Shown: piece by piece, positions 1-64,000 of the stretch
Layout: every line of letters begins with the position of its first letter
Numbering within the stretch: position 1 is the stretch's first letter
DNA from: Erythrobacter sp. QSSC1-22B
Lineage (GTDB): Bacteria; Pseudomonadota; Alphaproteobacteria; Sphingomonadales; Sphingomonadaceae
Reading direction: 5' to 3'
Assembly: GCF_001678665.1 (NCBI RefSeq)
Contig: NZ_LZRP01000001.1
Coordinates: forward strand, 434,001 to 498,000
DNA: 64,000 bases
Notes under the pieces: model-generated
What the model saw: only the letters and a program-made list of their open reading frames with translations
Told to the model about the DNA's origin: nothing
Databases searched by the model: none
Translations under genes and position numbers: made by a program

Positions 1-14
1 GGGCTGCGCGCAAG

Positions 15-692
15 GTGTTCAGGGTCAATCCCTCGCGCTCGGCGCGGCAGCGGGCAACCGCCATGCTGACCGCGGGCGCGGTCGGGCTGGCGGCCTTTAC
101 CGGACCCTCGTCGGTGCGGTTCGGATCCGACAACAGCGAGAACAGCCTCGTGATGGGGTCCGACGATCCCACCCAGAACCGCATCCACGCCAGCCGGATT
201 TCCACCAGCGCGCAGTTCAAGACCGCGCTGATCCAAGAAGAGGGCGTGCGGCAGGTGGTCTATCGCGATGTCGCCGGTTACCCCACCGTGGGCGTCGGCC
301 ATCTGATTGAGCCACAGGACAATCTGCGCGTCGGCGACCGCGTGACGAAGGCACAGGTGCTGCGCTTCCTCGACGGCGATATCGCCGAGGCCGAGGGCCA
401 TGTGCGCGATCTGATCGGCGATCTGCCGCTGTTCCAGCACGAATTCGATGCGCTGGTCGACCTCGTTTACAATGTCGGGCGCGGCAATGTCTCGGCATCG
501 CAAAGCCCGCGCCTCAACGCCGCGATCGATGCCGGCGATTACGAGCGGATTGCCTCGGAACTCGACTACACCCACGCCGCGGGCCGGGTGGCGCGCGGGC
601 TGGAATTTCGCAGCGAACGGCGTGCCTCGATCTTTCTCGACGCCGCCTACGAGGATCCGCGCGAAGCGGGCTCGTCGCGTTCCGATGTATGA
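15..692 (+). CDS. GH24 (T4-type) lysozyme / muramidase, possibly exported
   Basis: Predicted to cleave peptidoglycan glycan strands. The catalytic triad spacing of T4 lysozyme is visible: Glu76, Asp85 (nine later) and Thr91 (six later), inside EEGVRQVVYRD...YPTVGVGH, and a second conserved block follows (FDALVDLVYNVG). Residues 16-30 are hydrophobic and could be a signal or anchor. The frame is open to the window edge, so the GTG used here may not be the real start; ATG at 63 is an alternative that would begin just before the hydrophobic stretch. No holin, spanin or phage structural gene lies nearby, so this looks like a chromosomal cell-wall enzyme and not a prophage remnant. ThpR follows 12 bases downstream. 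Confidence 0.8.
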   Translation: MFRVNPSRSARQRATAMLTAGAVGLAAFTGPSSVRFGSDNSENSLVMGSDDPTQNRIHASRISTSAQFKTALIQEEGVRQVVYRDVAGYPTVGVGHLIEPQDNLRVGDRVTKAQVLRFLDGDIAEAEGHVRDLIGDLPLFQHEFDALVDLVYNVGRGNVSASQSPRLNAAIDAGDYERIASELDYTHAAGRVARGLEFRSERRASIFLDAAYEDPREAGSSRSDV

Positions 693-704
693 TAGGATGT
701 CGCG

Positions 705-1241
705 ATGGGGCCACGTTTCTTCATCGCCATCCGTCCGCCGGGAGATATTCGCGATCAGATGATCGACAGGATGGAGGCGCTGGATGGCGCGCGCTGGCAG
801 GACGACGACCAGTTGCATCTCACGCTGCGCTTCCTCGGCGAGGCCGATCCGCGGCAGGTGGACGATCTGATGGCGGCGCTGCAATCGGTCTCGGCCCCGC
901 CGTTCGCGCTGGCGCTGGACGGCGTGGGCCATTTCGAGCGCAAGGGCGTGCCACACACTCTTTGGGCAGGCGTTACGCGATCCGAACCACTGATGGTGCT
1001 GCGCAACCGGGTCGAGCGCGCCTGCCGCAGGGCGGGTTTTCCCGCCGAGACGCGCAAGTTTGCGCCGCATATCACCATTGCCCGGCTCAACCGCGCGACC
1101 GCTCCGCTCGAGGGCTGGTTGGCGCAAAACGCCGATTGCCACTCGAACCCTTGGCCGGTCGATTCCTTCCTTTTGTATGAAAGCCGGCTCGATCCGGGAG
1201 GATCGATCTATGAACCCGTAATGCGCTACAGATTTGCCTGA
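705..1241 (+). CDS. thpR: RNA 2',3'-cyclic phosphodiesterase (2H phosphoesterase, LigT/ThpR family)
   Basis: Family members hydrolyse 2',3'-cyclic phosphate ends of RNA and show 2'-5' RNA ligase activity in vitro. Both signature HxTx motifs are present: HLTL at residues 38-41 and HITI at 122-125, in a 178-residue protein, the usual length. The N-terminal beta strand RFFIAIRPP is typical. ATG start 12 bases after the lysozyme stop; the next gene starts 1 base after the stop, so the three probably share a transcript. The function is confident from the paired motifs; the physiological RNA substrate is unknown. Confidence 0.88.
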   Translation: MGPRFFIAIRPPGDIRDQMIDRMEALDGARWQDDDQLHLTLRFLGEADPRQVDDLMAALQSVSAPPFALALDGVGHFERKGVPHTLWAGVTRSEPLMVLRNRVERACRRAGFPAETRKFAPHITIARLNRATAPLEGWLAQNADCHSNPWPVDSFLLYESRLDPGGSIYEPVMRYRFA

Positions 1242-1242
1242 G

Positions 1243-1866
1243 ATGATCCGCCCCACACTCCTTCCCTCCCTGCTCGCGCTTGCCTGCTGCGCCTGTTCGC
1301 CTGCGGGTGAGCCTGCGCCCGAGCGCGTGGAGGCGATGGCGGCCACCACCAAAGCGACACCGAAGGATTGCCTGCTGATGGTGTGGTCGAACCAGAAGCA
1401 GCGCGACATCACCTTCGACCGCGCGCATGATCTGGTCGATGGTGGCGCGATTTCCTGCGCCACCGGAACCAGCCCGAGCCAGTTCCAGGCCGCGCTCGAA
1501 GCGCTGCGCGAGGCCGCGCGCTCGGGCGACAGCCGCCGCGTGCTCGACGAGGTCGGCATCCCGCTGCTCTATATCGACCGCGCGGGCAATCGCGTGGAGC
1601 TCGACGAGGCGCGCGCCGAGGCGCTGGCCGAGGAGGTGTTCGACGCCGAGTTGATGCGCACGCTCGAACGGCTCGATCTGAAGGACATGACCGTGGTCCC
1701 CGAACGCGGCGGGTTCTTCGAACTGGGCTCGCTGTGGCTGGTGGTGGACCAGCAGGGCGGGCGCCCGCGGCTGGTCACGGTCAACCGTCAGGCGCTCGCC
1801 GAGGCCGCCGACGCGGCAAGGAGCGCGGCGCAGGGCCGGCAGGGCGAGGTGGTCCCCGAAGGCTGA
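1243..1866 (+). CDS. Hypothetical lipoprotein
   Basis: Unrecognised protein of about 207 residues. The start MIRPTLLPSLLALACC is a short signal sequence with a relaxed lipobox (Cys15 preceded by Ala-Leu-Ala), suggesting export and lipidation. The rest is soluble, charged and Ala/Glu-rich, with no motif I can name. An in-frame TTG at 1234 overlaps thpR; I prefer the ATG at 1243, which puts the signal sequence at the N-terminus. It directly follows thpR, so it is likely cotranscribed. No function is proposed. Confidence 0.6.
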   Translation: MIRPTLLPSLLALACCACSPAGEPAPERVEAMAATTKATPKDCLLMVWSNQKQRDITFDRAHDLVDGGAISCATGTSPSQFQAALEALREAARSGDSRRVLDEVGIPLLYIDRAGNRVELDEARAEALAEEVFDAELMRTLERLDLKDMTVVPERGGFFELGSLWLVVDQQGGRPRLVTVNRQALAEAADAARSAAQGRQGEVVPEG

Positions 1867-2015
1867 CGTTTCGCGGCGGCTGGCGGGCGAACGGGGCCAG
1901 CCCCTTGCATTCGCTGGCAATCCCCTGTTCAAGCGCGCCAGTCTAAACGTTTTTGATCCGTGGGCGCACCCACGTCCCGAAATACGACCCAATGTGAATT
2001 GAACCGGAGACCGAT

Positions 2016-4268
2016 ATGAAGGCCCAAATTCTGGCCACGACCGCCGCTGCTGCCCTGCTGGCCGGCTGCACCACCACCACCGCCGGAGAGACGATGGATC
2101 GCCCGCTTCCCGGAGCGCAGGCCGATTCCGGCGTGACCATCCCCGAAGGCTCGGGCTATTTCGCCGCCGACAGCACGCTGCCGTTCCTGACCCCTGATTT
2201 CTCCCAGATCTCCGAGGATGATTACCTCCCCGCCTTCGAACAGGGCATGGCGATCCAGAAGGCCGAGGTCGAGGCGATCGTGCAGAACCCCGCCGCGCCG
2301 ACCTTTGCCAACACCATCGTCGAGCTCGAGAAGTCGGGCCGGATGCTGGGCCGGGTGGCCAATGTGTTCTTCGCGGTGACCGGCACCAACACCACCGACC
2401 GGCTCGATGAAATCAACACCGAGATCAGCCCGGTCCTCTCCGCGCATTCCGACAGCATCACGCTCAACCCCGCGCTGTTCGAGCGCGTGAAGGCGGTCTA
2501 CGACAACCGCGCAGCGATGGCGATGACGCCCGAGGATGCGACGCTGCTCGAGAACACCTATGAGGGCATGGTCCACGCCGGCGCGCTGCTGACCGACGCC
2601 CAGCGCGAGCGGGTCAAGGCGATCAACACGCAGCTTTCCACCGTAACGACCGATCTGAGCCAGAAGGTGCGTTCGTCGATGAGCGACCAGCCGCTCGTGG
2701 TCGACACCCGCGAGGAGCTGGCCGGCCTGTCGGATGCCGATATCCAGGCTGCCGCCGATCTCGCCACCGAGAAGGGCCAGCCCGGCAAGTTCGCGATCGC
2801 GCTGCAGAACACCACCCAGCAGCCGGTGCTCCCCAGCCTGGAAAACCGGGCGGTGCGCGAGAAGCTGTTCATGCTCAGCTATCATCGCGCCGATGGCCAG
2901 CGCGGGTTCGACACGCGTTCGGTGATCGCCGAGATCGCCGCGCTGCGCGCCGAAAAGGCCGCGCTGTTCGGTCAGCCCGACTGGGCGACCTATGCGATGT
3001 GGGACCGAATGGCCGAGAACCCAAAGACTGCGCTCGACTTCATGGGCCAGATGGTGCCCGCGCTCGCCGCAACCCAGCGCCGCGAGGCCGCGCTGCTCAA
3101 CGAGGTGATTGCGGCAGGTGGCGAGAATTTCGAGGTCAAGCCATGGGACTGGTATCGCTATGCCAACCAGGTCAAGGCCGAACGCTACGACCTCGATGAC
3201 GACGCGGTGATGGAGTATTTCCAGCTCGAGAACGTGCTTGAGGACGGCATCTTCTACATGTCCGAAAAGCTCTACGGGCTGACCTTCGAGCGTCGCACCG
3301 ATTTGCCGGTCTATCACCCCGATGTCTGGACCTACACGGTGTTCGACCGCGACGGTTCCGAGCTGGGTCTGTTCTATTTCGACCCGTTCCAGCGCCAGTC
3401 CAAGCGTGGCGGCGCGTGGATGAGCAATTTCGTTTCGCAGAGCGATCTGTGGGGCACCAGCCCGGTGATCTACAACGTCCTCAACATCCCCAAGGCGGCG
3501 GCGGGCGAACCGCAGCTGGTCAGCTTCGACTGGGTCAACACCGCGTTCCACGAATTCGGCCACGCGCTGCACGGCTTCTTCGCCGACCAGCGCTACGAGA
3601 GCCTGTCGGGTACCGCGACGGCGCGCGATTTCGTCGAATATCCCAGCCAGGTCCACGAGATGTGGGCGACCGATCCCGAAGTGCTGGCAAACTACGCCAA
3701 GCACTACGAGACCGGCGAGACCATCCCGGCCGAAATGATCGCCAAGATCGAAGCCGCAGCCAAGTTCAACCAGGGCTATGATTTCGGCGAAGTGGTGGCC
3801 GCGGCGCTGCTCGACATGAAGTGGCATGCGCTCACCCCTGCACAGGCGCGGGCGATCGACACCCCGGCCAAGGTCGATGCCTTCGAGCGCCAGTCGCTCT
3901 CGGAGGTAGGGCTCGAGGTCGATCTGGTGCCGCCGCGCTATCGCAGCACCTATTTCAACCACATCTTCAGCTCGCCCGCGGGCTACAGCGCGGGCTATTA
4001 CAGCTATCTGTGGACCGAGATGCTCGATCGCGACAGCCGCAAGTGGTTCCGCGAGAACGGCGGGATGACGCGCGAGAATGGCGATCACTATCGCGCCACC
4101 GTGCTCAGCCGCGGCGGGACGATGGACTATTTCGAGATGTTCGAGAACTTCGCCGGGCGCCAGCCCGACATCACCCCGATGCTCGAGGCGCGCGGGCTGA
4201 TCCCGGGCGACGAAGCGGCGGACAGCGAGGTTTCGGATGGCGCTCTGCCCCCGAAGACGGTGAACTGA
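2016..4268 (+). CDS. dcp: M3 family zinc metallopeptidase (peptidyl-dipeptidase Dcp-like), predicted lipoprotein
   Basis: Oligopeptide-degrading M3 metallopeptidase of 750 residues. Zinc site: HEFGH at 512-516 with the third ligand Glu541, exactly 29 residues after the first His as in thimet oligopeptidase and Dcp. Unlike cytoplasmic E. coli Dcp, it begins with a lipoprotein signal (LAGC, Cys18) followed by a Thr-rich linker, so it probably acts in the periplasm on imported or cell-wall peptides. ATG start has a GGAG-like site about eight bases upstream. A bidirectional-looking terminator follows, separating it from the convergent cobalamin operon. The family call is firm; dipeptidyl versus endo-oligopeptidase activity cannot be read from sequence. 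Confidence 0.88.
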   Translation: MKAQILATTAAAALLAGCTTTTAGETMDRPLPGAQADSGVTIPEGSGYFAADSTLPFLTPDFSQISEDDYLPAFEQGMAIQKAEVEAIVQNPAAPTFANTIVELEKSGRMLGRVANVFFAVTGTNTTDRLDEINTEISPVLSAHSDSITLNPALFERVKAVYDNRAAMAMTPEDATLLENTYEGMVHAGALLTDAQRERVKAINTQLSTVTTDLSQKVRSSMSDQPLVVDTREELAGLSDADIQAAADLATEKGQPGKFAIALQNTTQQPVLPSLENRAVREKLFMLSYHRADGQRGFDTRSVIAEIAALRAEKAALFGQPDWATYAMWDRMAENPKTALDFMGQMVPALAATQRREAALLNEVIAAGGENFEVKPWDWYRYANQVKAERYDLDDDAVMEYFQLENVLEDGIFYMSEKLYGLTFERRTDLPVYHPDVWTYTVFDRDGSELGLFYFDPFQRQSKRGGAWMSNFVSQSDLWGTSPVIYNVLNIPKAAAGEPQLVSFDWVNTAFHEFGHALHGFFADQRYESLSGTATARDFVEYPSQVHEMWATDPEVLANYAKHYETGETIPAEMIAKIEAAAKFNQGYDFGEVVAAALLDMKWHALTPAQARAIDTPAKVDAFERQSLSEVGLEVDLVPPRYRSTYFNHIFSSPAGYSAGYYSYLWTEMLDRDSRKWFRENGGMTRENGDHYRATVLSRGGTMDYFEMFENFAGRQPDITPMLEARGLIPGDEAADSEVSDGALPPKTVN

Positions 4269-4293
4269 GCCAAGTGCGTCACTAAACACACGA

Positions 4294-4319
4294 GGGGGTC
4301 GGGCGCAGGTCCGGCCCCC
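4294..4319. terminator. Intrinsic terminator between convergent dcp and btuD
   Basis: A 9-bp stem (4294-4302 with 4311-4319, one G-T wobble) and an 8-base loop sit between two convergent stop codons, with a T-rich stretch (TTCTCCTT) after it on the + strand. It probably serves dcp and may also stop the opposite operon. Confidence 0.6.
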
Positions 4320-4331
4320 TTCTCCTTGTGC

Positions 4332-5078
4332 TCAGTCCGCGGTGACGAGCGCGCGGCGGCCGGGCTCGCCGATCCAGCGGGTGGCTACCTTCCAGACCCG
4401 CGCAATGACATCCGCGGCGAGCGCGCTGTGCGGCGGGCCATCGGCGACCACGCTGCCGCCGTCGAGCACCACAACGCGATCCGCATGGTTCATCGCCAGC
4501 GCGAGATCGTGGAGCACCAGAACCACCCCGGTCCCGGCCCCGGTCCCGGCATCGGCCGCGCGGCGCAGATGCCGCAGCAGCGCGAACTGGTGCGCCAGAT
4601 CGAGCGCGGCGAGCGGCTCGTCGGCGAGGATCCATTCGGGCGTCCCCGCCAGCACCCGCGCGAGCAGCACCCGCGCGGTCTCGCCGCCCGAAAGCGACAG
4701 CGCGCGGCGCTCGGCGAGCGCCCCCAGATCGAGCGCGGCGATCGCGGCATCGACCGGACCTGCTAGCTTGTCGCCATGCGGCATCCGCCCCAGCTCGATC
4801 AGGCTGCGGACCGGCACGTCCCAGGCGATCTCGGGGCTCTGCGGCAGATAGCCCAGCCGTTTTGCGCGCTCTATCGAATGGAATTGCGCGAGGTCGTCTG
4901 TGCCCAGCAGCACCCGCCCGGCATCGGGTGTGATCAGCCCGGCAAGCGTTTCGAGCAGGGTGGACTTGCCCGCGCCATTGGGGCCGCAGAGCGAGGTGAT
5001 TTCTCCGCGCCGCAGTTCAAGCGAGACTTCGTCGAGACGGTTCGCGACCGTGAGCCGCTCTGCTGCCAGCGTGCTCAC
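4332..5078 (-). CDS. btuD: Cobalamin ABC transporter ATP-binding protein
   Basis: Cytoplasmic ATPase of the B12 importer, 248 residues. Walker A GPNGAGKST at 32-40, signature LSGGE at 129-133, Walker B ILADEP at 150-155 and switch His190 are all intact. GTG start at 5078 overlaps the permease stop as GTGA. The frame stays open far upstream, but that stretch is only permease DNA read in the wrong frame. FecE-like siderophore ATPases look the same; the assignment to cobalamin rests on the operon's riboswitch and receptor. A Gly/Thr-rich segment near residues 178-184 comes from a short GC-rich repeat in the DNA. Confidence 0.85.
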   Translation of the reverse strand: MSTLAAERLTVANRLDEVSLELRRGEITSLCGPNGAGKSTLLETLAGLITPDAGRVLLGTDDLAQFHSIERAKRLGYLPQSPEIAWDVPVRSLIELGRMPHGDKLAGPVDAAIAALDLGALAERRALSLSGGETARVLLARVLAGTPEWILADEPLAALDLAHQFALLRHLRRAADAGTGAGTGVVLVLHDLALAMNHADRVVVLDGGSVVADGPPHSALAADVIARVWKVATRWIGEPGRRALVTAD

Positions 5079-6028
5079 AGAAGCCCCCTGCGCAGGCGCA
5101 ACAACAGCCACAGGAAAAACGGCGCCCCGAGCAGGCTGAGCGCGATCCCGAGCCGCAGTTCGGTGACCAGCGGCAGCACCCGCACAATGCTGTCGGCAAT
5201 TAGCACCAGCAGCGCGCCTGCCAGCGCGCTCGGCAGGATCAGCCGCGAGGGGCGGCGGTCGGTGAAGGGGCGCACCAGATGCGGGACGATCAGCCCGACG
5301 AAGCCGATGATCCCCGCCACCGCGACGCTGGCGCCCACGGTCAGCCCGACCCCGATCACCAGCAGCCACAGCAGGCGGGTGGTGTCGATCCCGAGGGAAC
5401 GCGCGACCGGCTCGCCCAGCGTCAGCGCATCGAGCGCCGGCCCGGCGCGCCACAGCAGCGCCACGCCGAGCGCGACCAGCGGCGCGGCAAGCCAGACCTC
5501 GCGCCAGCCGCGGTCGGTCAGCGCGCCGTTGAGCCACATCACGATCTCGCCCATCGCGAAGGCGTTGGGCGCGAGGCTGATCGCCAGCGCGGTAAGCGCG
5601 CCCGCGAGGCTCGCCACCATCAGCCCGGCGAGCGTGAACAGCGCGATCCCGCCGGTACGCCCGGCGATCGCCGCCAGCAGCGCCATCGCCCCGCCCGCTC
5701 CGATCAACGCGAACAGCGGCAGCAGCAGCGGCGAGGCGGCGTAGCCGAACCACAGTGCCACCACCGCACCCAGCGCCGCGCCGGGTGCGATACCGAACAG
5801 GCCGGGGTCAGCGAGCGGATTGCGCAGATAGCCCTGCATCGCCGCCCCCGCCGCGCCCAGCCCACCGCCAACCACAATGGCGAGCAGCGAGCGCGGCAAC
5901 CGCAGTTCGGCGAGGATCAGTGCCGCATTCGGGGTGCTTGCGGGGTCGAGCCAGACGCGGCCCGCGAGCAGCGAGAGCGGCAGAGCGAGCGCGAGCAACA
6001 GCGCGAACAGGGTGATGGCGCGGGTCAC
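5075..6028 (-). CDS. btuC: Cobalamin ABC transporter permease (BtuC/FecCD family)
   Basis: Inner-membrane permease of 317 residues, hydrophobic throughout as expected for the ten-helix FecCD fold. Family landmarks include LRLPRSLLAIVVGGGLGAAGAAMQ near the N-terminus, NPLADPGLFG, and GFVGLIVPH before the ATPase-contact region. GTG start at 6028 overlaps the binding-protein stop (GTGA), and its own stop overlaps btuD. It forms the channel half of the importer with BtuD and receives substrate from the lipoprotein BtuF. Substrate is inferred from the upstream cobalamin riboswitch. Confidence 0.85.
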   Translation of the reverse strand: MTRAITLFALLLALALPLSLLAGRVWLDPASTPNAALILAELRLPRSLLAIVVGGGLGAAGAAMQGYLRNPLADPGLFGIAPGAALGAVVALWFGYAASPLLLPLFALIGAGGAMALLAAIAGRTGGIALFTLAGLMVASLAGALTALAISLAPNAFAMGEIVMWLNGALTDRGWREVWLAAPLVALGVALLWRAGPALDALTLGEPVARSLGIDTTRLLWLLVIGVGLTVGASVAVAGIIGFVGLIVPHLVRPFTDRRPSRLILPSALAGALLVLIADSIVRVLPLVTELRLGIALSLLGAPFFLWLLLRLRRGLL

Positions 6029-6873
6029 CGGCTTGCGGTTCGCTTTGCCAGGCGGCGGTCGAGCATGGCGGTGCGCAGGGTTCGCAACCGCTCCATCGCG
6101 CGGATGATGGTCGGCCCGCCGCAATAGACCAGACCGGGATCGAACGGCTCGACCCGGGTCTGGGTAAGATGGTCCAGCAGCGGATGGTGCTGGCCGGGCT
6201 CGTTGCCCGCGACCAGCAACAGTTCGGGCGGATCGGCAGCGACCTGTTCGAGGCTGAGATAATCCGCCTGCCCCAGCCCGCGCGCGGCGGAATGGCTGGT
6301 AAACCCCGCGCGGGTCAGCAGGTCGGTGACCAGCGCCGCCTCGCCCGCGACGATCCCGCCCGATTGCCACAGCACGGTCGCAACGCGCTCGCCCTCGACC
6401 GGCACAGCGGCAGCCGCAATCCGCGCCGCCAGCCGTTCGCCTGCCGCCGTATCTCCCGCAAGCTGCGCCAGTTCGCGAACCTGCGCGATACTATCCTCGA
6501 TCCCGCTGGCGATCCCGAAGGAGACCACCGCGATCCCCATGTCCTCCAGCCCCGCACGGGTCGCGGGGGCGAGGAAAGGGCTGGCAACCACCACATCGGG
6601 GTCGAGCGCGAGCACTTCCTCGACCGTCCCGCCGGTGACGGCGAAGCGGCGCGCCACCCCGACGTCCATCGAGCTGGCGCGCGGATCGTGGCTGTAATGC
6701 GAGATCGCGAGGAGTTGCGCCGGGTCTGCGACCTCCGCCAGCACTGCATCGCTGCAGGGGTTGAGGCTGACGATGGTCGGCCGCGCTGGCAGGCGGTTAG
6801 CCTGAGGCTCGGGCGCGCGGCTCTCCGCGCACCCCGCCAGCAGCAGCGCCCCCGCCAGCCCGAGCCGGATCAC
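6025..6873 (-). CDS. btuF: Cobalamin-binding lipoprotein of ABC importer (BtuF-like)
   Basis: Substrate-binding protein of 282 residues with lipoprotein signal MIRLGLAGALLLAGC (Cys15), so anchored in the periplasm and not free like E. coli BtuF. The body follows the class III binding-protein pattern: TIVSLNPCSDAVLAEV, then DPDVVVA, and a long connecting helix. GTG start at 6873 overlaps the TonB receptor stop (GTGA). Because neighbours on both sides are B12 transport parts and a cobalamin riboswitch leads the operon, B12 is the likely ligand; corrinoid precursors remain possible. Confidence 0.8.
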   Translation of the reverse strand: MIRLGLAGALLLAGCAESRAPEPQANRLPARPTIVSLNPCSDAVLAEVADPAQLLAISHYSHDPRASSMDVGVARRFAVTGGTVEEVLALDPDVVVASPFLAPATRAGLEDMGIAVVSFGIASGIEDSIAQVRELAQLAGDTAAGERLAARIAAAAVPVEGERVATVLWQSGGIVAGEAALVTDLLTRAGFTSHSAARGLGQADYLSLEQVAADPPELLLVAGNEPGQHHPLLDHLTQTRVEPFDPGLVYCGGPTIIRAMERLRTLRTAMLDRRLAKRTASR

Positions 6874-8747
6874 ATCTGCGCCCTCACCCCGAGGAAGGCT
6901 CCCCGCCCGGGCGATCCGTAACCCGCCGCGGTCTGGTATTCCTCGTCGAAGACGTTCTCGACCCGGCCGAACACTTCCAGTGCACCGGTCAGCGGGAAGG
7001 AGGCGCGCAAGTCGAAGACCTCGTAGCCCTCGAGCCTGACGCTGTTGGCGGCGTTGTCGAAACTGTCGCCCACCAGCCGCAGATCGGCGCCGATCACCGC
7101 GCCCACCGGGGTCTGCCAATCGGCGAACAGCGTGGCGCTGTGGCGCGGACGGCGCGCGAGATCATTGCCGCTCAGCCGGTTCTCGGCATCCAGCAGGCTG
7201 TAGACCCCGGCGACCCGCAGCGCGGGCGCAATATCCGCGCCCAGCTCCACTTCGAGCCCCTGCGCCCGCGCCTCGGCGATATTGGCGTAGGTGAAGGTGG
7301 CATTGTCGAAGCCAATCAGATCCTCGCTGTCGCGGCGGAACGCCGTGACCGCGGCGTGAAAGCCGGAGCCGCGGGTGCCGCGTTCGAGCCCCAGATCCAT
7401 GCTGGTCGATTTTTCGGGGCGCAGGTCGAGATTGCCGAAGTCGGAATAGAGCTGGAACAGGCTCGGGGCCTTGAAGCCCTCGCCCACGCTGGCGCGCAAC
7501 CGCCACCCTTCGCCCAGCGCATAGCTGACATCGCCGCCGAAGCTGGTGGCGCTCCCGAAGCGGTCGTGATCGTCGAGCCGGGCACCGATATGCGCTGCCA
7601 GCCCGCCCAGCACCCAGCCAGCCTGGAGATAGGCGCCGGTGATGGTCGCGTCTTCGCCGGTGTCGCTATCGGTGCGGTATTCCGTCCACTCGCGATTGCC
7701 GCCGAAAGCCAGCGTCAGCCCGCCGATCAGCCGGTATTCACCGCGCAGCGACAGGTTCTGCGAGCTGCCATCGCTGGTGAACAGCGGGGCATCACCCAGC
7801 GCCGGGTCGAAATTGTCGCGCGACGTGTCGGCCAGCGCGTAGGAGGCGCGCAGCGTCAGGTCCTGCCCGTAATAGGCCAGCCCGAGCGCGCCCGAGAGCT
7901 GCTCCGTCTCCTGCGTTTCGGCGGTGTCGGCGAACACGAATGCGGGCGCGGGAAACCCGTCGATGTCGATGGTGCTGGCCGCATAGCGACCCTGCGCGAA
8001 CAGTTCGAGCCGGTCGGTCAGGTCGACGAAGGCCGAACCGCCCAGCGTAAACTGCTCGAACCCGTCGGGCTCGGTCCCCGATGCGGCGGCGGAGAAGCCG
8101 TCGCTGCGGACATAGGAGGCCGAGAGCCCGGCGAAATAGGCATCTTCGGAAAGCCCGCCGGTGGCGCTGGCGGAGAAGGTGTCGCGGGCGCCGTATTCGA
8201 CGCTGCCGGCCAACCCGCCGCGGCCGCGGGTCGAGACATCGATCACCCCGGCGATCGCGTCCGAACCCCAGATCGTGCTGTTGGAGCCACGCAGCAGGTC
8301 GATCTTGCCGATCGTGCCGGTGGTCAGCGTGCCGAAATCGAACCCGCCCGATGGCGACGCGGGATCGGCGACGCGCACCCCGTCGATCAGCACCAGCAAT
8401 TGCTCGGCCTCGCCGCCGCGCAGGCGTACCCCGGTGAAAGCGCCGAGCGGACCGTTGCGGCTGAAGGCGACACCGGGTGCGCGGGCGAGGACGCGGGTGA
8501 TGTCGGCGCCCTGGAGCGCCTCGATCTCGTCGCGACCAATCACGGTGACCGCCTGGCCGGTGTTCTCGATCCGGGTGAAGAGCCCGGTGGCGGTGACGGT
8601 GATCGCCTCCACCCCGTCATCGGTATCAGCGACGACGGTCTCCGCCTCCTCGACCCGCTCGGCGGGAAGCGCGGACTGGGCTGAAACTGCAGCAGGGATT
8701 GCAGTCGGAATCGCGGCAACCGTCAGCAAAAACAGAAATTTACGCAT
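6870..8747 (-). CDS. btuB: TonB-dependent cobalamin receptor (BtuB-like)
   Basis: Outer-membrane receptor of about 625 residues. Signal peptide at residues 1-23 ending in SAQ, TonB-box-like EAITVTATG near 47-55, plug domain with GVRLRGGEAEQLLVLIDGVRV, then a beta barrel ending in Met (FLGVRAQM). The start at 8747 puts the signal peptide at the N-terminus; the frame extends upstream to 8813 but without a better start. It heads a four-gene operon with every junction overlapping. A cobalamin riboswitch lies about 110 bases upstream, so expression should fall when B12 is plentiful. Confidence 0.88.
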   Translation of the reverse strand: MRKFLFLLTVAAIPTAIPAAVSAQSALPAERVEEAETVVADTDDGVEAITVTATGLFTRIENTGQAVTVIGRDEIEALQGADITRVLARAPGVAFSRNGPLGAFTGVRLRGGEAEQLLVLIDGVRVADPASPSGGFDFGTLTTGTIGKIDLLRGSNSTIWGSDAIAGVIDVSTRGRGGLAGSVEYGARDTFSASATGGLSEDAYFAGLSASYVRSDGFSAAASGTEPDGFEQFTLGGSAFVDLTDRLELFAQGRYAASTIDIDGFPAPAFVFADTAETQETEQLSGALGLAYYGQDLTLRASYALADTSRDNFDPALGDAPLFTSDGSSQNLSLRGEYRLIGGLTLAFGGNREWTEYRTDSDTGEDATITGAYLQAGWVLGGLAAHIGARLDDHDRFGSATSFGGDVSYALGEGWRLRASVGEGFKAPSLFQLYSDFGNLDLRPEKSTSMDLGLERGTRGSGFHAAVTAFRRDSEDLIGFDNATFTYANIAEARAQGLEVELGADIAPALRVAGVYSLLDAENRLSGNDLARRPRHSATLFADWQTPVGAVIGADLRLVGDSFDNAANSVRLEGYEVFDLRASFPLTGALEVFGRVENVFDEEYQTAAGYGSPGRGAFLGVRAQM

Positions 8748-8858
8748 GTATGCCCCTATCACGAACGAAACGCCGCTCATGACGGAGGAAGCTTGCGCAA
8801 AGCGCAGGCTCACCCGTTTGCCATCGGTACTCCCCGCCCGTGGCCGAACGACATCATG

Positions 8859-9012
8859 GGCAGGTCTCCTGGCTCCCGGATCACCGGTGTTCCCCGCCTT
8901 CCCGCTTGCGCAGTGGCATGATGGGGCACACCTAACCGGTCACAGTTGCGGGGGCAGCCGAAGTGTCGAACTCCGTTCCCTCTTAGGCCGGCGAACCGGC
9001 ACCGATGACGCG
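8859..9012 (-). ncRNA. Cobalamin (B12) riboswitch
   Basis: On the minus strand the B12 box AGCCAGGAGACCTGCC lies at 8874-8859. Upstream in the same transcript are the other hallmark blocks in order: GGTGCCGG at the 5' end near 9010, CCTAAGAGGGAA, CTGCCCCCGCAACTG, GCCACTG and GGGAAGGCGG. Together these match the cobalamin aptamer core. It lies in the leader of the B12 uptake operon, so it should sense adenosyl- or methylcobalamin and repress the receptor. Exact ends are estimated. Confidence 0.95.
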
Positions 9013-9018
9013 GAATCG

Positions 9019-9047
9019 CCCGTAGTCGAGACTTTCATCGCGCGCAA
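9019..9047 (-). promoter_or_regulatory. Candidate promoter for the cobalamin uptake operon
   Basis: Minus-strand TTGCGC, 17 bases, TACGGG. The predicted start falls within a few bases of the 5' edge of the riboswitch aptamer, which supports it. The boxes themselves are only moderate matches. Confidence 0.4.
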
Positions 9048-9183
9048 GCGAGCTGTCCGATTTCGGGATGGGTGCAGCGAGCGCGCGCGGGAGGTGCTAA
9101 ATTAGTGCTAGGGAAACGATTGGCCTGCTAAGGGCGCGGGCCTATCTAGAAACCCGCAAGATCGCATTCAGGAAATCACCACG

Positions 9184-10383
9184 GTGGAACGGCACGGCAC
9201 GGCAGGCAGCGGCAAGGCGCGGGGGAGCGATCCCCTGCTCGCCGGACGTGCCCCTGCGCGCGCTCCGTTGCGCGATGCGGACGAGGCAGCGCGGCTCGGG
9301 GCCGAGCGGGTCGCCTTGCGCGCCGCCAGCCGCAATCGCCGCTCGGCGCGCGGCTCGCTGCTGCGCCGGCGCTTTGCGGCAGTGGGCGCGCTGACGATCG
9401 CCATCGCGGTTCCCGCGCTCGCTGCGCCGCTCGGTCTGGGCGATCTCACCGCACGCGCCTTCGGCATGAGCGACGAGAGCGCGCAATTGACCCCGATGCC
9501 CTTCGAACGCGCCGAAACCAACTTCCCCGGCTCGGCCTTCTACTATCTCGACGATGCCCCGGGGCCGACCTACGATCTCGACGATCTGCGCTCCCCCGCC
9601 GCGGTGCAAGGCGAGACCATCCGCTTTGCCCAGAGCAAGGATCCCGCGCTCGCCGCACGGGCGTTCCAGTCGGCGGGTTCGGCGGTGGACAAGGCCCGGG
9701 CGCTGCAATGCCTGTCGATGGCGGTCTATTACGAGGCGGCGAGCGAGAGCTACGACGGCCAGCGCGCCGTGGCGCAGGTGGTGCTGAACCGGGTGGGTCA
9801 TCCCGCCTATCCGGCCAGCGTCTGCGGCGTGGTGTTCCAGGGGTCGGAGCGCACCACCGGCTGCCAGTTCACCTTCACCTGCGATGGCAGCCTGGTGCGC
9901 CAACCCGCGCGCGCCAGCTGGGCGACAGCACAATCGGTGGCGCTCTCGGCGCTCTCGGGGCAGGTCTTCGCTCCCGTCGGGACCGCGACGCATTACCACA
10001 CCCATGCGGTGAACCCCTATTGGGCGCCGAGCCTCGACCTGATCGGTTCGATCGGCGCACATCGCTTCTATCGCTGGAAGGGCCGCGCGGGCCAGGTCGA
10101 TGCCTTCACCATGAACTATCGCGGCGGCGAGCCCTTCGCCGCGCCGCGCCCGCGCTCGGCGCAGGACACGGTGCTGGCTGCAGCCGACCCCTCCACCCCG
10201 CGTAGCTTCGCCACCCCGCCCGCGCCGAGCGAAGCCTTCGCGCCACCGCCGGGCGCCGGCCCGGTCGAGTCCGCACGCCCGGCCAAGGTCGACGATCGCC
10301 TCCCCGACAGCGGCGTCAAGGCGGAGTATCGCCGCAGCGGCCAGTGGATCAACGAGCCGGGCAAGGCCCCCGCGGCGCGTTAG
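9184..10383 (+). CDS. Cell wall hydrolase, SleB-type, membrane-anchored
   Basis: A 399-residue protein with a basic cytoplasmic N-terminus, one membrane segment at about 63-85, a linker, then a SleB-type hydrolase domain from about residue 170 to 300. The domain carries CLSMAVYYEAASES with candidate catalytic Glu184, GQRAVAQVVLNRV, and the two cysteine-containing loops (VCGVVFQGS, GCQFTFTCDG). The C-terminal 90 residues are Pro/Ala-rich. Non-spore-formers use such lytic transglycosylase-like enzymes for cell wall remodelling. GTG start with AGGAAA about nine bases upstream. It is divergent from the cobalamin operon. Confidence 0.8.
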   Translation: MERHGTAGSGKARGSDPLLAGRAPARAPLRDADEAARLGAERVALRAASRNRRSARGSLLRRRFAAVGALTIAIAVPALAAPLGLGDLTARAFGMSDESAQLTPMPFERAETNFPGSAFYYLDDAPGPTYDLDDLRSPAAVQGETIRFAQSKDPALAARAFQSAGSAVDKARALQCLSMAVYYEAASESYDGQRAVAQVVLNRVGHPAYPASVCGVVFQGSERTTGCQFTFTCDGSLVRQPARASWATAQSVALSALSGQVFAPVGTATHYHTHAVNPYWAPSLDLIGSIGAHRFYRWKGRAGQVDAFTMNYRGGEPFAAPRPRSAQDTVLAAADPSTPRSFATPPAPSEAFAPPPGAGPVESARPAKVDDRLPDSGVKAEYRRSGQWINEPGKAPAAR

Positions 10384-10476
10384 GCGGGACGTTCACACCT
10401 TGGAAACCGTCCTTCCGAAGATTGTTTTAGGAAGAGGCGCTTAGATCATCGGCAAGCCTCCAGGAGACTTGTCCCG

Positions 10477-10818
10477 ATGTCGTTCCATTTCGCCGCTGCC
10501 CGCTCGGTCGCGCATTCGCCGATCGCCCGCGCGCTGGCCAGGAAGGCGCTGGGCCGCGCCGCCAACGACAACCCCTGCGGCGAGGCCGATCCGACCGAGG
10601 CGCTCGGTGGTCAGGACCTGCTGCTCAAAGCCGCACTGCGCCATTTCGGCGAGCACGGGCTGGGCGCCGCGCGCGAGGCCCGCAAGCACGCCGAGCGCGC
10701 CTTCTTCACCGGCGACAGCCAGAGCTACCGCTGGTGGCTGGGCGTCTGCCGCGCGCTCGACCGGCGCCTCGCTGCCGAGCTCGACCGTGCCACCGCAGGG
10801 ACAACGCTGATCGGCTGA
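10477..10818 (+). CDS. Hypothetical small protein
   Basis: A 113-residue soluble, Ala/Arg-rich protein of unknown function. The segment GRAANDNPCG at about 27-36 recalls an Ala-Asn-Asp-Asn motif seen in several small alphaproteobacterial proteins. A helical region follows (LLLKAALRHFGEHGLGAAREA) with aromatic RWWLGVC near residue 88. ATG start has AGGAG about 12 bases upstream. There is no signal peptide or membrane segment. Monocistronic by spacing. Confidence 0.6.
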   Translation: MSFHFAAARSVAHSPIARALARKALGRAANDNPCGEADPTEALGGQDLLLKAALRHFGEHGLGAAREARKHAERAFFTGDSQSYRWWLGVCRALDRRLAAELDRATAGTTLIG

Positions 10819-10956
10819 GCCGCTTCGACCGGTAACCGGGGAGCGGGAACAGGGCAGCGCAGCCCCGTGTCCAGAGCTCCGGCTGTCCGGATGTCCCGCA
10901 GACGGCGGGTAAAAGGTCTACTCCGGTCTTAACCAAATAAAGACGGCTGCGCGCCT

Positions 10957-14687
<3,731 letters not shown>

Positions 14688-14691
<4 letters not shown>

Positions 14692-15578
14692 GCATCCTTG
14701 TAAACAAAGACACCAAGGTCATCACGCAGGGCATGACCGGCGAGACCGGCACGTTCCACACCGAGCAGGCGCTCGCCTATGGCACGCAGATGGTTGCGGG
14801 CGTGACCCCCGGCAAAGGCGGCACCAAGCATATCGGCCTGCCCAATTTCAACACCGTCAAGGAAGCCCGCGCCGAGACCGGCGCGACCGCGACCTGCATC
14901 TATGTCCCGCCGCCCTTCGCCGCCGACGCGATCTGCGAGGCGATCGACGCCGAGATGGAACTGATCGTGTGCATCACCGAGGGCATCCCGGTGCTCGACA
15001 TGGTCAAGGTCAGGGCCGCGCTCGAAGGCACCAAGTCGCGGCTGATCGGCCCCAACTGCCCCGGCGTGCTGACGCCCGGCGAGTGCAAGATCGGCATCAT
15101 GCCCGGCTCGATCTTCCAGAAGGGTTCGGTCGGCGTGGTAAGCCGCTCGGGAACGCTGACCTATGAGGCAGTCCACCAGACCACCATGGTCGGCCTCGGC
15201 CAGACCACAGCGGTCGGGATCGGCGGCGATCCCGTCAACGGCACGAATTTCATCGACGTGCTCGACCTGTTCCTCGACGACGATGCCACCAAGTCGATCA
15301 TCATGATCGGCGAAATCGGCGGCAGCGCGGAAGAGGAAGCGGCCGAATTCATCAAGCAGGAAGCCGCCAAGGGCCGCCGCAAGCCGATGGTCGGTTTCAT
15401 CGCCGGTCGCACCGCGCCTCCGGGCCGCCGCATGGGTCATGCCGGGGCGATCGTCTCGGGTGGTCAGGGCGGCGCCGACGACAAGATCGCGGCGATGGAG
15501 GCCGCGGGCATCCGCGTCTCCCCCTCGCCCAGCGAGCTGGGCACCACGCTCGACGCGATGCTCAAGGAACTCGCCTGA
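14688..15578 (+). CDS. sucD: Succinyl-CoA ligase (ADP-forming) subunit alpha
   Basis: Catalyses succinyl-CoA + ADP/GDP + Pi to succinate + CoA + NTP with the beta subunit. 296 residues; CoA-binding N-terminal Rossmann domain, and the phosphorylated active-site His251 in [14 protein letters not shown]. Starts with TTG, preceded by GGAG about eight bases upstream, and overlaps the previous stop as TTGA. The partner sucC is not next to it in this window, which is unusual since the two usually form a pair. A strong hairpin separates it from sucA. Confidence 0.95.
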
Positions 15579-15583
15579 CGCGG

Positions 15584-15619
15584 GGCGCGGACGGCCCGGT
15601 TTTCGGGACCGTCCGCGCC
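15584..15619 (+). promoter_or_regulatory. Strong GC-rich hairpin between sucD and sucA
   Basis: Stem of 11 bp (15584-15594 with 15609-15619) continued by 4 bp (15595-15598 with 15604-15607) across one bulged A, with a 5-base loop. It starts 6 bases after the sucD stop. No T-run follows, so it is either a weak or Rho-assisted attenuator or an mRNA-stabilising end. Confidence 0.55.
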
Positions 15620-15675
15620 GCCCGGGCATTGCCCCTATAATGCCGTCATGACGATCGGTGCGAAAGGTGACCCTC

Positions 15676-18528
<2,853 letters not shown>

Positions 18529-18539
18529 GGAACACTATC

Positions 18540-19817
<1,278 letters not shown>

Positions 19818-19830
19818 TATGACAGGAACC

Positions 19831-20175
19831 ATGATCGACAGGCTGGCAAGGCCCCTGGCCCTTCTGCTGCTCGCCGGAGCGCTTTCCGGATGCGATGCGG
19901 CGACGCAGATCGCCGGGGAGGCGGTCGAAGGCGAGGTTCGCAATGTCGTCGCTGCGCAGTGCGAGCAGGTGGCACAGAATATGGGTGTAGTGGCCGCCAG
20001 GGTTTCCGAAGTCTGCCAGTGCAGTGCGGATACTTTCATGGCCGATCCCGACCTCACGCTCGAGGATGCGACACCTGCGAACGTGGAAGGCATCGTGAAT
20101 GCCTGCGCCGCAAGCACGCGCGAAACGAACGCAGATTCTACAGAGACATTGCCCGCGGAGAAAATCGGTGGCTGA
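19831..20175 (+). CDS. Hypothetical lipoprotein between odhB and lpd
   Basis: A 114-residue predicted lipoprotein: signal LALLLLAGALSGC with lipidation at Cys21. The mature part has cysteines in AQCEQVAQ, VCQCSADTF and NACAAS, four in addition to the lipid Cys, spaced like a small disulphide-bonded domain. No family recognised. ATG 19831 is preceded by AGGAA at proper distance; ATG 19819 is an alternative. It overlaps lpd by 8 bases, so it is translated with the dehydrogenase genes. Nothing in the sequence links it to catalysis. Confidence 0.65.
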   Translation: MIDRLARPLALLLLAGALSGCDAATQIAGEAVEGEVRNVVAAQCEQVAQNMGVVAARVSEVCQCSADTFMADPDLTLEDATPANVEGIVNACAASTRETNADSTETLPAEKIGG

Positions 20176-21586
20176 CCACAAATACGATTACGACGTCCTG
20201 ATCATCGGCTCCGGACCGGGCGGCTATGTCGCCGCGATCCGCGCGGCGCAACTCGGGCTCAAGACCGCCTGCGTGGAAGGCCGCGAGACGCTGGGCGGAA
20301 CCTGCCTCAACGTCGGCTGCATCCCCTCCAAGGCGATGCTCCACGCGAGCGAGTTCTTCGACGTGGCTGCGAACGGCACGATGGCGTCGATGGGCGTGGA
20401 GGTCACCCCCAAGCTCAACCTCGACACCATGCACGCCCAGCGCCGCGACGCGGTGACCTCGCTCACCGGCGGGATCGAGTTCCTGTTCAAGAAGAACAAG
20501 ATCGACTGGAAGAAGGGCTTCGCCACCTTCCAGGACGCACACACCGTCAAGATCGGCGACGAAACGGTCACCGCCAAGGATATCGTCATCGCCACCGGCT
20601 CGTCCGTGACGCCGCTGCCCGGTGTCGAGGTCGACAACGACAAGGGTGTGGTGGTGGACTCAACCGGCGCGCTCGAACTCGCGCAGGTCCCCAAGAAGAT
20701 GGTCGTGATCGGCGGCGGTGTGATCGGGCTCGAACTGGGTTCGGTCTGGCGCCGGCTGGGTGCCGAGGTGGTCTGCGTGGAATTCCTCGACGAAATCCTG
20801 CCCGGGCTGGATGGCGATATCCGCAAGGAATCACGCAAGATTTTCAAGAAGCAGGGCATCGATTTCAAGCTGTCGAGCAAGGTCACCGGAGTTACGGTGA
20901 AGGGCAAGACCGCCACGCTCACGCTCGAGCCCTCCGGGGGCGGCGAGCCCGAGACGATGGAAGCCGATTGCGTGCTGGTTTCGATCGGGCGTAGGCCCAA
21001 CACCGAGGGCCTCGGTCTCGAGGCGATCGGGCTCGAGACCAACAAGCGCGGCCAGATCGAGATCGACCATGAGTTCCGCACCGTGGTTGAGGGTGTCTGG
21101 GCGATCGGCGATGTCGTCCCCGGCCCGATGCTGGCGCACAAGGCCGAGGACGAGGGCATCGCGGTAGCGGAGAACCTCGCCGGCCAGACAGGGATCGTGA
21201 ACCACGCGCTGATCCCCAACGTCGTCTACACCTGGCCCGAAATCGCCGGTGTCGGCCTCACCACCGAGGAGGCGATTGAGAAGATGGGCGGCGACAAGAG
21301 CAAGATTAAGGTCGGGAAATTCCCGATGATGGCCAATAGCCGCGCCAAGACCAATCACGAGCCCGACGGCCTGGTGAAGATCATCGCGGAGGCCGAAAGC
21401 GACCGGGTGCTGGGCGTCTGGGCGATCGCCAGCGTTGCGGGCACGATGATCCAGCAGGCCACACAGGCGATGGAATTCGGCGCGACCAGCGAGGATATCG
21501 CCTACACCTGTCATGCTCACCCGACGCATTCGGAAGCGATCAAGGAAGCGGCCATGGCCGTACAGGGCAAGCCGATTCACATTTGA
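20168..21586 (+). CDS. lpd: Dihydrolipoyl dehydrogenase (E3)
   Basis: Reoxidises dihydrolipoamide of 2-oxoacid dehydrogenase complexes with FAD and NAD. 472 residues. FAD-binding GSGPGGYVAA at about 14-23, redox cysteines Cys46 and Cys51 in GGTCLNVGCIPSK, NAD-binding GGGVIGLELGSVW in the middle, and the C-terminal HAHPTHSEAIKEA with the catalytic His-Glu pair. GTG start at 20168 has GGAG seven bases upstream and overlaps the lipoprotein gene. Its place after sucA-odhB suggests it is the E3 of 2-oxoglutarate dehydrogenase. Confidence 0.95.
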   Translation: MADHKYDYDVLIIGSGPGGYVAAIRAAQLGLKTACVEGRETLGGTCLNVGCIPSKAMLHASEFFDVAANGTMASMGVEVTPKLNLDTMHAQRRDAVTSLTGGIEFLFKKNKIDWKKGFATFQDAHTVKIGDETVTAKDIVIATGSSVTPLPGVEVDNDKGVVVDSTGALELAQVPKKMVVIGGGVIGLELGSVWRRLGAEVVCVEFLDEILPGLDGDIRKESRKIFKKQGIDFKLSSKVTGVTVKGKTATLTLEPSGGGEPETMEADCVLVSIGRRPNTEGLGLEAIGLETNKRGQIEIDHEFRTVVEGVWAIGDVVPGPMLAHKAEDEGIAVAENLAGQTGIVNHALIPNVVYTWPEIAGVGLTTEEAIEKMGGDKSKIKVGKFPMMANSRAKTNHEPDGLVKIIAEAESDRVLGVWAIASVAGTMIQQATQAMEFGATSEDIAYTCHAHPTHSEAIKEAAMAVQGKPIHI

Positions 21587-21627
21587 TCGACCTGCCCGCC
21601 TAGACGGGCGGAAAAGGAGCGAGCGGC

Positions 21628-22974
21628 ATGGCCTATCCGACACTGACCGACAAACCCGGTGCGCTGGAAACGGCTGCGGCGATCCGAGCGGGCGAGCTGT
21701 CGCCGCGCGAGGCGGTTGGGCACGCTATCGCCCGGATCGAGAAGCTCGACGCCAAGGTCAACGCCGTGGTGGTGTGCGATTTCGATCGCGCCCGCGAAGC
21801 GGCCAGCGCGCTCGATGGCCAGGCCCCGCGCGAGGACCAGCCGCTGTTCGGCGTTCCAATGACCATCAAGGAAAGCTTCGACATCGCGGGACTGCCCAGC
21901 AGCTGGGGCCACGAGCGCTACGCCGGCAACATCGCCAGCCGCGATGCCGAGGTGGTGCAGCGGCTGAAGCGCGCGGGCGCGCTCTTCCTCGGCAAGACCA
22001 ACATTCCTCCTGATCTGGCCGACTGGCAGTCGAACAACCCGGTCTATGGCCGCACCAGCAACCCGCACGATCCCGCGCGCTCGCCCGGCGGCTCCTCGGG
22101 CGGCGCGGCGGCGGCGGTGGCAAGCGGCATGGTGCCTTGCGAATTTGGCAGCGATATCGGCGGTTCGATCCGCGTGCCTGCGCATTTCTGCGGCGTCTGG
22201 GGCCACAAGGCCAGCTGGGGCCTGATCAGCCTGCGCGGGCATTACCACCCTTCGCTCTCCAGCAGCCCGGGTTTCTCCGGCGCGCATGATGGCCCGCTCG
22301 GGGTCGTCGGGCCACTGGCGCGCAATGGAGAAGATCTCGAGGCGCTGGTCCGGATCACCACCGAGCGGCCGCTCGCGTCACGTTGCAAGCCGCTGCGCGA
22401 ATGCCGCATGCTGTTGCTGCTCGATCATCCGGCAAGCCCAGTGGATGTTTCGGTGCGCGCGCCGATCGAGGCGGCGGCGAAGGAACTGGAGCAGGCCGGC
22501 ATCCGGCTCGACCGGTCGAGCGAGCTGGTCCCCGATCTGGCGCGCCAGCATGGCGACTATATGAAGACGCTCAACATCGCGATGGCGCGCGGCGCTGCTT
22601 CGCCCGATGGCAAGCGCGCGAGCGCCAGCGACTGGTTCGCCCTGCTCGATGCGCAGGCGGTCAATGCAGCGGCATGGAACGCGGTGTTCGAGCGCTATGA
22701 TTTCGTGCTCGCCCCGCCCGCACCGACGCTGGCCTTCAGCCACCGCGACGAAGCCTATTTCCAGGGCGCCGAGACGATCGACGGCACCAGTCGGCGCGCG
22801 GCTGATGGGCTGGCCTGGGCGGGCCTTGCCACTTTCCCCAACCTGCCCGCCACCGTCCTTCCGGTGGGCGAGAGCGCGGGCCTGCCCTGCGGCATGCAGG
22901 TCATCGGGCCCGCATGGGGCGATCTCGACTGCATCGCCGCCGCGCGTGGCATCGGCCAGATACTGCACGGTTAG
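21628..22974 (+). CDS. Amidase signature family hydrolase
   Basis: A 448-residue amidase-signature enzyme. The Ser-cisSer-Lys triad is complete: Lys81 (PMTIKESFD), cis-Ser156 in GGSSGG and nucleophile Ser180 in GSDIGGSIR, with the 24-residue spacing seen in fatty acid amide hydrolase. It hydrolyses an amide bond, substrate unknown; the absence of gatB/gatC neighbours argues against a GatA role. ATG start 41 bases after lpd with GGAG upstream; it may read through from the TCA operon or have its own promoter. The PepSY gene begins 8 bases after its stop. Confidence 0.85.
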   Translation: MAYPTLTDKPGALETAAAIRAGELSPREAVGHAIARIEKLDAKVNAVVVCDFDRAREAASALDGQAPREDQPLFGVPMTIKESFDIAGLPSSWGHERYAGNIASRDAEVVQRLKRAGALFLGKTNIPPDLADWQSNNPVYGRTSNPHDPARSPGGSSGGAAAAVASGMVPCEFGSDIGGSIRVPAHFCGVWGHKASWGLISLRGHYHPSLSSSPGFSGAHDGPLGVVGPLARNGEDLEALVRITTERPLASRCKPLRECRMLLLLDHPASPVDVSVRAPIEAAAKELEQAGIRLDRSSELVPDLARQHGDYMKTLNIAMARGAASPDGKRASASDWFALLDAQAVNAAAWNAVFERYDFVLAPPAPTLAFSHRDEAYFQGAETIDGTSRRAADGLAWAGLATFPNLPATVLPVGESAGLPCGMQVIGPAWGDLDCIAAARGIGQILHG

Positions 22975-22982
22975 GGTCTGCG

Positions 22983-23678
22983 ATGAACGCCAAACTCATG
23001 CAGCGCTTCGCCCGCTGGCACATCTGGCTCGGCTGGGGAATCGCGGTCCCCTTGGTGATGTGGACGCTGACCGGGCTGGTCATGGTTGCCCGCCCGATCG
23101 AGGAAGTGCGCGGCGAGCACCTGCGGCTGCCGGTCGAGGAGCAGGCGCTGCCATCCGACGTCCAGATCGCGGTCGCGCTGCCGGCCGATACCACCCGCCC
23201 GGTCAGATCGGTCACTACGCAGGTCGAACGCCGGACCACCGTCACCCGGATCACCTATCTCGACGGCAGTAGCGAGCGCTTCCGCGCCGATGGCAGCGCG
23301 ATGGCGCGGCTGACCGATGTCGAGGCGCGGCTGCTGGTGGCCGAGCGGATCGTCGGCGGCAAGGCCGTCGCTGCGGTGACGCGGTTCGAGGCGGATGAGA
23401 CGCCGTTCGATTTCCGCCGCGAGCTCCCTGTCTGGCAGGTCGCTCTTGAGGACGGAACGCATGTCTACGTCGGCACCGAGAGCGGCGAGATCGAGGCGGT
23501 GCGCACGCGGTTCTGGCGGGTGTTCGACCTGATGTGGGGCCTCCATATCATGGATCTGGAAGCCCGCGAGGACACCAGCCATCCGGTGCTGATCCTGTTC
23601 GCAGCGCTGGCACTGCTCGGCACGCTCATCGGGACGGCGCTGCTGTTCCGTCGGCGCCGGAGCAGGCCCGTTTCGTGA
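22983..23678 (+). CDS. PepSY-domain membrane protein
   Basis: A 231-residue protein with an N-terminal membrane helix (about 13-36), a periplasmic region of about 165 residues and a C-terminal helix at about 204-222 followed by RRRRS. The start RFARWHIWLGWGIAVPLVMWTLTGL and the closing WGLHIMDLEAREDTSHPVLI are typical of PepSY-TM proteins, which are often linked to iron reduction or siderophore systems. It is shorter than the usual four-helix form. No iron gene is adjacent. It sits between an amidase and a TRIC-like protein with short gaps. Confidence 0.7.
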   Translation: MNAKLMQRFARWHIWLGWGIAVPLVMWTLTGLVMVARPIEEVRGEHLRLPVEEQALPSDVQIAVALPADTTRPVRSVTTQVERRTTVTRITYLDGSSERFRADGSAMARLTDVEARLLVAERIVGGKAVAAVTRFEADETPFDFRRELPVWQVALEDGTHVYVGTESGEIEAVRTRFWRVFDLMWGLHIMDLEAREDTSHPVLILFAALALLGTLIGTALLFRRRRSRPVS

Positions 23679-23688
23679 GTCCGCGCAC

Positions 23689-24324
23689 ATGAACGCCGAA
23701 ATCCTCACTCCCGTGCTCGACTGGCTTGACCTGATCGGGATCGGCATCTTCGCGCTGACAGGCGCGCTGGTCGCGGCCCGCGAACAGCAGACTTTCGTCA
23801 CCATGGCGTTCTTCGCGCTGGTGACGGGTGTCGGGGGCGGCACGGTGCGCGATCTCCTGATCGGCGCACCGGTGTTCTGGATCGGTCACCCTTGGGTCGC
23901 GGCGGTGTGCCTCGCGACCGCGCTGCTCACCTGGTTCACCCCGACGCGCTGGTGGGATGGCAAGCTGCTCGATTTCGCCGACGGGCTCGGGCTGACGGCC
24001 TATGCGGTAATCGGCGCGGCCAAGGCGCTGAGCTATGGCGTTCCGCCAATCCCGGCGATCCTGATGGGGGTGGTGACCGGCACGGTGGGCGGGATCATCC
24101 GCGACATGATCGCGGGGCGCCCTTCGATCATCATGCGCCCCGAGCTTTACGTGACCGCAGCCGCACTGTCTGCCGCGCTCGCCGTGGTAGGCGAGCTGAT
24201 CGCGATCCAGCGCGAGTGGGTCTGGATCGGGGCGGTAACTGCGGGCTACACCCTGCGCTCGGCGGCGATCCACTGGAAATTGTCGCTGCCCGCCTATCGT
24301 GACCCGCTGGTGCGCAAGGAATAG
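23689..24324 (+). CDS. TRIC/UPF0126 family membrane protein (YicG-like cation channel)
   Basis: A 211-residue protein with about seven hydrophobic helices arranged as two repeats, each containing the family signature: TGVGGGTVRDLLIG in the first and TGTVGGIIRDMIAG in the second. Structures of bacterial TRIC relatives show trimeric monovalent-cation channels; YicG in E. coli has been linked to glycine uptake, so transport of an ion or small solute is likely but unspecified. ATG start 10 bases after the PepSY gene, so probably one transcript. It converges with the repeat-protein gene 3 bases away. Confidence 0.8.
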   Translation: MNAEILTPVLDWLDLIGIGIFALTGALVAAREQQTFVTMAFFALVTGVGGGTVRDLLIGAPVFWIGHPWVAAVCLATALLTWFTPTRWWDGKLLDFADGLGLTAYAVIGAAKALSYGVPPIPAILMGVVTGTVGGIIRDMIAGRPSIIMRPELYVTAAALSAALAVVGELIAIQREWVWIGAVTAGYTLRSAAIHWKLSLPAYRDPLVRKE

Positions 24325-24327
24325 CGA

Positions 24328-25224
24328 CTAAGAGCCGGGGTATCCGGTACCGATCTCGTCCTGTTCGAGATCGCCGGGCAGCGGACCACCGGGATAGGCC
24401 GGGAGGGGCCCTTCGGATGTCGCCGCAGCGGGGCGTGCGGGCTGCGCATCGACATTCGCCCATGCCGAACGATAGCTGTCGTCGTCGTATTGCCGATCGT
24501 CGCTGCCGGGAGCGGCATAGGCAGGCGCGCTGCTGCTCGCCTCATAGGGGGAGTTACCATAACCGGCAGTGCCGCTGCCGAGATCGATCGCCTGGATGCG
24601 GCCATCGGCGCCGATCGAGCAGCTGAAGCCAGCGCCATCGTAGAGCCGACCGGTAACGCGCCAGCCCGAGGCGTCGCGATTCACCGAATCGACGCTCTCG
24701 ACGCGGGTGTCGCGCTCGATACTCTCGACGCACATCGAAACCGCGCGATCGAGCCCGCCGGTGTCGGCGCTGCGATAGGAGGAATTCTGCGCCGGATATC
24801 GGGCGTCCGGATAGCGGGAATCGGGGTAACGGGAGTCGGGGTAACGGGAGTCGGGGTAACGGGAGTCGGGGTAGCGGGAGTCGGGGTAGCGCGTCTGGCG
24901 CTCGTTGCCGCGGTTTGCCGCACTCGCGACTGCGGCGATCGCGCCGAGGATCAGCACTCCGGTGACGATATCGCCGGCATCGACGCCGCCACGCCCGTGG
25001 CGCCGGTCATAACGGCGGTCGTACCGACGATCATAACGCCGGTCGTGGCGATAGGTGCGGTATTGCTGGTAGGTCTGGCCCTCGCCTGCATCCCAGGCCA
25101 ACTGGGAAGCGATGGCGCTGCGGCTGCTGGAAGCAGGCAAATCGGCTGCCAACACAGGCGCGGCGGTCAGCGAAAGCGCCGCCAGCATGGCGGGAGCAGC
25201 GGCAAGGCGGGCAAATCTGATCAT
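24328..25224 (-). CDS. Exported repeat protein A (RYPDS repeats), unknown function
   Basis: A 298-residue protein. Signal peptide at 1-26 (ending VLAADLP), basic RRYDRRYD repeats near 62-76, a short hydrophobic glycine-rich stretch (GVLILGAIAAVASAANRG), then five tandem RYPDS units plus a variant, and a C-terminal domain with two cysteines (AVSMCVES, GFSCSIGADGRIQAIDLG). The layout matches the gene at 25353-25952: signal, RRYD-rich segment, hydrophobic segment, 5-residue repeats, Cys-containing domain ending in an IQ-type strand. So the two are paralogues. Probably envelope-located. I recognise no function. Confidence 0.75.
   Translation of the reverse strand: MIRFARLAAAPAMLAALSLTAAPVLAADLPASSSRSAIASQLAWDAGEGQTYQQYRTYRHDRRYDRRYDRRYDRRHGRGGVDAGDIVTGVLILGAIAAVASAANRGNERQTRYPDSRYPDSRYPDSRYPDSRYPDSRYPDARYPAQNSSYRSADTGGLDRAVSMCVESIERDTRVESVDSVNRDASGWRVTGRLYDGAGFSCSIGADGRIQAIDLGSGTAGYGNSPYEASSSAPAYAAPGSDDRQYDDDSYRSAWANVDAQPARPAAATSEGPLPAYPGGPLPGDLEQDEIGTGYPGS
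24796..24885 (-). repeat. Six tandem 15-bp units coding RYPDS
   Basis: Near-identical 15-bp units phased at 24796, 24811, 24826, 24841, 24856 and 24871. Each encodes Tyr-Pro-Asp-Ser/Ala-Arg on the minus strand, so copy-number changes keep the frame. Confidence 0.9.
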
Positions 25225-25281
25225 ATCATGGTCCCCATGCGGTCCGCCCCACTCCGGAGCCGCGAAAGTCTGGTCGATGAG

Positions 25282-25311
25282 CTAGGCGGTCCAGGCTATA
25301 TCGAGCCTGAA
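25282..25311 (-). promoter_or_regulatory. Bipartite element upstream of repeat protein A
   Basis: Minus strand reads TTCAGGCTCG, 14 bases, GCCTAG, ending 57 bases before the start codon. The identical 10-mer and 6-mer with the same 14-base gap precede the paralogue (26007-26036) at nearly the same distance. Candidate promoter or shared operator. Confidence 0.55.
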
Positions 25312-25352
25312 CCGCCCTCGTGGGAACTCATTCAGCGTATTCGAGCCCTGAC

Positions 25353-25952
25353 CTAACGAAGGCCGCGGATGCCGTTGTAATTGAGGTTCTGAATCTGGCC
25401 GCGATAGTCGACCTGGCAATTGAAGCGGCCCTGATCGGCACGCTGATTGCCCCGGCGGTCGTAACGCGAGTTGCGCTGGCCATCGACCACCAGATCGCCG
25501 CGGACGCGGAACCCGTTGCGGTTGTCCCTGACGTCGCGGATCTGAGTCACATTGGCGTAGCGATAGCCGTAGCGGCGGGCGTCGTTCTCGGCCGCGGCGA
25601 CGCAGCGTTGCACCGCGGTTCGCGGATCGACCTGTCGGGCATAGCGATTGTTCTGGTAGCGATTGTTCTGATAGCGCCGGTCCTGATAGCGCGGGTCCTG
25701 ATAGCGCGGGTCCTGATAGCGCGGGTCCTGATATCGACGATCGTCATAGCGATCGCGCGAACCTCCCAGCGCGCCGGCAGCAATGGCGATACCGCCGAGG
25801 ATCACCGCACCGGCGATGATCTCGCCGGCGCCAATGCCGTTGTCGCGGTCGCGCGACTGCGCAAAGGCCGGGGTTGCGGAAGTCATCGCCATCGCGCCTG
25901 CCGCGATGGTCGCCATGCTTCCCTTGGCGAGTGCTTTGGTGATGGTCTTCAT
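25353..25952 (-). CDS. Exported repeat protein B (RYQDP repeats), unknown function
   Basis: A 199-residue paralogue of the gene at 24328-25224. Signal peptide to about residue 31 (TPAFAQS), glycine-rich hydrophobic segment GEIIAGAVILGGIAIAAGALGG, tandem RYQDP/RYQNN units, then a C-terminal domain with Cys residues in VQRCVAAA and FNCQVDYRGQIQNLNYNGIRG. The final domain aligns in pattern with that of protein A (Cys...GxFxC...GxIQ). Mature parts are very rich in Arg, Tyr and Asp, suggesting an extended, charged envelope protein. The function is unknown. Confidence 0.75.
   Translation of the reverse strand: MKTITKALAKGSMATIAAGAMAMTSATPAFAQSRDRDNGIGAGEIIAGAVILGGIAIAAGALGGSRDRYDDRRYQDPRYQDPRYQDPRYQDRRYQNNRYQNNRYARQVDPRTAVQRCVAAAENDARRYGYRYANVTQIRDVRDNRNGFRVRGDLVVDGQRNSRYDRRGNQRADQGRFNCQVDYRGQIQNLNYNGIRGLR
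25650..25739 (-). repeat. Six tandem 15-bp units coding RYQDP/RYQNN
   Basis: 15-bp units phased at 25650, 25665, 25680, 25695, 25710 and 25725; three central ones are identical. Each encodes a Tyr-Gln-(Asp/Asn)-(Pro/Asn/Arg)-Arg pentapeptide. The length equals the unit in the paralogue although the sequence differs. Confidence 0.9.
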
Positions 25953-26006
25953 GGGTCGATCCTCATGCTCGGCCGGGGCGAGAGTGCTTTGGCTTCACAT
26001 GAGGTT

Positions 26007-26036
26007 CTAGGCGTGCTGCACTGAGGCGAGCCTGAA
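26007..26036 (-). promoter_or_regulatory. Bipartite element upstream of repeat protein B
   Basis: Minus strand TTCAGGCTCG-N14-GCCTAG, ending 54 bases before the ATG at 25952. Same boxes, gap and placement as at 25282-25311. The N14 spacers differ, so the match is not merely a recent duplication of the whole region. Confidence 0.55.
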
Positions 26037-26044
26037 TTCGCCCG

Positions 26045-26090
26045 ACAGCCACCGTTCAGATAAAGCGACACTTGCCTGAACGGTGGCTGT
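26045..26090 (-). terminator. 15-bp perfect hairpin after the prolyl oligopeptidase gene
   Basis: Arms 26045-26059 and 26076-26090 pair perfectly, with a 16-base loop, starting 5 bases after the TAG stop of the S9 peptidase on the minus strand. No T-run follows, so it may be a Rho-type or mRNA 3'-end-stabilising structure or a palindromic repeat element. Confidence 0.55.
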
Positions 26091-26094
26091 GGTT

Positions 26095-28242
26095 CTACTC
26101 GGCGGGAGGCACTTCCAGCCCGGTGTGCTGCGCGAGGAAGGCGAGGATATCGCCATATTCGTCGATCACCTTGTCGGTCGGCTTGCCCGAACCATGGCCC
26201 GCGCGGGTCTCGATCCGGATCAATTGCGGCTGGTCTCCCAGATCGGCCGCCTGCAGCGCGGCGGTGTATTTGAAGCTGTGGCCCGGGACCACGCGGTCGT
26301 CGGTGTCGGCGGTGGTCACCAGCAGCGCGGGATAGTCCACCCCGCTCTGTATATTGTGCAGCGGCGAATAGGACCGCAGGACCGCGAAATCGGCCTCGCG
26401 GTCGGGATAGCCGTAATCGTCGACCCAGTAGCGCCCCGCGGTCCAGCGGTCGAAGCGCAGCATGTCCATCACGCCCACTGCGGCATTGCCCGCGTCGAAC
26501 AGGTCGGGCCGCTGGTTGACCACCGCGCCCACCAGCAAGCCGCCGTTGGAGCCGCCCTGGATCGCCAGCCCGTGCTCGGAGGTGTAGCCGTTGGCCTTGA
26601 GGAACTCGCCCGCGGCGATGAAATCGTCGAACACGTTCTGCTTGTTGTTCAGCCGTCCGCCGTCGTGCCATTCCTTGCCGTATTCGCCGCCGCCGCGGAT
26701 ATTGGCGAGCGCGAAGGTGCCGCCGGCCTCGAGCCAGGCGAGCCGGGTCGGCGAGAAGCTCGGCGTCAGCGAGATATTGAACCCGCCATAGGCGTAGAGC
26801 AGCGTGGGCGAAGGCCCGGTGCTGTCCTTGTGGCGGACCACGAACATCGGGACGCGAGTGCCGTCCTTGGAATTGTAGAACACCTGCTCGACGCGGTAAT
26901 CGTCGGGTTCGAAGGCGACTTCGGGTTCGGCGAAGGTGCTGCGTTCGCCGGTGGCGACATCGAGGCGATAGATCGCGCCGGGCTGGTTGAAGCTGGTGAA
27001 GCTGTAGAAGGTCTCCGCGTCACCGGAGTCGCCGTTGAGACCGCCGATCGAGCCGATGCCGGGCAGGTCGAGCGTGCCGGTCGGCTTGCCATCGAGGTCG
27101 TGATAGACCGCGCGGCTGCTGGCATCCTTCATATATTCGACCACCAGCCTGTCGCCGATGATCGCGGCGCCCGCGATCGGCTCGTCGCTCTGCGCCACGA
27201 CCTCTTCCCATTCGAGCGTGTCAGCGGTGAGATCGGCGCGGACGATGCGATAGCGCGGTGCGTCCTTGTTGGTCATGAAATAGACCGTGTCGCCGGTCGA
27301 GGCGATCGGGCTCCAGCTGTTGTCGAAGCCCGTGATCAGCGGGCGCGGTGTCCAGCCCTCGCTCGCGCGGCTGGTCAGATCGATTACACGCAATTCATTG
27401 CGGTCGTCGGTGCCGGTCGAGCTGGAGACGAAGGCCCAGCGCCCGTCATGGCTGACCCCGGCACCGTGGCCCTGTTCGCGGGCATCGGGGGTCTCGTAGA
27501 CCAGCTCGTCCGCGCTCTGCGGAGTGCCGAGACGGTGGAAATAGACTGTCTGGTTGTAGTTGAGCGACTGGAAATCCTGGCCTTCCTCGGTGGCGGGGAA
27601 GCGCGAATAGAAGAAGCCCTCGTCGCCGATCCAGGAAATGCCGGTGAACTTGGCCCATTCGATTGCGTCTGCCATCTCCTCGCCGGTGTCGGCATCGAGG
27701 ACCTTGATCGTGCGCCAGTCGCTGCCGCCGTCCTGGATCGCATAGGCGAGATAGCGCCCGCTCTTGGAAGCCGCGGTGTCGGCCAGCGCGGTGGCGTTGT
27801 CGGCGGACCATTCGTTGGGATCGAGCAGCAGCCGCGCCTCGCCATCCCATCCGTCGCGGACGAAATATTGCGACTGGTTCATCAGCCCCGAATTGTAGCT
27901 GTAGAAATAGCGCTCGCCCGCCTTGCTGGGGATGCCGTAGCGTTCGTAATCGATCAGCTCGGCGAGCCGCTCCTTGAACCAGGCGGTGCCGGGCAGCGTC
28001 TCGAGATAGGCGTCGGTGACGACGTTCTGCGCCTCGACCCATTCTGCGACCTGCGCGTCGGTGCGAACGTCGTTCTCGAGCCAGCGATAGGGATCGGCCA
28101 CGGTCTGGCCGAACAGGACCTCGCTGGTATCGGTGGCGCGGGTCTCGGGATAATCGGGGGTCACGGTCTGGGCGGTTCCGGGGGTTGCAGCGAGCGCGAT
28201 GGTGGCGGCGCCTGCCAACGCAAGAGCGATGATACGGGACAT
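26095..28242 (-). CDS. Prolyl oligopeptidase, S9 family, exported
   Basis: Serine peptidase that cuts short peptides after proline; 715 residues, usual for S9A. Signal peptide at 1-24 (ATPGTAQ), N-terminal beta-propeller from about 70 to 440 and alpha/beta hydrolase domain at the C-terminus. Nucleophile Ser565 in GGSNGG; the acid lies in TADTDDRVVPGHS and the catalytic His in RAGHGSGKP. ATG 28242 has GGAGAG about eight bases upstream, better than upstream in-frame ATGs. Sits 69 bases downstream of the serine hydrolase gene, possibly cotranscribed; both products are exported. Confidence 0.9.
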   Translation of the reverse strand: MSRIIALALAGAATIALAATPGTAQTVTPDYPETRATDTSEVLFGQTVADPYRWLENDVRTDAQVAEWVEAQNVVTDAYLETLPGTAWFKERLAELIDYERYGIPSKAGERYFYSYNSGLMNQSQYFVRDGWDGEARLLLDPNEWSADNATALADTAASKSGRYLAYAIQDGGSDWRTIKVLDADTGEEMADAIEWAKFTGISWIGDEGFFYSRFPATEEGQDFQSLNYNQTVYFHRLGTPQSADELVYETPDAREQGHGAGVSHDGRWAFVSSSTGTDDRNELRVIDLTSRASEGWTPRPLITGFDNSWSPIASTGDTVYFMTNKDAPRYRIVRADLTADTLEWEEVVAQSDEPIAGAAIIGDRLVVEYMKDASSRAVYHDLDGKPTGTLDLPGIGSIGGLNGDSGDAETFYSFTSFNQPGAIYRLDVATGERSTFAEPEVAFEPDDYRVEQVFYNSKDGTRVPMFVVRHKDSTGPSPTLLYAYGGFNISLTPSFSPTRLAWLEAGGTFALANIRGGGEYGKEWHDGGRLNNKQNVFDDFIAAGEFLKANGYTSEHGLAIQGGSNGGLLVGAVVNQRPDLFDAGNAAVGVMDMLRFDRWTAGRYWVDDYGYPDREADFAVLRSYSPLHNIQSGVDYPALLVTTADTDDRVVPGHSFKYTAALQAADLGDQPQLIRIETRAGHGSGKPTDKVIDEYGDILAFLAQHTGLEVPPAE

Positions 28243-28311
28243 GGGGTTCTCTCCGGTATTCATGGGGAATTTCGTTGGGACAGGACTAGCTGCGCGGCCC
28301 GAACGGCGCAA

Positions 28312-29703
28312 TCATTCAGCCAGTGCGGCCAGCACATCGCGGGTGAAGCCGAGGATATCGAAGCTCTCGCCCACCGGATCCTCGCCGCGCCGGACGATCA
28401 CCACAACGCGGCTGGGGACGATCACGACATATTGCCCGCGATTGCCCATGGCGGCGAAGGTGTCGGCGGGAATGCCCTCGGTCTGGTTGAACAGCCAGAA
28501 GCCCGCGCCATAGCCCATGGAGCGCCCCTCGGGTTGCGGGCCCGAAGCGGCGGAGACGTATTTGACCCAGCCTTCAGGGAGGATGCGCTGGCCATCGGGC
28601 AGCAGGCCATCGTCGAGATACAGCTGGCCGAATTTCGCCAGATCGCGCGCAGTGGACCAGACCTGGCTGGAGAAGATGTAATTGCCCTGCCAGTCGGTTT
28701 CGGCCACCGTATGATCCATGCCGAGCTTGGCGAAGAAAGCCGCAGGCGGGTGATCCTCGAAAGTGTCCTCGATCGCCTTTACCGCCATCAGCGTGTCGTT
28801 GTTGGCGTAGCGGAACACGGTGGCGGGCCGGTGGATCAACGGCCAATGCGCTGCCGTTTCATCCACAGTCGAACCGCCCCAATAGAGCGGATCGGTGCGA
28901 TTGCCGGGCGTATCGGAATAACGACCCGAGGCCATACGCAACAGATTGTCGAGAAGGATGTTCGGATTGCGCGGATCCCCGCCCTCCCAACCCGGATAAT
29001 CGATCGGATAACCCGTTTCCGCTTCTCCCCTGTGATGGGCTGCACCGATCAAGGTAGCAGCGACGCTTTTGGCTACCGACCAAGTACGTTGCGGGATGTT
29101 CGGAGCGAAAGGCGCGCGATATTCTTCGGCCACAACTCGGCTGTTCTGGATCACCAACGTCGCGGTCGTCCGCGAGCCCGCCCCGTACCGTTCGCTGAAC
29201 CCATCGACAGCCGATCGCCATGTAGGCTCATCTCCAAACCCGTGGATGAGGGGCAGAGCCTCTAGTGCAGCCATTTCTTCAAAAAAGACTCCAACTGCCC
29301 CTTTGCCGATCGGCTGAAGAGCACAGCCTCGCGGGTAGTGATGAACCGCAATGCGTGCAGGCATATCATCGGCCCATTGGACCGAAACCCGCTGCAGCTT
29401 GCCAGCCATCCAGTCGGATTCGCTACCGAACCTCTGAATGCTATAGGGCAAATCCCCGACGATTCCGTCGAGCGGGTCCTGGATGCCCGCCATCTCCCAT
29501 TGCGCGACGCTCTCGGGCGTCCGCGTCGCACCGTTTCTCTCGGCATTTGCGATCGCCCCGCACAGCATCAGCGCCTTGTACCCGGCCGCCAGCGCGCGGT
29601 CGTAACGGGTGTCGAGCTGCTCCTGCGCGCTTTGGGCGAACCCCGGTGTGGCGATGGCGGCGGTGGAGAACAGCGCGGCGGCTGCAAGGGTCTGGCGGAT
29701 CAT
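28312..29703 (-). CDS. Exported serine hydrolase of the beta-lactamase / penicillin-binding fold
   Basis: A 463-residue protein with signal peptide (ending GFAQS, about residue 25). SxxK motif Ser209-Val-Ala-Lys212 and YxN motif Tyr299-Ala-Asn301 are visible; the third motif may be the NRGQYVVIVPS segment. The layout recalls class C beta-lactamase-like and 6-aminohexanoate-dimer-hydrolase-like (NylB) esterases, and the roughly 150-residue N-terminal region before the catalytic domain is longer than in AmpC. Substrate unknown; nothing here argues specifically for antibiotic resistance. It starts just downstream of the ribosomal operon terminator. Confidence 0.8.
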   Translation of the reverse strand: MIRQTLAAAALFSTAAIATPGFAQSAQEQLDTRYDRALAAGYKALMLCGAIANAERNGATRTPESVAQWEMAGIQDPLDGIVGDLPYSIQRFGSESDWMAGKLQRVSVQWADDMPARIAVHHYPRGCALQPIGKGAVGVFFEEMAALEALPLIHGFGDEPTWRSAVDGFSERYGAGSRTTATLVIQNSRVVAEEYRAPFAPNIPQRTWSVAKSVAATLIGAAHHRGEAETGYPIDYPGWEGGDPRNPNILLDNLLRMASGRYSDTPGNRTDPLYWGGSTVDETAAHWPLIHRPATVFRYANNDTLMAVKAIEDTFEDHPPAAFFAKLGMDHTVAETDWQGNYIFSSQVWSTARDLAKFGQLYLDDGLLPDGQRILPEGWVKYVSAASGPQPEGRSMGYGAGFWLFNQTEGIPADTFAAMGNRGQYVVIVPSRVVVIVRRGEDPVGESFDILGFTRDVLAALAE

Positions 29704-29726
29704 GCGCCACCTTGTGCCACGCTCTG

Positions 29727-29767
29727 CGCAAAAGAAAAGGGCCGCGCGGTTTCCCGGGCGGCCCTTT
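29727..29767 (-). terminator. Intrinsic terminator of the ribosomal supercluster
   Basis: 10-bp perfect stem (29736-29745 with 29758-29767), 12-base loop, followed on the minus strand by TTTTCTTTT. It lies between the rplQ stop and the next gene start: a textbook Rho-independent terminator. Confidence 0.9.
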
Positions 29768-29793
29768 CGGAATTCTTTGGAAAGTTCGGAGAC

Positions 29794-30219
29794 TCAGGCG
29801 TCCTCGAGCTCTTCCTCGTCGTGGTTCATCACCGGGCCGCTGTCCTTGCCCTTGGCGTCGACGTCGCGGTCGACCAGTTCGATGATCGCCATCTGCGCGG
29901 CGTCGCTGCCGCGATAGCCGGCCTTGATGATGCGGGTGTAGCCGCCTTCACGATCCGAATAGCGGTCGGCCAGAATGTCGAACAGCTTCTTGAGCTGGGC
30001 GTCGTCGAGCATCCGCGCATGGGCGAGGCGGCGGTTCGAAAGCCCGCCGCGCTTGGCCAGCGTGATCAGCTTCTCGACATAGGGGCGCAGTTCCTTTGCC
30101 TTGGGCAGCGTGGTGAGGATCTGCTCGTGCTTGATCAGTGCCGCGCTCATATTACGGAACAGGGCCTTGCGGTGGCCCGATTTCCGGCTCAGCTTGCGCT
30201 GCGAAATACCATGACGCAT
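29794..30219 (-). CDS. rplQ: 50S ribosomal protein L17
   Basis: Large-subunit protein near the exit tunnel, last gene of the alpha operon. 141 residues, starting [24 protein letters not shown], the invariant L17 signature. The C-terminal 30 residues after the core ([19 protein letters not shown]) are acidic and extend the E. coli length of 127. It lies 115 bases downstream of rpoA and is followed by a strong terminator. Confidence 0.97.
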
Positions 30220-30333
30220 TATTCATTCCTTGGTTCGTTAGGGGCCCGTACCAGGTAGCCCGTAGCCGGTGACCGTCAGGGGCCGTCACCATCGCCCGTC
30301 GAAACTATCCCCCGCACGAGGCGGGGGACGGCA

Positions 30334-31389
30334 TCAGCCGAGCAGTTCCTGCTCGAGCTTCTTGGCCATTTCCTCGATGTTCTCCGGCGGCCAGCCCGGG
30401 ATATCCATCCCGAGACGCAGACCCATGCTGGAAAGCACTTCCTTGATCTCGTTGAGCGACTTGCGGCCGAAGTTCGGCGTCCGCAGCATCTCGGCTTCGG
30501 TCTTCTGGACCAGATCGCCGATGTAGATGATGTTGTCGTTCTTGAGGCAATTGGCGCTGCGCACCGACAGTTCCAGCTCGTCGACCTTCTTGAGCAGGTA
30601 ACGGTTGAGCTGGTTGGTGTCGCTTTCCTGCGGCTCTGCAGCCTGACCGATCATCGCCGAGCTGGGCTGCGGCACGCCGTCCTCGAAGTGGACGAACAGC
30701 GTCAGCTGGTCCTGGAGGATGCGCGCGGCATAGGCCACGGCGTCTTCCGGGGTGACGGTGCCGTCGGTCTCGACGGTCAGCGAGAGCTTGTCGTAATCGA
30801 GCTCCTGCCCGACGCGGGCGGCCTCGACCTTGTAGCTCACCTGGCGAACCGGCGAATAGAGGCTGTCGACGGGGATCAGACCGATCGGCGCATCGGCCGG
30901 ACGGTTCTGGACCGCGGGCGAATAGCCCTTACCGATATCGGCGGTCAGCTCCATGTTGAGCGTGGCACCTTCGTCGAGATGGCAGATCACGAGGTTCTTG
31001 TTCATCACCTCGATATCGCCCGAAACCGCGATGTCGCCGGCCTTGACCTGCGCCGGACCGGTCATCGAAAGCTGGAGCCGCTTGGGGCCTTCGCCTTCCA
31101 TCCGCAGCGCGATCTGCTTCACGTTGAGGACGATGTCGGTGATGTCCTCGCGCACGCCGGCGAGCGAGGAGAATTCGTGGAGCACGTTCTCGATCTTGAT
31201 CGAGGTGATCGCCGCGCCCTGAAGCGAGGAGAGCAGCACGCGGCGCAGCGCGTTGCCGAGCGTCAGGCCGAAGCCGCGCTCGAGAGGTTCAGCGACGAAG
31301 GTCGTCTTGCGGTTCTTTTCGCCGCCGTCCTTGATTTCGAGGCTGCTGGGTTTCTTGAGTTCCTGCCAGTTCTTGGTGTTGACGGACAT
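30334..31389 (-). CDS. rpoA: RNA polymerase subunit alpha
   Basis: Assembly platform of RNA polymerase and contact for activators and UP elements. 351 residues: N-terminal dimerisation domain with [36 protein letters not shown] near 30-65, flexible linker at about 245-260, and C-terminal domain with [29 protein letters not shown] and [22 protein letters not shown]. Normal for alphaproteobacteria. Follows rpsK by 122 bases in the rpsM-rpsK-rpoA-rplQ order. Confidence 0.98.
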
Positions 31390-31511
31390 GGATTTCCCCT
31401 ATTTCGCGCTGGGCGGGTTCGGATATGGGCAGGACCGGAAGCTCTGGTAGAGCGCCCGGTCCGTGAGAGATTGTCGGCGGGACCCGAATGGTCCCGCCAG
31501 GCAGGCACGGA

Positions 31512-31901
31512 TCAGACGCGGCGACGCTTGGACGGCCGGACGCCGTTGTGCGGGATCGGCGTAACGTCGCGGATCGAGGTGATGGTGAAGCCCACCGCAG
31601 CAAGACCGCGCAATGCGCTCTCGCGGCCCGAGCCCGGACCCTTCACTTCGACTTCCAGCGTCCGGACGCCGTGTTCGACAGCCTTCTTGCCGGCATCGTC
31701 AGCGGCGACCTGGGCGGCGTAGGGGGTCGACTTGCGGCTGCCCTTGAAGCCCATCGTGCCGGCGCTGGACCAGCTGATCGCATTGCCCTGGGCGTCGGTG
31801 ATGGTGATCATCGTGTTGTTGAAGCTGGCGTTGATGTGCGCCACGCCGCTGGTGATATTCTTCTTGTCGCGACGTTTAACTCGGCCGGGTTCGCGTGCCA
31901 T
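31512..31901 (-). CDS. rpsK: 30S ribosomal protein S11
   Basis: Platform protein of the small subunit, 129 residues. Conserved [22 protein letters not shown] and the C-terminal [19 protein letters not shown] are present. Lies 61 bases after rpsM. Confidence 0.97.
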
Positions 31902-31962
31902 TTGTGTATTCCTCTATATTCACGAGAAGGGAAAAGCTCCGGAGACATAAAGCCTCCGTGGC

Positions 31963-32331
31963 TTACTTCTTCTTGCCGGCGATCGGCTTGGCCTTGCCCT
32001 TGCGGGTGCGGGCGTTGGTGTGGGTGCGCTGTCCGCGAACGGGCAGGCCGGTACGATGACGCAGACCGCGATAGGTCCGCAGATCCATCAAACGCTTGAT
32101 GTTCATCGCGGTGTCGCGGCGAAGATCGCCCTCGACCTGATGATCCGAATCGATGGTCTCGCGGATTCGCAGCAATTCCTCGTCGGTGAGGTCCTGCACC
32201 CGGCGCGACTGGTCGATACCCAGCTTTTCGGCGATCTTGACCGCCGTCGTACGACCGATTCCGTGAATATAGGTAAGCGCGATAATCACGCGCTTGTTGG
32301 TGGGGATGTTGATCCCGGCAATACGTGCCAC
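31963..32331 (-). CDS. rpsM: 30S ribosomal protein S13
   Basis: Head protein contacting the P-site tRNA and forming intersubunit bridges. 122 residues; [26 protein letters not shown] at the start and the tRNA-contacting basic tail [14 protein letters not shown]. First gene of the alpha-operon segment here, preceded by a 318-base spacer with a good promoter candidate and not directly by secY or adk. Confidence 0.97.
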
Positions 32332-32649
32332 TTAATACTTCTCCATGCTCCACAGGGGTTTGCGGTCCGATTGACGGGCCGCCCCCTATCTCATCGCTAA
32401 ATCCACCGACAATTGCGAAAGGGTTCCGGATAGCGCGCATCCAAAGGCTGCCGCCTGCCGGACCCGTCCGATACTGTCGAATGAAGGGCGCGCTTACGTC
32501 GATTCGACCAGCGCGTCAACCGGCAAGCACGAGCGAGACCATGCGACATCCCCTACCCCAGGGAGGAGCGGAGGGCTGAGCGGCGCTTTAAGGTGACGGT
32601 ATAACCCGAAGCAGGGCGGCCGTCAAAACGCACCAACCCGTGCCTGATC
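32332..32649 (-). other. Leader region of the rpsM-rpsK-rpoA-rplQ segment
   Basis: No coding sequence seen. Holds the promoter candidate at 32598-32626 and a second weaker match (TTGACG-N17-TAAGCG, about 90 bases nearer rpsM). This leaves a leader of up to about 260 bases before rpsM, space for ribosomal-protein feedback control. Confidence 0.4.
32598..32626 (-). promoter_or_regulatory. Promoter candidate for rpsM operon
   Basis: Minus-strand TTGACG, exactly 17 bases, TATACC. It lies 24 bases past the stop of the SRPBCC gene, so the alpha genes need not depend on read-through. Confidence 0.55.
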
Positions 32650-33348
32650 CTATTCGACCCTACCCAGCGCGTCGATCTGGTCTTCGAGCGTCGCCTCAGG
32701 TTCGATCTGCGGCGCCGGTACCGACCCTTCGTCCGGCCCCTCGCCATCGCCATCGCCCGCGTCAGCCGCCACCTCATTCTGCGGCGCAGCGCCCCCGAGA
32801 ACGCCGAGATGATCGCGCAGTCCCACCAGCTGCTGCGTCATCACCGCATCGACGGCGCCGGAAATCTGCCCGATCTCGTAGCGCATCGGCCCGCCGACAT
32901 TGTACTCCCACAACACACGGGTCCCGCCATCTATCTCCTTGAGCGTTATGGTGAGGATGCCGGTCGCTGGTTCGCCCTGCAGCGGCCCCAGCCCACCGCG
33001 CAATCGCAACACCCGCAAGGGGAATGCCTGCACGACGGTGGCGTGGTGCGCGCTGCCATCCATGGCGAACCCCTCCTTGCCATCGTCTCCGGGGAGCTTT
33101 TCGCAAAGGCATCCGCCCGCCTGCGGGGTCAGCGTCATATTCGCGGCGCCGCCCGACCAGGTGTGTTCGGAGTTCCACCATTGGCCGGGCTTGGTCAGCG
33201 CCAGCCAGACGGCGAGCGGTTCCGCCGCGACCTCTGCGGTGGCGCGGGTGACGAAGCCGTCATCGGTGGTCGAAACCACCTCTGCCGAGGCGGGGAACAC
33301 AGACATGGCGACCGCGAGAGCGGCAGCGAAGATAAACGGTGTACGCAT
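32650..33348 (-). CDS. Exported SRPBCC-fold protein inserted between adk and rpsM
   Basis: A 232-residue protein with signal peptide MRTPFIFAAALAVAMSVFPASA. The mature part has the START/Bet v1-like (SRPBCC, polyketide-cyclase-like) pattern: TRATAEVAAEPLAVWLALTKPGQWWN at the start and TGILTITLKEIDGGTRVLWEYNVGG before a long C-terminal helix (ISGAVDAVMTQQLVGLRDHLG). A low-complexity acidic tail of about 45 residues follows. Such folds bind lipids or other hydrophobic ligands; the ligand is unknown. It breaks the usual secY-adk-rpsM continuity, 85 bases after adk, and probably shares the adk transcript. Confidence 0.7.
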   Translation of the reverse strand: MRTPFIFAAALAVAMSVFPASAEVVSTTDDGFVTRATAEVAAEPLAVWLALTKPGQWWNSEHTWSGGAANMTLTPQAGGCLCEKLPGDDGKEGFAMDGSAHHATVVQAFPLRVLRLRGGLGPLQGEPATGILTITLKEIDGGTRVLWEYNVGGPMRYEIGQISGAVDAVMTQQLVGLRDHLGVLGGAAPQNEVAADAGDGDGEGPDEGSVPAPQIEPEATLEDQIDALGRVE

Positions 33349-33433
33349 CCATCACTCCTTTGCCCCGGCGTTAGGCCAGCGCGAAGGCTATGGAAAGATG
33401 ATGCTGTCTTGTCGGAACCCACGTCGCGCGCCG

Positions 33434-34084
33434 TCAGCTCGCAGCGAGGATGGTGTCGATCGTGTGGGTCACATCCTCGATGCTGGCCATGCCATCCACC
33501 CGGCTGACGATGCCGCGGCTTTCGTAACCGGGCAAGATCGGCGCGGTCTCGGCACGATAGAGCGCCATGCGCTTGCGCACGGTCTCTTCATTGTCGTCCG
33601 GCCGACGCTTGAACTCGGTCGAACCGCATTTGTCGCAGGTTCCGGGCACTTTCGGGAGCTTGAAGATGTCGTGATACCCTGCCCCGCATTCGGCACAGGT
33701 AAATCGCCCGATGATCCGTTCGACCAGGGCATCCTCATCGACACCCAGTTCGATCACATGATCGAGCTTGCGACCGTGACGCTCGAGGATTTCATCGAGC
33801 ATCGCCGCCTGTGCGTCGGTGCGTGGATAGCCGTCGAAGATGGCGCCGGTCTCGGGACCCATCTCGGTGAGCTCGGCATCGATCAGGTCGGAGACGATAT
33901 CATCATTGACGAGTTCGCCTCGCTCCATGACCGCCTTCGCCTTGAGTCCGACCGGCGTGCCCGCCTTTACCGCACCGCGCAGCATGTCTCCGGTCGAGAG
34001 CTGGCGCATGCCATGATGCTCGACCAGGCGCTGCGACTGCGTGCCCTTGCCTGCGCCCGGAGGCCCCAGAAGGATTATGTCCAT
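33434..34084 (-). CDS. adk: Adenylate kinase
   Basis: AMP + ATP to 2 ADP, cytoplasmic. 216 residues. P-loop GPPGAGKGT at 7-15, AMP-binding LSTGDMLR and DGYPRT, long-form lid with two CxxC pairs (CAECGAGYH and CDKCGS), a zinc-knuckle lid. It follows secY by 32 bases, the classical spc-operon neighbour. Confidence 0.96.
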   Translation of the reverse strand: MDIILLGPPGAGKGTQSQRLVEHHGMRQLSTGDMLRGAVKAGTPVGLKAKAVMERGELVNDDIVSDLIDAELTEMGPETGAIFDGYPRTDAQAAMLDEILERHGRKLDHVIELGVDEDALVERIIGRFTCAECGAGYHDIFKLPKVPGTCDKCGSTEFKRRPDDNEETVRKRMALYRAETAPILPGYESRGIVSRVDGMASIEDVTHTIDTILAAS

Positions 34085-34116
34085 TCCGTAAAGTCCCCTT
34101 CGCCCCCTCGGGTATG

Positions 34117-35481
34117 CTAGCGATTGCGGCCCTTCAACTTGGCCTTCTTGATGAGATCGCCGTACTGGTGCGCCAGCAGATGCGACTGGATCTGGCTGAT
34201 CGTATCGACCGTGACGTTCACGACGATCAGCAGGCTCGTACCGCCAAGGAACAGCGGAATGCCAGTCTGGGCAATCATGTATTCCGGGATCACGCAGACC
34301 AGCGCCAGATAGATCGCGCCAACCACGGTGATCCGCGTAAGCACGTAATCGAGATATTCCTCGGTCCGCTTGCCCGGACGGATGCCCGGAATGAAGCCGC
34401 CGTTCTTCTTGAGGTTGTCAGCGGTTTCCTCGGGATTGAAGACCACCGCGGTGTAGAAGAACGCGAAGAAGATGATGCCGGCCGCATAAAGCGTCATGTA
34501 GAGCGGCTGGCCGTGAGCCAGATACTGGTTGAGCGCCACGATCGTACCGCCGAACCCGCTGTCGGTATCGACCGAACTGCCGGCGAACTGGCTGATGGTG
34601 AGCGGCAGCAGCAGCAAAGAACTCGCGAAGATCGGCGGGATAACGCCAGCGGTGTTCAGCTTGAGCGGCAGGTGCGAGCGATCGGCCTGCATCATTCCGC
34701 GCTGCGTCGCGCGTTTGGGATACTGGATCAGCAACCGCCGCTGCGCACGCTCGACGAAGGAGATGATCAGGATCAGCACCACCACCATTATGATGAAGCC
34801 GATGATGATCCCCGGCGAGATCGAACCCGTCCTCCCGCCTTCGAACAGGTTCGAGGCGAATCCGGGGAACTGGGCGACGATGCCCGCCATGATGATCAGC
34901 GAGACGCCGTTGCCGATGCCGCGACTGGTGATCTGCTCGCCCAGCCACAGCAGGAACATCGTCCCGCCGACCAGCGAAATGACCACGCCAATGCGGAACG
35001 CCATGCCCGGATCTATGACCGCGTTGAGGCCGTTCGATGCGCCGAAGCTCTCGAGCCCGGCGGCCAGGAACCAGCCCTGGATCGAGCACAGGAACACGGT
35101 GCCGTAGCGGGTGTACTGATTGAGCTTCTGGCGACCGGTGCTGCCCTCTTTCTTGAGCGCGGCGAGCGTGGGATGCAGCGCACTGGCGAGCTGGACCACG
35201 ATCGAGGCAGTAATATAGGGCATCACGCCGAGCGCGATCAGGCTCATCCGCTCCAGACTGCCGCCGGTGAACATGTTGAACATGTCGAGAATGCCACCCT
35301 GGGTGGTCTCGGCCAGCTGGGCGAGGACCCGCGGGTTGATACCCGGGAGCGGCACAAAGCTGAGAAAGCGGAACACGATCAGCGCGCCGATGGTGAACCA
35401 GATACGCTGGCGCAGCTCGGTGGCCTTGGAGAAATTCGCGAGGCTCATCTGGCTCGCAATATTGTCGGCGCGTGATGCCAT
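34117..35481 (-). CDS. secY: Preprotein translocase subunit SecY
   Basis: Channel-forming subunit of the Sec translocon in the inner membrane, 454 residues with ten predicted membrane helices. Family landmarks: LRQRIWFTIGALIVFRFLSFVPLPGI at helix 1, GGSLERMSLIALGVMPYITASIVVQL for the plug and helix 2, and RGMMQADRSHLPLKLNTAGVIPPIFASSLL in the middle. The C-terminus KKAKLKGRNR is normal. It follows rplO by about 110 bases in the spc operon. Confidence 0.97.
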   Translation of the reverse strand: MASRADNIASQMSLANFSKATELRQRIWFTIGALIVFRFLSFVPLPGINPRVLAQLAETTQGGILDMFNMFTGGSLERMSLIALGVMPYITASIVVQLASALHPTLAALKKEGSTGRQKLNQYTRYGTVFLCSIQGWFLAAGLESFGASNGLNAVIDPGMAFRIGVVISLVGGTMFLLWLGEQITSRGIGNGVSLIIMAGIVAQFPGFASNLFEGGRTGSISPGIIIGFIIMVVVLILIISFVERAQRRLLIQYPKRATQRGMMQADRSHLPLKLNTAGVIPPIFASSLLLLPLTISQFAGSSVDTDSGFGGTIVALNQYLAHGQPLYMTLYAAGIIFFAFFYTAVVFNPEETADNLKKNGGFIPGIRPGKRTEEYLDYVLTRITVVGAIYLALVCVIPEYMIAQTGIPLFLGGTSLLIVVNVTVDTISQIQSHLLAHQYGDLIKKAKLKGRNR

Positions 35482-35594
35482 GGCTTAAATGTCGATCCTA
35501 GCGTCTGCGTATGATGGGCGCCGGCCCGTCCCGGCAGACAGGACAGATAGGGAGCAGGGTCCGCAATGTCGAACCCCGCTCCCGATTTTTCCGA

Positions 35595-36131
35595 TTATTC
35601 GGAAGCAGTCTTGGCTGCAGCGTGCTTGCCGGTCTTGTTCTCGTTGGGCTTGCCGCTGACCTTCTTGACCTTGACGACGTCGACCGAACCGCCTGCCTTC
35701 TCGACCGCTTCGATGGCACCCTTGGAGGCGCCGGCAACGGTCAGCTTGAGCTTGCTGGTCAGTTCGCCCTTGCCGAGCAGGCGCAGACCGTCCTTGCCGC
35801 CGCGCGCGAGGCCAGCGGCCTTGAGCGCTTCGTGGTCGATCGTGCCCTTGGCGTCGAGCTTGCCGGCATCGATGAACTTCTGGATCATCCCGATGTTCAC
35901 TTCGGAAAAGTCCTTGGCGAAGGGGTTGTTGAACCCGCGCTTCGGGAGCCGCATGTGGAGCGGCATCTGGCCGCCCTCGAAGCCCTTCACGGCGACGCCC
36001 GAACGGCTCTTCTGGCCCTTCTGGCCACGGCCCGCGGTCTTGCCCTTGCCCGAACCGATGCCGCGTCCAACGCGCATACGGCTCTTGCGAGCGCCGGGAT
36101 TGTCGCGGATTTCGTTGAGTTTGAAAGTCAT
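35595..36131 (-). CDS. rplO: 50S ribosomal protein L15
   Basis: Late-assembly large-subunit protein. 178 residues, longer than the E. coli 144 through an Ala/Lys-rich C-terminal tail (after [16 protein letters not shown]). Start [39 protein letters not shown] is diagnostic. Precedes secY. Confidence 0.97.
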
Positions 36132-36234
36132 GGGTGCACTCGCTTTCGCTTTGTTCGCGCTGATTGTGTCTCGATTTCCGCCGGGTGCGGAAACAAGGAT
36201 CGGCCCCCCGCGTCGGCGGGGGGCTCGATGTCTC

Positions 36235-36429
36235 TTAGATCACCTCGACCATGTGCGGCAATTTTGCAATCGCGCCGCGCACCTCGGGGGTGTCCTCGAT
36301 CTCGACGGTCTTGTGCATCTTGCCAAGGCCCAGACCGGTGAGGATCTTCTTCTGGCTCTCGGGACGCCGGATCGGCGAACCGATCTGCCGGATGGTGATC
36401 GTGTCGTTCGTTTTCTTGTTCTTGACCAT
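36235..36429 (-). CDS. rpmD: 50S ribosomal protein L30
   Basis: 64-residue small L30 of the bacterial type, with [28 protein letters not shown]. Only 5 bases after rpsE. The C-terminus [21 protein letters not shown] is usual. Assignment firm from length, sequence and place in the spc operon. Confidence 0.95.
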
Positions 36430-36434
36430 CTGTC

Positions 36435-37352
36435 TTACTCCGCGACCGCTGCGGCGTCGACTTGCGCCTCGGGTTCGCTGGCGCCACCGCGGCCGAGCAG
36501 GTCGGAGACCTTCTTGCCGCGACGCTGGGCCACAGACTTCGGCGAAGTCTGGTTCACCAGCGCGTCGAAGGTGGCGCGGATCATGTTGTAGGGGTTGGAC
36601 GAACCGACCGACTTGGTCACCACGTCGGCAACGCCCAGGCTTTCGAACACGGCACGCATCGGACCACCGGCAATGATCCCGGTACCCGCAGGTGCCGAAC
36701 GAACATTGACCTTGCCCGCACCGAACCGGCCCTTGCCGTCATGGTGAAGCGTGCGGCCTTCCTTGAGCGGAACGCGGATCATCTTCTTGCGTGCAGCAGC
36801 GGTTGCCTTGGAAATGGCTTCCGGCACTTCGCGCGCCTTGCCGTGACCGAAGCCGACCCGGCCCGAGCCGTCGCCGACCACGACCAGAGCGGCGAAGCCG
36901 AAGCGCTTACCACCCTTCACGGTCTTGGAGACGCGGTTGATGTGGACCAGCTTCTCGATGATGCCGTCGTCTTCTTCCTGGCGTCCACCGCCACGACGGT
37001 TGTTGTCACGACCTCCACCGGGGCCGCCACGACCGCGATTGCCGCCGCCGGGGCCACCCGGGCCGCCGCGACCACCGCCGCCGCCACCGGGCCCGCCGCG
37101 TCCACGACCGGCATTCTGGCGATCGCGGGGCTGGCCTTCGGAAGCCTGGGCAGGCGACTGGTTGGCAGCAGCCTCGGAAGGCGTGTCGGCGATTGCCGGT
37201 TCTTCCTTGGTGACCGCATGCTCGGTTTCGGCCTTGGCAGGCTGGTCGATCTCGACCGGCTTGGCTTCGGACTTGGATTCCGTCGCCGTGGCCTCGGCTT
37301 CGGGAGCCTTGGTGTCGGGGGTCTCTGCGGATTTGTTGTCGTCAGCCATCAT
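36435..37352 (-). CDS. rpsE: 30S ribosomal protein S5 with a long N-terminal extension
   Basis: Decoding-fidelity protein at the mRNA entry site. The core from about residue 128 ([23 protein letters not shown]) to 285 is standard. It is 305 residues against 166 in E. coli: residues 1-75 are Ala/Glu/Pro-rich and acidic, and about 80-125 is a Gly/Arg-rich RGG-like tract. A short Ala/Glu tail ends the protein. The extension is in frame and begins at ATG 37352 or 37349, directly abutting the rplR stop, so the start is constrained by its neighbour. The extended tail may bind RNA or stay disordered outside the ribosome. Confidence 0.96.
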
Positions 37353-37696
37353 CAGAACTCCAGCCCGCCTTCGCGGGCGGCGTCGGCCAGCGCTTTCACG
37401 CGGCCGTGGAACAGGAAGCCGCCGCGATCGAACACGACGGTAGTGACGCCGGCCTTCTTGGCGGCGGCGGCGATGTCCTTGCCAACCGATTTGGCGGCAT
37501 CGATATTGGCACCGGAATTCTCCGCGCCGAGCGTCGATGCGGCGGCGACGGTCTTGCCGGCGGCGTCATCGATGATCTGCGCGTAGATGTGCTTGCCGGT
37601 GCGGTGCACGGACAGTCGCGGCTTGCCGCCCGCACGGCTCTTGAGCGCAGTGCGGACACGCTGGCGGCGGCGTTCGAAAAGGGAAAGTTTGGCCAT
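37352..37696 (-). CDS. rplR: 50S ribosomal protein L18
   Basis: 5S rRNA-binding protein, 114 residues starting [19 protein letters not shown]. The frame is open further upstream, but that part is rplF read out of frame. Starts 1 base after the rplF stop and ends overlapping the S5 start (TGATG). The core [20 protein letters not shown] and [26 protein letters not shown] are typical. Confidence 0.96.
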
Positions 37697-37697
37697 G

Positions 37698-38231
37698 TTA
37701 CTTCTTCTTCCCTTCCTTGCGGAAGACGTACTCGCCCTGATACTTGATACCCTTGCCCTTGTAGGGTTCGGGCTTGCGCCAGCGGCGGATTTCTGCGGCG
37801 AACTGGCCAACGGCCTGCTTGTCGATACCCGAGATGATCACGGTCGTCTGATCGGGGGTGGCGACATCGAGGCCTTCGGGAATGTCGAGATCGACATCGT
37901 GGCTGTAGCCGAGCTGAAGCTTGAGCTTCCGGCCCTGCGACGCGGCACGATAGCCGACACCCGTGATCAACAGCGTCTTGGCGAAACCGTCGGTGACGCC
38001 CTCGACAAGGTTGGAAACCAGAGTGCGCTGCAGACCCCAGAAGGAACGAGCCTCCTTGGTTTCATTGGCCGGATTGACCTGAATCTCGTCGCCCTCGACC
38101 TTGTAGGCGATGTGATCCGACAGATGCAGGGTCAGAGTGCCCTTGGGCCCTTTGACGCTCAGCACGTTGCCATCGATATTGGCGCTAACCCCATTGGGGA
38201 TCGCGACCGGTCGTTTACCGATGCGGCTCAT
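37698..38231 (-). CDS. rplF: 50S ribosomal protein L6
   Basis: 177 residues with two repeated RNA-binding domains; start [15 protein letters not shown] and C-terminal [15 protein letters not shown] are diagnostic. The stop of rpsH overlaps its start by 1 base. Confidence 0.97.
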
Positions 38232-38626
38232 CAGTACACCTCCGCCAGCACTTCGCCACCGACGTTCTCGGTGCGGGCTTCCGCATCGGAAAGCACGCCA
38301 CGAGGCGTCGAGACGATGGTGATGCCGAGGCCGTTGCGCACCGTCGGAAGTTCCTTGGAACCCGAGTAGACGCGGCGGCCGGGCTTCGAAACGCGCGAGA
38401 CGTGCTTGATAGCAGGCTCGCCTTCGAAATATTTCAGTTCGATCCGCAGCGCCTTGTGCTTGCCGCTGGAGTCCTCGGAGAAGCCACGAATGTAGCCCTC
38501 GCGCTGGAGCACTTCCAGGACGTTCGCGCGCAGCTTGGACGCCGGCGAAAGCACGGAGTCCTTCTTCGCCTGCTGGCCGTTGCGGATACGGGTGAGCATG
38601 TCACCCAGGGGATCGGTCATTGCCAT
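38231..38626 (-). CDS. rpsH: 30S ribosomal protein S8
   Basis: 131 residues; central 16S-binding protein and, in E. coli, the feedback repressor of the spc operon. [15 protein letters not shown] at the start and the conserved [20 protein letters not shown] near the end are intact. Eleven bases after rpsN. Confidence 0.97.
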
Positions 38627-38637
38627 CGTCTAGTTCC

Positions 38638-38943
38638 TCACCAGCTCGACTTGGTCAGGCCGGGAATCAGGCCCTTATTGCCCAGATTCCGCAGCTCGAT
38701 CCGGTTGACGCCGAACTTGCGGTAATAGCCGCGGGGGCGGCCGGTGGTCGCACAGCGATTGCGCACGCGGGTCGGATTCGCATTACGCGGAATCTCGGCC
38801 ATCTTCAGGCGCGCCATCAGCCTATCGCTCTCGTCGAGCGAGGAGTCGTCTGCAATTGCCTTAAGCTTTTCATACTTAGCGGCATATTGCTTCACGAGCT
38901 TCTTGCGACGCTCGTTCTTGTTGATCGAACTCAGTTTCGCCAT
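38638..38943 (-). CDS. rpsN: 30S ribosomal protein S14 (zinc-independent form)
   Basis: 101 residues, the long form without the CxxC zinc site. The C-terminus [41 protein letters not shown] is diagnostic. Located between rplE and rpsH as in other alphaproteobacteria. Confidence 0.97.
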
Positions 38944-38971
38944 TGGACTTAAGTTCCTCTGCTAGCGGCCC

Positions 38972-39550
38972 TCAGGCGGCTTCTTTCTGCTCGGCCATGT
39001 GGCCAATGAACGGGAAGCCGAACAGGCGCAGCAATTCGCGCGCTTCGTCGTCGGTCTTCGCCGTGGTGGTTACGATGATGTCCATGCCCCGGACCTTCTC
39101 GATCTTGTCGTAGCTGATCTCGGGGAAAACGATCTGTTCCTTCAGGCCCATCGCGTAATTGCCGCGCCCGTCGAAACTCTTCGGGTTGAGACCACGAAAA
39201 TCTCGGATGCGAGGCATAGCGATCGTCACCAGACGGTCGACGAATTCGAACATCCGCTCGCGACGCAAGGTCACCTTGCAGCCGATCGGCATGCCTTCGC
39301 GCAGCTTGAACTGGGCGATCGACTTCTTGGCGATGGTGATGACCGGCTTCTGGCCGGCGATCAGCGCCATTTCATCGGCGGCGGTCTGGACCTTCTTCTT
39401 GTCCTGACTGGCTTCGCCCACACCCATGTTGAGTGTGATCTTGTCCAGACGCGGAACTTCGAGACGGTTCTTGTAACCGAATTTCTCGGTCATCGCCTTG
39501 ACGATCTCGTCGTCGTAGCGCTGCCTCATGCGAGGGGTATAATCAGCCAT
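38972..39550 (-). CDS. rplE: 50S ribosomal protein L5
   Basis: 192 residues, 5S rRNA-binding and P-site tRNA contacting. [20 protein letters not shown] start is chosen over the longer open frame, which only re-reads rplX. Motifs [11 protein letters not shown] and [20 protein letters not shown] are diagnostic. Overlaps rplX by 8 bases. Confidence 0.97.
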
Positions 39551-39863
39551 CGATGGTCTCCCCGGACTTGACGGCGACGCGCACCTTCTTGCCGTCCTTC
39601 TCTTCGAAACGGACGCGGGTGGGCTTGCCGTCCTTGGGATCGGCCACGGCCACCTTGCAGATCGGCATCGCCGCGGCGAAGCGGTCGATCCCGCCCTGCG
39701 GGTTGGCCTGGTCGGGCTTGCGGTGACGGGTGGCGATGTTGACGCCATCCACGATCACCTTGCCTTCCTTGGGCATTACCTTGGAGACGGTGCCGGTCTG
39801 GCCCTTGTCCTTGCCGGACAATACCACGACCTTGTCGCCCTTCCTGATCTTTGCGGCGGCCAT
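39543..39863 (-). CDS. rplX: 50S ribosomal protein L24
   Basis: 106 residues. KOW motif [22 protein letters not shown] at the start. An assembly-initiator protein. Stop overlaps rplE and start overlaps the rplN stop. Confidence 0.97.
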
Positions 39864-40231
39864 TACAGCACCTCCGGCGCGAGCGAGATGATCTTCATGA
39901 AGCCGCGGCCGCGCAGTTCGCGCACCACCGGGCCGAAGATACGGGTGCCGATCGGCTCTTCGCTCTTGTTAACGAGCACCGCGGCATTGCTGTCAAAGCG
40001 AATGACGCTGCCATCGGGACGGCGGACGTCCTTGCGGGTCCGCACGATCACGGCGCGATGGACGTCGCCCTTCTTCACCTTGGCGCGCGGCTGGGCTTCC
40101 TTGACGGAAACCACAATGACATCGCCGACGCTCGCGGTACGACGCTTCGACCCGCCCAGCACCTTGATGCACTGGACGCGCTTGGCGCCGCTGTTGTCCG
40201 CGACGTCGAGATTGGATTGCATCTGGATCAT
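39863..40231 (-). CDS. rplN: 50S ribosomal protein L14
   Basis: 122 residues, [31 protein letters not shown] start is nearly invariant in the family. It contributes to intersubunit bridges. First gene of the spc segment, 56 bases after rpsQ. Confidence 0.98.
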
Positions 40232-40287
40232 CGATCCGTCTTCCTTCTCATTGGCTTGCCGGAACCAGTCCGGCAGTTCCTAAAACG

Positions 40288-40578
40288 TCAGTTACTGGCG
40301 GCCTCGACCTCGAGATCCGCCTCGACCGCCTGGGTGCCGCCCGCGGTTACGCGATCCTTCACGAGCCAGGTCTTGGTCTTCGAAATCGGCTTGGTCTCCT
40401 CGATACGGACGACGTCGCCGAGCGTGTATTCATTCGTCTCGTCGTGAGCGTGATACTTCTTCGAACGACGGATGATCTTCCCATAGAGCGGGTGCTTCAC
40501 CTTGCGTTCGACCTTCACGGTCACGGTCTTGTCGGTCTTGTCGGAAGTGACGGTCCCGATCAGGATACGTTTGGGCAT
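40288..40578 (-). CDS. rpsQ: 30S ribosomal protein S17
   Basis: 96 residues. [47 protein letters not shown] is diagnostic. A short acidic C-terminal tail ([13 protein letters not shown]) extends the E. coli length. Last gene of the S10 segment. Confidence 0.96.
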
Positions 40579-40588
40579 GGCCTACTCC

Positions 40589-40822
40589 TCAGGCTTTCGC
40601 TTTGGCGTCAGCATCGGAGCGCTTGGAGCGCTCGGTCTGAAGCGTCTTGATCTTGGCGATCGTGCGACGGACTTCGCGGATGCGCGCCGGCGCTTCGAGC
40701 TGGTTGGTGGCAGCCTGAAAGCGCAGGTTGAACTGCTCGCGCTTGAGCGTGGTGAGCTCTTCCGAAAGCTGATCGTCGCTCTTCTGGCGCAGATCGTCGG
40801 TCTTGGTCGAATTCTGGGCCAT
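40589..40822 (-). CDS. rpmC: 50S ribosomal protein L29
   Basis: 77 residues, helical hairpin at the exit tunnel where SRP and trigger factor dock. Core DDLRQKSDDQLSEELTTLKREQFNLRFQAATNQLE...RIREVRRTIAKIKTLQTER. Start MAQNS at 40822, overlapping the rplP stop (ATGATG also gives an alternative ATG 3 bases upstream). Confidence 0.95.
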   Translation of the reverse strand: MAQNSTKTDDLRQKSDDQLSEELTTLKREQFNLRFQAATNQLEAPARIREVRRTIAKIKTLQTERSKRSDADAKAKA

Positions 40823-41256
40823 CATTCGCCTCCCAGGTGCGAGGTGTCGCCAAAGCGGGCGATAACCTTCGTCTTGATCGGCAGCTTCATCGCTGCGCGT
40901 TCGAAGGCTTCGGCAGCCAGCGGGCCGGCAACGCCGTCGAGCTCGAACAGGATCCGGCCCGGCTTGACGCGGGCGGCCCAATATTCGACCGAGCCCTTGC
41001 CCTTACCCTGACGCACTTCGGCGGGCTTCTTCGAAACCGGCACATCGGGGAACACGCGGATCCACAGGCGTCCCTGACGCTTGATGTGGCGCGTGATCGC
41101 ACGACGCGCGGCCTCGATCTGGCGCGCGGTGATACGCTCGGGCTCCAGGGCCTTGAGGCCGTAGGAGCCGAAGTTCAGCGTGGTTCCGCCCTTGGCTTCA
41201 CCCTTGATCCGGCCCTTGAAGGCCTTGCGGAACTTGGTTTTTTTCGGTTGCAGCAT
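40822..41256 (-). CDS. rplP: 50S ribosomal protein L16
   Basis: 144 residues, A-site region of the large subunit. [19 protein letters not shown] start and [29 protein letters not shown] are diagnostic. Confidence 0.97.
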
Positions 41257-41276
41257 TTTTTCTACCTATCCTGCAA

Positions 41277-41972
41277 TCAGCGAGCCGGTCGCACGCCGGA
41301 GGTCTGCGATTCCATCATCAGACGGTCTTGCGCAGTCGGATCGTGGCCGAGGATCTCGCCCTTGAAGACCCACACCTTGATGCCGATGATGCCATAGGCG
41401 GTCAGCGCCTCGGCTTCGGCATAGTCGATGTTGGCGCGGAGCGTGTGCAACGGCACCCGGCCTTCGCGGTACTGTTCGACACGCGCGATTTCGGCGCCGC
41501 CAAGACGACCACCACAAACGATCTTGATGCCTTCGGCACCCAGACGCATGGCAGACTGCATGGCGCGCTTCATCGCACGACGGAACGCGATCCGGCGGAT
41601 CAGCTGATCGGCGATCCCCTGAGCCACGAGCTTGGCATCGACTTCCGGCTTGCGGATCTCGACGATGTTGAGCTTCACGTCGCTGGCGGTCATCGATGCC
41701 AGCTTGACGCGCAGCTTCTCGATGTCCGCACCCTTCTTGCCGATGATGACACCGGGACGGGCAGCGTAGATCGAAATGCGGCACAGCTTGGCCGGACGCT
41801 CGATCACCACCTTGGAGATCGCAGCCTGCGGCAGCGACTCCATGATGAACTTGCGGATCATGATGTCTTCTTTGAGCAGCTGTGCGTAGTTCCGCCCTTC
41901 GGCGTACCAGCGGCTGTCCCAGGTGCGGTTGATCTGCAGACGCAGACCGATCGGATTGCTCTTCTGGCCCAT
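41277..41972 (-). CDS. rpsC: 30S ribosomal protein S3
   Basis: 231 residues; mRNA entry and helicase site. [26 protein letters not shown] start, KH domain [17 protein letters not shown], and C-terminal [16 protein letters not shown]. Starts 1 base after the rplV stop. Confidence 0.97.
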
Positions 41973-41973
41973 C

Positions 41974-42351
41974 TTACGCCTCTTCCTCTTCGCGCACCAC
42001 GATCCGCAGCTTGCTGAACGGCTTCAGGATACGGGTGGACTTGCCACGACCGCGCGTGTGGAAACGCTTCATGGTGATCGACTTGCCGACGGAAGCTTCC
42101 GCAACCACCAGCGCATCGACATCGAGATCGTGATTGTTTTCCGCATTGGCGATCGCCGAAGCGAGCACCTTGCTGGCATCACGGGCCATCGCCTTCTTGG
42201 AGAAGGAGAGGATGTTCAGCGCCTCTTCGGCCTTCTTGCCGCGGATCAGTTCCGCGACAAGGTTCAGCTTCTGCGCGGAACCACGGATGGTGGTGCCGAC
42301 AGCAAGAGCCTCGTTATCGGCCACGCGGCGGGGAGACTTGGCCTTGCCCAT
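41974..42351 (-). CDS. rplV: 50S ribosomal protein L22
   Basis: 125 residues, lines the exit tunnel (macrolide region). [26 protein letters not shown] and the C-terminal beta-hairpin loop [27 protein letters not shown]. Overlaps rpsS by 1 base. Confidence 0.97.
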
Positions 42352-42626
42352 CAGCGCTTACCCTTCTTGTCCGAGGCGTGCCCCGGAAATGTCCGCGTCG
42401 GCGCGAATTCGCCGAGCTTGTGGCCGACCATCTCTTCCGAGACGGAGACCGGGATGAACTTGTGGCCATTGTAGACGCTGAACGTCAGACCGACGAACTG
42501 CGGCAGGATCGTCGAACGACGCGACCAGGTCTTGATGGGCTTGGAGCCACTGATGTCCTGCGCGTCTTCGGCCTTTTTCAAAAGGCTGAGTTCGACGAAC
42601 GGACCTTTCCAGACGGAACGAGCCAT
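42351..42626 (-). CDS. rpsS: 30S ribosomal protein S19
   Basis: 91 residues. [18 protein letters not shown] and [27 protein letters not shown] are diagnostic. Six bases after rplB. Confidence 0.97.
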
Positions 42627-42632
42627 TGGTCC

Positions 42633-43469
42633 TTACCTCTTCTTCTTGGCGTGGCGCGAACGGATGATCATTTTGTCCGTCTGCTTGTTGTTGCGGGTGC
42701 GGGCGCCCTTGGTAGGCTTGCCCCACGGCGTAACCGGATGACGGCCACCGCTGGTGCGGCCTTCGCCGCCGCCATGCGGGTGATCGACCGGGTTCTTGGC
42801 GACACCGCGGGTAAGCGGGCGACGGCCCTTCCAGCGGGTACGTCCCGCCTTGCCGAAGTTCTGGTTCTGGTTGTCCGGGTTGGACACGGCACCGACGGTG
42901 CCCATGCAATCCGCACGCAGATAACGCTGCTCGCCTGAATTGAGCCTGACGATCACCATCCCCCGATCACGGCCGACCAGCTGGACGTAGGCACCGGCAG
43001 AACGGGCGATCTGCCCGCCCTTCTCCGGCTTCATCTCCACATTGTGGCAAATGGTGCCGATGGGCATCTGGCCGAGCAACATCGCATTGCCAGGCTTGGT
43101 GTCGACGCGTTCGCCGGAAATCACCTTGTCGCCCACGGCAAGCCGCTGCGGCGCGATGATGTAAGCCAGTTCTTCATCGGCATATTTGATCAGCGCGATG
43201 AAGGCCGTGCGGTTGGGATCGTATTCGATCCGCTCCACGGTGCCCTCGACATCCCACTTGCGACGCTTGAAGTCGATATAGCGGTACTTCTGCTTGTGAC
43301 CGCCCGCGATTCCGCGCGAGGTCACATGACCTTTGTTGTTGCGGCCGCCCGTCTTGTGCTTGCCCTCGGTCAGAGACTTGATCGGGCCACCCTTGTGGAG
43401 CCCCGACTTGTCGACCAGGATCAAGCCACGGCGTGCGGGGCTCGTCGGTTTATAATTTTTGAGTGCCAT
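42633..43469 (-). CDS. rplB: 50S ribosomal protein L2
   Basis: 278 residues, peptidyl-transferase-centre assembly protein. [38 protein letters not shown] and the C-terminal [29 protein letters not shown] with the conserved His are all intact. Confidence 0.98.
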
Positions 43470-43483
43470 TGGTTCCTAGCCCC

Positions 43484-43792
43484 TCAGATACCGCTCGTGA
43501 TGTCGATCATTTCACCCTCGGCGAGGGTGACGATCGCCTTCTTCACGTCGGAACGCTTGTAGGGCCTGCCCTTCCAGCGTTTGGTCTTGCCCTTGGTCAC
43601 GATGGTGTTCACCCCTACGACCTTCTTGTCGTAGATTGCCTCGATCGCTTCCTTGATCTGCGGCTTGGTTGCATCGTTCGCGACCTTGAAGACGACCGCA
43701 TTGTGCTCGGACGCCATCGTCGACTTCTCGGTGATGTGGGGCGCGAGAATCACATCGTAGTGACGCGCGTCCACTTCCTGCTTCTTAGCCAT
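43484..43792 (-). CDS. rplW: 50S ribosomal protein L23
   Basis: 102 residues, exit-site docking protein for trigger factor and [30 protein letters not shown] is diagnostic. Start at MAKKQEVD, which overlaps the rplD stop by 8 bases. Confidence 0.96.
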
Positions 43793-44408
43793 TGAACCGG
43801 GCCTCCAGCTTTGCGACCGCATCCTTAGTGAGGATCAGCGTGTCGTGCTTCAGGATGTCGTAGACATTGGCACCGACCGCCGGGAGCATGTTGATGCCCG
43901 GCAGGTTGCGTGCCGCCTTCTGGAAGCCGTCGTTCACGGTCTCACCGTCGATAAACAGGACCTTGCCGCTCCAGCCGTTCTTGTCGAACTGGCCCTTGAG
44001 CGCCTTGGTCTTGGCTTCGGTGAGATCGAGGTTGTCGATGACGATCAGGCTGTCCTTGGCCTTGCTCGACAGCGCCATCTTGAGACCGAGCGCACGGACC
44101 TTCTTGTTGAGCGACTGCTCGAACTCGCGCCGACGCGGGCCATGGGCCTTGCCGCCGCCGATGAAGATCGGAGCGCCACGATCGCCGTGACGGGCGCCGC
44201 CGGTGCCTTTCTGGCGGACAAACTTCTTACCCGTGCGGTTCACATCGGACCGCTCGCGTGCCGCGCGGGCAGTACCGCGGCGGTTCTCGAGCTGCCAGGT
44301 AACGACCCGGTGCAGGATGTCGGCACGCGGCTCGACCCCGAACACGGCATCGTCAAGTTCGATATCGCCCGACGCTTTGCCGTCGATATTCTGGACCTTC
44401 ACCTTCAT
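43785..44408 (-). CDS. rplD: 50S ribosomal protein L4
   Basis: 207 residues; tunnel protein and, in E. coli, feedback regulator of the S10 operon. The extended loop [50 protein letters not shown] is intact. Three bases after rplC. Confidence 0.97.
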
Positions 44409-44411
44409 GGG

Positions 44412-45299
44412 TCAGCCCTCCTTGTTCTCGCCGGCGTCTTTGTCGACGCTCGGCGTGGTGCTGGTGTTCTCGTCAGCAGCGCCAGTTTCGGCATCGGCGC
44501 CGGCACTCTGCTGCTGCATCAGCTTTTCCTGCTGCTCGACCGAAACTTCCGGGTTCACGGCGTGATCGGCACTGCTCTCGATCAGGCCGGCATCGGCCTC
44601 GTCGTGAGCGAACTCGTCCTGATTACGGAACATCACACCGGGGAACGGCAGATCTTCGGAGTGCTTGATCTTGACGGAATCGCGAACCAGCATCCAGCCG
44701 TTCTTCGCGCCCGGGACCGAGCCCTTGACGAAGAGCAGGCCGCGTTCGGCGTCGGTGCGCACGATCTCGAGGTTCTGCTGGGTGCGCTGACGGTCGCCCA
44801 TGTGGCCGGCCATCTTCTTGCCCTTGAACACCTTGCCAGGATCCTGGCGCTGACCCGTCGAACCGTGCGAACGGTGCGAGAGTGAGACGCCGTGGGTGGC
44901 GCGCAGACCACCGAAGTTCCAGCGCTTCATGGCGCCGGCGAAGCCCTTGCCCTGCGTATGTCCGGTGATGTCGACCTTCTGGCCGGCAATGAAATGCTCG
45001 GCGGAGATCCGGGCGCCGACCGGCAGGAGGGCGTCTTCGCCATCCACGCGGAATTCGGCGACCTTCATCTTGAGGCCGACTTCAGCCTTGGCGAAAGCTT
45101 CGCGCTGCGGCTTGTTGACGTTCTTGTGCTTGGCTTCGCCGGCACCGAGCTGGACGGCAAAATAGCCATCACGATCGGCGGTGCGATGCAATGTAACCTG
45201 GCAGCCTTCCAGCGACAGAACGGTAACCGGCACGTGCCGACCGTCCTCCTGGAAGAGGCGGGTCATCCCGACTTTTTTCGCGATAACGCCTGTGCGCAT
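44412..45299 (-). CDS. rplC: 50S ribosomal protein L3 with a long acidic C-terminal tail
   Basis: The core to about residue 210 matches E. coli L3, including Gln150 in [16 protein letters not shown], the PrmB methylation site. The protein continues for another 85 residues, acidic and Gln/Ala/Ser/Glu-rich ([10 protein letters not shown], then [11 protein letters not shown]), giving 295 in total. The tail runs right up to rplD (3 bases), so it is not an annotation artefact. It begins 341 bases after rpsJ, an unusually large gap inside this operon. Confidence 0.96.
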
Positions 45300-45640
45300 C
45301 GTCAGAACTCCTAAACAGAGGCACCCGGCCCATCCGGGTGCTTGCGAACAACCGGGTTCAACCCCGGCGGTCCAATTCAGCCCATTAATGCGATGCGAGC
45401 CCCGTCCGGGCCGAGTGCCCCGTCGGGCCGGATGGCCGTGGGAGCGAGACGGGGGACGCAGACCCAGATAAATCCGGCGGTATCCCTTACCTCAAAGAGC
45501 AACTTCGCTCTTCGAACGATATTTCCACGCTAGCGGAAAACTCGTGCCGCCGATGGGGCGGGCTTGAAATTCCCCGGTCGTTTAAGGTCCCACCGGGAGG
45601 ACCGGGCGCCGGGTAGATCCGGGGCCCCTCAGAAGCTCGC
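45300..45640 (-). other. 341-base spacer between rpsJ and rplC with hairpins
   Basis: No gene seen. A perfect 8-bp hairpin (45321-45328 with 45334-45341, 5-base loop) lies 22 bases before the rplC start, ahead of its TTTAGGAG ribosome site; GC-rich direct repeats occupy 45400-45440. A 20-base hairpin (45633-45652) straddles the rpsJ stop. The spacer could be a regulatory leader inside the S10 operon. Confidence 0.45.
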
Positions 45641-45952
45641 TCAGGCGAGCTTGATTTCGACGTTAACGCCGGCAGCAAGGTCGAGCTTCATCAGCGCGTC
45701 GACCGTCTGGGCGTTCGGCTGCACAATGTCCAGCAGTCGCTTGTAAGTGCGCACCTCGAACTGCTCGCGCGACTTCTTGTCGATGTGCGGGCCGCGGTTC
45801 ACGGTGAACTTCTCGATACGCGTCGGCATGGGAATGGGGCCACGAATAAGAGCACCCGTGCGACGCGCGGTTTCGGCGATTTCGCCAGTAGCCTGGTCGA
45901 GAACGCGGTGGTCGAACGCCTTGAGGCGAATGCGGATATTCTGTGCTTCCAT
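45641..45952 (-). CDS. rpsJ: 30S ribosomal protein S10
   Basis: 103 residues, also the NusE partner in antitermination. [29 protein letters not shown] and [36 protein letters not shown] are diagnostic. Start ATG at 45952 has AGGT nearby. A terminator-like hairpin stands just upstream, between tuf and this gene. Confidence 0.98.
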
Positions 45953-45995
45953 TACCTATACCGATGCGAAAGAGCCAAGGAAGCCCGGAAGCTTC

Positions 45996-46043
45996 CAAAA
46001 AAAGAGAACCGCCCCACCCAACCGATAAACCGGTGAGGGGCGG
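45996..46043 (-). terminator. Intrinsic terminator or attenuator between tuf and rpsJ
   Basis: Minus-strand stem CCGCCCC/GGGGCGG (46037-46043 with 46009-46015), with an inner 4-bp stem, followed by TTCTCTTTTTTT. It would end most tuf transcripts and leave only about 45 bases for an rpsJ promoter. Confidence 0.75.
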
Positions 46044-46057
46044 CCCTCCTCAAACTT

Positions 46058-46106
46058 TAGAGCGCGCGCCGGGGGAGACGAATCTCCCGTCGCGACGCGC
46101 GCTCTA
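46058..46106 (-). terminator. Large compound hairpin immediately after the tuf stop
   Basis: An 11-bp perfect stem (46058-46068 with 46096-46106) encloses a 6-bp stem (46073-46078 with 46083-46088) closed by a CGAA tetraloop. It begins 2 bases after the TAA of tuf. No T-run of its own; the proper terminator follows, so it may stabilise the tuf 3' end. Confidence 0.55.
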
Positions 46107-46108
46107 TA

Positions 46109-47299
<1,191 letters not shown>

Positions 47300-47389
47300 T
47301 TTACTCTAACCTCTGTTCAAAAATTGAATCTGTGCGGGGAAATGCGGCACCCGCCGAAACAGGCGCCGCCCCTAAACGCTCGCTTGCGG

Positions 47390-49483
47390 TTAGGCAAGCT
47401 TCTCCTTGACGTCCTGTGCAACGCTCGCGGGCACTTCTTCATAATGAGAGAACTGCATCGAGTAATTTGCACGGCCCTGGCTGAACGAACGCAGCTCGTT
47501 CACGTAACCGAACATGTTGGCGAGAGGCACCATGGCTTCGACTGCCTGGGCATTGCCGCGCGTGTCGGTGCCCTGGATCTGGCCACGGCGCGAATTAAGA
47601 TCGCCAATAACATCGCCAAGATAATCGTCCGGGGTAATGACTTCAACCTTCATCACCGGCTCGAGCAGCTTGATACCGCCACGTTCCGCCGCTTCACGCA
47701 TTGCACCCTTCCCGCAGATCTCGAACGCCACGGTCGAGGAGTCGACATCGTGATAGGCGCCGTCGGTCAGATGGACGGTGAAATCGATGATCGGGAAGCC
47801 GATCAGATAGCCGCTCGCAGCTTGCTCGCGGATCCCCTTTTCAAGCGACGGGATATATTCCTTGGGAATGTTACCGCCCTTGATGCTGTCCTCGAACACA
47901 ATGCCCTGACCGCGCTCACCCGGTGTGAAGGTTGCCTTGGCACGGGCGAACTGCCCGGTACCGCCGGATTGCTTCTTGTGGGTGTAATCGACGTCGATCG
48001 TGCGGCCGAGCGATTCCCGGTACGCAACCTGCGGCGCGCCGACATTGGCTTCGACCTTGAATTCGCGCTTCATGCGATCGACCAGGATGTCGAGGTGAAG
48101 CTCGCCCATGCCCTTGATGATCGTCTGGCCCGATTCGTGGTCGGTCGAGACGCGGAACGAGGGATCCTCGGCAGCCAGGCGATTGAGCGCGACGCCCATC
48201 TTTTCCTGGTCGGCCTTGGTCTTGGGTTCCACCGACAGTTCGATGACCGGCTCGGGGAATTCCATCCGCTCGAGGATGATCGGATGCGCCGTGTCGCACA
48301 GCGTGTCGCCGGTCGTGGTGTCCTTCATCCCGGCAATGGCGACGATGTCGCCAGCGAACGCCTCATCGATGTCCTCGCGGTTGTTCGAGTGCATCAGCAG
48401 CATGCGGCCGATCTTTTCCTTCTTCTCCTTCACCGAGTTGAGCACCTGGCCCTTGACCAGCTTGCCCGAATAGATGCGGGTGAAGGTGAGCGAGCCGACG
48501 AAGGGATCGTTCATGATCTTGAACGCCAATGCGCTGAACGGCGCGTCGTCCGACGAGGCGCGGCTCGCGGTCTCTTCGCTGTTGGGGATGATCCCCTCGA
48601 TCGCGGGAACGTCGGTCGGCGACGGCATGTAGTCGACCACCGCGTCGAGCAGGGGCTGGACGCCCTTGTTCTTGAACGCCGAGCCGCACACGACGGGAAC
48701 GAAGGCGCGCGCCAGCGTGCCCTTGCGGATCAGCTTCTTGATGGTGGCGACATCGGGCATTTCGCCTTCGAGATAGGCTTCCATCACCGCATCGTCCTGG
48801 TCGACGACCAGCTCGATCAGCCGCTCGCGGTATTCCGCAGCCTTCTCGACCAGATCTTCGGGGATATCGACGTAGTTGAACTCGGCACCGAGGCTCTCGT
48901 CTTCCCAGACGATGCCGCGGTTGTTGACCAGATCGACGACGCCCTTGAGGCCGCCTTCCATGCCGATCGGCAGGTACAGCACCAGCGGCACCGCACCGAG
49001 GCGGTCGATGATCGACTGGACGCAATAGTAGAAATCGGCGCCGGTGCGGTCGAGCTTGTTGATGAAGCACATCCGGGGGACGCCGTACTTGTCGGCCTGG
49101 CGCCAGACGGTCTCGGACTGCGGCTCCACGCCCGCGACGCCGTCGAACACTGCAACCGCGCCGTCGAGCACGCGCAGGCTACGCTCGACCTCGATGGTGA
49201 AGTCGACGTGTCCGGGGGTGTCGATGATGTTGATGCGGTGCTTGGGGCCCTTGCCGTCTTCGGCCGCCCAGAAGGTGGTCGTCGCCGCCGAGGTGATGGT
49301 GATCCCGCGTTCCTGCTCCTGCTCCATCCAGTCCATGGTCGCGGCGCCGTCGTGGACTTCGCCGATCTTGTAGGACTTGCCGGTGTAATACAGGATGCGT
49401 TCGGTCGTGGTGGTCTTGCCGGCATCGATGTGCGCCATGATGCCGATGTTGCGGTAACGCTCGAGCGGATACTCGCGGGCCAT
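47390..49483 (-). CDS. fusA: Elongation factor G
   Basis: Translocation GTPase, 697 residues with the usual five domains. GTP-binding [20 protein letters not shown] near the start, [33 protein letters not shown], and C-terminal [18 protein letters not shown]. It sits after rpsG, separated by a 158-base spacer occupied by a palindromic repeat element. Confidence 0.99.
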
Positions 49484-49554
49484 GTCTAATTCCTCGGTTC
49501 GTGTCGGGGGCCCGGATCGGGTCGCCCCCCATATGGTGCTTCGTGTGACCTTAT

Positions 49555-49632
49555 GAAGACCGCCCCGCGCCCGTTCGTCTCGGCTCGTCTTGCGACAGGC
49601 TCGGCACGAACGGAACGCGGGGTCCGGTCTTC
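49555..49632. repeat. REP-like imperfect palindrome between rpsG and fusA
   Basis: Nested arms pair in order: 49555-49562 with 49625-49632, 49563-49569 with 49616-49622, and 49571-49578 with 49606-49613, with only small bulges. The minus strand contains CGTTCGTGCCGAGCCTGTCG, which resembles a family of intergenic repeats common in sphingomonad genomes (from memory, not checked). It overlaps neither gene. Confidence 0.65.
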
Positions 49633-49641
49633 AGGCCCGCA

Positions 49642-50112
49642 TTACCAGCGGTAGTGCGAGAAGGCGCGGTTGGCGTCCGCCATGCGGTGGGCGTCTTCGC
49701 GCTTCTTGACCGCGTTGCCGCGGTTGTTGGCGGCATCCATCAGCTCGCCGGAAAGGCGCGCCGACATGGTGGTCTCGGGACGGCCGCGGGCCGCCGAGAT
49801 GACCCAGCGCATCGCGAGCGCCTGGGCGCGCTCGGGGCGCACCTCGACCGGCACCTGATAGGTGGCACCGCCGACGCGGCGCGAACGCACCTCGACCTGC
49901 GGCTTCACGTTCTCGAGCGCGGTGTGGAACAGCTCGATCGGGTTGGCCTTGGCCTTTTCCTCGACGGAGGCGAGCGCGGTGTAGACGATCCCTTCCGCGA
50001 CCGCTTTCTTGCCGTCGAGCATGAGGTTGTTCATGAACTTCGACAGGGTCTGATCCCCGAACTTGGGATCGGGCAGGATGACCCGCTTTTCGGGACGACG
50101 ACGACGTGACAT
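49642..50112 (-). CDS. rpsG: 30S ribosomal protein S7
   Basis: 156 residues, head-assembly protein and, in E. coli, feedback repressor acting between rpsL and rps[37 protein letters not shown] and the C-terminal [21 protein letters not shown] are diagnostic. The upstream spacer carries a very strong inverted repeat. Confidence 0.98.
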
Positions 50113-50146
50113 ATTTCTAAACTCCCTTGGAGTTTGGGCCTCGGGT

Positions 50147-50222
50147 CCGGCCCTCTCCCCCGCCCAGCCACCCGATACCGTATCGGGTTATAATCGGGTG
50201 GCTGGGCGGGGGAGAGGGCCGG
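50147..50222. repeat. 30-bp perfect inverted repeat between rpsL and rpsG
   Basis: Arms 50147-50176 and 50193-50222 are exact reverse complements over 30 bases, separated by 16 bases. One arm begins CCGGCCCTCTCCCCCGCC. A shorter alternative hairpin (50171-50177 with 50181-50187) uses the same bases. No T-run follows. Very GC-rich, and would form a strong hairpin in the mRNA 35 bases before the rpsG start. Confidence 0.9.
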
Positions 50223-50326
50223 TGCCGCATAGGGAGGGACGGATGTCCCGACCGCACGCAACAAAAACCAACACACCCACAAAAAACTAAAACCTCACCG
50301 CAAAGCTCGCGCTCGCGGCACGTTCC

Positions 50327-50698
50327 TTACTTCGGCCGCTTGGCCCCGTACTTGGAACGCGACTTGCGGCGATCCTTGACGCCCTGCGTATCGAGCACGC
50401 CGCGCAGCACGTGGTAGCGCACGCCGGGAAGATCGCGGACACGACCGCCGCGGATCAGCACGACGCTGTGCTCCTGGAGGTTGTGGCCCTCGCCGGGGAT
50501 GTAGGAGATGACCTCGCGCTGGTTGGTCAGGCGAACCTTGGCCACCTTGCGCAATGCCGAGTTCGGCTTCTTCGGGGTCGTGGTATAAACACGGGTGCAA
50601 ACGCCGCGCTTCTGCGGGTTCTGCTCCATCGCAGGGACCTTGGACTTGGCCTTCTGCGGAACGCGGCCCTTGCGGACCAGCTGGTTGATCGTCGGCAT
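50327..50698 (-). CDS. rpsL: 30S ribosomal protein S12, with Arg88
   Basis: Decoding-centre protein, 123 residues. [20 protein letters not shown] holds the wild-type Lys43. In [16 protein letters not shown], residue 88 is Arg where E. coli and many bacteria have Lys; the codon is CGC. First gene of the str operon; its leader contains a 10-bp hairpin 25 bases before the ATG. Confidence 0.98.
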
Positions 50699-50722
50699 GA
50701 TTTCTCACTTCACCTTCGTTTT

Positions 50723-50748
50723 CCGGTCATGCGGTAGTGCATGACCGG
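50723..50748 (-). promoter_or_regulatory. Perfect 10-bp hairpin in the rpsL leader
   Basis: 50723-50732 pairs with 50739-50748, loop of 6. It lies about 25 bases upstream of the rpsL ATG, just 5' of GAAGGTGAAGTGAG, the likely ribosome-binding stretch. It may modulate translation. Confidence 0.5.
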
Positions 50749-50859
50749 GGACGCCCCTTCCGGGCGCGAAACCGGTGCCCACTTTCGCTGAAGGGGCTCG
50801 GTCCATGCCAGTCAGGACTGATGGATTGGGCGGGACAGGGATGAAGGGTTATCGGCCAG

Positions 50860-50946
50860 TCCGTCATCCCGGCGAAAGCCGGAATATGGTTCCGCAAGCT
50901 CGAGGCGCGCGGAACGCGAATTCCGGCGCGGGGCCGGAACGACGAC
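50860..50946. repeat. REP-like palindrome in the rpsL upstream region
   Basis: CGTCATCCCGGCGAAAGCCG starts a unit whose CCGGC-GAAA-GCCGG hairpin (50869-50882) is a motif of dispersed palindromes common in proteobacterial intergenic DNA. A second GCCGG half-site near 50933-50943 lets the ends pair partially. Confidence 0.5.
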
Positions 50947-51159
50947 TGGACCTGAAACACTCCACCCGCGGCCCGCAAAAGCCACCGGGTTACTTTACCG
51001 GCTGCCCCGGGCGACCCACCCCCGCAAGGAGGCGACCGCCGCAATAGAAAAGAGCCTCGCGCTTGCTAGCGACAAGGCCCCGGGACGAACCGGCAATGTT
51101 CAGCTCTATCTGACCACCACAGGTTTCGCGCGGACGCGGGGCCTGTCGTGGATGGGGCG

Positions 51160-51188
51160 CGCTTAGGGGGATTCGGGGTGGGGGTCAA
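51160..51188 (-). promoter_or_regulatory. Promoter candidate of the str operon
   Basis: Minus-strand TTGACC, 17 bases, TAAGCG, followed by CGCC. The weaker second match before rpsM reads TTGACG-N17-TAAGCG-CGCC, so the same pattern recurs at a ribosomal operon. It would give a leader of about 450 bases. Confidence 0.45.
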
Positions 51189-51279
51189 GGTGTGGGTTGG
51201 GCGTGCGTCATCTAGCGAGAGGGTTGACGGACCCTTAAGTCCGGCGGAATGTCTTAGATTAAAGAACATGAGGGGCAAC

Positions 51280-52839
51280 ATGGTAAGAGCTGCAACGAAG
51301 AAGAAACCCGCTACCAAAAAGGCCATCGCGCCGGTGAGCGCCCCCGCTTATACACTTAAGCAGTTCTATCTCGACGACCACCCTAGAACCCTGTTCCCTC
51401 TAGATACAAATAAAATCCTAATTGAGAACGGTTCGAAAAAAATATCTGAATTCATTAACGAAATGATATCCGAAAATAGGCATTTCCTTCCTCAAAGAAC
51501 TGTCCATGCGAACAAAGACAGGTATCATCTCCGAAGGACGGCTAAGCTCGATCCAGTGGCAGAATACTACTTATACGACATTGTATTTCGTAATAGAAGT
51601 AGGTTCCGCAAACCGCATTCAGAAAAGAAAAAGCACTTTGGCTACAGATTTGAAGGAGGCAAGCCCCAGCACTCTTCGTCAAGCTATCGCAAGTTCAAAG
51701 AAACCGTTTGGGTTGAGGGAATATTTGAAGAGAATAGAAAGTATTTAAGCTTCGATATTGCCTCCTACTTCAACAATTTATACCATCACGACCTGAACGC
51801 GTGGTTCTCAGCTCTTGGCCTGAATGACCCTCAAGACTCTATAAACTTTGGTAAGTATCTAAGGGAGATTAATGCGGGGAGATCTTTAGATTGATTGCCC
51901 CAAGGCTTGTATCCTGCGAAAATGATCGGAAACGACTTTCTTCGATTTATTGAGGAAAACTGCTTGCTGAAATCCGAACATATTTATCGGTTTATGGATG
52001 ATATTTGCCTTGTAGATGAATCTCAGGCGATATTAAATCGAGACTTCGATTTAATACAGAGGCTTTTAGGTCAAAAGGGCTTGTCCATAAACTCGGCCAA
52101 AACATCTAGCGGCAAACCGGACGAGTTCGATTCAGCAGATGAGGACATTAACGAGCTTAAGAAAAAGCTACTTCAGCGGCGCCGAGAAGTTATCATTTCT
52201 CACTATGATGAGATCGATGAACCAGAGGACGAAACATCTGAACAAGGCGAGGATTTACCTCCCCTCACTGAGCAGGAAATCGAATTTGCTACAAGCCTCC
52301 TTGCTAGCGACCACGTGACTGAGGAGGACGCCGAATTAGTCCTTATCGTTATGAAAGACCACGTTAATCGGATTAAGGGTCACTTAAATCTCTTTGCGGA
52401 GAGATTTCCACACCTCGCTAAGAATTTCTATTTGCTTTGCGGTGAGGCTGACGACAAAGAACATGTCGCAGATGTCGTAAGGGACCTTCTCGTTTCAGAT
52501 AGCTTCGTCGGAGAATATCAGCTTTTTTGGTTCGGAATGATGTTAGACAGATATCTACTCGATACTTCGAAAGCTAAAGATATCACTTCTTTGCTTTATG
52601 ACCATGCCAATGCCACCGATATTACCAGAGCGAAGATTTTGGAGATTCAGGACAATCGTTTCGGACTGCCGGAATTTCGAGAGGGGTTCCTTCGCGAAGG
52701 TCGATCTGATTGGCTAGCTTGGTCATCTGCCGTTGGTTCGCTGGCGCTAGGCAAAGACGCCCGAAATTATCTCTTAGGATATTTCAAGAATGGTTCAGTT
52801 ATGAACGCATTGGTCGCCGATATTCTCGAGACGATGTAA
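51280..52839 (+). pseudogene. Defence-type reverse transcriptase interrupted by an in-frame TGA
   Basis: Two reading frames in the same phase (51280-51894 and 51895-52839) form one 519-codon RT. Catalytic Asp159 lies in YLSFDIASYFNNLYHHDL, FMDD at 238-241 and the thumb-like KGLSINSAKT at 266-275. The stop TGA is codon 205, immediately before LPQGLYPAK, the RT motif normally written GLPQG. The C-terminal half (about 300-519) is helical, in the manner of AbiA/AbiK and UG/DRT antiviral RTs; there is no maturase or group II intron domain. ATG 51280 has AGGGG upstream. AT-rich, unlike all neighbours, so horizontally acquired. The class is not assignable from memory. Confidence 0.8.
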
Positions 52840-52971
52840 TCCTTGGTGGGTCCAATATAGACGCTGCGTGTTGCCGTGCAACGCCATCGGCGTCGTTCCT
52901 GCGCTAGACCAAAGAGCCCGTTCAATGAAGCGTGAACCCGCCGCCCACACCGCACCTTGGCCTAAACTTCC

Positions 52972-53253
52972 CTAAACTTCCGCCTTCAGCCACTTCCCCG
53001 CGCCGCTGCTCAGCCCCTTGAACTTGGGCCAGCCCTCGGGCTCGTCCTCAAGCGGCGCGCAGAGCAGCGCGGTGCCTTCGGGCAATTGCCATTTGATGCG
53101 GTGGTAGAGCTTCGAGCGGGTCAGAGCCGAGCGGACCAGCCACAGCCCCTCGGCCAGCGGATGCGCGTCGCCGTGGAGTGTGAAACCCGCGGGCACCTGC
53201 GCGGCGGGGTCGTGCCAGAGGAGGTAGAGCGTCTCGGGTCCGGTATCCGCCAA
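52972..53253 (-). CDS. Hypothetical small protein downstream of the LysR gene
   Basis: A 93-residue soluble protein of unknown function (LYLLWHDPAAQVPAGFTLHGDAHPLAEGLWLVRSALTRSKLYHRIKWQLPEGTALLCAPL). No signal or membrane segment. It follows the LysR regulator by 4 bases on the same strand, so it is probably translated with it. Its stop lies within two tandem copies of CCTAAACTTC (52961-52980). High GC, so it belongs to the core chromosome and not the RT island. Confidence 0.6.
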   Translation of the reverse strand: MADTGPETLYLLWHDPAAQVPAGFTLHGDAHPLAEGLWLVRSALTRSKLYHRIKWQLPEGTALLCAPLEDEPEGWPKFKGLSSGAGKWLKAEV

Positions 53254-53257
53254 GCGC

Positions 53258-54073
53258 TCACTCCGCCTTGAGGAAATCCACCAGGTTCTTCACCTTGCGG
53301 GTGCGCCATTGCGGGAGCGGGGCGACCAGCCAGTAGGCGCGGCGGCCGGGCTCGGGGCCTTCGAGCACTTCGAGCCGGCCATCGGCGATCGCGTCCTTAA
53401 CCAGCAGTTCGGGGAGCACCGCGCGGCCCAGCCCGGCGAGCGCGCTCGACAGCGCCTGCCCGGCGTTGGAGACCGCGACATGCGGCTCGGCACCCTCGGG
53501 CAGCCCTGCGCCCCAGTCGATCCAGCGCTCGGGCGGCTTGCCCTTCGCCTTCCCCTTCCCTTCGGCGGGCTTGGCAACCGTGACGCGCGCGGCGGGGGCC
53601 AGCTCGACCCCCTCCAGCTCGCCCGGGCCATCGACCAGCCGCACCGCGCAATCGAGGTTCGCCTCGGTGAAATCGGCCAGCTCGTCGGCGACGAAGGAAA
53701 AGCGGACATCGGGGTATTCGCTCGCGAAGGCGGCCAGCCGCGGGGCGAGCCATTGCGCGTAGAACTCGCGCGGCGCGGCGATGGTGTAGCGGTCGCTCGC
53801 CTGCCCGGCCTGCATCGCCTGGACGCTCTCCTCGAACTTGAGGAAGCCCTCGCGCAAGGCATCGAGCCCCGCGCCGCCTTCCTCGGTCAGCTCGAGCCCC
53901 TTGCTGGTGCGGCGGAACAGGACGGTGCCGAGGTGATCCTCGAGCGCGCGGATCTGCTGGCCGACCGCGGCGGGGGTGACCGCCAGCTCGTCCGCGGCGC
54001 GGGTGAAGCTGAGGTGCCGCGCGGCGGCATCGTAAACGCGCAGGGCGTTGAGGGGCAGATGGGTGCGCTTCAT
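53258..54073 (-). CDS. LysR family transcriptional regulator (GcvA-like)
   Basis: DNA-binding regulator of 271 residues. Winged-helix N-terminus LPLNALRVYDAAARHLSFTRAADELAVTPAAVGQQIRALEDHLGTVLFRRT is of the GcvA subtype; the remainder is a periplasmic-binding-like effector domain, shortened relative to the usual 300 residues, with a Lys/Gly-rich insertion near 170-185. The ligand and targets are unknown; the divergent spacer with four 15-bp repeats and the divergent ppk are candidates for control. Confidence 0.85.
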   Translation of the reverse strand: MKRTHLPLNALRVYDAAARHLSFTRAADELAVTPAAVGQQIRALEDHLGTVLFRRTSKGLELTEEGGAGLDALREGFLKFEESVQAMQAGQASDRYTIAAPREFYAQWLAPRLAAFASEYPDVRFSFVADELADFTEANLDCAVRLVDGPGELEGVELAPAARVTVAKPAEGKGKAKGKPPERWIDWGAGLPEGAEPHVAVSNAGQALSSALAGLGRAVLPELLVKDAIADGRLEVLEGPEPGRRAYWLVAPLPQWRTRKVKNLVDFLKAE

Positions 54074-54104
54074 GGTGCGGCCCGTCTAGGCAGTGGCGCT
54101 GTTC

Positions 54105-54164
54105 AGCACAAGCGGGGGCAGCACAGGCGAGGCCAGCACAGGCGGAGCGAGCACAAGCGGCTCT
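54105..54164. repeat. Four 15-bp iteron-like repeats between lysR and ppk
   Basis: AGCACARGCG begins at 54105, 54120, 54135 and 54150, an exact 15-bp period with variable last five bases. It lies in the divergent intergenic region, 32 bases from the LysR start. It may be a regulator-binding array. Confidence 0.6.
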
Positions 54165-54283
54165 GCCTTCCTGCGGCCTTGCGCCTAGTGTAACCGGTTC
54201 TTGACCGCTGCGTTACCATACTGGCGCGGCGGTGCGGCGAGCGTTACCAGCGCCGCCGAAACGAGAGGAGCCCGAGACCAGCG

Positions 54284-56458
54284 ATGAACGCGCCCGAAAA
54301 GATCGCGCCCGGCGCAAGCTCGGCGCCCAGTTGCGATTCGCCCGCGGAGCGCTACGTCAACCGCGAGCTGAGCTGGCTGAGCTTCAACCGCCGGGTGCTC
54401 GCGGAGAGCGAGAACACGCGCTATCCGCTGCTCGAGCGGCTGCGGTTCCTGTCGATCTCGGCGAGCAATCTGGACGAGTTCACCATGGTCCGCATCGCCG
54501 GGCTGGAAGGCCAGATGCAGCGCGGGATCGAGACCACCGGGATCGACGGCCGCTCGCCGCGCCAGCAGCTCGACGCGATCCGCGAACAGGTGATTGCGGT
54601 CGAGGAGCGCCAGCAGGCCAGCCTCCAGGAGTTGCGCGGGCTGCTGCGCGAGGAAGGCATCCTCATCGCCGATATCGCCGAGCTGGACGAAGACCAGCAG
54701 GCCTGGCTCGAAACCTATTTCACCACCGACATCATGCCGCTGATCACCCCGCAGGCGATCGATCCGGCGCACCCCTTCCCCTTCGTCCAGAACATGGGGA
54801 TGGGCGCGCTGTTCCGCCTGAAACGCGCCAAGCCCAAGCTCGATCTGATGGAGATGGTACTGATCCCCAGCGCCGCACCGCGGTTCGTCCGCGTGCCGGG
54901 CGAGCAGGCGGTCTATGTCGCGATCGAAAAGCTGATCGTGCATTATGCGCGCGAGATCTTTCCCGGGTTCAAGATCCTGGGCGACGGGATGTTCCGCGTG
55001 CTGCGCGACAGCGATATCGAGGTCGAGGACGAGGCCGAGGATCTGGTGCGCTACTACCGCAGCGCGATCCAGCGCCGCCGCCGCGGCCGCGCGGTGCTGC
55101 TCGAGCTCGACGACGAATGCGACGCGCAGGCCGAGGCGCTGCTGCGCGAAGAATTCAACGTCGACAGCGCGATGGTGATCAAGTCGGGCGGGATGCTGGG
55201 GCTGCGCGAGCTGAGCGCGATCTGCCGCGAACCGCGCCCCGACCTCAAATTCCCGCCCTTCAGCCCGCGCTTCCCCGAGCGCATCCTCGAGCATGACGGC
55301 GATTGTTTCTCGGCGATCAAGGCCAAGGATATCGTCATCCACCACCCCTACGAGAGCTTCGAGGTGGTGGTCGATTTCCTGCGCCAGGCGGCAACCGATC
55401 CCAACGTCGTCTCGATCAAGCAGACGCTCTATCGCGCGGGCGACCAGTCGCCAGTGATCGCGGCGCTGATCGATGCGGCGCAAAACGGCAAGGCGGTGAC
55501 CGCGGTGGTCGAGCTGAAGGCGCGCTTCGACGAGGAGCGCAACATCCGCTGGGCAAGCGAGCTGGAACGCGCCGGCGTGCAGGTGATCTATGGGTTCATG
55601 GAGTTGAAGACGCACGCGAAGGTCAGCCTGGTGGTCCGGCGCGAGGAGGATGGCTACCGCACCTACTGCCACTTCGGGACCGGAAACTACCACCCGATCA
55701 ACGCCAAGATATACACCGATCTGAGCTTCTTCACCGCCGATCCGGCGCTGGGGCGCGATGCCGCCAAGCTGTTCAACTATGTCACCGGCTATGTCGAACC
55801 CAGGGGAGTCGAGAAGATCGCGGTCTCACCGCTCAATCTGAGCGAACGCCTGTTCGAACTGATCGATCGCGAAATCGCCCATGCGCGCGCGGGCAAGCCG
55901 GCTGGCATCTGGGTCAAGCTCAACTCGCTCACCAACCGGCCGATGATCGACAAGCTCTACGAGGCGAGCCAGGCGGGGGTGGAAATCCGGATGGTGATTC
56001 GCGGGATATGTTCGCTACGCGCCGGGCTCCCGGGCCTGTCGGAGAACATCCAGGTCAAATCGATCATCGGCCGCTTCCTCGAACACAGCCGCATCTGGTG
56101 CTTTGCCAACGGCAAGGATCTGCCCAGCCGCCAGGCCGAGGTCTTTATCACCTCCGCCGATGCGATGAGCCGCAATCTCGATCGCCGCGTCGAGGTGCTG
56201 GTGCCGGTGACCAACAAGACCGTCCACGATCAGGTGCTGGGCCAGGTGATGCTGGCCAATATGCTCGACACCGAGCAAAGCTGGGAATTGTACCCCAACG
56301 GCCAGTACGAGCGGATGCGCGATGATGGCCCCGAGGATGCGAACGGCTTCAACTGCCACCATTATTTCATGAGCAACCCTTCGCTTTCGGGCCGCGGTGC
56401 GGCACTGGAGGCGGGTGCGGTACCCCGGCTCAAACTGAAGGATCAGGATAGAGCGTGA
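54284..56458 (+). CDS. ppk: Polyphosphate kinase 1
   Basis: Reversible polyphosphate synthesis from ATP. 724 residues. N-terminal YVNRELSWLSFNRRVLAE, conserved NLDEFTMVRIAGL, and the phosphorylated His444 in ELKTHAKVSLV. The downstream TGNYHPINAKIYTDLSFFT block and C-terminal phospholipase D-like region are intact. It is followed by ppx with a GTGA overlap, a common partnership of synthesis and breakdown. Confidence 0.95.
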   Translation: MNAPEKIAPGASSAPSCDSPAERYVNRELSWLSFNRRVLAESENTRYPLLERLRFLSISASNLDEFTMVRIAGLEGQMQRGIETTGIDGRSPRQQLDAIREQVIAVEERQQASLQELRGLLREEGILIADIAELDEDQQAWLETYFTTDIMPLITPQAIDPAHPFPFVQNMGMGALFRLKRAKPKLDLMEMVLIPSAAPRFVRVPGEQAVYVAIEKLIVHYAREIFPGFKILGDGMFRVLRDSDIEVEDEAEDLVRYYRSAIQRRRRGRAVLLELDDECDAQAEALLREEFNVDSAMVIKSGGMLGLRELSAICREPRPDLKFPPFSPRFPERILEHDGDCFSAIKAKDIVIHHPYESFEVVVDFLRQAATDPNVVSIKQTLYRAGDQSPVIAALIDAAQNGKAVTAVVELKARFDEERNIRWASELERAGVQVIYGFMELKTHAKVSLVVRREEDGYRTYCHFGTGNYHPINAKIYTDLSFFTADPALGRDAAKLFNYVTGYVEPRGVEKIAVSPLNLSERLFELIDREIAHARAGKPAGIWVKLNSLTNRPMIDKLYEASQAGVEIRMVIRGICSLRAGLPGLSENIQVKSIIGRFLEHSRIWCFANGKDLPSRQAEVFITSADAMSRNLDRRVEVLVPVTNKTVHDQVLGQVMLANMLDTEQSWELYPNGQYERMRDDGPEDANGFNCHHYFMSNPSLSGRGAALEAGAVPRLKLKDQDRA

Positions 56459-57969
56459 GCAAGAATGGAAAAATCCGCCGCGAGCGGCGCATCGTCCACG
56501 CCCCGAGCGCGGTGATCGACATCGGTTCCAACACCGTGCGTCTGGTTATCTACGAGGGATCCCCGCGCGCGCCGCGAGTGGTGTGGAACGAGAAGGTCGC
56601 CGCGCGGCTGGGCCGCGACCTGTCCACCACCGGAAATATCCCCGATGAGGCCGCCGAGGAGGCGCTGGGCGCGTTGGCGCGTTTCGCGCTGCTGATCGAG
56701 GATCTCGATATCGACGATGTCCAGATAGTCGCCACCGCCGCAGCCCGCGATGCGATCAATGGCCCGGAGTTTCTTGCCAAGGTCGCCGATCTCGGGCTCG
56801 AACCCCGCCTGCTCTCGGGCGCGGATGAGGCCGAAGCCTCGGCCATGGGCGCGATCGGCGCCTTCCCCGGCGCGCATGGTGTGGTCGCCGATCTGGGGGG
56901 CGGTAGCCTCGAGCTGGTTTCGATAGCCGAGGGCAAGAGCCATCACGCGACCAGCCTGCCGCTGGGCACGCTTCGGCTGCCGGCGTTGCGCGCCGGATCG
57001 GACAGGAAATTCGACAAATCCGTGCGCGCCGAGATCGCCGAGGCCGGCTGGGCCGCGGAACATCCCGGCCCGCTCTACATGGTCGGCGGCACCTGGCGCG
57101 CCTTTGCCGCCTATGCGATGCGCAAGCGCGATTTCCCGCTGACCGATCCGCACGGCTATGTGCTCGACATCGAAACCGCGGACGAGCTTGCCGCCGAGGC
57201 AATGAGCGCATCGCCCGAAAAGCTGGCCGAAATGTCGGGCATCAGCGCTATGCGCGCGGGCTATCTTCCCGATGCCGCCGCCATGCTGCGCCCGCTGCTA
57301 GACGAACTGCAGCCCGACGGGCTGATCTTCTCTTCGTGGGGCCTGCGCGAAGGGCTGCTGTTCTCACGGCTCGACGAGTTGCAGCGGACCAAGGATCCGC
57401 TGCTGGCCGGTGTCGCCGATTTCGCCGAGATGCACGGCGCCTCGATCACCCATGCCGCGATGCTTGCTGGATGGAGCGTCGAGCTGGCCGATGGCAAACG
57501 TCGCAGCGAGGGTAACGAGCGGTTGCGGCTCGCCAGCGCACAACTGGCCGCCGCGCTTCACCGCGTCGAACCCAATCTGCGTTACAATCACGCGCTCGAA
57601 TGGGCGCTCGACAAGCGCTGGATCGGTTGCGACGCGCGCGACCGGGCGATGCTGTGTGGCGCCCTGATCGGCAGCATGGGCCGCAGTTCCATTCCCGACC
57701 GGCTGCGCAGCCTCGCCAGCGACGACGACCTGCGCGAGGCGGTGACCTGGGGGCTGGGTTTCAAGCTCGCACGGCGGCTGGGTGCGGCCTCGCGGGTCTC
57801 GATGCTCAGCAGCGCGCTCATTCGCAAGAAGAAGCGGCTGATCCTGCGGCTCGACCCCAGCCGCGCGCCGCTGGGGAATTATCCGGTAACCAAGGATCTC
57901 GAGATCCTTGCCAATTTTCTCGAGCTGGAGCCCAAGGTGAAGATCGGTAAGGTCGAACCGGAGGACTGA
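56455..57969 (+). CDS. ppx: Exopolyphosphatase (Ppx/GppA family)
   Basis: Removes terminal phosphates from polyphosphate, and may also hydrolyse pppGpp. 504 residues. ASKHA nucleotide-binding motifs: AVIDIGSNTVRLVIYEG near 18-34 and VVADLGGGSLELVSI near 142-156. The C-terminal half is helical, HD-like. GTG start overlaps the ppk stop by 4 bases, so it is translationally coupled to the enzyme that makes its substrate. Confidence 0.93.
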   Translation: MSKNGKIRRERRIVHAPSAVIDIGSNTVRLVIYEGSPRAPRVVWNEKVAARLGRDLSTTGNIPDEAAEEALGALARFALLIEDLDIDDVQIVATAAARDAINGPEFLAKVADLGLEPRLLSGADEAEASAMGAIGAFPGAHGVVADLGGGSLELVSIAEGKSHHATSLPLGTLRLPALRAGSDRKFDKSVRAEIAEAGWAAEHPGPLYMVGGTWRAFAAYAMRKRDFPLTDPHGYVLDIETADELAAEAMSASPEKLAEMSGISAMRAGYLPDAAAMLRPLLDELQPDGLIFSSWGLREGLLFSRLDELQRTKDPLLAGVADFAEMHGASITHAAMLAGWSVELADGKRRSEGNERLRLASAQLAAALHRVEPNLRYNHALEWALDKRWIGCDARDRAMLCGALIGSMGRSSIPDRLRSLASDDDLREAVTWGLGFKLARRLGAASRVSMLSSALIRKKKRLILRLDPSRAPLGNYPVTKDLEILANFLELEPKVKIGKVEPED

Positions 57970-58012
57970 GCCACGCGCGGGGTTTACCCAGCCAACCCGG
58001 TTAGCGCTGGCG

Positions 58013-58414
58013 TCAGTTGGCAGTCGCGGGAGCGGCGAGCGGGAAGAACGGAATGCGCACTTCGAGCGGCGAGCCATCCTCGCTCTCGAAGGTGTAGAAA
58101 CCTTCCATCGAGCCATGCGGAGTGTCGAGCGGGCAGCCCGAGACATAGTCATGCGCCTGACCGGGGACCAGCACCGGCTGTTCGCCGACCACGCCCTCGC
58201 CATCGACGATGCTCACCCCGCCGCGCCCGTCGGTAATCCGCCAGTGGCGGCTGCGCAATTGGACGGTCTCGTCCGAACCGTTCTCGATCCGCACATGATA
58301 GATCCAGAACCAGCGCGCGGATTCGGGCTGCGACTGTTCGGGGAGGAAGCTGGCGGTGACGCGCACGGTAATCCCGTGGGACATCGCGGCATGGGGGAAG
58401 AGCGCTTTAATCAC
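58013..58414 (-). CDS. apaG: ApaG domain protein (Co2+/Mg2+ efflux-associated)
   Basis: A 133-residue DUF525/ApaG protein, an immunoglobulin-like fold with HGITVRVTASFLPEQSQPESARWFWIYHVRIENGSDETVQLRSRHW and GEGVVGEQPVLVPGQAHDYVSGCPLDTPHGSMEGFYTF. Start: a GTG at 58414 fits the usual N-terminus (IKALFPHA); ATG 58384 is an alternative. Its biochemical role is uncertain; in some bacteria it affects cobalt and magnesium resistance. Confidence 0.9.
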   Translation of the reverse strand: MIKALFPHAAMSHGITVRVTASFLPEQSQPESARWFWIYHVRIENGSDETVQLRSRHWRITDGRGGVSIVDGEGVVGEQPVLVPGQAHDYVSGCPLDTPHGSMEGFYTFESEDGSPLEVRIPFFPLAAPATAN

Positions 58415-58553
58415 CTGCCCAAGGTAGCGTTTGTGGCGCGCGCGACAAGGGGCGAGGCGGTTTCGATCGCGCGCGACAAACTCTGCCTCGCGATGGATCG
58501 AACCCATCCGGATTACGCCCGAAGCGCTCCCGGGCCAGCAATTGTCGCTTGCG

Positions 58554-58566
58554 AATGATTTTCATT
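58554..58566. promoter_or_regulatory. Fur-box-like palindrome
   Basis: AATGATTTTCATT is a 13-base palindrome with a TTT centre, closely matching the core of the Fur consensus. It is 27 bases upstream of the next start codon. Iron-dependent repression of that gene is the simplest reading. Confidence 0.55.
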
Positions 58567-58593
58567 AGCATAGGATGGCCGCAAGGAGATCGC

Positions 58594-59007
58594 ATGGCCC
58601 ATTCGCATGATTCGACCACTCTCGACCTGCCGCTTCCCGCCCGCCGGGAGAAAACCCTCGGGCTCGTGCTGATCCGCAGGATGGCGGGGCACGGACTCAA
58701 TGATTCACGCGCCACAATGCTGGCGATGGACGCCGCCGGTCCGGGGTTCCCCAAGCTGCTGGTGGTAGCGCGCGCGCTGGTGCTGGAACTGGCGCGGACC
58801 TCGCGGCGGCGAATCCTGCTCGCACCCTGCTGCGCCGCTGGCATGACTCGTGACGAGGGACTGCTGATCGACATGATCTCGGGCGGCGGCCTCGAACTGC
58901 ACGCCGCGCTGACCGACGACGCGCCCTGCACCACCGCGCTCTCGACCGCGCGGGCGCTTGGCCGTGAGCTCGAGCGGGTGGCGCTGCGCAACGGCTGGCG
59001 GCGCTAG
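58594..59007 (+). CDS. Small hypothetical protein (DUF6628-like) behind a Fur-box-like site
   Basis: A 137-residue protein starting MAHSHDSTTLDLPLPARREKTLGLVLIRRMAGHGL. It ends in helices and has a central PCCAAGMTRDEG cysteine pair. It resembles the sphingomonad DUF6628 group as I recall it. No catalytic motif recognised. ATG has AAGGAG six bases upstream; the frame opens 35 bases earlier but with a poor start. The upstream Fur-like palindrome suggests expression rises under iron limitation. Function unknown. Confidence 0.65.
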   Translation: MAHSHDSTTLDLPLPARREKTLGLVLIRRMAGHGLNDSRATMLAMDAAGPGFPKLLVVARALVLELARTSRRRILLAPCCAAGMTRDEGLLIDMISGGGLELHAALTDDAPCTTALSTARALGRELERVALRNGWRR

Positions 59008-59019
59008 GAACCGGCGGCG

Positions 59020-60225
59020 CTAGAACCCTGCAGCGGTCAGGGCGCGGTCGATATCCTCGGTGATATCGGCGATATCCTCCAGCCCGACATTGATCCGCAG
59101 CAGGCCCTCGGTGACCCCCATTTCCTCGCGCGCATCCGCGCTCATCCCGGCATGTGTGGTGCTGGCGGGGTGGCACATCAGGCTGCGCGCATCGCCGATA
59201 TTGTTCGAGATATCGACCAGTTCGAGCGCATCGAGCAGCGCGAAGGCCTTTTCGCGGATCCCGACATCGAAGGCGAAGATCGGCCCGAAGGCATCCATCT
59301 GGCGCGCGGCGAGTTCGTGGCGCGGGTGGCTGGAGAGGCCGGGGTGAAGCATGCGCGGCCCCCGAGCCTCGATGAAGCGGCCCAGCTCGAGCGCGTTCTC
59401 GCTCTGGCGATGCGCGCGCAGACCCAGCGTCTCGAGCCCCTTGAGCACCACCCAGGCGTTGAAGGGTGCGCAATTGGGGCCGGTATTGCGCTGGAACGGG
59501 AGCAGCACTTCCTCGATCCACTCGGCGCTGGAGCAGACCGCGCCAGCGAGCACCCTGCCCTGTCCGTCCATCAGCTTGGTGGCGCTGTAGGCCACGACAT
59601 CGGCGCCGAATTCCATCGGCCGCTGCAGCGCGCTGGTCGCGAAAGCGTTGTCGACCACGCTGGTGATGCCATGCGCCGTTGCCAGCCCGCAGACGTATTC
59701 CAGATCGACAATGTCGAGCGTGGGATTGGCGGGGGTCTCAAAGAAGAACACCTTGGTGTTGGGGCGGATCGCGCGCTCCCATTCTGCATCGACCGCGCTG
59801 TCGATCACCGTGGTCTCGATCCCGAACTTGGGCAGCAGGTTGTCGACCAGCCAGCGGCACGATCCAAAGGCGGCGCGCGCGGCGACGACATGATCGCCGG
59901 TCTCGAGCTGGCACAGCAGCGCCGTGGTCATCGCTGCCATCCCGCTAGCCTGCGCGCGGCAGGCCTCGGCGCCTTCCATCAGCGCGATCCGCTCCTCGAG
60001 CATGGCGACGGTGGGGTTCTGGAGCCGCGAATAGGTCATGCCCTGCGCCTCGCCGGCAAAGCGCGCGGCGGGGGTGGCGGCATCGTCGTAGGTGTACCCC
60101 GAGGTGAGGAAAAGCGCCTCGCTGGTCTCGCCATGTTCCGAGCGCCAGGTGCCGCCGCGCACGGCCTGCGTCGCGGGACGCCAGTTGCGGGTGATCGAGC
60201 GGTCGGTTCCGGTGGTCTGTTTCAT
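59020..60225 (-). CDS. metZ: O-succinylhomoserine sulfhydrylase
   Basis: PLP enzyme making homocysteine from O-succinylhomoserine and sulfide in methionine synthesis. 401 residues; PLP lysine Lys217 in AYSATKLMDG, Asp192 binding the pyridine nitrogen (VVDNAFATS), and YSRLQNPT near the start. The N-terminal motif TRNWRPATQAVRGGTWRS and overall pattern are the MetZ type. Cystathionine gamma-synthase is a close alternative that only genetics or assay can exclude. Confidence 0.9.
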   Translation of the reverse strand: MKQTTGTDRSITRNWRPATQAVRGGTWRSEHGETSEALFLTSGYTYDDAATPAARFAGEAQGMTYSRLQNPTVAMLEERIALMEGAEACRAQASGMAAMTTALLCQLETGDHVVAARAAFGSCRWLVDNLLPKFGIETTVIDSAVDAEWERAIRPNTKVFFFETPANPTLDIVDLEYVCGLATAHGITSVVDNAFATSALQRPMEFGADVVAYSATKLMDGQGRVLAGAVCSSAEWIEEVLLPFQRNTGPNCAPFNAWVVLKGLETLGLRAHRQSENALELGRFIEARGPRMLHPGLSSHPRHELAARQMDAFGPIFAFDVGIREKAFALLDALELVDISNNIGDARSLMCHPASTTHAGMSADAREEMGVTEGLLRINVGLEDIADITEDIDRALTAAGF

Positions 60226-60290
60226 CGCGCGCCTGTCTAGGCAGCGTGTGGCCCGGCCGCAAGCGGCTCTCGCAACAGCACGCGCTCACG

Positions 60291-60328
60291 AAAAAGGGGC
60301 GGAGAGTTGCCTCTCCGCCCCCGTTTTT
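60291..60328. terminator. Bidirectional intrinsic terminator
   Basis: 11-bp perfect stem (60296-60306 with 60311-60321), loop TTGC, flanked by AAAAA on one side and CGTTTTT on the other. It works on both strands and lies past the small membrane-protein gene, before metZ. Confidence 0.85.
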
Positions 60329-60358
60329 CGCAAAACCGAAATCTTGCGGCCCGAAATC

Positions 60359-60574
60359 TTACGGGCTGACGGCGTCGTCGTCGTCATCCGCGATGAGGAT
60401 GATGCCGACGATCACGGCCGCAGCGGCCAGCAGGCCGATGATCAGGCCGGAGCCCCCGAGGCCCATTTCACTTTCGCCATCGACCGGAGCCGAATAACGC
60501 TCGGCGGCAGCAACCGGCGCAGCGATCATCGCAGCGGCGGCGGCGGCACCAAGAACTGTTGCAGTCTTCTTCAT
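60359..60574 (-). CDS. Small exported or membrane protein
   Basis: A 71-residue protein: Ala-rich signal sequence MKKTATVLGAAAAAAMIAAPVAAAE, a short polar segment, and a C-terminal membrane helix GSGLIIGLLAAAAVIVGIILIADDDDDAVSP. The acidic DDDDD tail follows the helix. ATG has GGAG seven bases upstream. No family recognised; similar short proteins are common in sphingomonads. Likely monocistronic, with a strong terminator downstream. Confidence 0.65.
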   Translation of the reverse strand: MKKTATVLGAAAAAAMIAAPVAAAERYSAPVDGESEMGLGGSGLIIGLLAAAAVIVGIILIADDDDDAVSP

Positions 60575-60790
60575 ATTGGAACTCCACGCATTGCATTCAA
60601 AATGACGGTGCTTAACGGTCGCGACTCGCATCGCTCGGCCCCCCGCCTCAGCCATGGCGATTTAATGAAACCATAGCATGACAGGCTCGTGGCGAAACTT
60701 TGTTTCTGCAAGGCGGCCCGCAGACAGGACGAAACCTGTGGTTCTTTCGCCACTTGAACGCCGACGGCGAGGCATTTAATCCCCTCCGCG

Positions 60791-62077
60791 ATGAATAGCT
60801 CCGTCAGGCCCGACCACGATCCGCGCGCCTGGTGCCAGGCGCTGACACTGGTCTTCTGGCTGGTCTGCCTGATCCGCCTCGCCATCCCGAGCATCCCCTA
60901 TTTCGACGAGGTGCACTATCTTCCCGCGGCGCGCGAGCTGCTGGCGCTGGGCGAGTTCACCAATCGCGAGCATCCGCTGCTGGGCAAGCAATTGCTCGCG
61001 TTGGGGATCGCGCTGCTGGGCGACAACCCCTGGGGCTGGCGACTGGTGCCCAGCCTGTTTGGGGCGCTGGCGCTCTACGCCGCGATGCGCGCGCTGTGGC
61101 ACGCGACCCAGAGCCGTTTCGCCACGCTCACCTATGGCGCGCTGCTGGCGACCGGCTTCCTGCTGTTCGTCCACGCGCGCATCGCGATGCTCGACGTGTT
61201 CTATATCGCCTTCCTCGCGCTCGCCTTCTGGCAGGGCGCGGGCGCGATGCGCGAGCCCGAGACCGGGCGGCGGCGGCTGGCGCTGGCGGGGGTGGTGATC
61301 GGGCTGGCGATGGCGGCCAAGTGGAACGCGCTGGTGCTGGCGCCGGTTCCGGGGCTGGTCTTCCTCGCGATGCGCGCAATGGCCGGGCGGCGCCGGCTGC
61401 TGCTCAGCCGCCGCGGCGCGCCGGTGCCGGGCATCACGCTGGTCGAGGCGGCGCTGTGGCTCGGGCTGGTGCCGCTGCTGGTCTATGCCGCGAGCTATCT
61501 GCCCGGTTTCTGGTTCGAGCGCGGGGCGATCGGCAGCGCCGAGGGGGCAGCGGGTTTGATCGAACATCATGCCGCGATGCTGGGGATGCAATCGGGCGTC
61601 ACCCAGCCCCATCCCTATTCGAGCCAATGGCTGCAATGGCTGCTCAACGCCCGCGGCATCTGGTTCCTCTACGAACCCATCGACGAGGTACAACGCGGAA
61701 TCCTGCTCATCGGCAACCCGCTGACCATGCTGCTCGGCCTGCCCGCTCTGGGCTGGGCGGCGTGGCGCGGTATCGCGAAGCGCGAGGGCGTGCCGCTGGC
61801 GCTGGTCGGGCTCTACGCGCTGACGCTGGGGTTCTGGGCTGTCGCCGACAAGCCGGTGCAGTTCTATTACCATTACCTGCTGCCGAGCATGTTCCTGCTC
61901 GCGGCGCTGGCGCTGACACTCGATGCGCTGTGGCAATCGGGGCGGCGCTGGCTCGCGGTTTTGCCCCTGGTGGGAAGCCTCGGCTTCTTCGTCTATTTCT
62001 ACCCGATCCTCAGCGCCGCCCCGTTGGCGGGCGAAATGGCGTTCCTGCAATGGGCGTGGCTGCCGGGCTGGCGCTGA
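60791..62077 (+). CDS. PMT-family membrane glycosyltransferase (GT39-like)
   Basis: A 428-residue protein with many membrane helices. The N-terminal loop contains PYFDEVHYLPAARELL, with the Asp39-Glu40 catalytic pair of protein O-mannosyltransferases, followed by FTNREHPLLGKQLLALGI. The central and C-terminal helices include a large loop with the conserved FLYEP. It is expected to transfer a sugar from polyprenyl phosphate to a protein or lipid. The neighbouring GT2-GtrA fusion might supply polyprenyl-phosphate sugar. Confidence 0.8.
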   Translation: MNSSVRPDHDPRAWCQALTLVFWLVCLIRLAIPSIPYFDEVHYLPAARELLALGEFTNREHPLLGKQLLALGIALLGDNPWGWRLVPSLFGALALYAAMRALWHATQSRFATLTYGALLATGFLLFVHARIAMLDVFYIAFLALAFWQGAGAMREPETGRRRLALAGVVIGLAMAAKWNALVLAPVPGLVFLAMRAMAGRRRLLLSRRGAPVPGITLVEAALWLGLVPLLVYAASYLPGFWFERGAIGSAEGAAGLIEHHAAMLGMQSGVTQPHPYSSQWLQWLLNARGIWFLYEPIDEVQRGILLIGNPLTMLLGLPALGWAAWRGIAKREGVPLALVGLYALTLGFWAVADKPVQFYYHYLLPSMFLLAALALTLDALWQSGRRWLAVLPLVGSLGFFVYFYPILSAAPLAGEMAFLQWAWLPGWR

Positions 62078-62092
62078 ACCGCCGCGCGAACC

Positions 62093-63187
62093 TCAGTACC
62101 GACCCCAGACGAAGCGGCTCGACAGCGCGAAGTTCCACACCGAGCCGATCCCGATCCCGACCAGCGCCGCGGCCACTTCGTGCAGCCCCCGGTCATAGAG
62201 CGTGGTCGCCACCGCGACATTGGCGAAGGCGCCCACCGAACAGGCGGCGATGAAGCTGAGCCAGCCGCGCAGCACCGCGCCCGGCCGGGTCAGCCGCCGG
62301 TCGCGATAGGTGAGGAAATTGTTGAGCCAGAAATTGAAGGTCATCGCCCCGAAAGTGGCAATGGCCTGCGCCCATGGGAACGCGGTCCCCGCGGTTAGCA
62401 GGAACAGATAGAGCACCGCCATATGCACCAGCACGCCCAGCGCGCCGACGGTGCCGAACATGGCGAAGCGGGTCGGGATCAGGCGCCCGAAGCTCTTGTC
62501 GTAGAGCCCGGCGAGAAAATCGAAGGCCACCGCCCGGTCGAGCTTGGATTCGCCCGAACGCCGCGCGGCGAAATCGAGCGGGAACTCGCTGATTTTCAGC
62601 GTTTTCTCGCTGGTGGCGAGCAGGTCGAGCAATATCTTGAAGCCGATCGCCGAGAGCCGCGGCGCCAATGTCCGCGCGGTCTCGGTCCGCAGCAGGAAAT
62701 AACCACTCATCGGATCGCTTAGTGCCACCCCGGTGAGCCTGCGCGCGAGCCTATTGGCGAAACCCGAGAGCCGCTCGCGGTCGGGCCTCCCCCAGTCTGC
62801 CATGCTCGCCCCCTCAGCAAAGCGGCTCGCCACCGCCACATCCGCCTCACCCGAACGAACCGCCGCGAGCATGGGGACGAGCAGGCGCGGATCGTGCTGG
62901 TGGTCGGCATCCATCACCGCCGCAAACGGCGCGGCGGTGGCGCAAAGCCCCTCGATCGCGGCGGAGGACAGCCCGCGGCGGCCGATTCGCTGGAGCACCC
63001 GGATGCGGCTGTCGCCGAGCGCCAGCCGCCGCGCCTCCTCGGCGGTGCCGTCGGCGGAATTGTCGTCGACGACCAGCACTTCCCAGCCGGTCGGGCCAAG
63101 CGCTTCGGCAATCCGCGCAAGCAGCGGCGCAAGATTGTCGCGCTCGTCGAGCGTGGGCAGGATGATCGCGAGTTCGAGCCCGGCCAC
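62093..63187 (-). CDS. GT2 family glycosyltransferase fused to a GtrA membrane domain
   Basis: A 364-residue protein. Residues 1-230: dolichyl-phosphate mannose synthase-like GT2 domain with ELAIILPTLDERDNLAPLL, VVDDNSADGT and DADHQHDP (metal-binding DxD-like). The C-terminal 130 residues are a four-helix GtrA domain (FAMFGTVGALGVLVHMAVLYLF...FNFWLNNFLTYRDRR). It likely makes and flips a polyprenyl-phosphate sugar. Start: GTG 63187 avoids overlap with leuB; ATG 63253 would overlap leuB by 59 bases but has a purine-rich site. Confidence 0.85.
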   Translation of the reverse strand: MAGLELAIILPTLDERDNLAPLLARIAEALGPTGWEVLVVDDNSADGTAEEARRLALGDSRIRVLQRIGRRGLSSAAIEGLCATAAPFAAVMDADHQHDPRLLVPMLAAVRSGEADVAVASRFAEGASMADWGRPDRERLSGFANRLARRLTGVALSDPMSGYFLLRTETARTLAPRLSAIGFKILLDLLATSEKTLKISEFPLDFAARRSGESKLDRAVAFDFLAGLYDKSFGRLIPTRFAMFGTVGALGVLVHMAVLYLFLLTAGTAFPWAQAIATFGAMTFNFWLNNFLTYRDRRLTRPGAVLRGWLSFIAACSVGAFANVAVATTLYDRGLHEVAAALVGIGIGSVWNFALSSRFVWGRY

Positions 63188-63194
63188 GCCGGAA

Positions 63195-64000
63195 TCAGGC
63201 GCCGTGCGCGAGATGGCGGAGAACTGCGGCGGTGATGTCTTCGGTCGAGGCATCGCCCCCCAGATCTGCGCCCAGCACGCCGTCGGTCAGCGTCTGCGCC
63301 ACCGCGCGCTCCACCCGCCCGGCATCTGCCTCGCGGCCCAGCGAATGGCGCAGCAGCATGGCGAGGCTGAGGATCGCCGCGAGCGGGTTGGCCTTGCCCT
63401 GCCCGGCAATATCGGGCGCGCTGCCGTGGATCGGTTCGTACAAGCCGAAGGTGCCGTATTGCGTGGTGCGCTCGCCGAGGCTGGCGCTGGGGAGCAGCCC
63501 GATCGAGCCGACCACCGCACTCGCCTGGTCGGACAGGATATCGCCGAACAGATTGCCGGTCAGGATCACATCGAACTGGCCCGGCGCGCGCACCATCTGC
63601 ATCGCGGCGTTGTCGACATAGAGATGGTCGAGGCGGATGTCGGGATAATCGCGCGCGACCTCGACCACGGTCTCGCGCCAGATGCGGCTGGTCTCGAGGA
63701 CATTCGCCTTGTCGACGCTGGTCACCCGGCCGCGGCGCTTGCCCGCAGCCTCGAAGGCGATGTGGGCGATGCGGCGGACTTCGCTCTCGCAATAGGACAT
63801 CGAATCCCAGCCCTCGCGCTCGCCGGCATCTGTGGTGCGCTCGCCCTTGGCGCCGAAATAGACATCGCCGTTCAATTCGCGGACCACCAGCAGGTCGATC
63901 CCGCGTGCCAGCTCGGGTCGCAGCGGCGAGAGGTTTTCCAGACCCGGCCAGCCCGCGGCGGGGCGCAGATTGGCGAATAGGCCGAGCTCGGCGCGAAGGC
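63195..64000 (-). CDS. leuB: 3-isopropylmalate dehydrogenase, partial (start beyond the window)
   Basis: Leucine biosynthesis enzyme: NAD-dependent oxidative decarboxylation of 3-isopropylmalate. The frame is open to base 64000, so the N-terminus is missing. The visible part includes [24 protein letters not shown]-like substrate contact ([12 protein letters not shown]), [52 protein letters not shown] and [25 protein letters not shown]. All are standard for LeuB. It ends 7 bases before the GT2-GtrA gene. Confidence 0.95.

Follow-up and report, generated by a model that had tools for sequence, protein, structure and literature searches.

A Drt5-type reverse transcriptase gene interrupted by a single in-frame TGA in an Erythrobacter genome

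Introduction

When a gene carries the motifs of a reverse transcriptase (RT) on both sides of a single stop codon, is it a dead gene, a gene whose stop is in some way decoded or bypassed, or an intact gene with an error in its sequence? This question is raised by a stretch of 64,000 nucleotides from Erythrobacter sp. QSSC1-22B (RefSeq assembly GCF_001678665.1, contig NZ_LZRP01000001.1, positions 434,001 to 498,000 of the forward strand), hereafter the window. The original prediction, made from the letters and their open reading frames, had described, in an AT-rich island, an RT of the defence type whose C-terminus is helical and whose frame a single TGA breaks, and had proposed that it was either recently killed or conditionally read through.

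Results

A Drt5 reverse transcriptase in two halves

On the + strand of the window, an ATG at 51280 opens a frame of 520 codons, including the TAA that ends it at 52839, and the sole internal stop of this frame is a TGA at codon 205, immediately 5' of the residues LPQGLYPAK (table 1). An alternative in-frame ATG exists at 51268; the better Shine-Dalgarno-like match belongs to ATG 51280. Translation and alignment bear out the predicted layout, with motif A (FDIASYF, containing D159) 5' of the TGA and FMDD (238-241) 3' of it in the same frame, and with neither half holding a further stop or frameshift. Indeed, D159, M239, D240 and D241 are invariant in an alignment of nine sequences (the window gene and eight relatives), as expected of an RT palm.

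Searched apart, both halves match the PADLOC Drt5 models (1.1e-71 for the first and 4e-112 for the second), and they cover positions 1-177 and 179-483, respectively, of the 484-position NCBIfam model NF041750. Each half alone scores below the curated cut-off of 550 bits for this model (232.3 and 362.2 bits); with the stop passed over, the score is 617.1 bits. Since both halves match Drt5, a frame spanning the stop lies far beyond chance. By sequence, then, both are Drt5 (UG16), a known family of anti-phage RTs, which sharpens the ‘defence-type RT’ that had been proposed. Elsewhere the signal is fainter: the second half scores 27.1 bits with Pfam RVT_1, slightly below the cut-off of 29.6, the first half has no credible match in the Pfam scan, and among solved structures the best sequence match to the second half has an E of 0.11. 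A profile search had been named beforehand as one test that could overturn the prediction; run with Pfam, PADLOC and NCBIfam, it leaves the placement in the RT superfamily standing.

Table 1. Features of the drt5 locus, in positions of the window.
Feature	Position	Strand	Basis
AT-rich stretch, no DNA match in 40 other genus genomes sampled; drt5 is the only gene recognised inside	51197..52958		genus DNA comparison, GC profile, ORFs
Drt5 (UG16) reverse transcriptase gene with one in-frame TGA	51280..52839	+	NF041750, 617.1 bits; PADLOC Drt5 on both halves
First half (204 aa), with the N-terminal region and motif A of the palm (D159)	51280..51891	+	PADLOC Drt5 match, alignment
In-frame TGA, codon 205	51892..51894	+	relatives' column Cys in 6/9, Phe in 3/9
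Second half, 314 codons and TAA: LPQG, FMDD 238-241, predicted helical C-terminal part	51895..52839	+	PADLOC, NF041750, alignment; helices from structure model

A structure model built with the stop read as Trp is of moderate quality (mean pLDDT 66, pTM 0.56) and predicts an RT-like core followed by a run of helices (331-518). Around the stop (198-216) pLDDT falls below 50, and the stop would sit in a loop, modelled with low confidence, that connects predicted helices 184-198 and 212-226. The best 20 Foldseek matches of this read-through model are chains of DRT4/UG15, DRT6, Abi-P2, AbiA and AbiK (E from 3.1e-8 to 2.7e-5).

A lone gene in a foreign-looking stretch

The predicted contrast in composition is real. 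The drt5 gene has a GC content of 43.9% (GC3 47%), whereas eight genes measured around it have 61-72% (GC3 79-90%); among the neighbours are those that we take, from their translations, to be tuf, fusA, rpsG, rpsL, a LysR-type gene, ppk and ppx. The foreign stretch is slightly wider than the gene, as DNA matches to the genus end at 51196 at the furthest (query 870) and resume at 52959 (query 2633). Among 41 genus genomes, its own included, no other genome matches the stretch in between, and its flanks are matched by 39 of the 40 others; the remaining one (G788, 75% complete) matches nowhere. Because the DNA search scored seven first-look candidates per genome and G788 gave no matches, a protein search of the genus was added: with the second half as query, it found the gene in its own genome and in none of the 59 others.

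Across the genus, what lies between rpsL and the LysR-ppk pair varies, so that drt5 has the appearance of a solitary cargo gene at a permissive site. Neither the 93-aa gene nor the LysR-type gene beside it has a match among the PADLOC models. The 93-aa gene (52972-53253), to the right of the island, is reversed relative to rpsL in six genus genomes, namely those that carry both on one contig (G778, G789, G791, G793, G797 and G806), and the island thus sits at a local rearrangement. A separate peculiarity was seen in one relative from the genus (L079), where a region of approximately 230 bases upstream of rpsL (564-793) is repeated approximately 1.18 kb further on (1742-1972), the pieces being 97-100% alike, with two small ORFs between the copies, one of them presumably cold-shock-like. 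Part of this region is present in the window at 50951-51115; no repeat of it was found within 50650-53300.

Beyond the genus, Drt5 is rare too. The second half found matches in three of 397 genomes of the taxonomic family, full only in its own, the two others being approximately 30% identical over 76 and 86 residues (E of 1.9e-4 and 4.5e-4). In the class, Drt5 exceeds the cut-off in two of 385 genomes, own genome included in the sample (29 genomes matched, and only these two were used), and in the phylum a match at E of 1e-60 or better occurs in one of 398, again its own. Relatives in named records are mostly from Alphaproteobacteria: Porphyrobacter, Mesorhizobium and Bosea metagenome-assembled genomes (MAGs) and Asticcacaulis, with further copies on plasmids of Phaeobacter, Roseovarius and Cupriavidus; one record, H2, was left out as a near-copy of another, H1. 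No sister copy above approximately 57% identity was found among them. DNA likeness to plasmids amounts to 102 bases at 74.5% in two Phaeobacter plasmids and nothing more. A phage origin finds no trace in 50,697 phage records, of which none matched the first half, and one of 88 candidate stretches from viral contigs encodes a relative (L082), which is uninterrupted.

The stop column and the state of the gene

In nine relatives the column of the stop holds a sense codon, for Cys in six (L005, L006, L007, L008, L009 and L010) and for Phe in three (L011, L019 and L082); stop-free copies thus exist in other bacteria. Two residues had been suggested as the one replaced by the TGA: Cys, the second choice, agrees with the majority of relatives, and Gly, the first choice, occurs in none.

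If the stop is set aside, the conserved residues of the window gene show no detectable loss. A leave-one-out comparison was made of eight sequences, omitting L010 (a near-copy of L009) and the frameshifted L008. Of the 113 columns in which the other seven do not vary, the window gene breaks three, one of 48 before the stop and two of 65 after it; the seven relatives each break one to seven of 111-117. We also simulated drift with the stop fixed and substitutions placed at random, counting as success a gene that had gained no other stop and had broken three more columns at the most. The probability of staying so intact was 0.083 at 30 substitutions, 0.022 at 40 and 0.003 at 60. With no other decay seen in either analysis, the proposal of a recently killed gene fits. 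The window gene does, however, hold eight private inserted residues (at 12-14, 152-153 and 313-315), more than any of the seven relatives, with none or one each, and this counts against a recent inactivation.

Absence of further decay means that the stop is recent, or false, or harmless, and the sequence alone presents the same picture for all three. An error of sequencing, a tolerated stop or a recoded stop would equally leave no decay, which counts against recent inactivation as well. Nor can the stop be dated by comparison, as the nearest sister is at most approximately 57% identical.

The false stop is the reading in which the TGA is a base-calling or assembly error and the Drt5 of the organism is intact. 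A single codon would be involved in a gene that otherwise looks constrained, and the assembly is a draft of 49 contigs; yet the TGA is internal to a contig longer than 750 kb (C1, which reaches at least base 757,658), the genome scores 100% for completeness and 0.22% for contamination, and errors of a single base are infrequent in draft assemblies. We consider an error unlikely, though of the competing readings it is the foremost.

Another interrupted copy came to light in the Bosea MAG (L008:4437-5926), where a frameshift falls at about base 5500-5525 of the locus; the parts on either side of it are each approximately 70% identical to L006, in different frames. Interrupted Drt5 loci therefore number two of the ten read, the window's included, although a MAG may carry assembly errors. 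No stop-interrupted Drt5 was found in the accessible text of the literature searched.

Is the UGA decoded?

A TGA opposite Cys in relatives is the usual signature of Sec/Cys pairs in selenoproteins. As the TGA faces a column in which Cys is the commonest residue, the selenocysteine machinery was sought. SelA has no match in the genome, and the SelB model gives eight matches, none of which reaches the cut-off; the highest-scoring of them is the window's EF-Tu gene. The tRNA-Sec model (150 of 572 first-look candidates scored) gives nine matches, the best of which, at 51.4 bits, exceeds the cut-off of 47. ARAGORN, however, calls this best match a tRNA-Ser (anticodon TGA) and assigns the remaining ones to Ser, Leu, Gly, Tyr, Cys and Met; the model also matches all 14 control genomes, above the cut-off in five, and is thus unspecific here. 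Of the host SelA, SelB and tRNA-Sec and the stem-loop after the UGA that mark a selenoprotein, none was found. Selenocysteine was accordingly rejected; this reading is already contradicted, unless the machinery falls in a gap of the draft, and we give it next to no chance.

Another reading is near-cognate read-through at some rate, which would yield little of a potentially self-harming full-length enzyme until conditions change. The columns after the stop are kept as well as those before it, and a full-length protein would retain all motifs. Against this stand the tRNAs of the host: of 46 matches to a tRNA model, 45 exceed the cut-off (ARAGORN calls no tRNA at the 46th), none of these 45 has a UCA anticodon in ARAGORN runs on the stretches holding all 46 matches, and the one Trp tRNA reads CCA. 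An opal suppressor tRNA was therefore rejected. RNA around the stop folds like its shuffles (z of 0.19, 0.28 and 0.35), and since all nine relatives have a sense codon, nothing marks the stop as a conserved device. We hold read-through of this kind to be very improbable. A changed genetic code was rejected too, the eight neighbouring genes having no internal TGA and three of them ending in TGA.

The cell could also make two polypeptides, the second starting at the TTG right after the TGA (51895), which would associate as a split enzyme. The TTG abuts the stop, and the stop would fall in the loop predicted between two helices. The Shine-Dalgarno-like match before this TTG (4/6 at 12 bases) is nevertheless weaker than that of the start at 51280 (5/6 at 6 bases), the later TTG at 51964 (4/6 at 8 bases) would drop LPQG, the break parts motif A from FMDD, and no relative is split at the same place. 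With folds like shuffles and a weak site before TTG 51895, a recoding structure or restart site was rejected, and a split enzyme strikes us as improbable in the extreme.

No noncoding RNA partner was recognised, the single Rfam match being sub-threshold (17.2 bits against 60, E of 3.3) and taken as chance. Promoter and terminator scans found one site each, below the shuffle means, and no promoter for drt5 was recognised. In sum, conditional read-through as originally proposed is unsupported: SelA and an above-threshold SelB were not found, none of the tRNAs was assigned to Sec or would read UGA, the RNA folds no better than its shuffles, and directly after the stop there is no strong restart site.

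Discussion

Recent inactivation ranks first among the readings, as no sign of decoding came to light and errors of a single base are infrequent. In our judgement it is quite probable that a single-gene Drt5 was gained horizontally and then recently inactivated by one nonsense change. Horizontal gain, putatively into the variable stretch beside the rpsL operon, is suggested by the GC contrast, by the absence of the gene from the 59 other genus genomes and by its being fully matched, among 397 genomes of the family, in its own genome alone. Recency is suggested by broken columns no more numerous than those of the relatives, and by the simulation, in which 40 neutral substitutions leave such intactness in approximately 2% of runs. 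Translation would end after 204 residues and leave a fragment of approximately 24 kDa that has motif A and lacks FMDD and the C-terminal helices; such a fragment would presumably neither polymerise nor defend.

The window gene, broken by its stop, is most likely a case of an ordinary kind of gene loss in a family already known. It is a remnant of Drt5 in a lineage with few other members of that family, being found in its own genome only among the 60 of the genus and the 397 of the taxonomic family, and it gives the impression of a defence gene observed shortly after it was gained and lost. Were the stop functional, it would be a new way to restrain a self-harming defence enzyme: if the in-frame UGA leaked, or if a second chain were started at the TTG beside it, the RT would be kept nearly silent, with a trace of DNA-synthesising enzyme until phage attack alters translation. 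Nothing found here supports a functional stop, and we regard this idea as very unlikely.

Comparison with known systems

In its accessible text, PMC13275509 reports that purified DRT1, DRT5S and DRT5L synthesise DNA without a template, that DNA is bound to the DRT1 and DRT5 proteins, and that synthesis by DRT5S and DRT5L is primed on the protein itself. By analogy, an intact Drt5-type enzyme in the window would have made DNA template-free and protein-primed; a commentary (PMC13213688) states, in the part available, that a dedicated mechanism is not yet established for DRT5. The same accessible text of PMC13275509 words class 3 of the UG/Abi RTs as an RT joined to a nitrilase or phosphohydrolase domain, and tests DRT5S and DRT5L as class 3. 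In the window gene, the Pfam scan of both halves gives RVT_1 and weak chance matches, with no such domain, so that its domains differ from the class 3 wording, which, as far as that text goes, may not bind for short Drt5.

The read-through model would share an RT core followed by a helical part with DRT4/UG15, DRT6, AbiK, Abi-P2 and AbiA, although at 11-14% identity only and with a mean pLDDT of 66; by sequence these are separate families. Much closer are the Drt5 of Phaeobacter inhibens (WP_260094571.1) and Roseovarius pelagicus (WP_263049277.1), both annotated as antiviral reverse transcriptase Drt5, with 52% identity over the first half and approximately 47% over the second. Unlike the window gene, they have no internal stop and are plasmid-borne, and an annotated ATP-binding protein gene lies directly 5' of drt5 on their plasmids (L009:2361-3461 and L010:331-2142), where the window has none. 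With Drt5 itself (NF041750, PADLOC Drt5), or DRT type 5, which the accessible part of PMC7699616 equates with UG16, the window gene shares a similar length, positions 1-483 of 484 with a score above the cut-off across the stop, motif A and FMDD, as a single gene; it differs in the TGA one column before LPQG, which denies it the uninterrupted frame of the family, and in its private insertions. It is a member of Drt5 by descent, and not an intact one.
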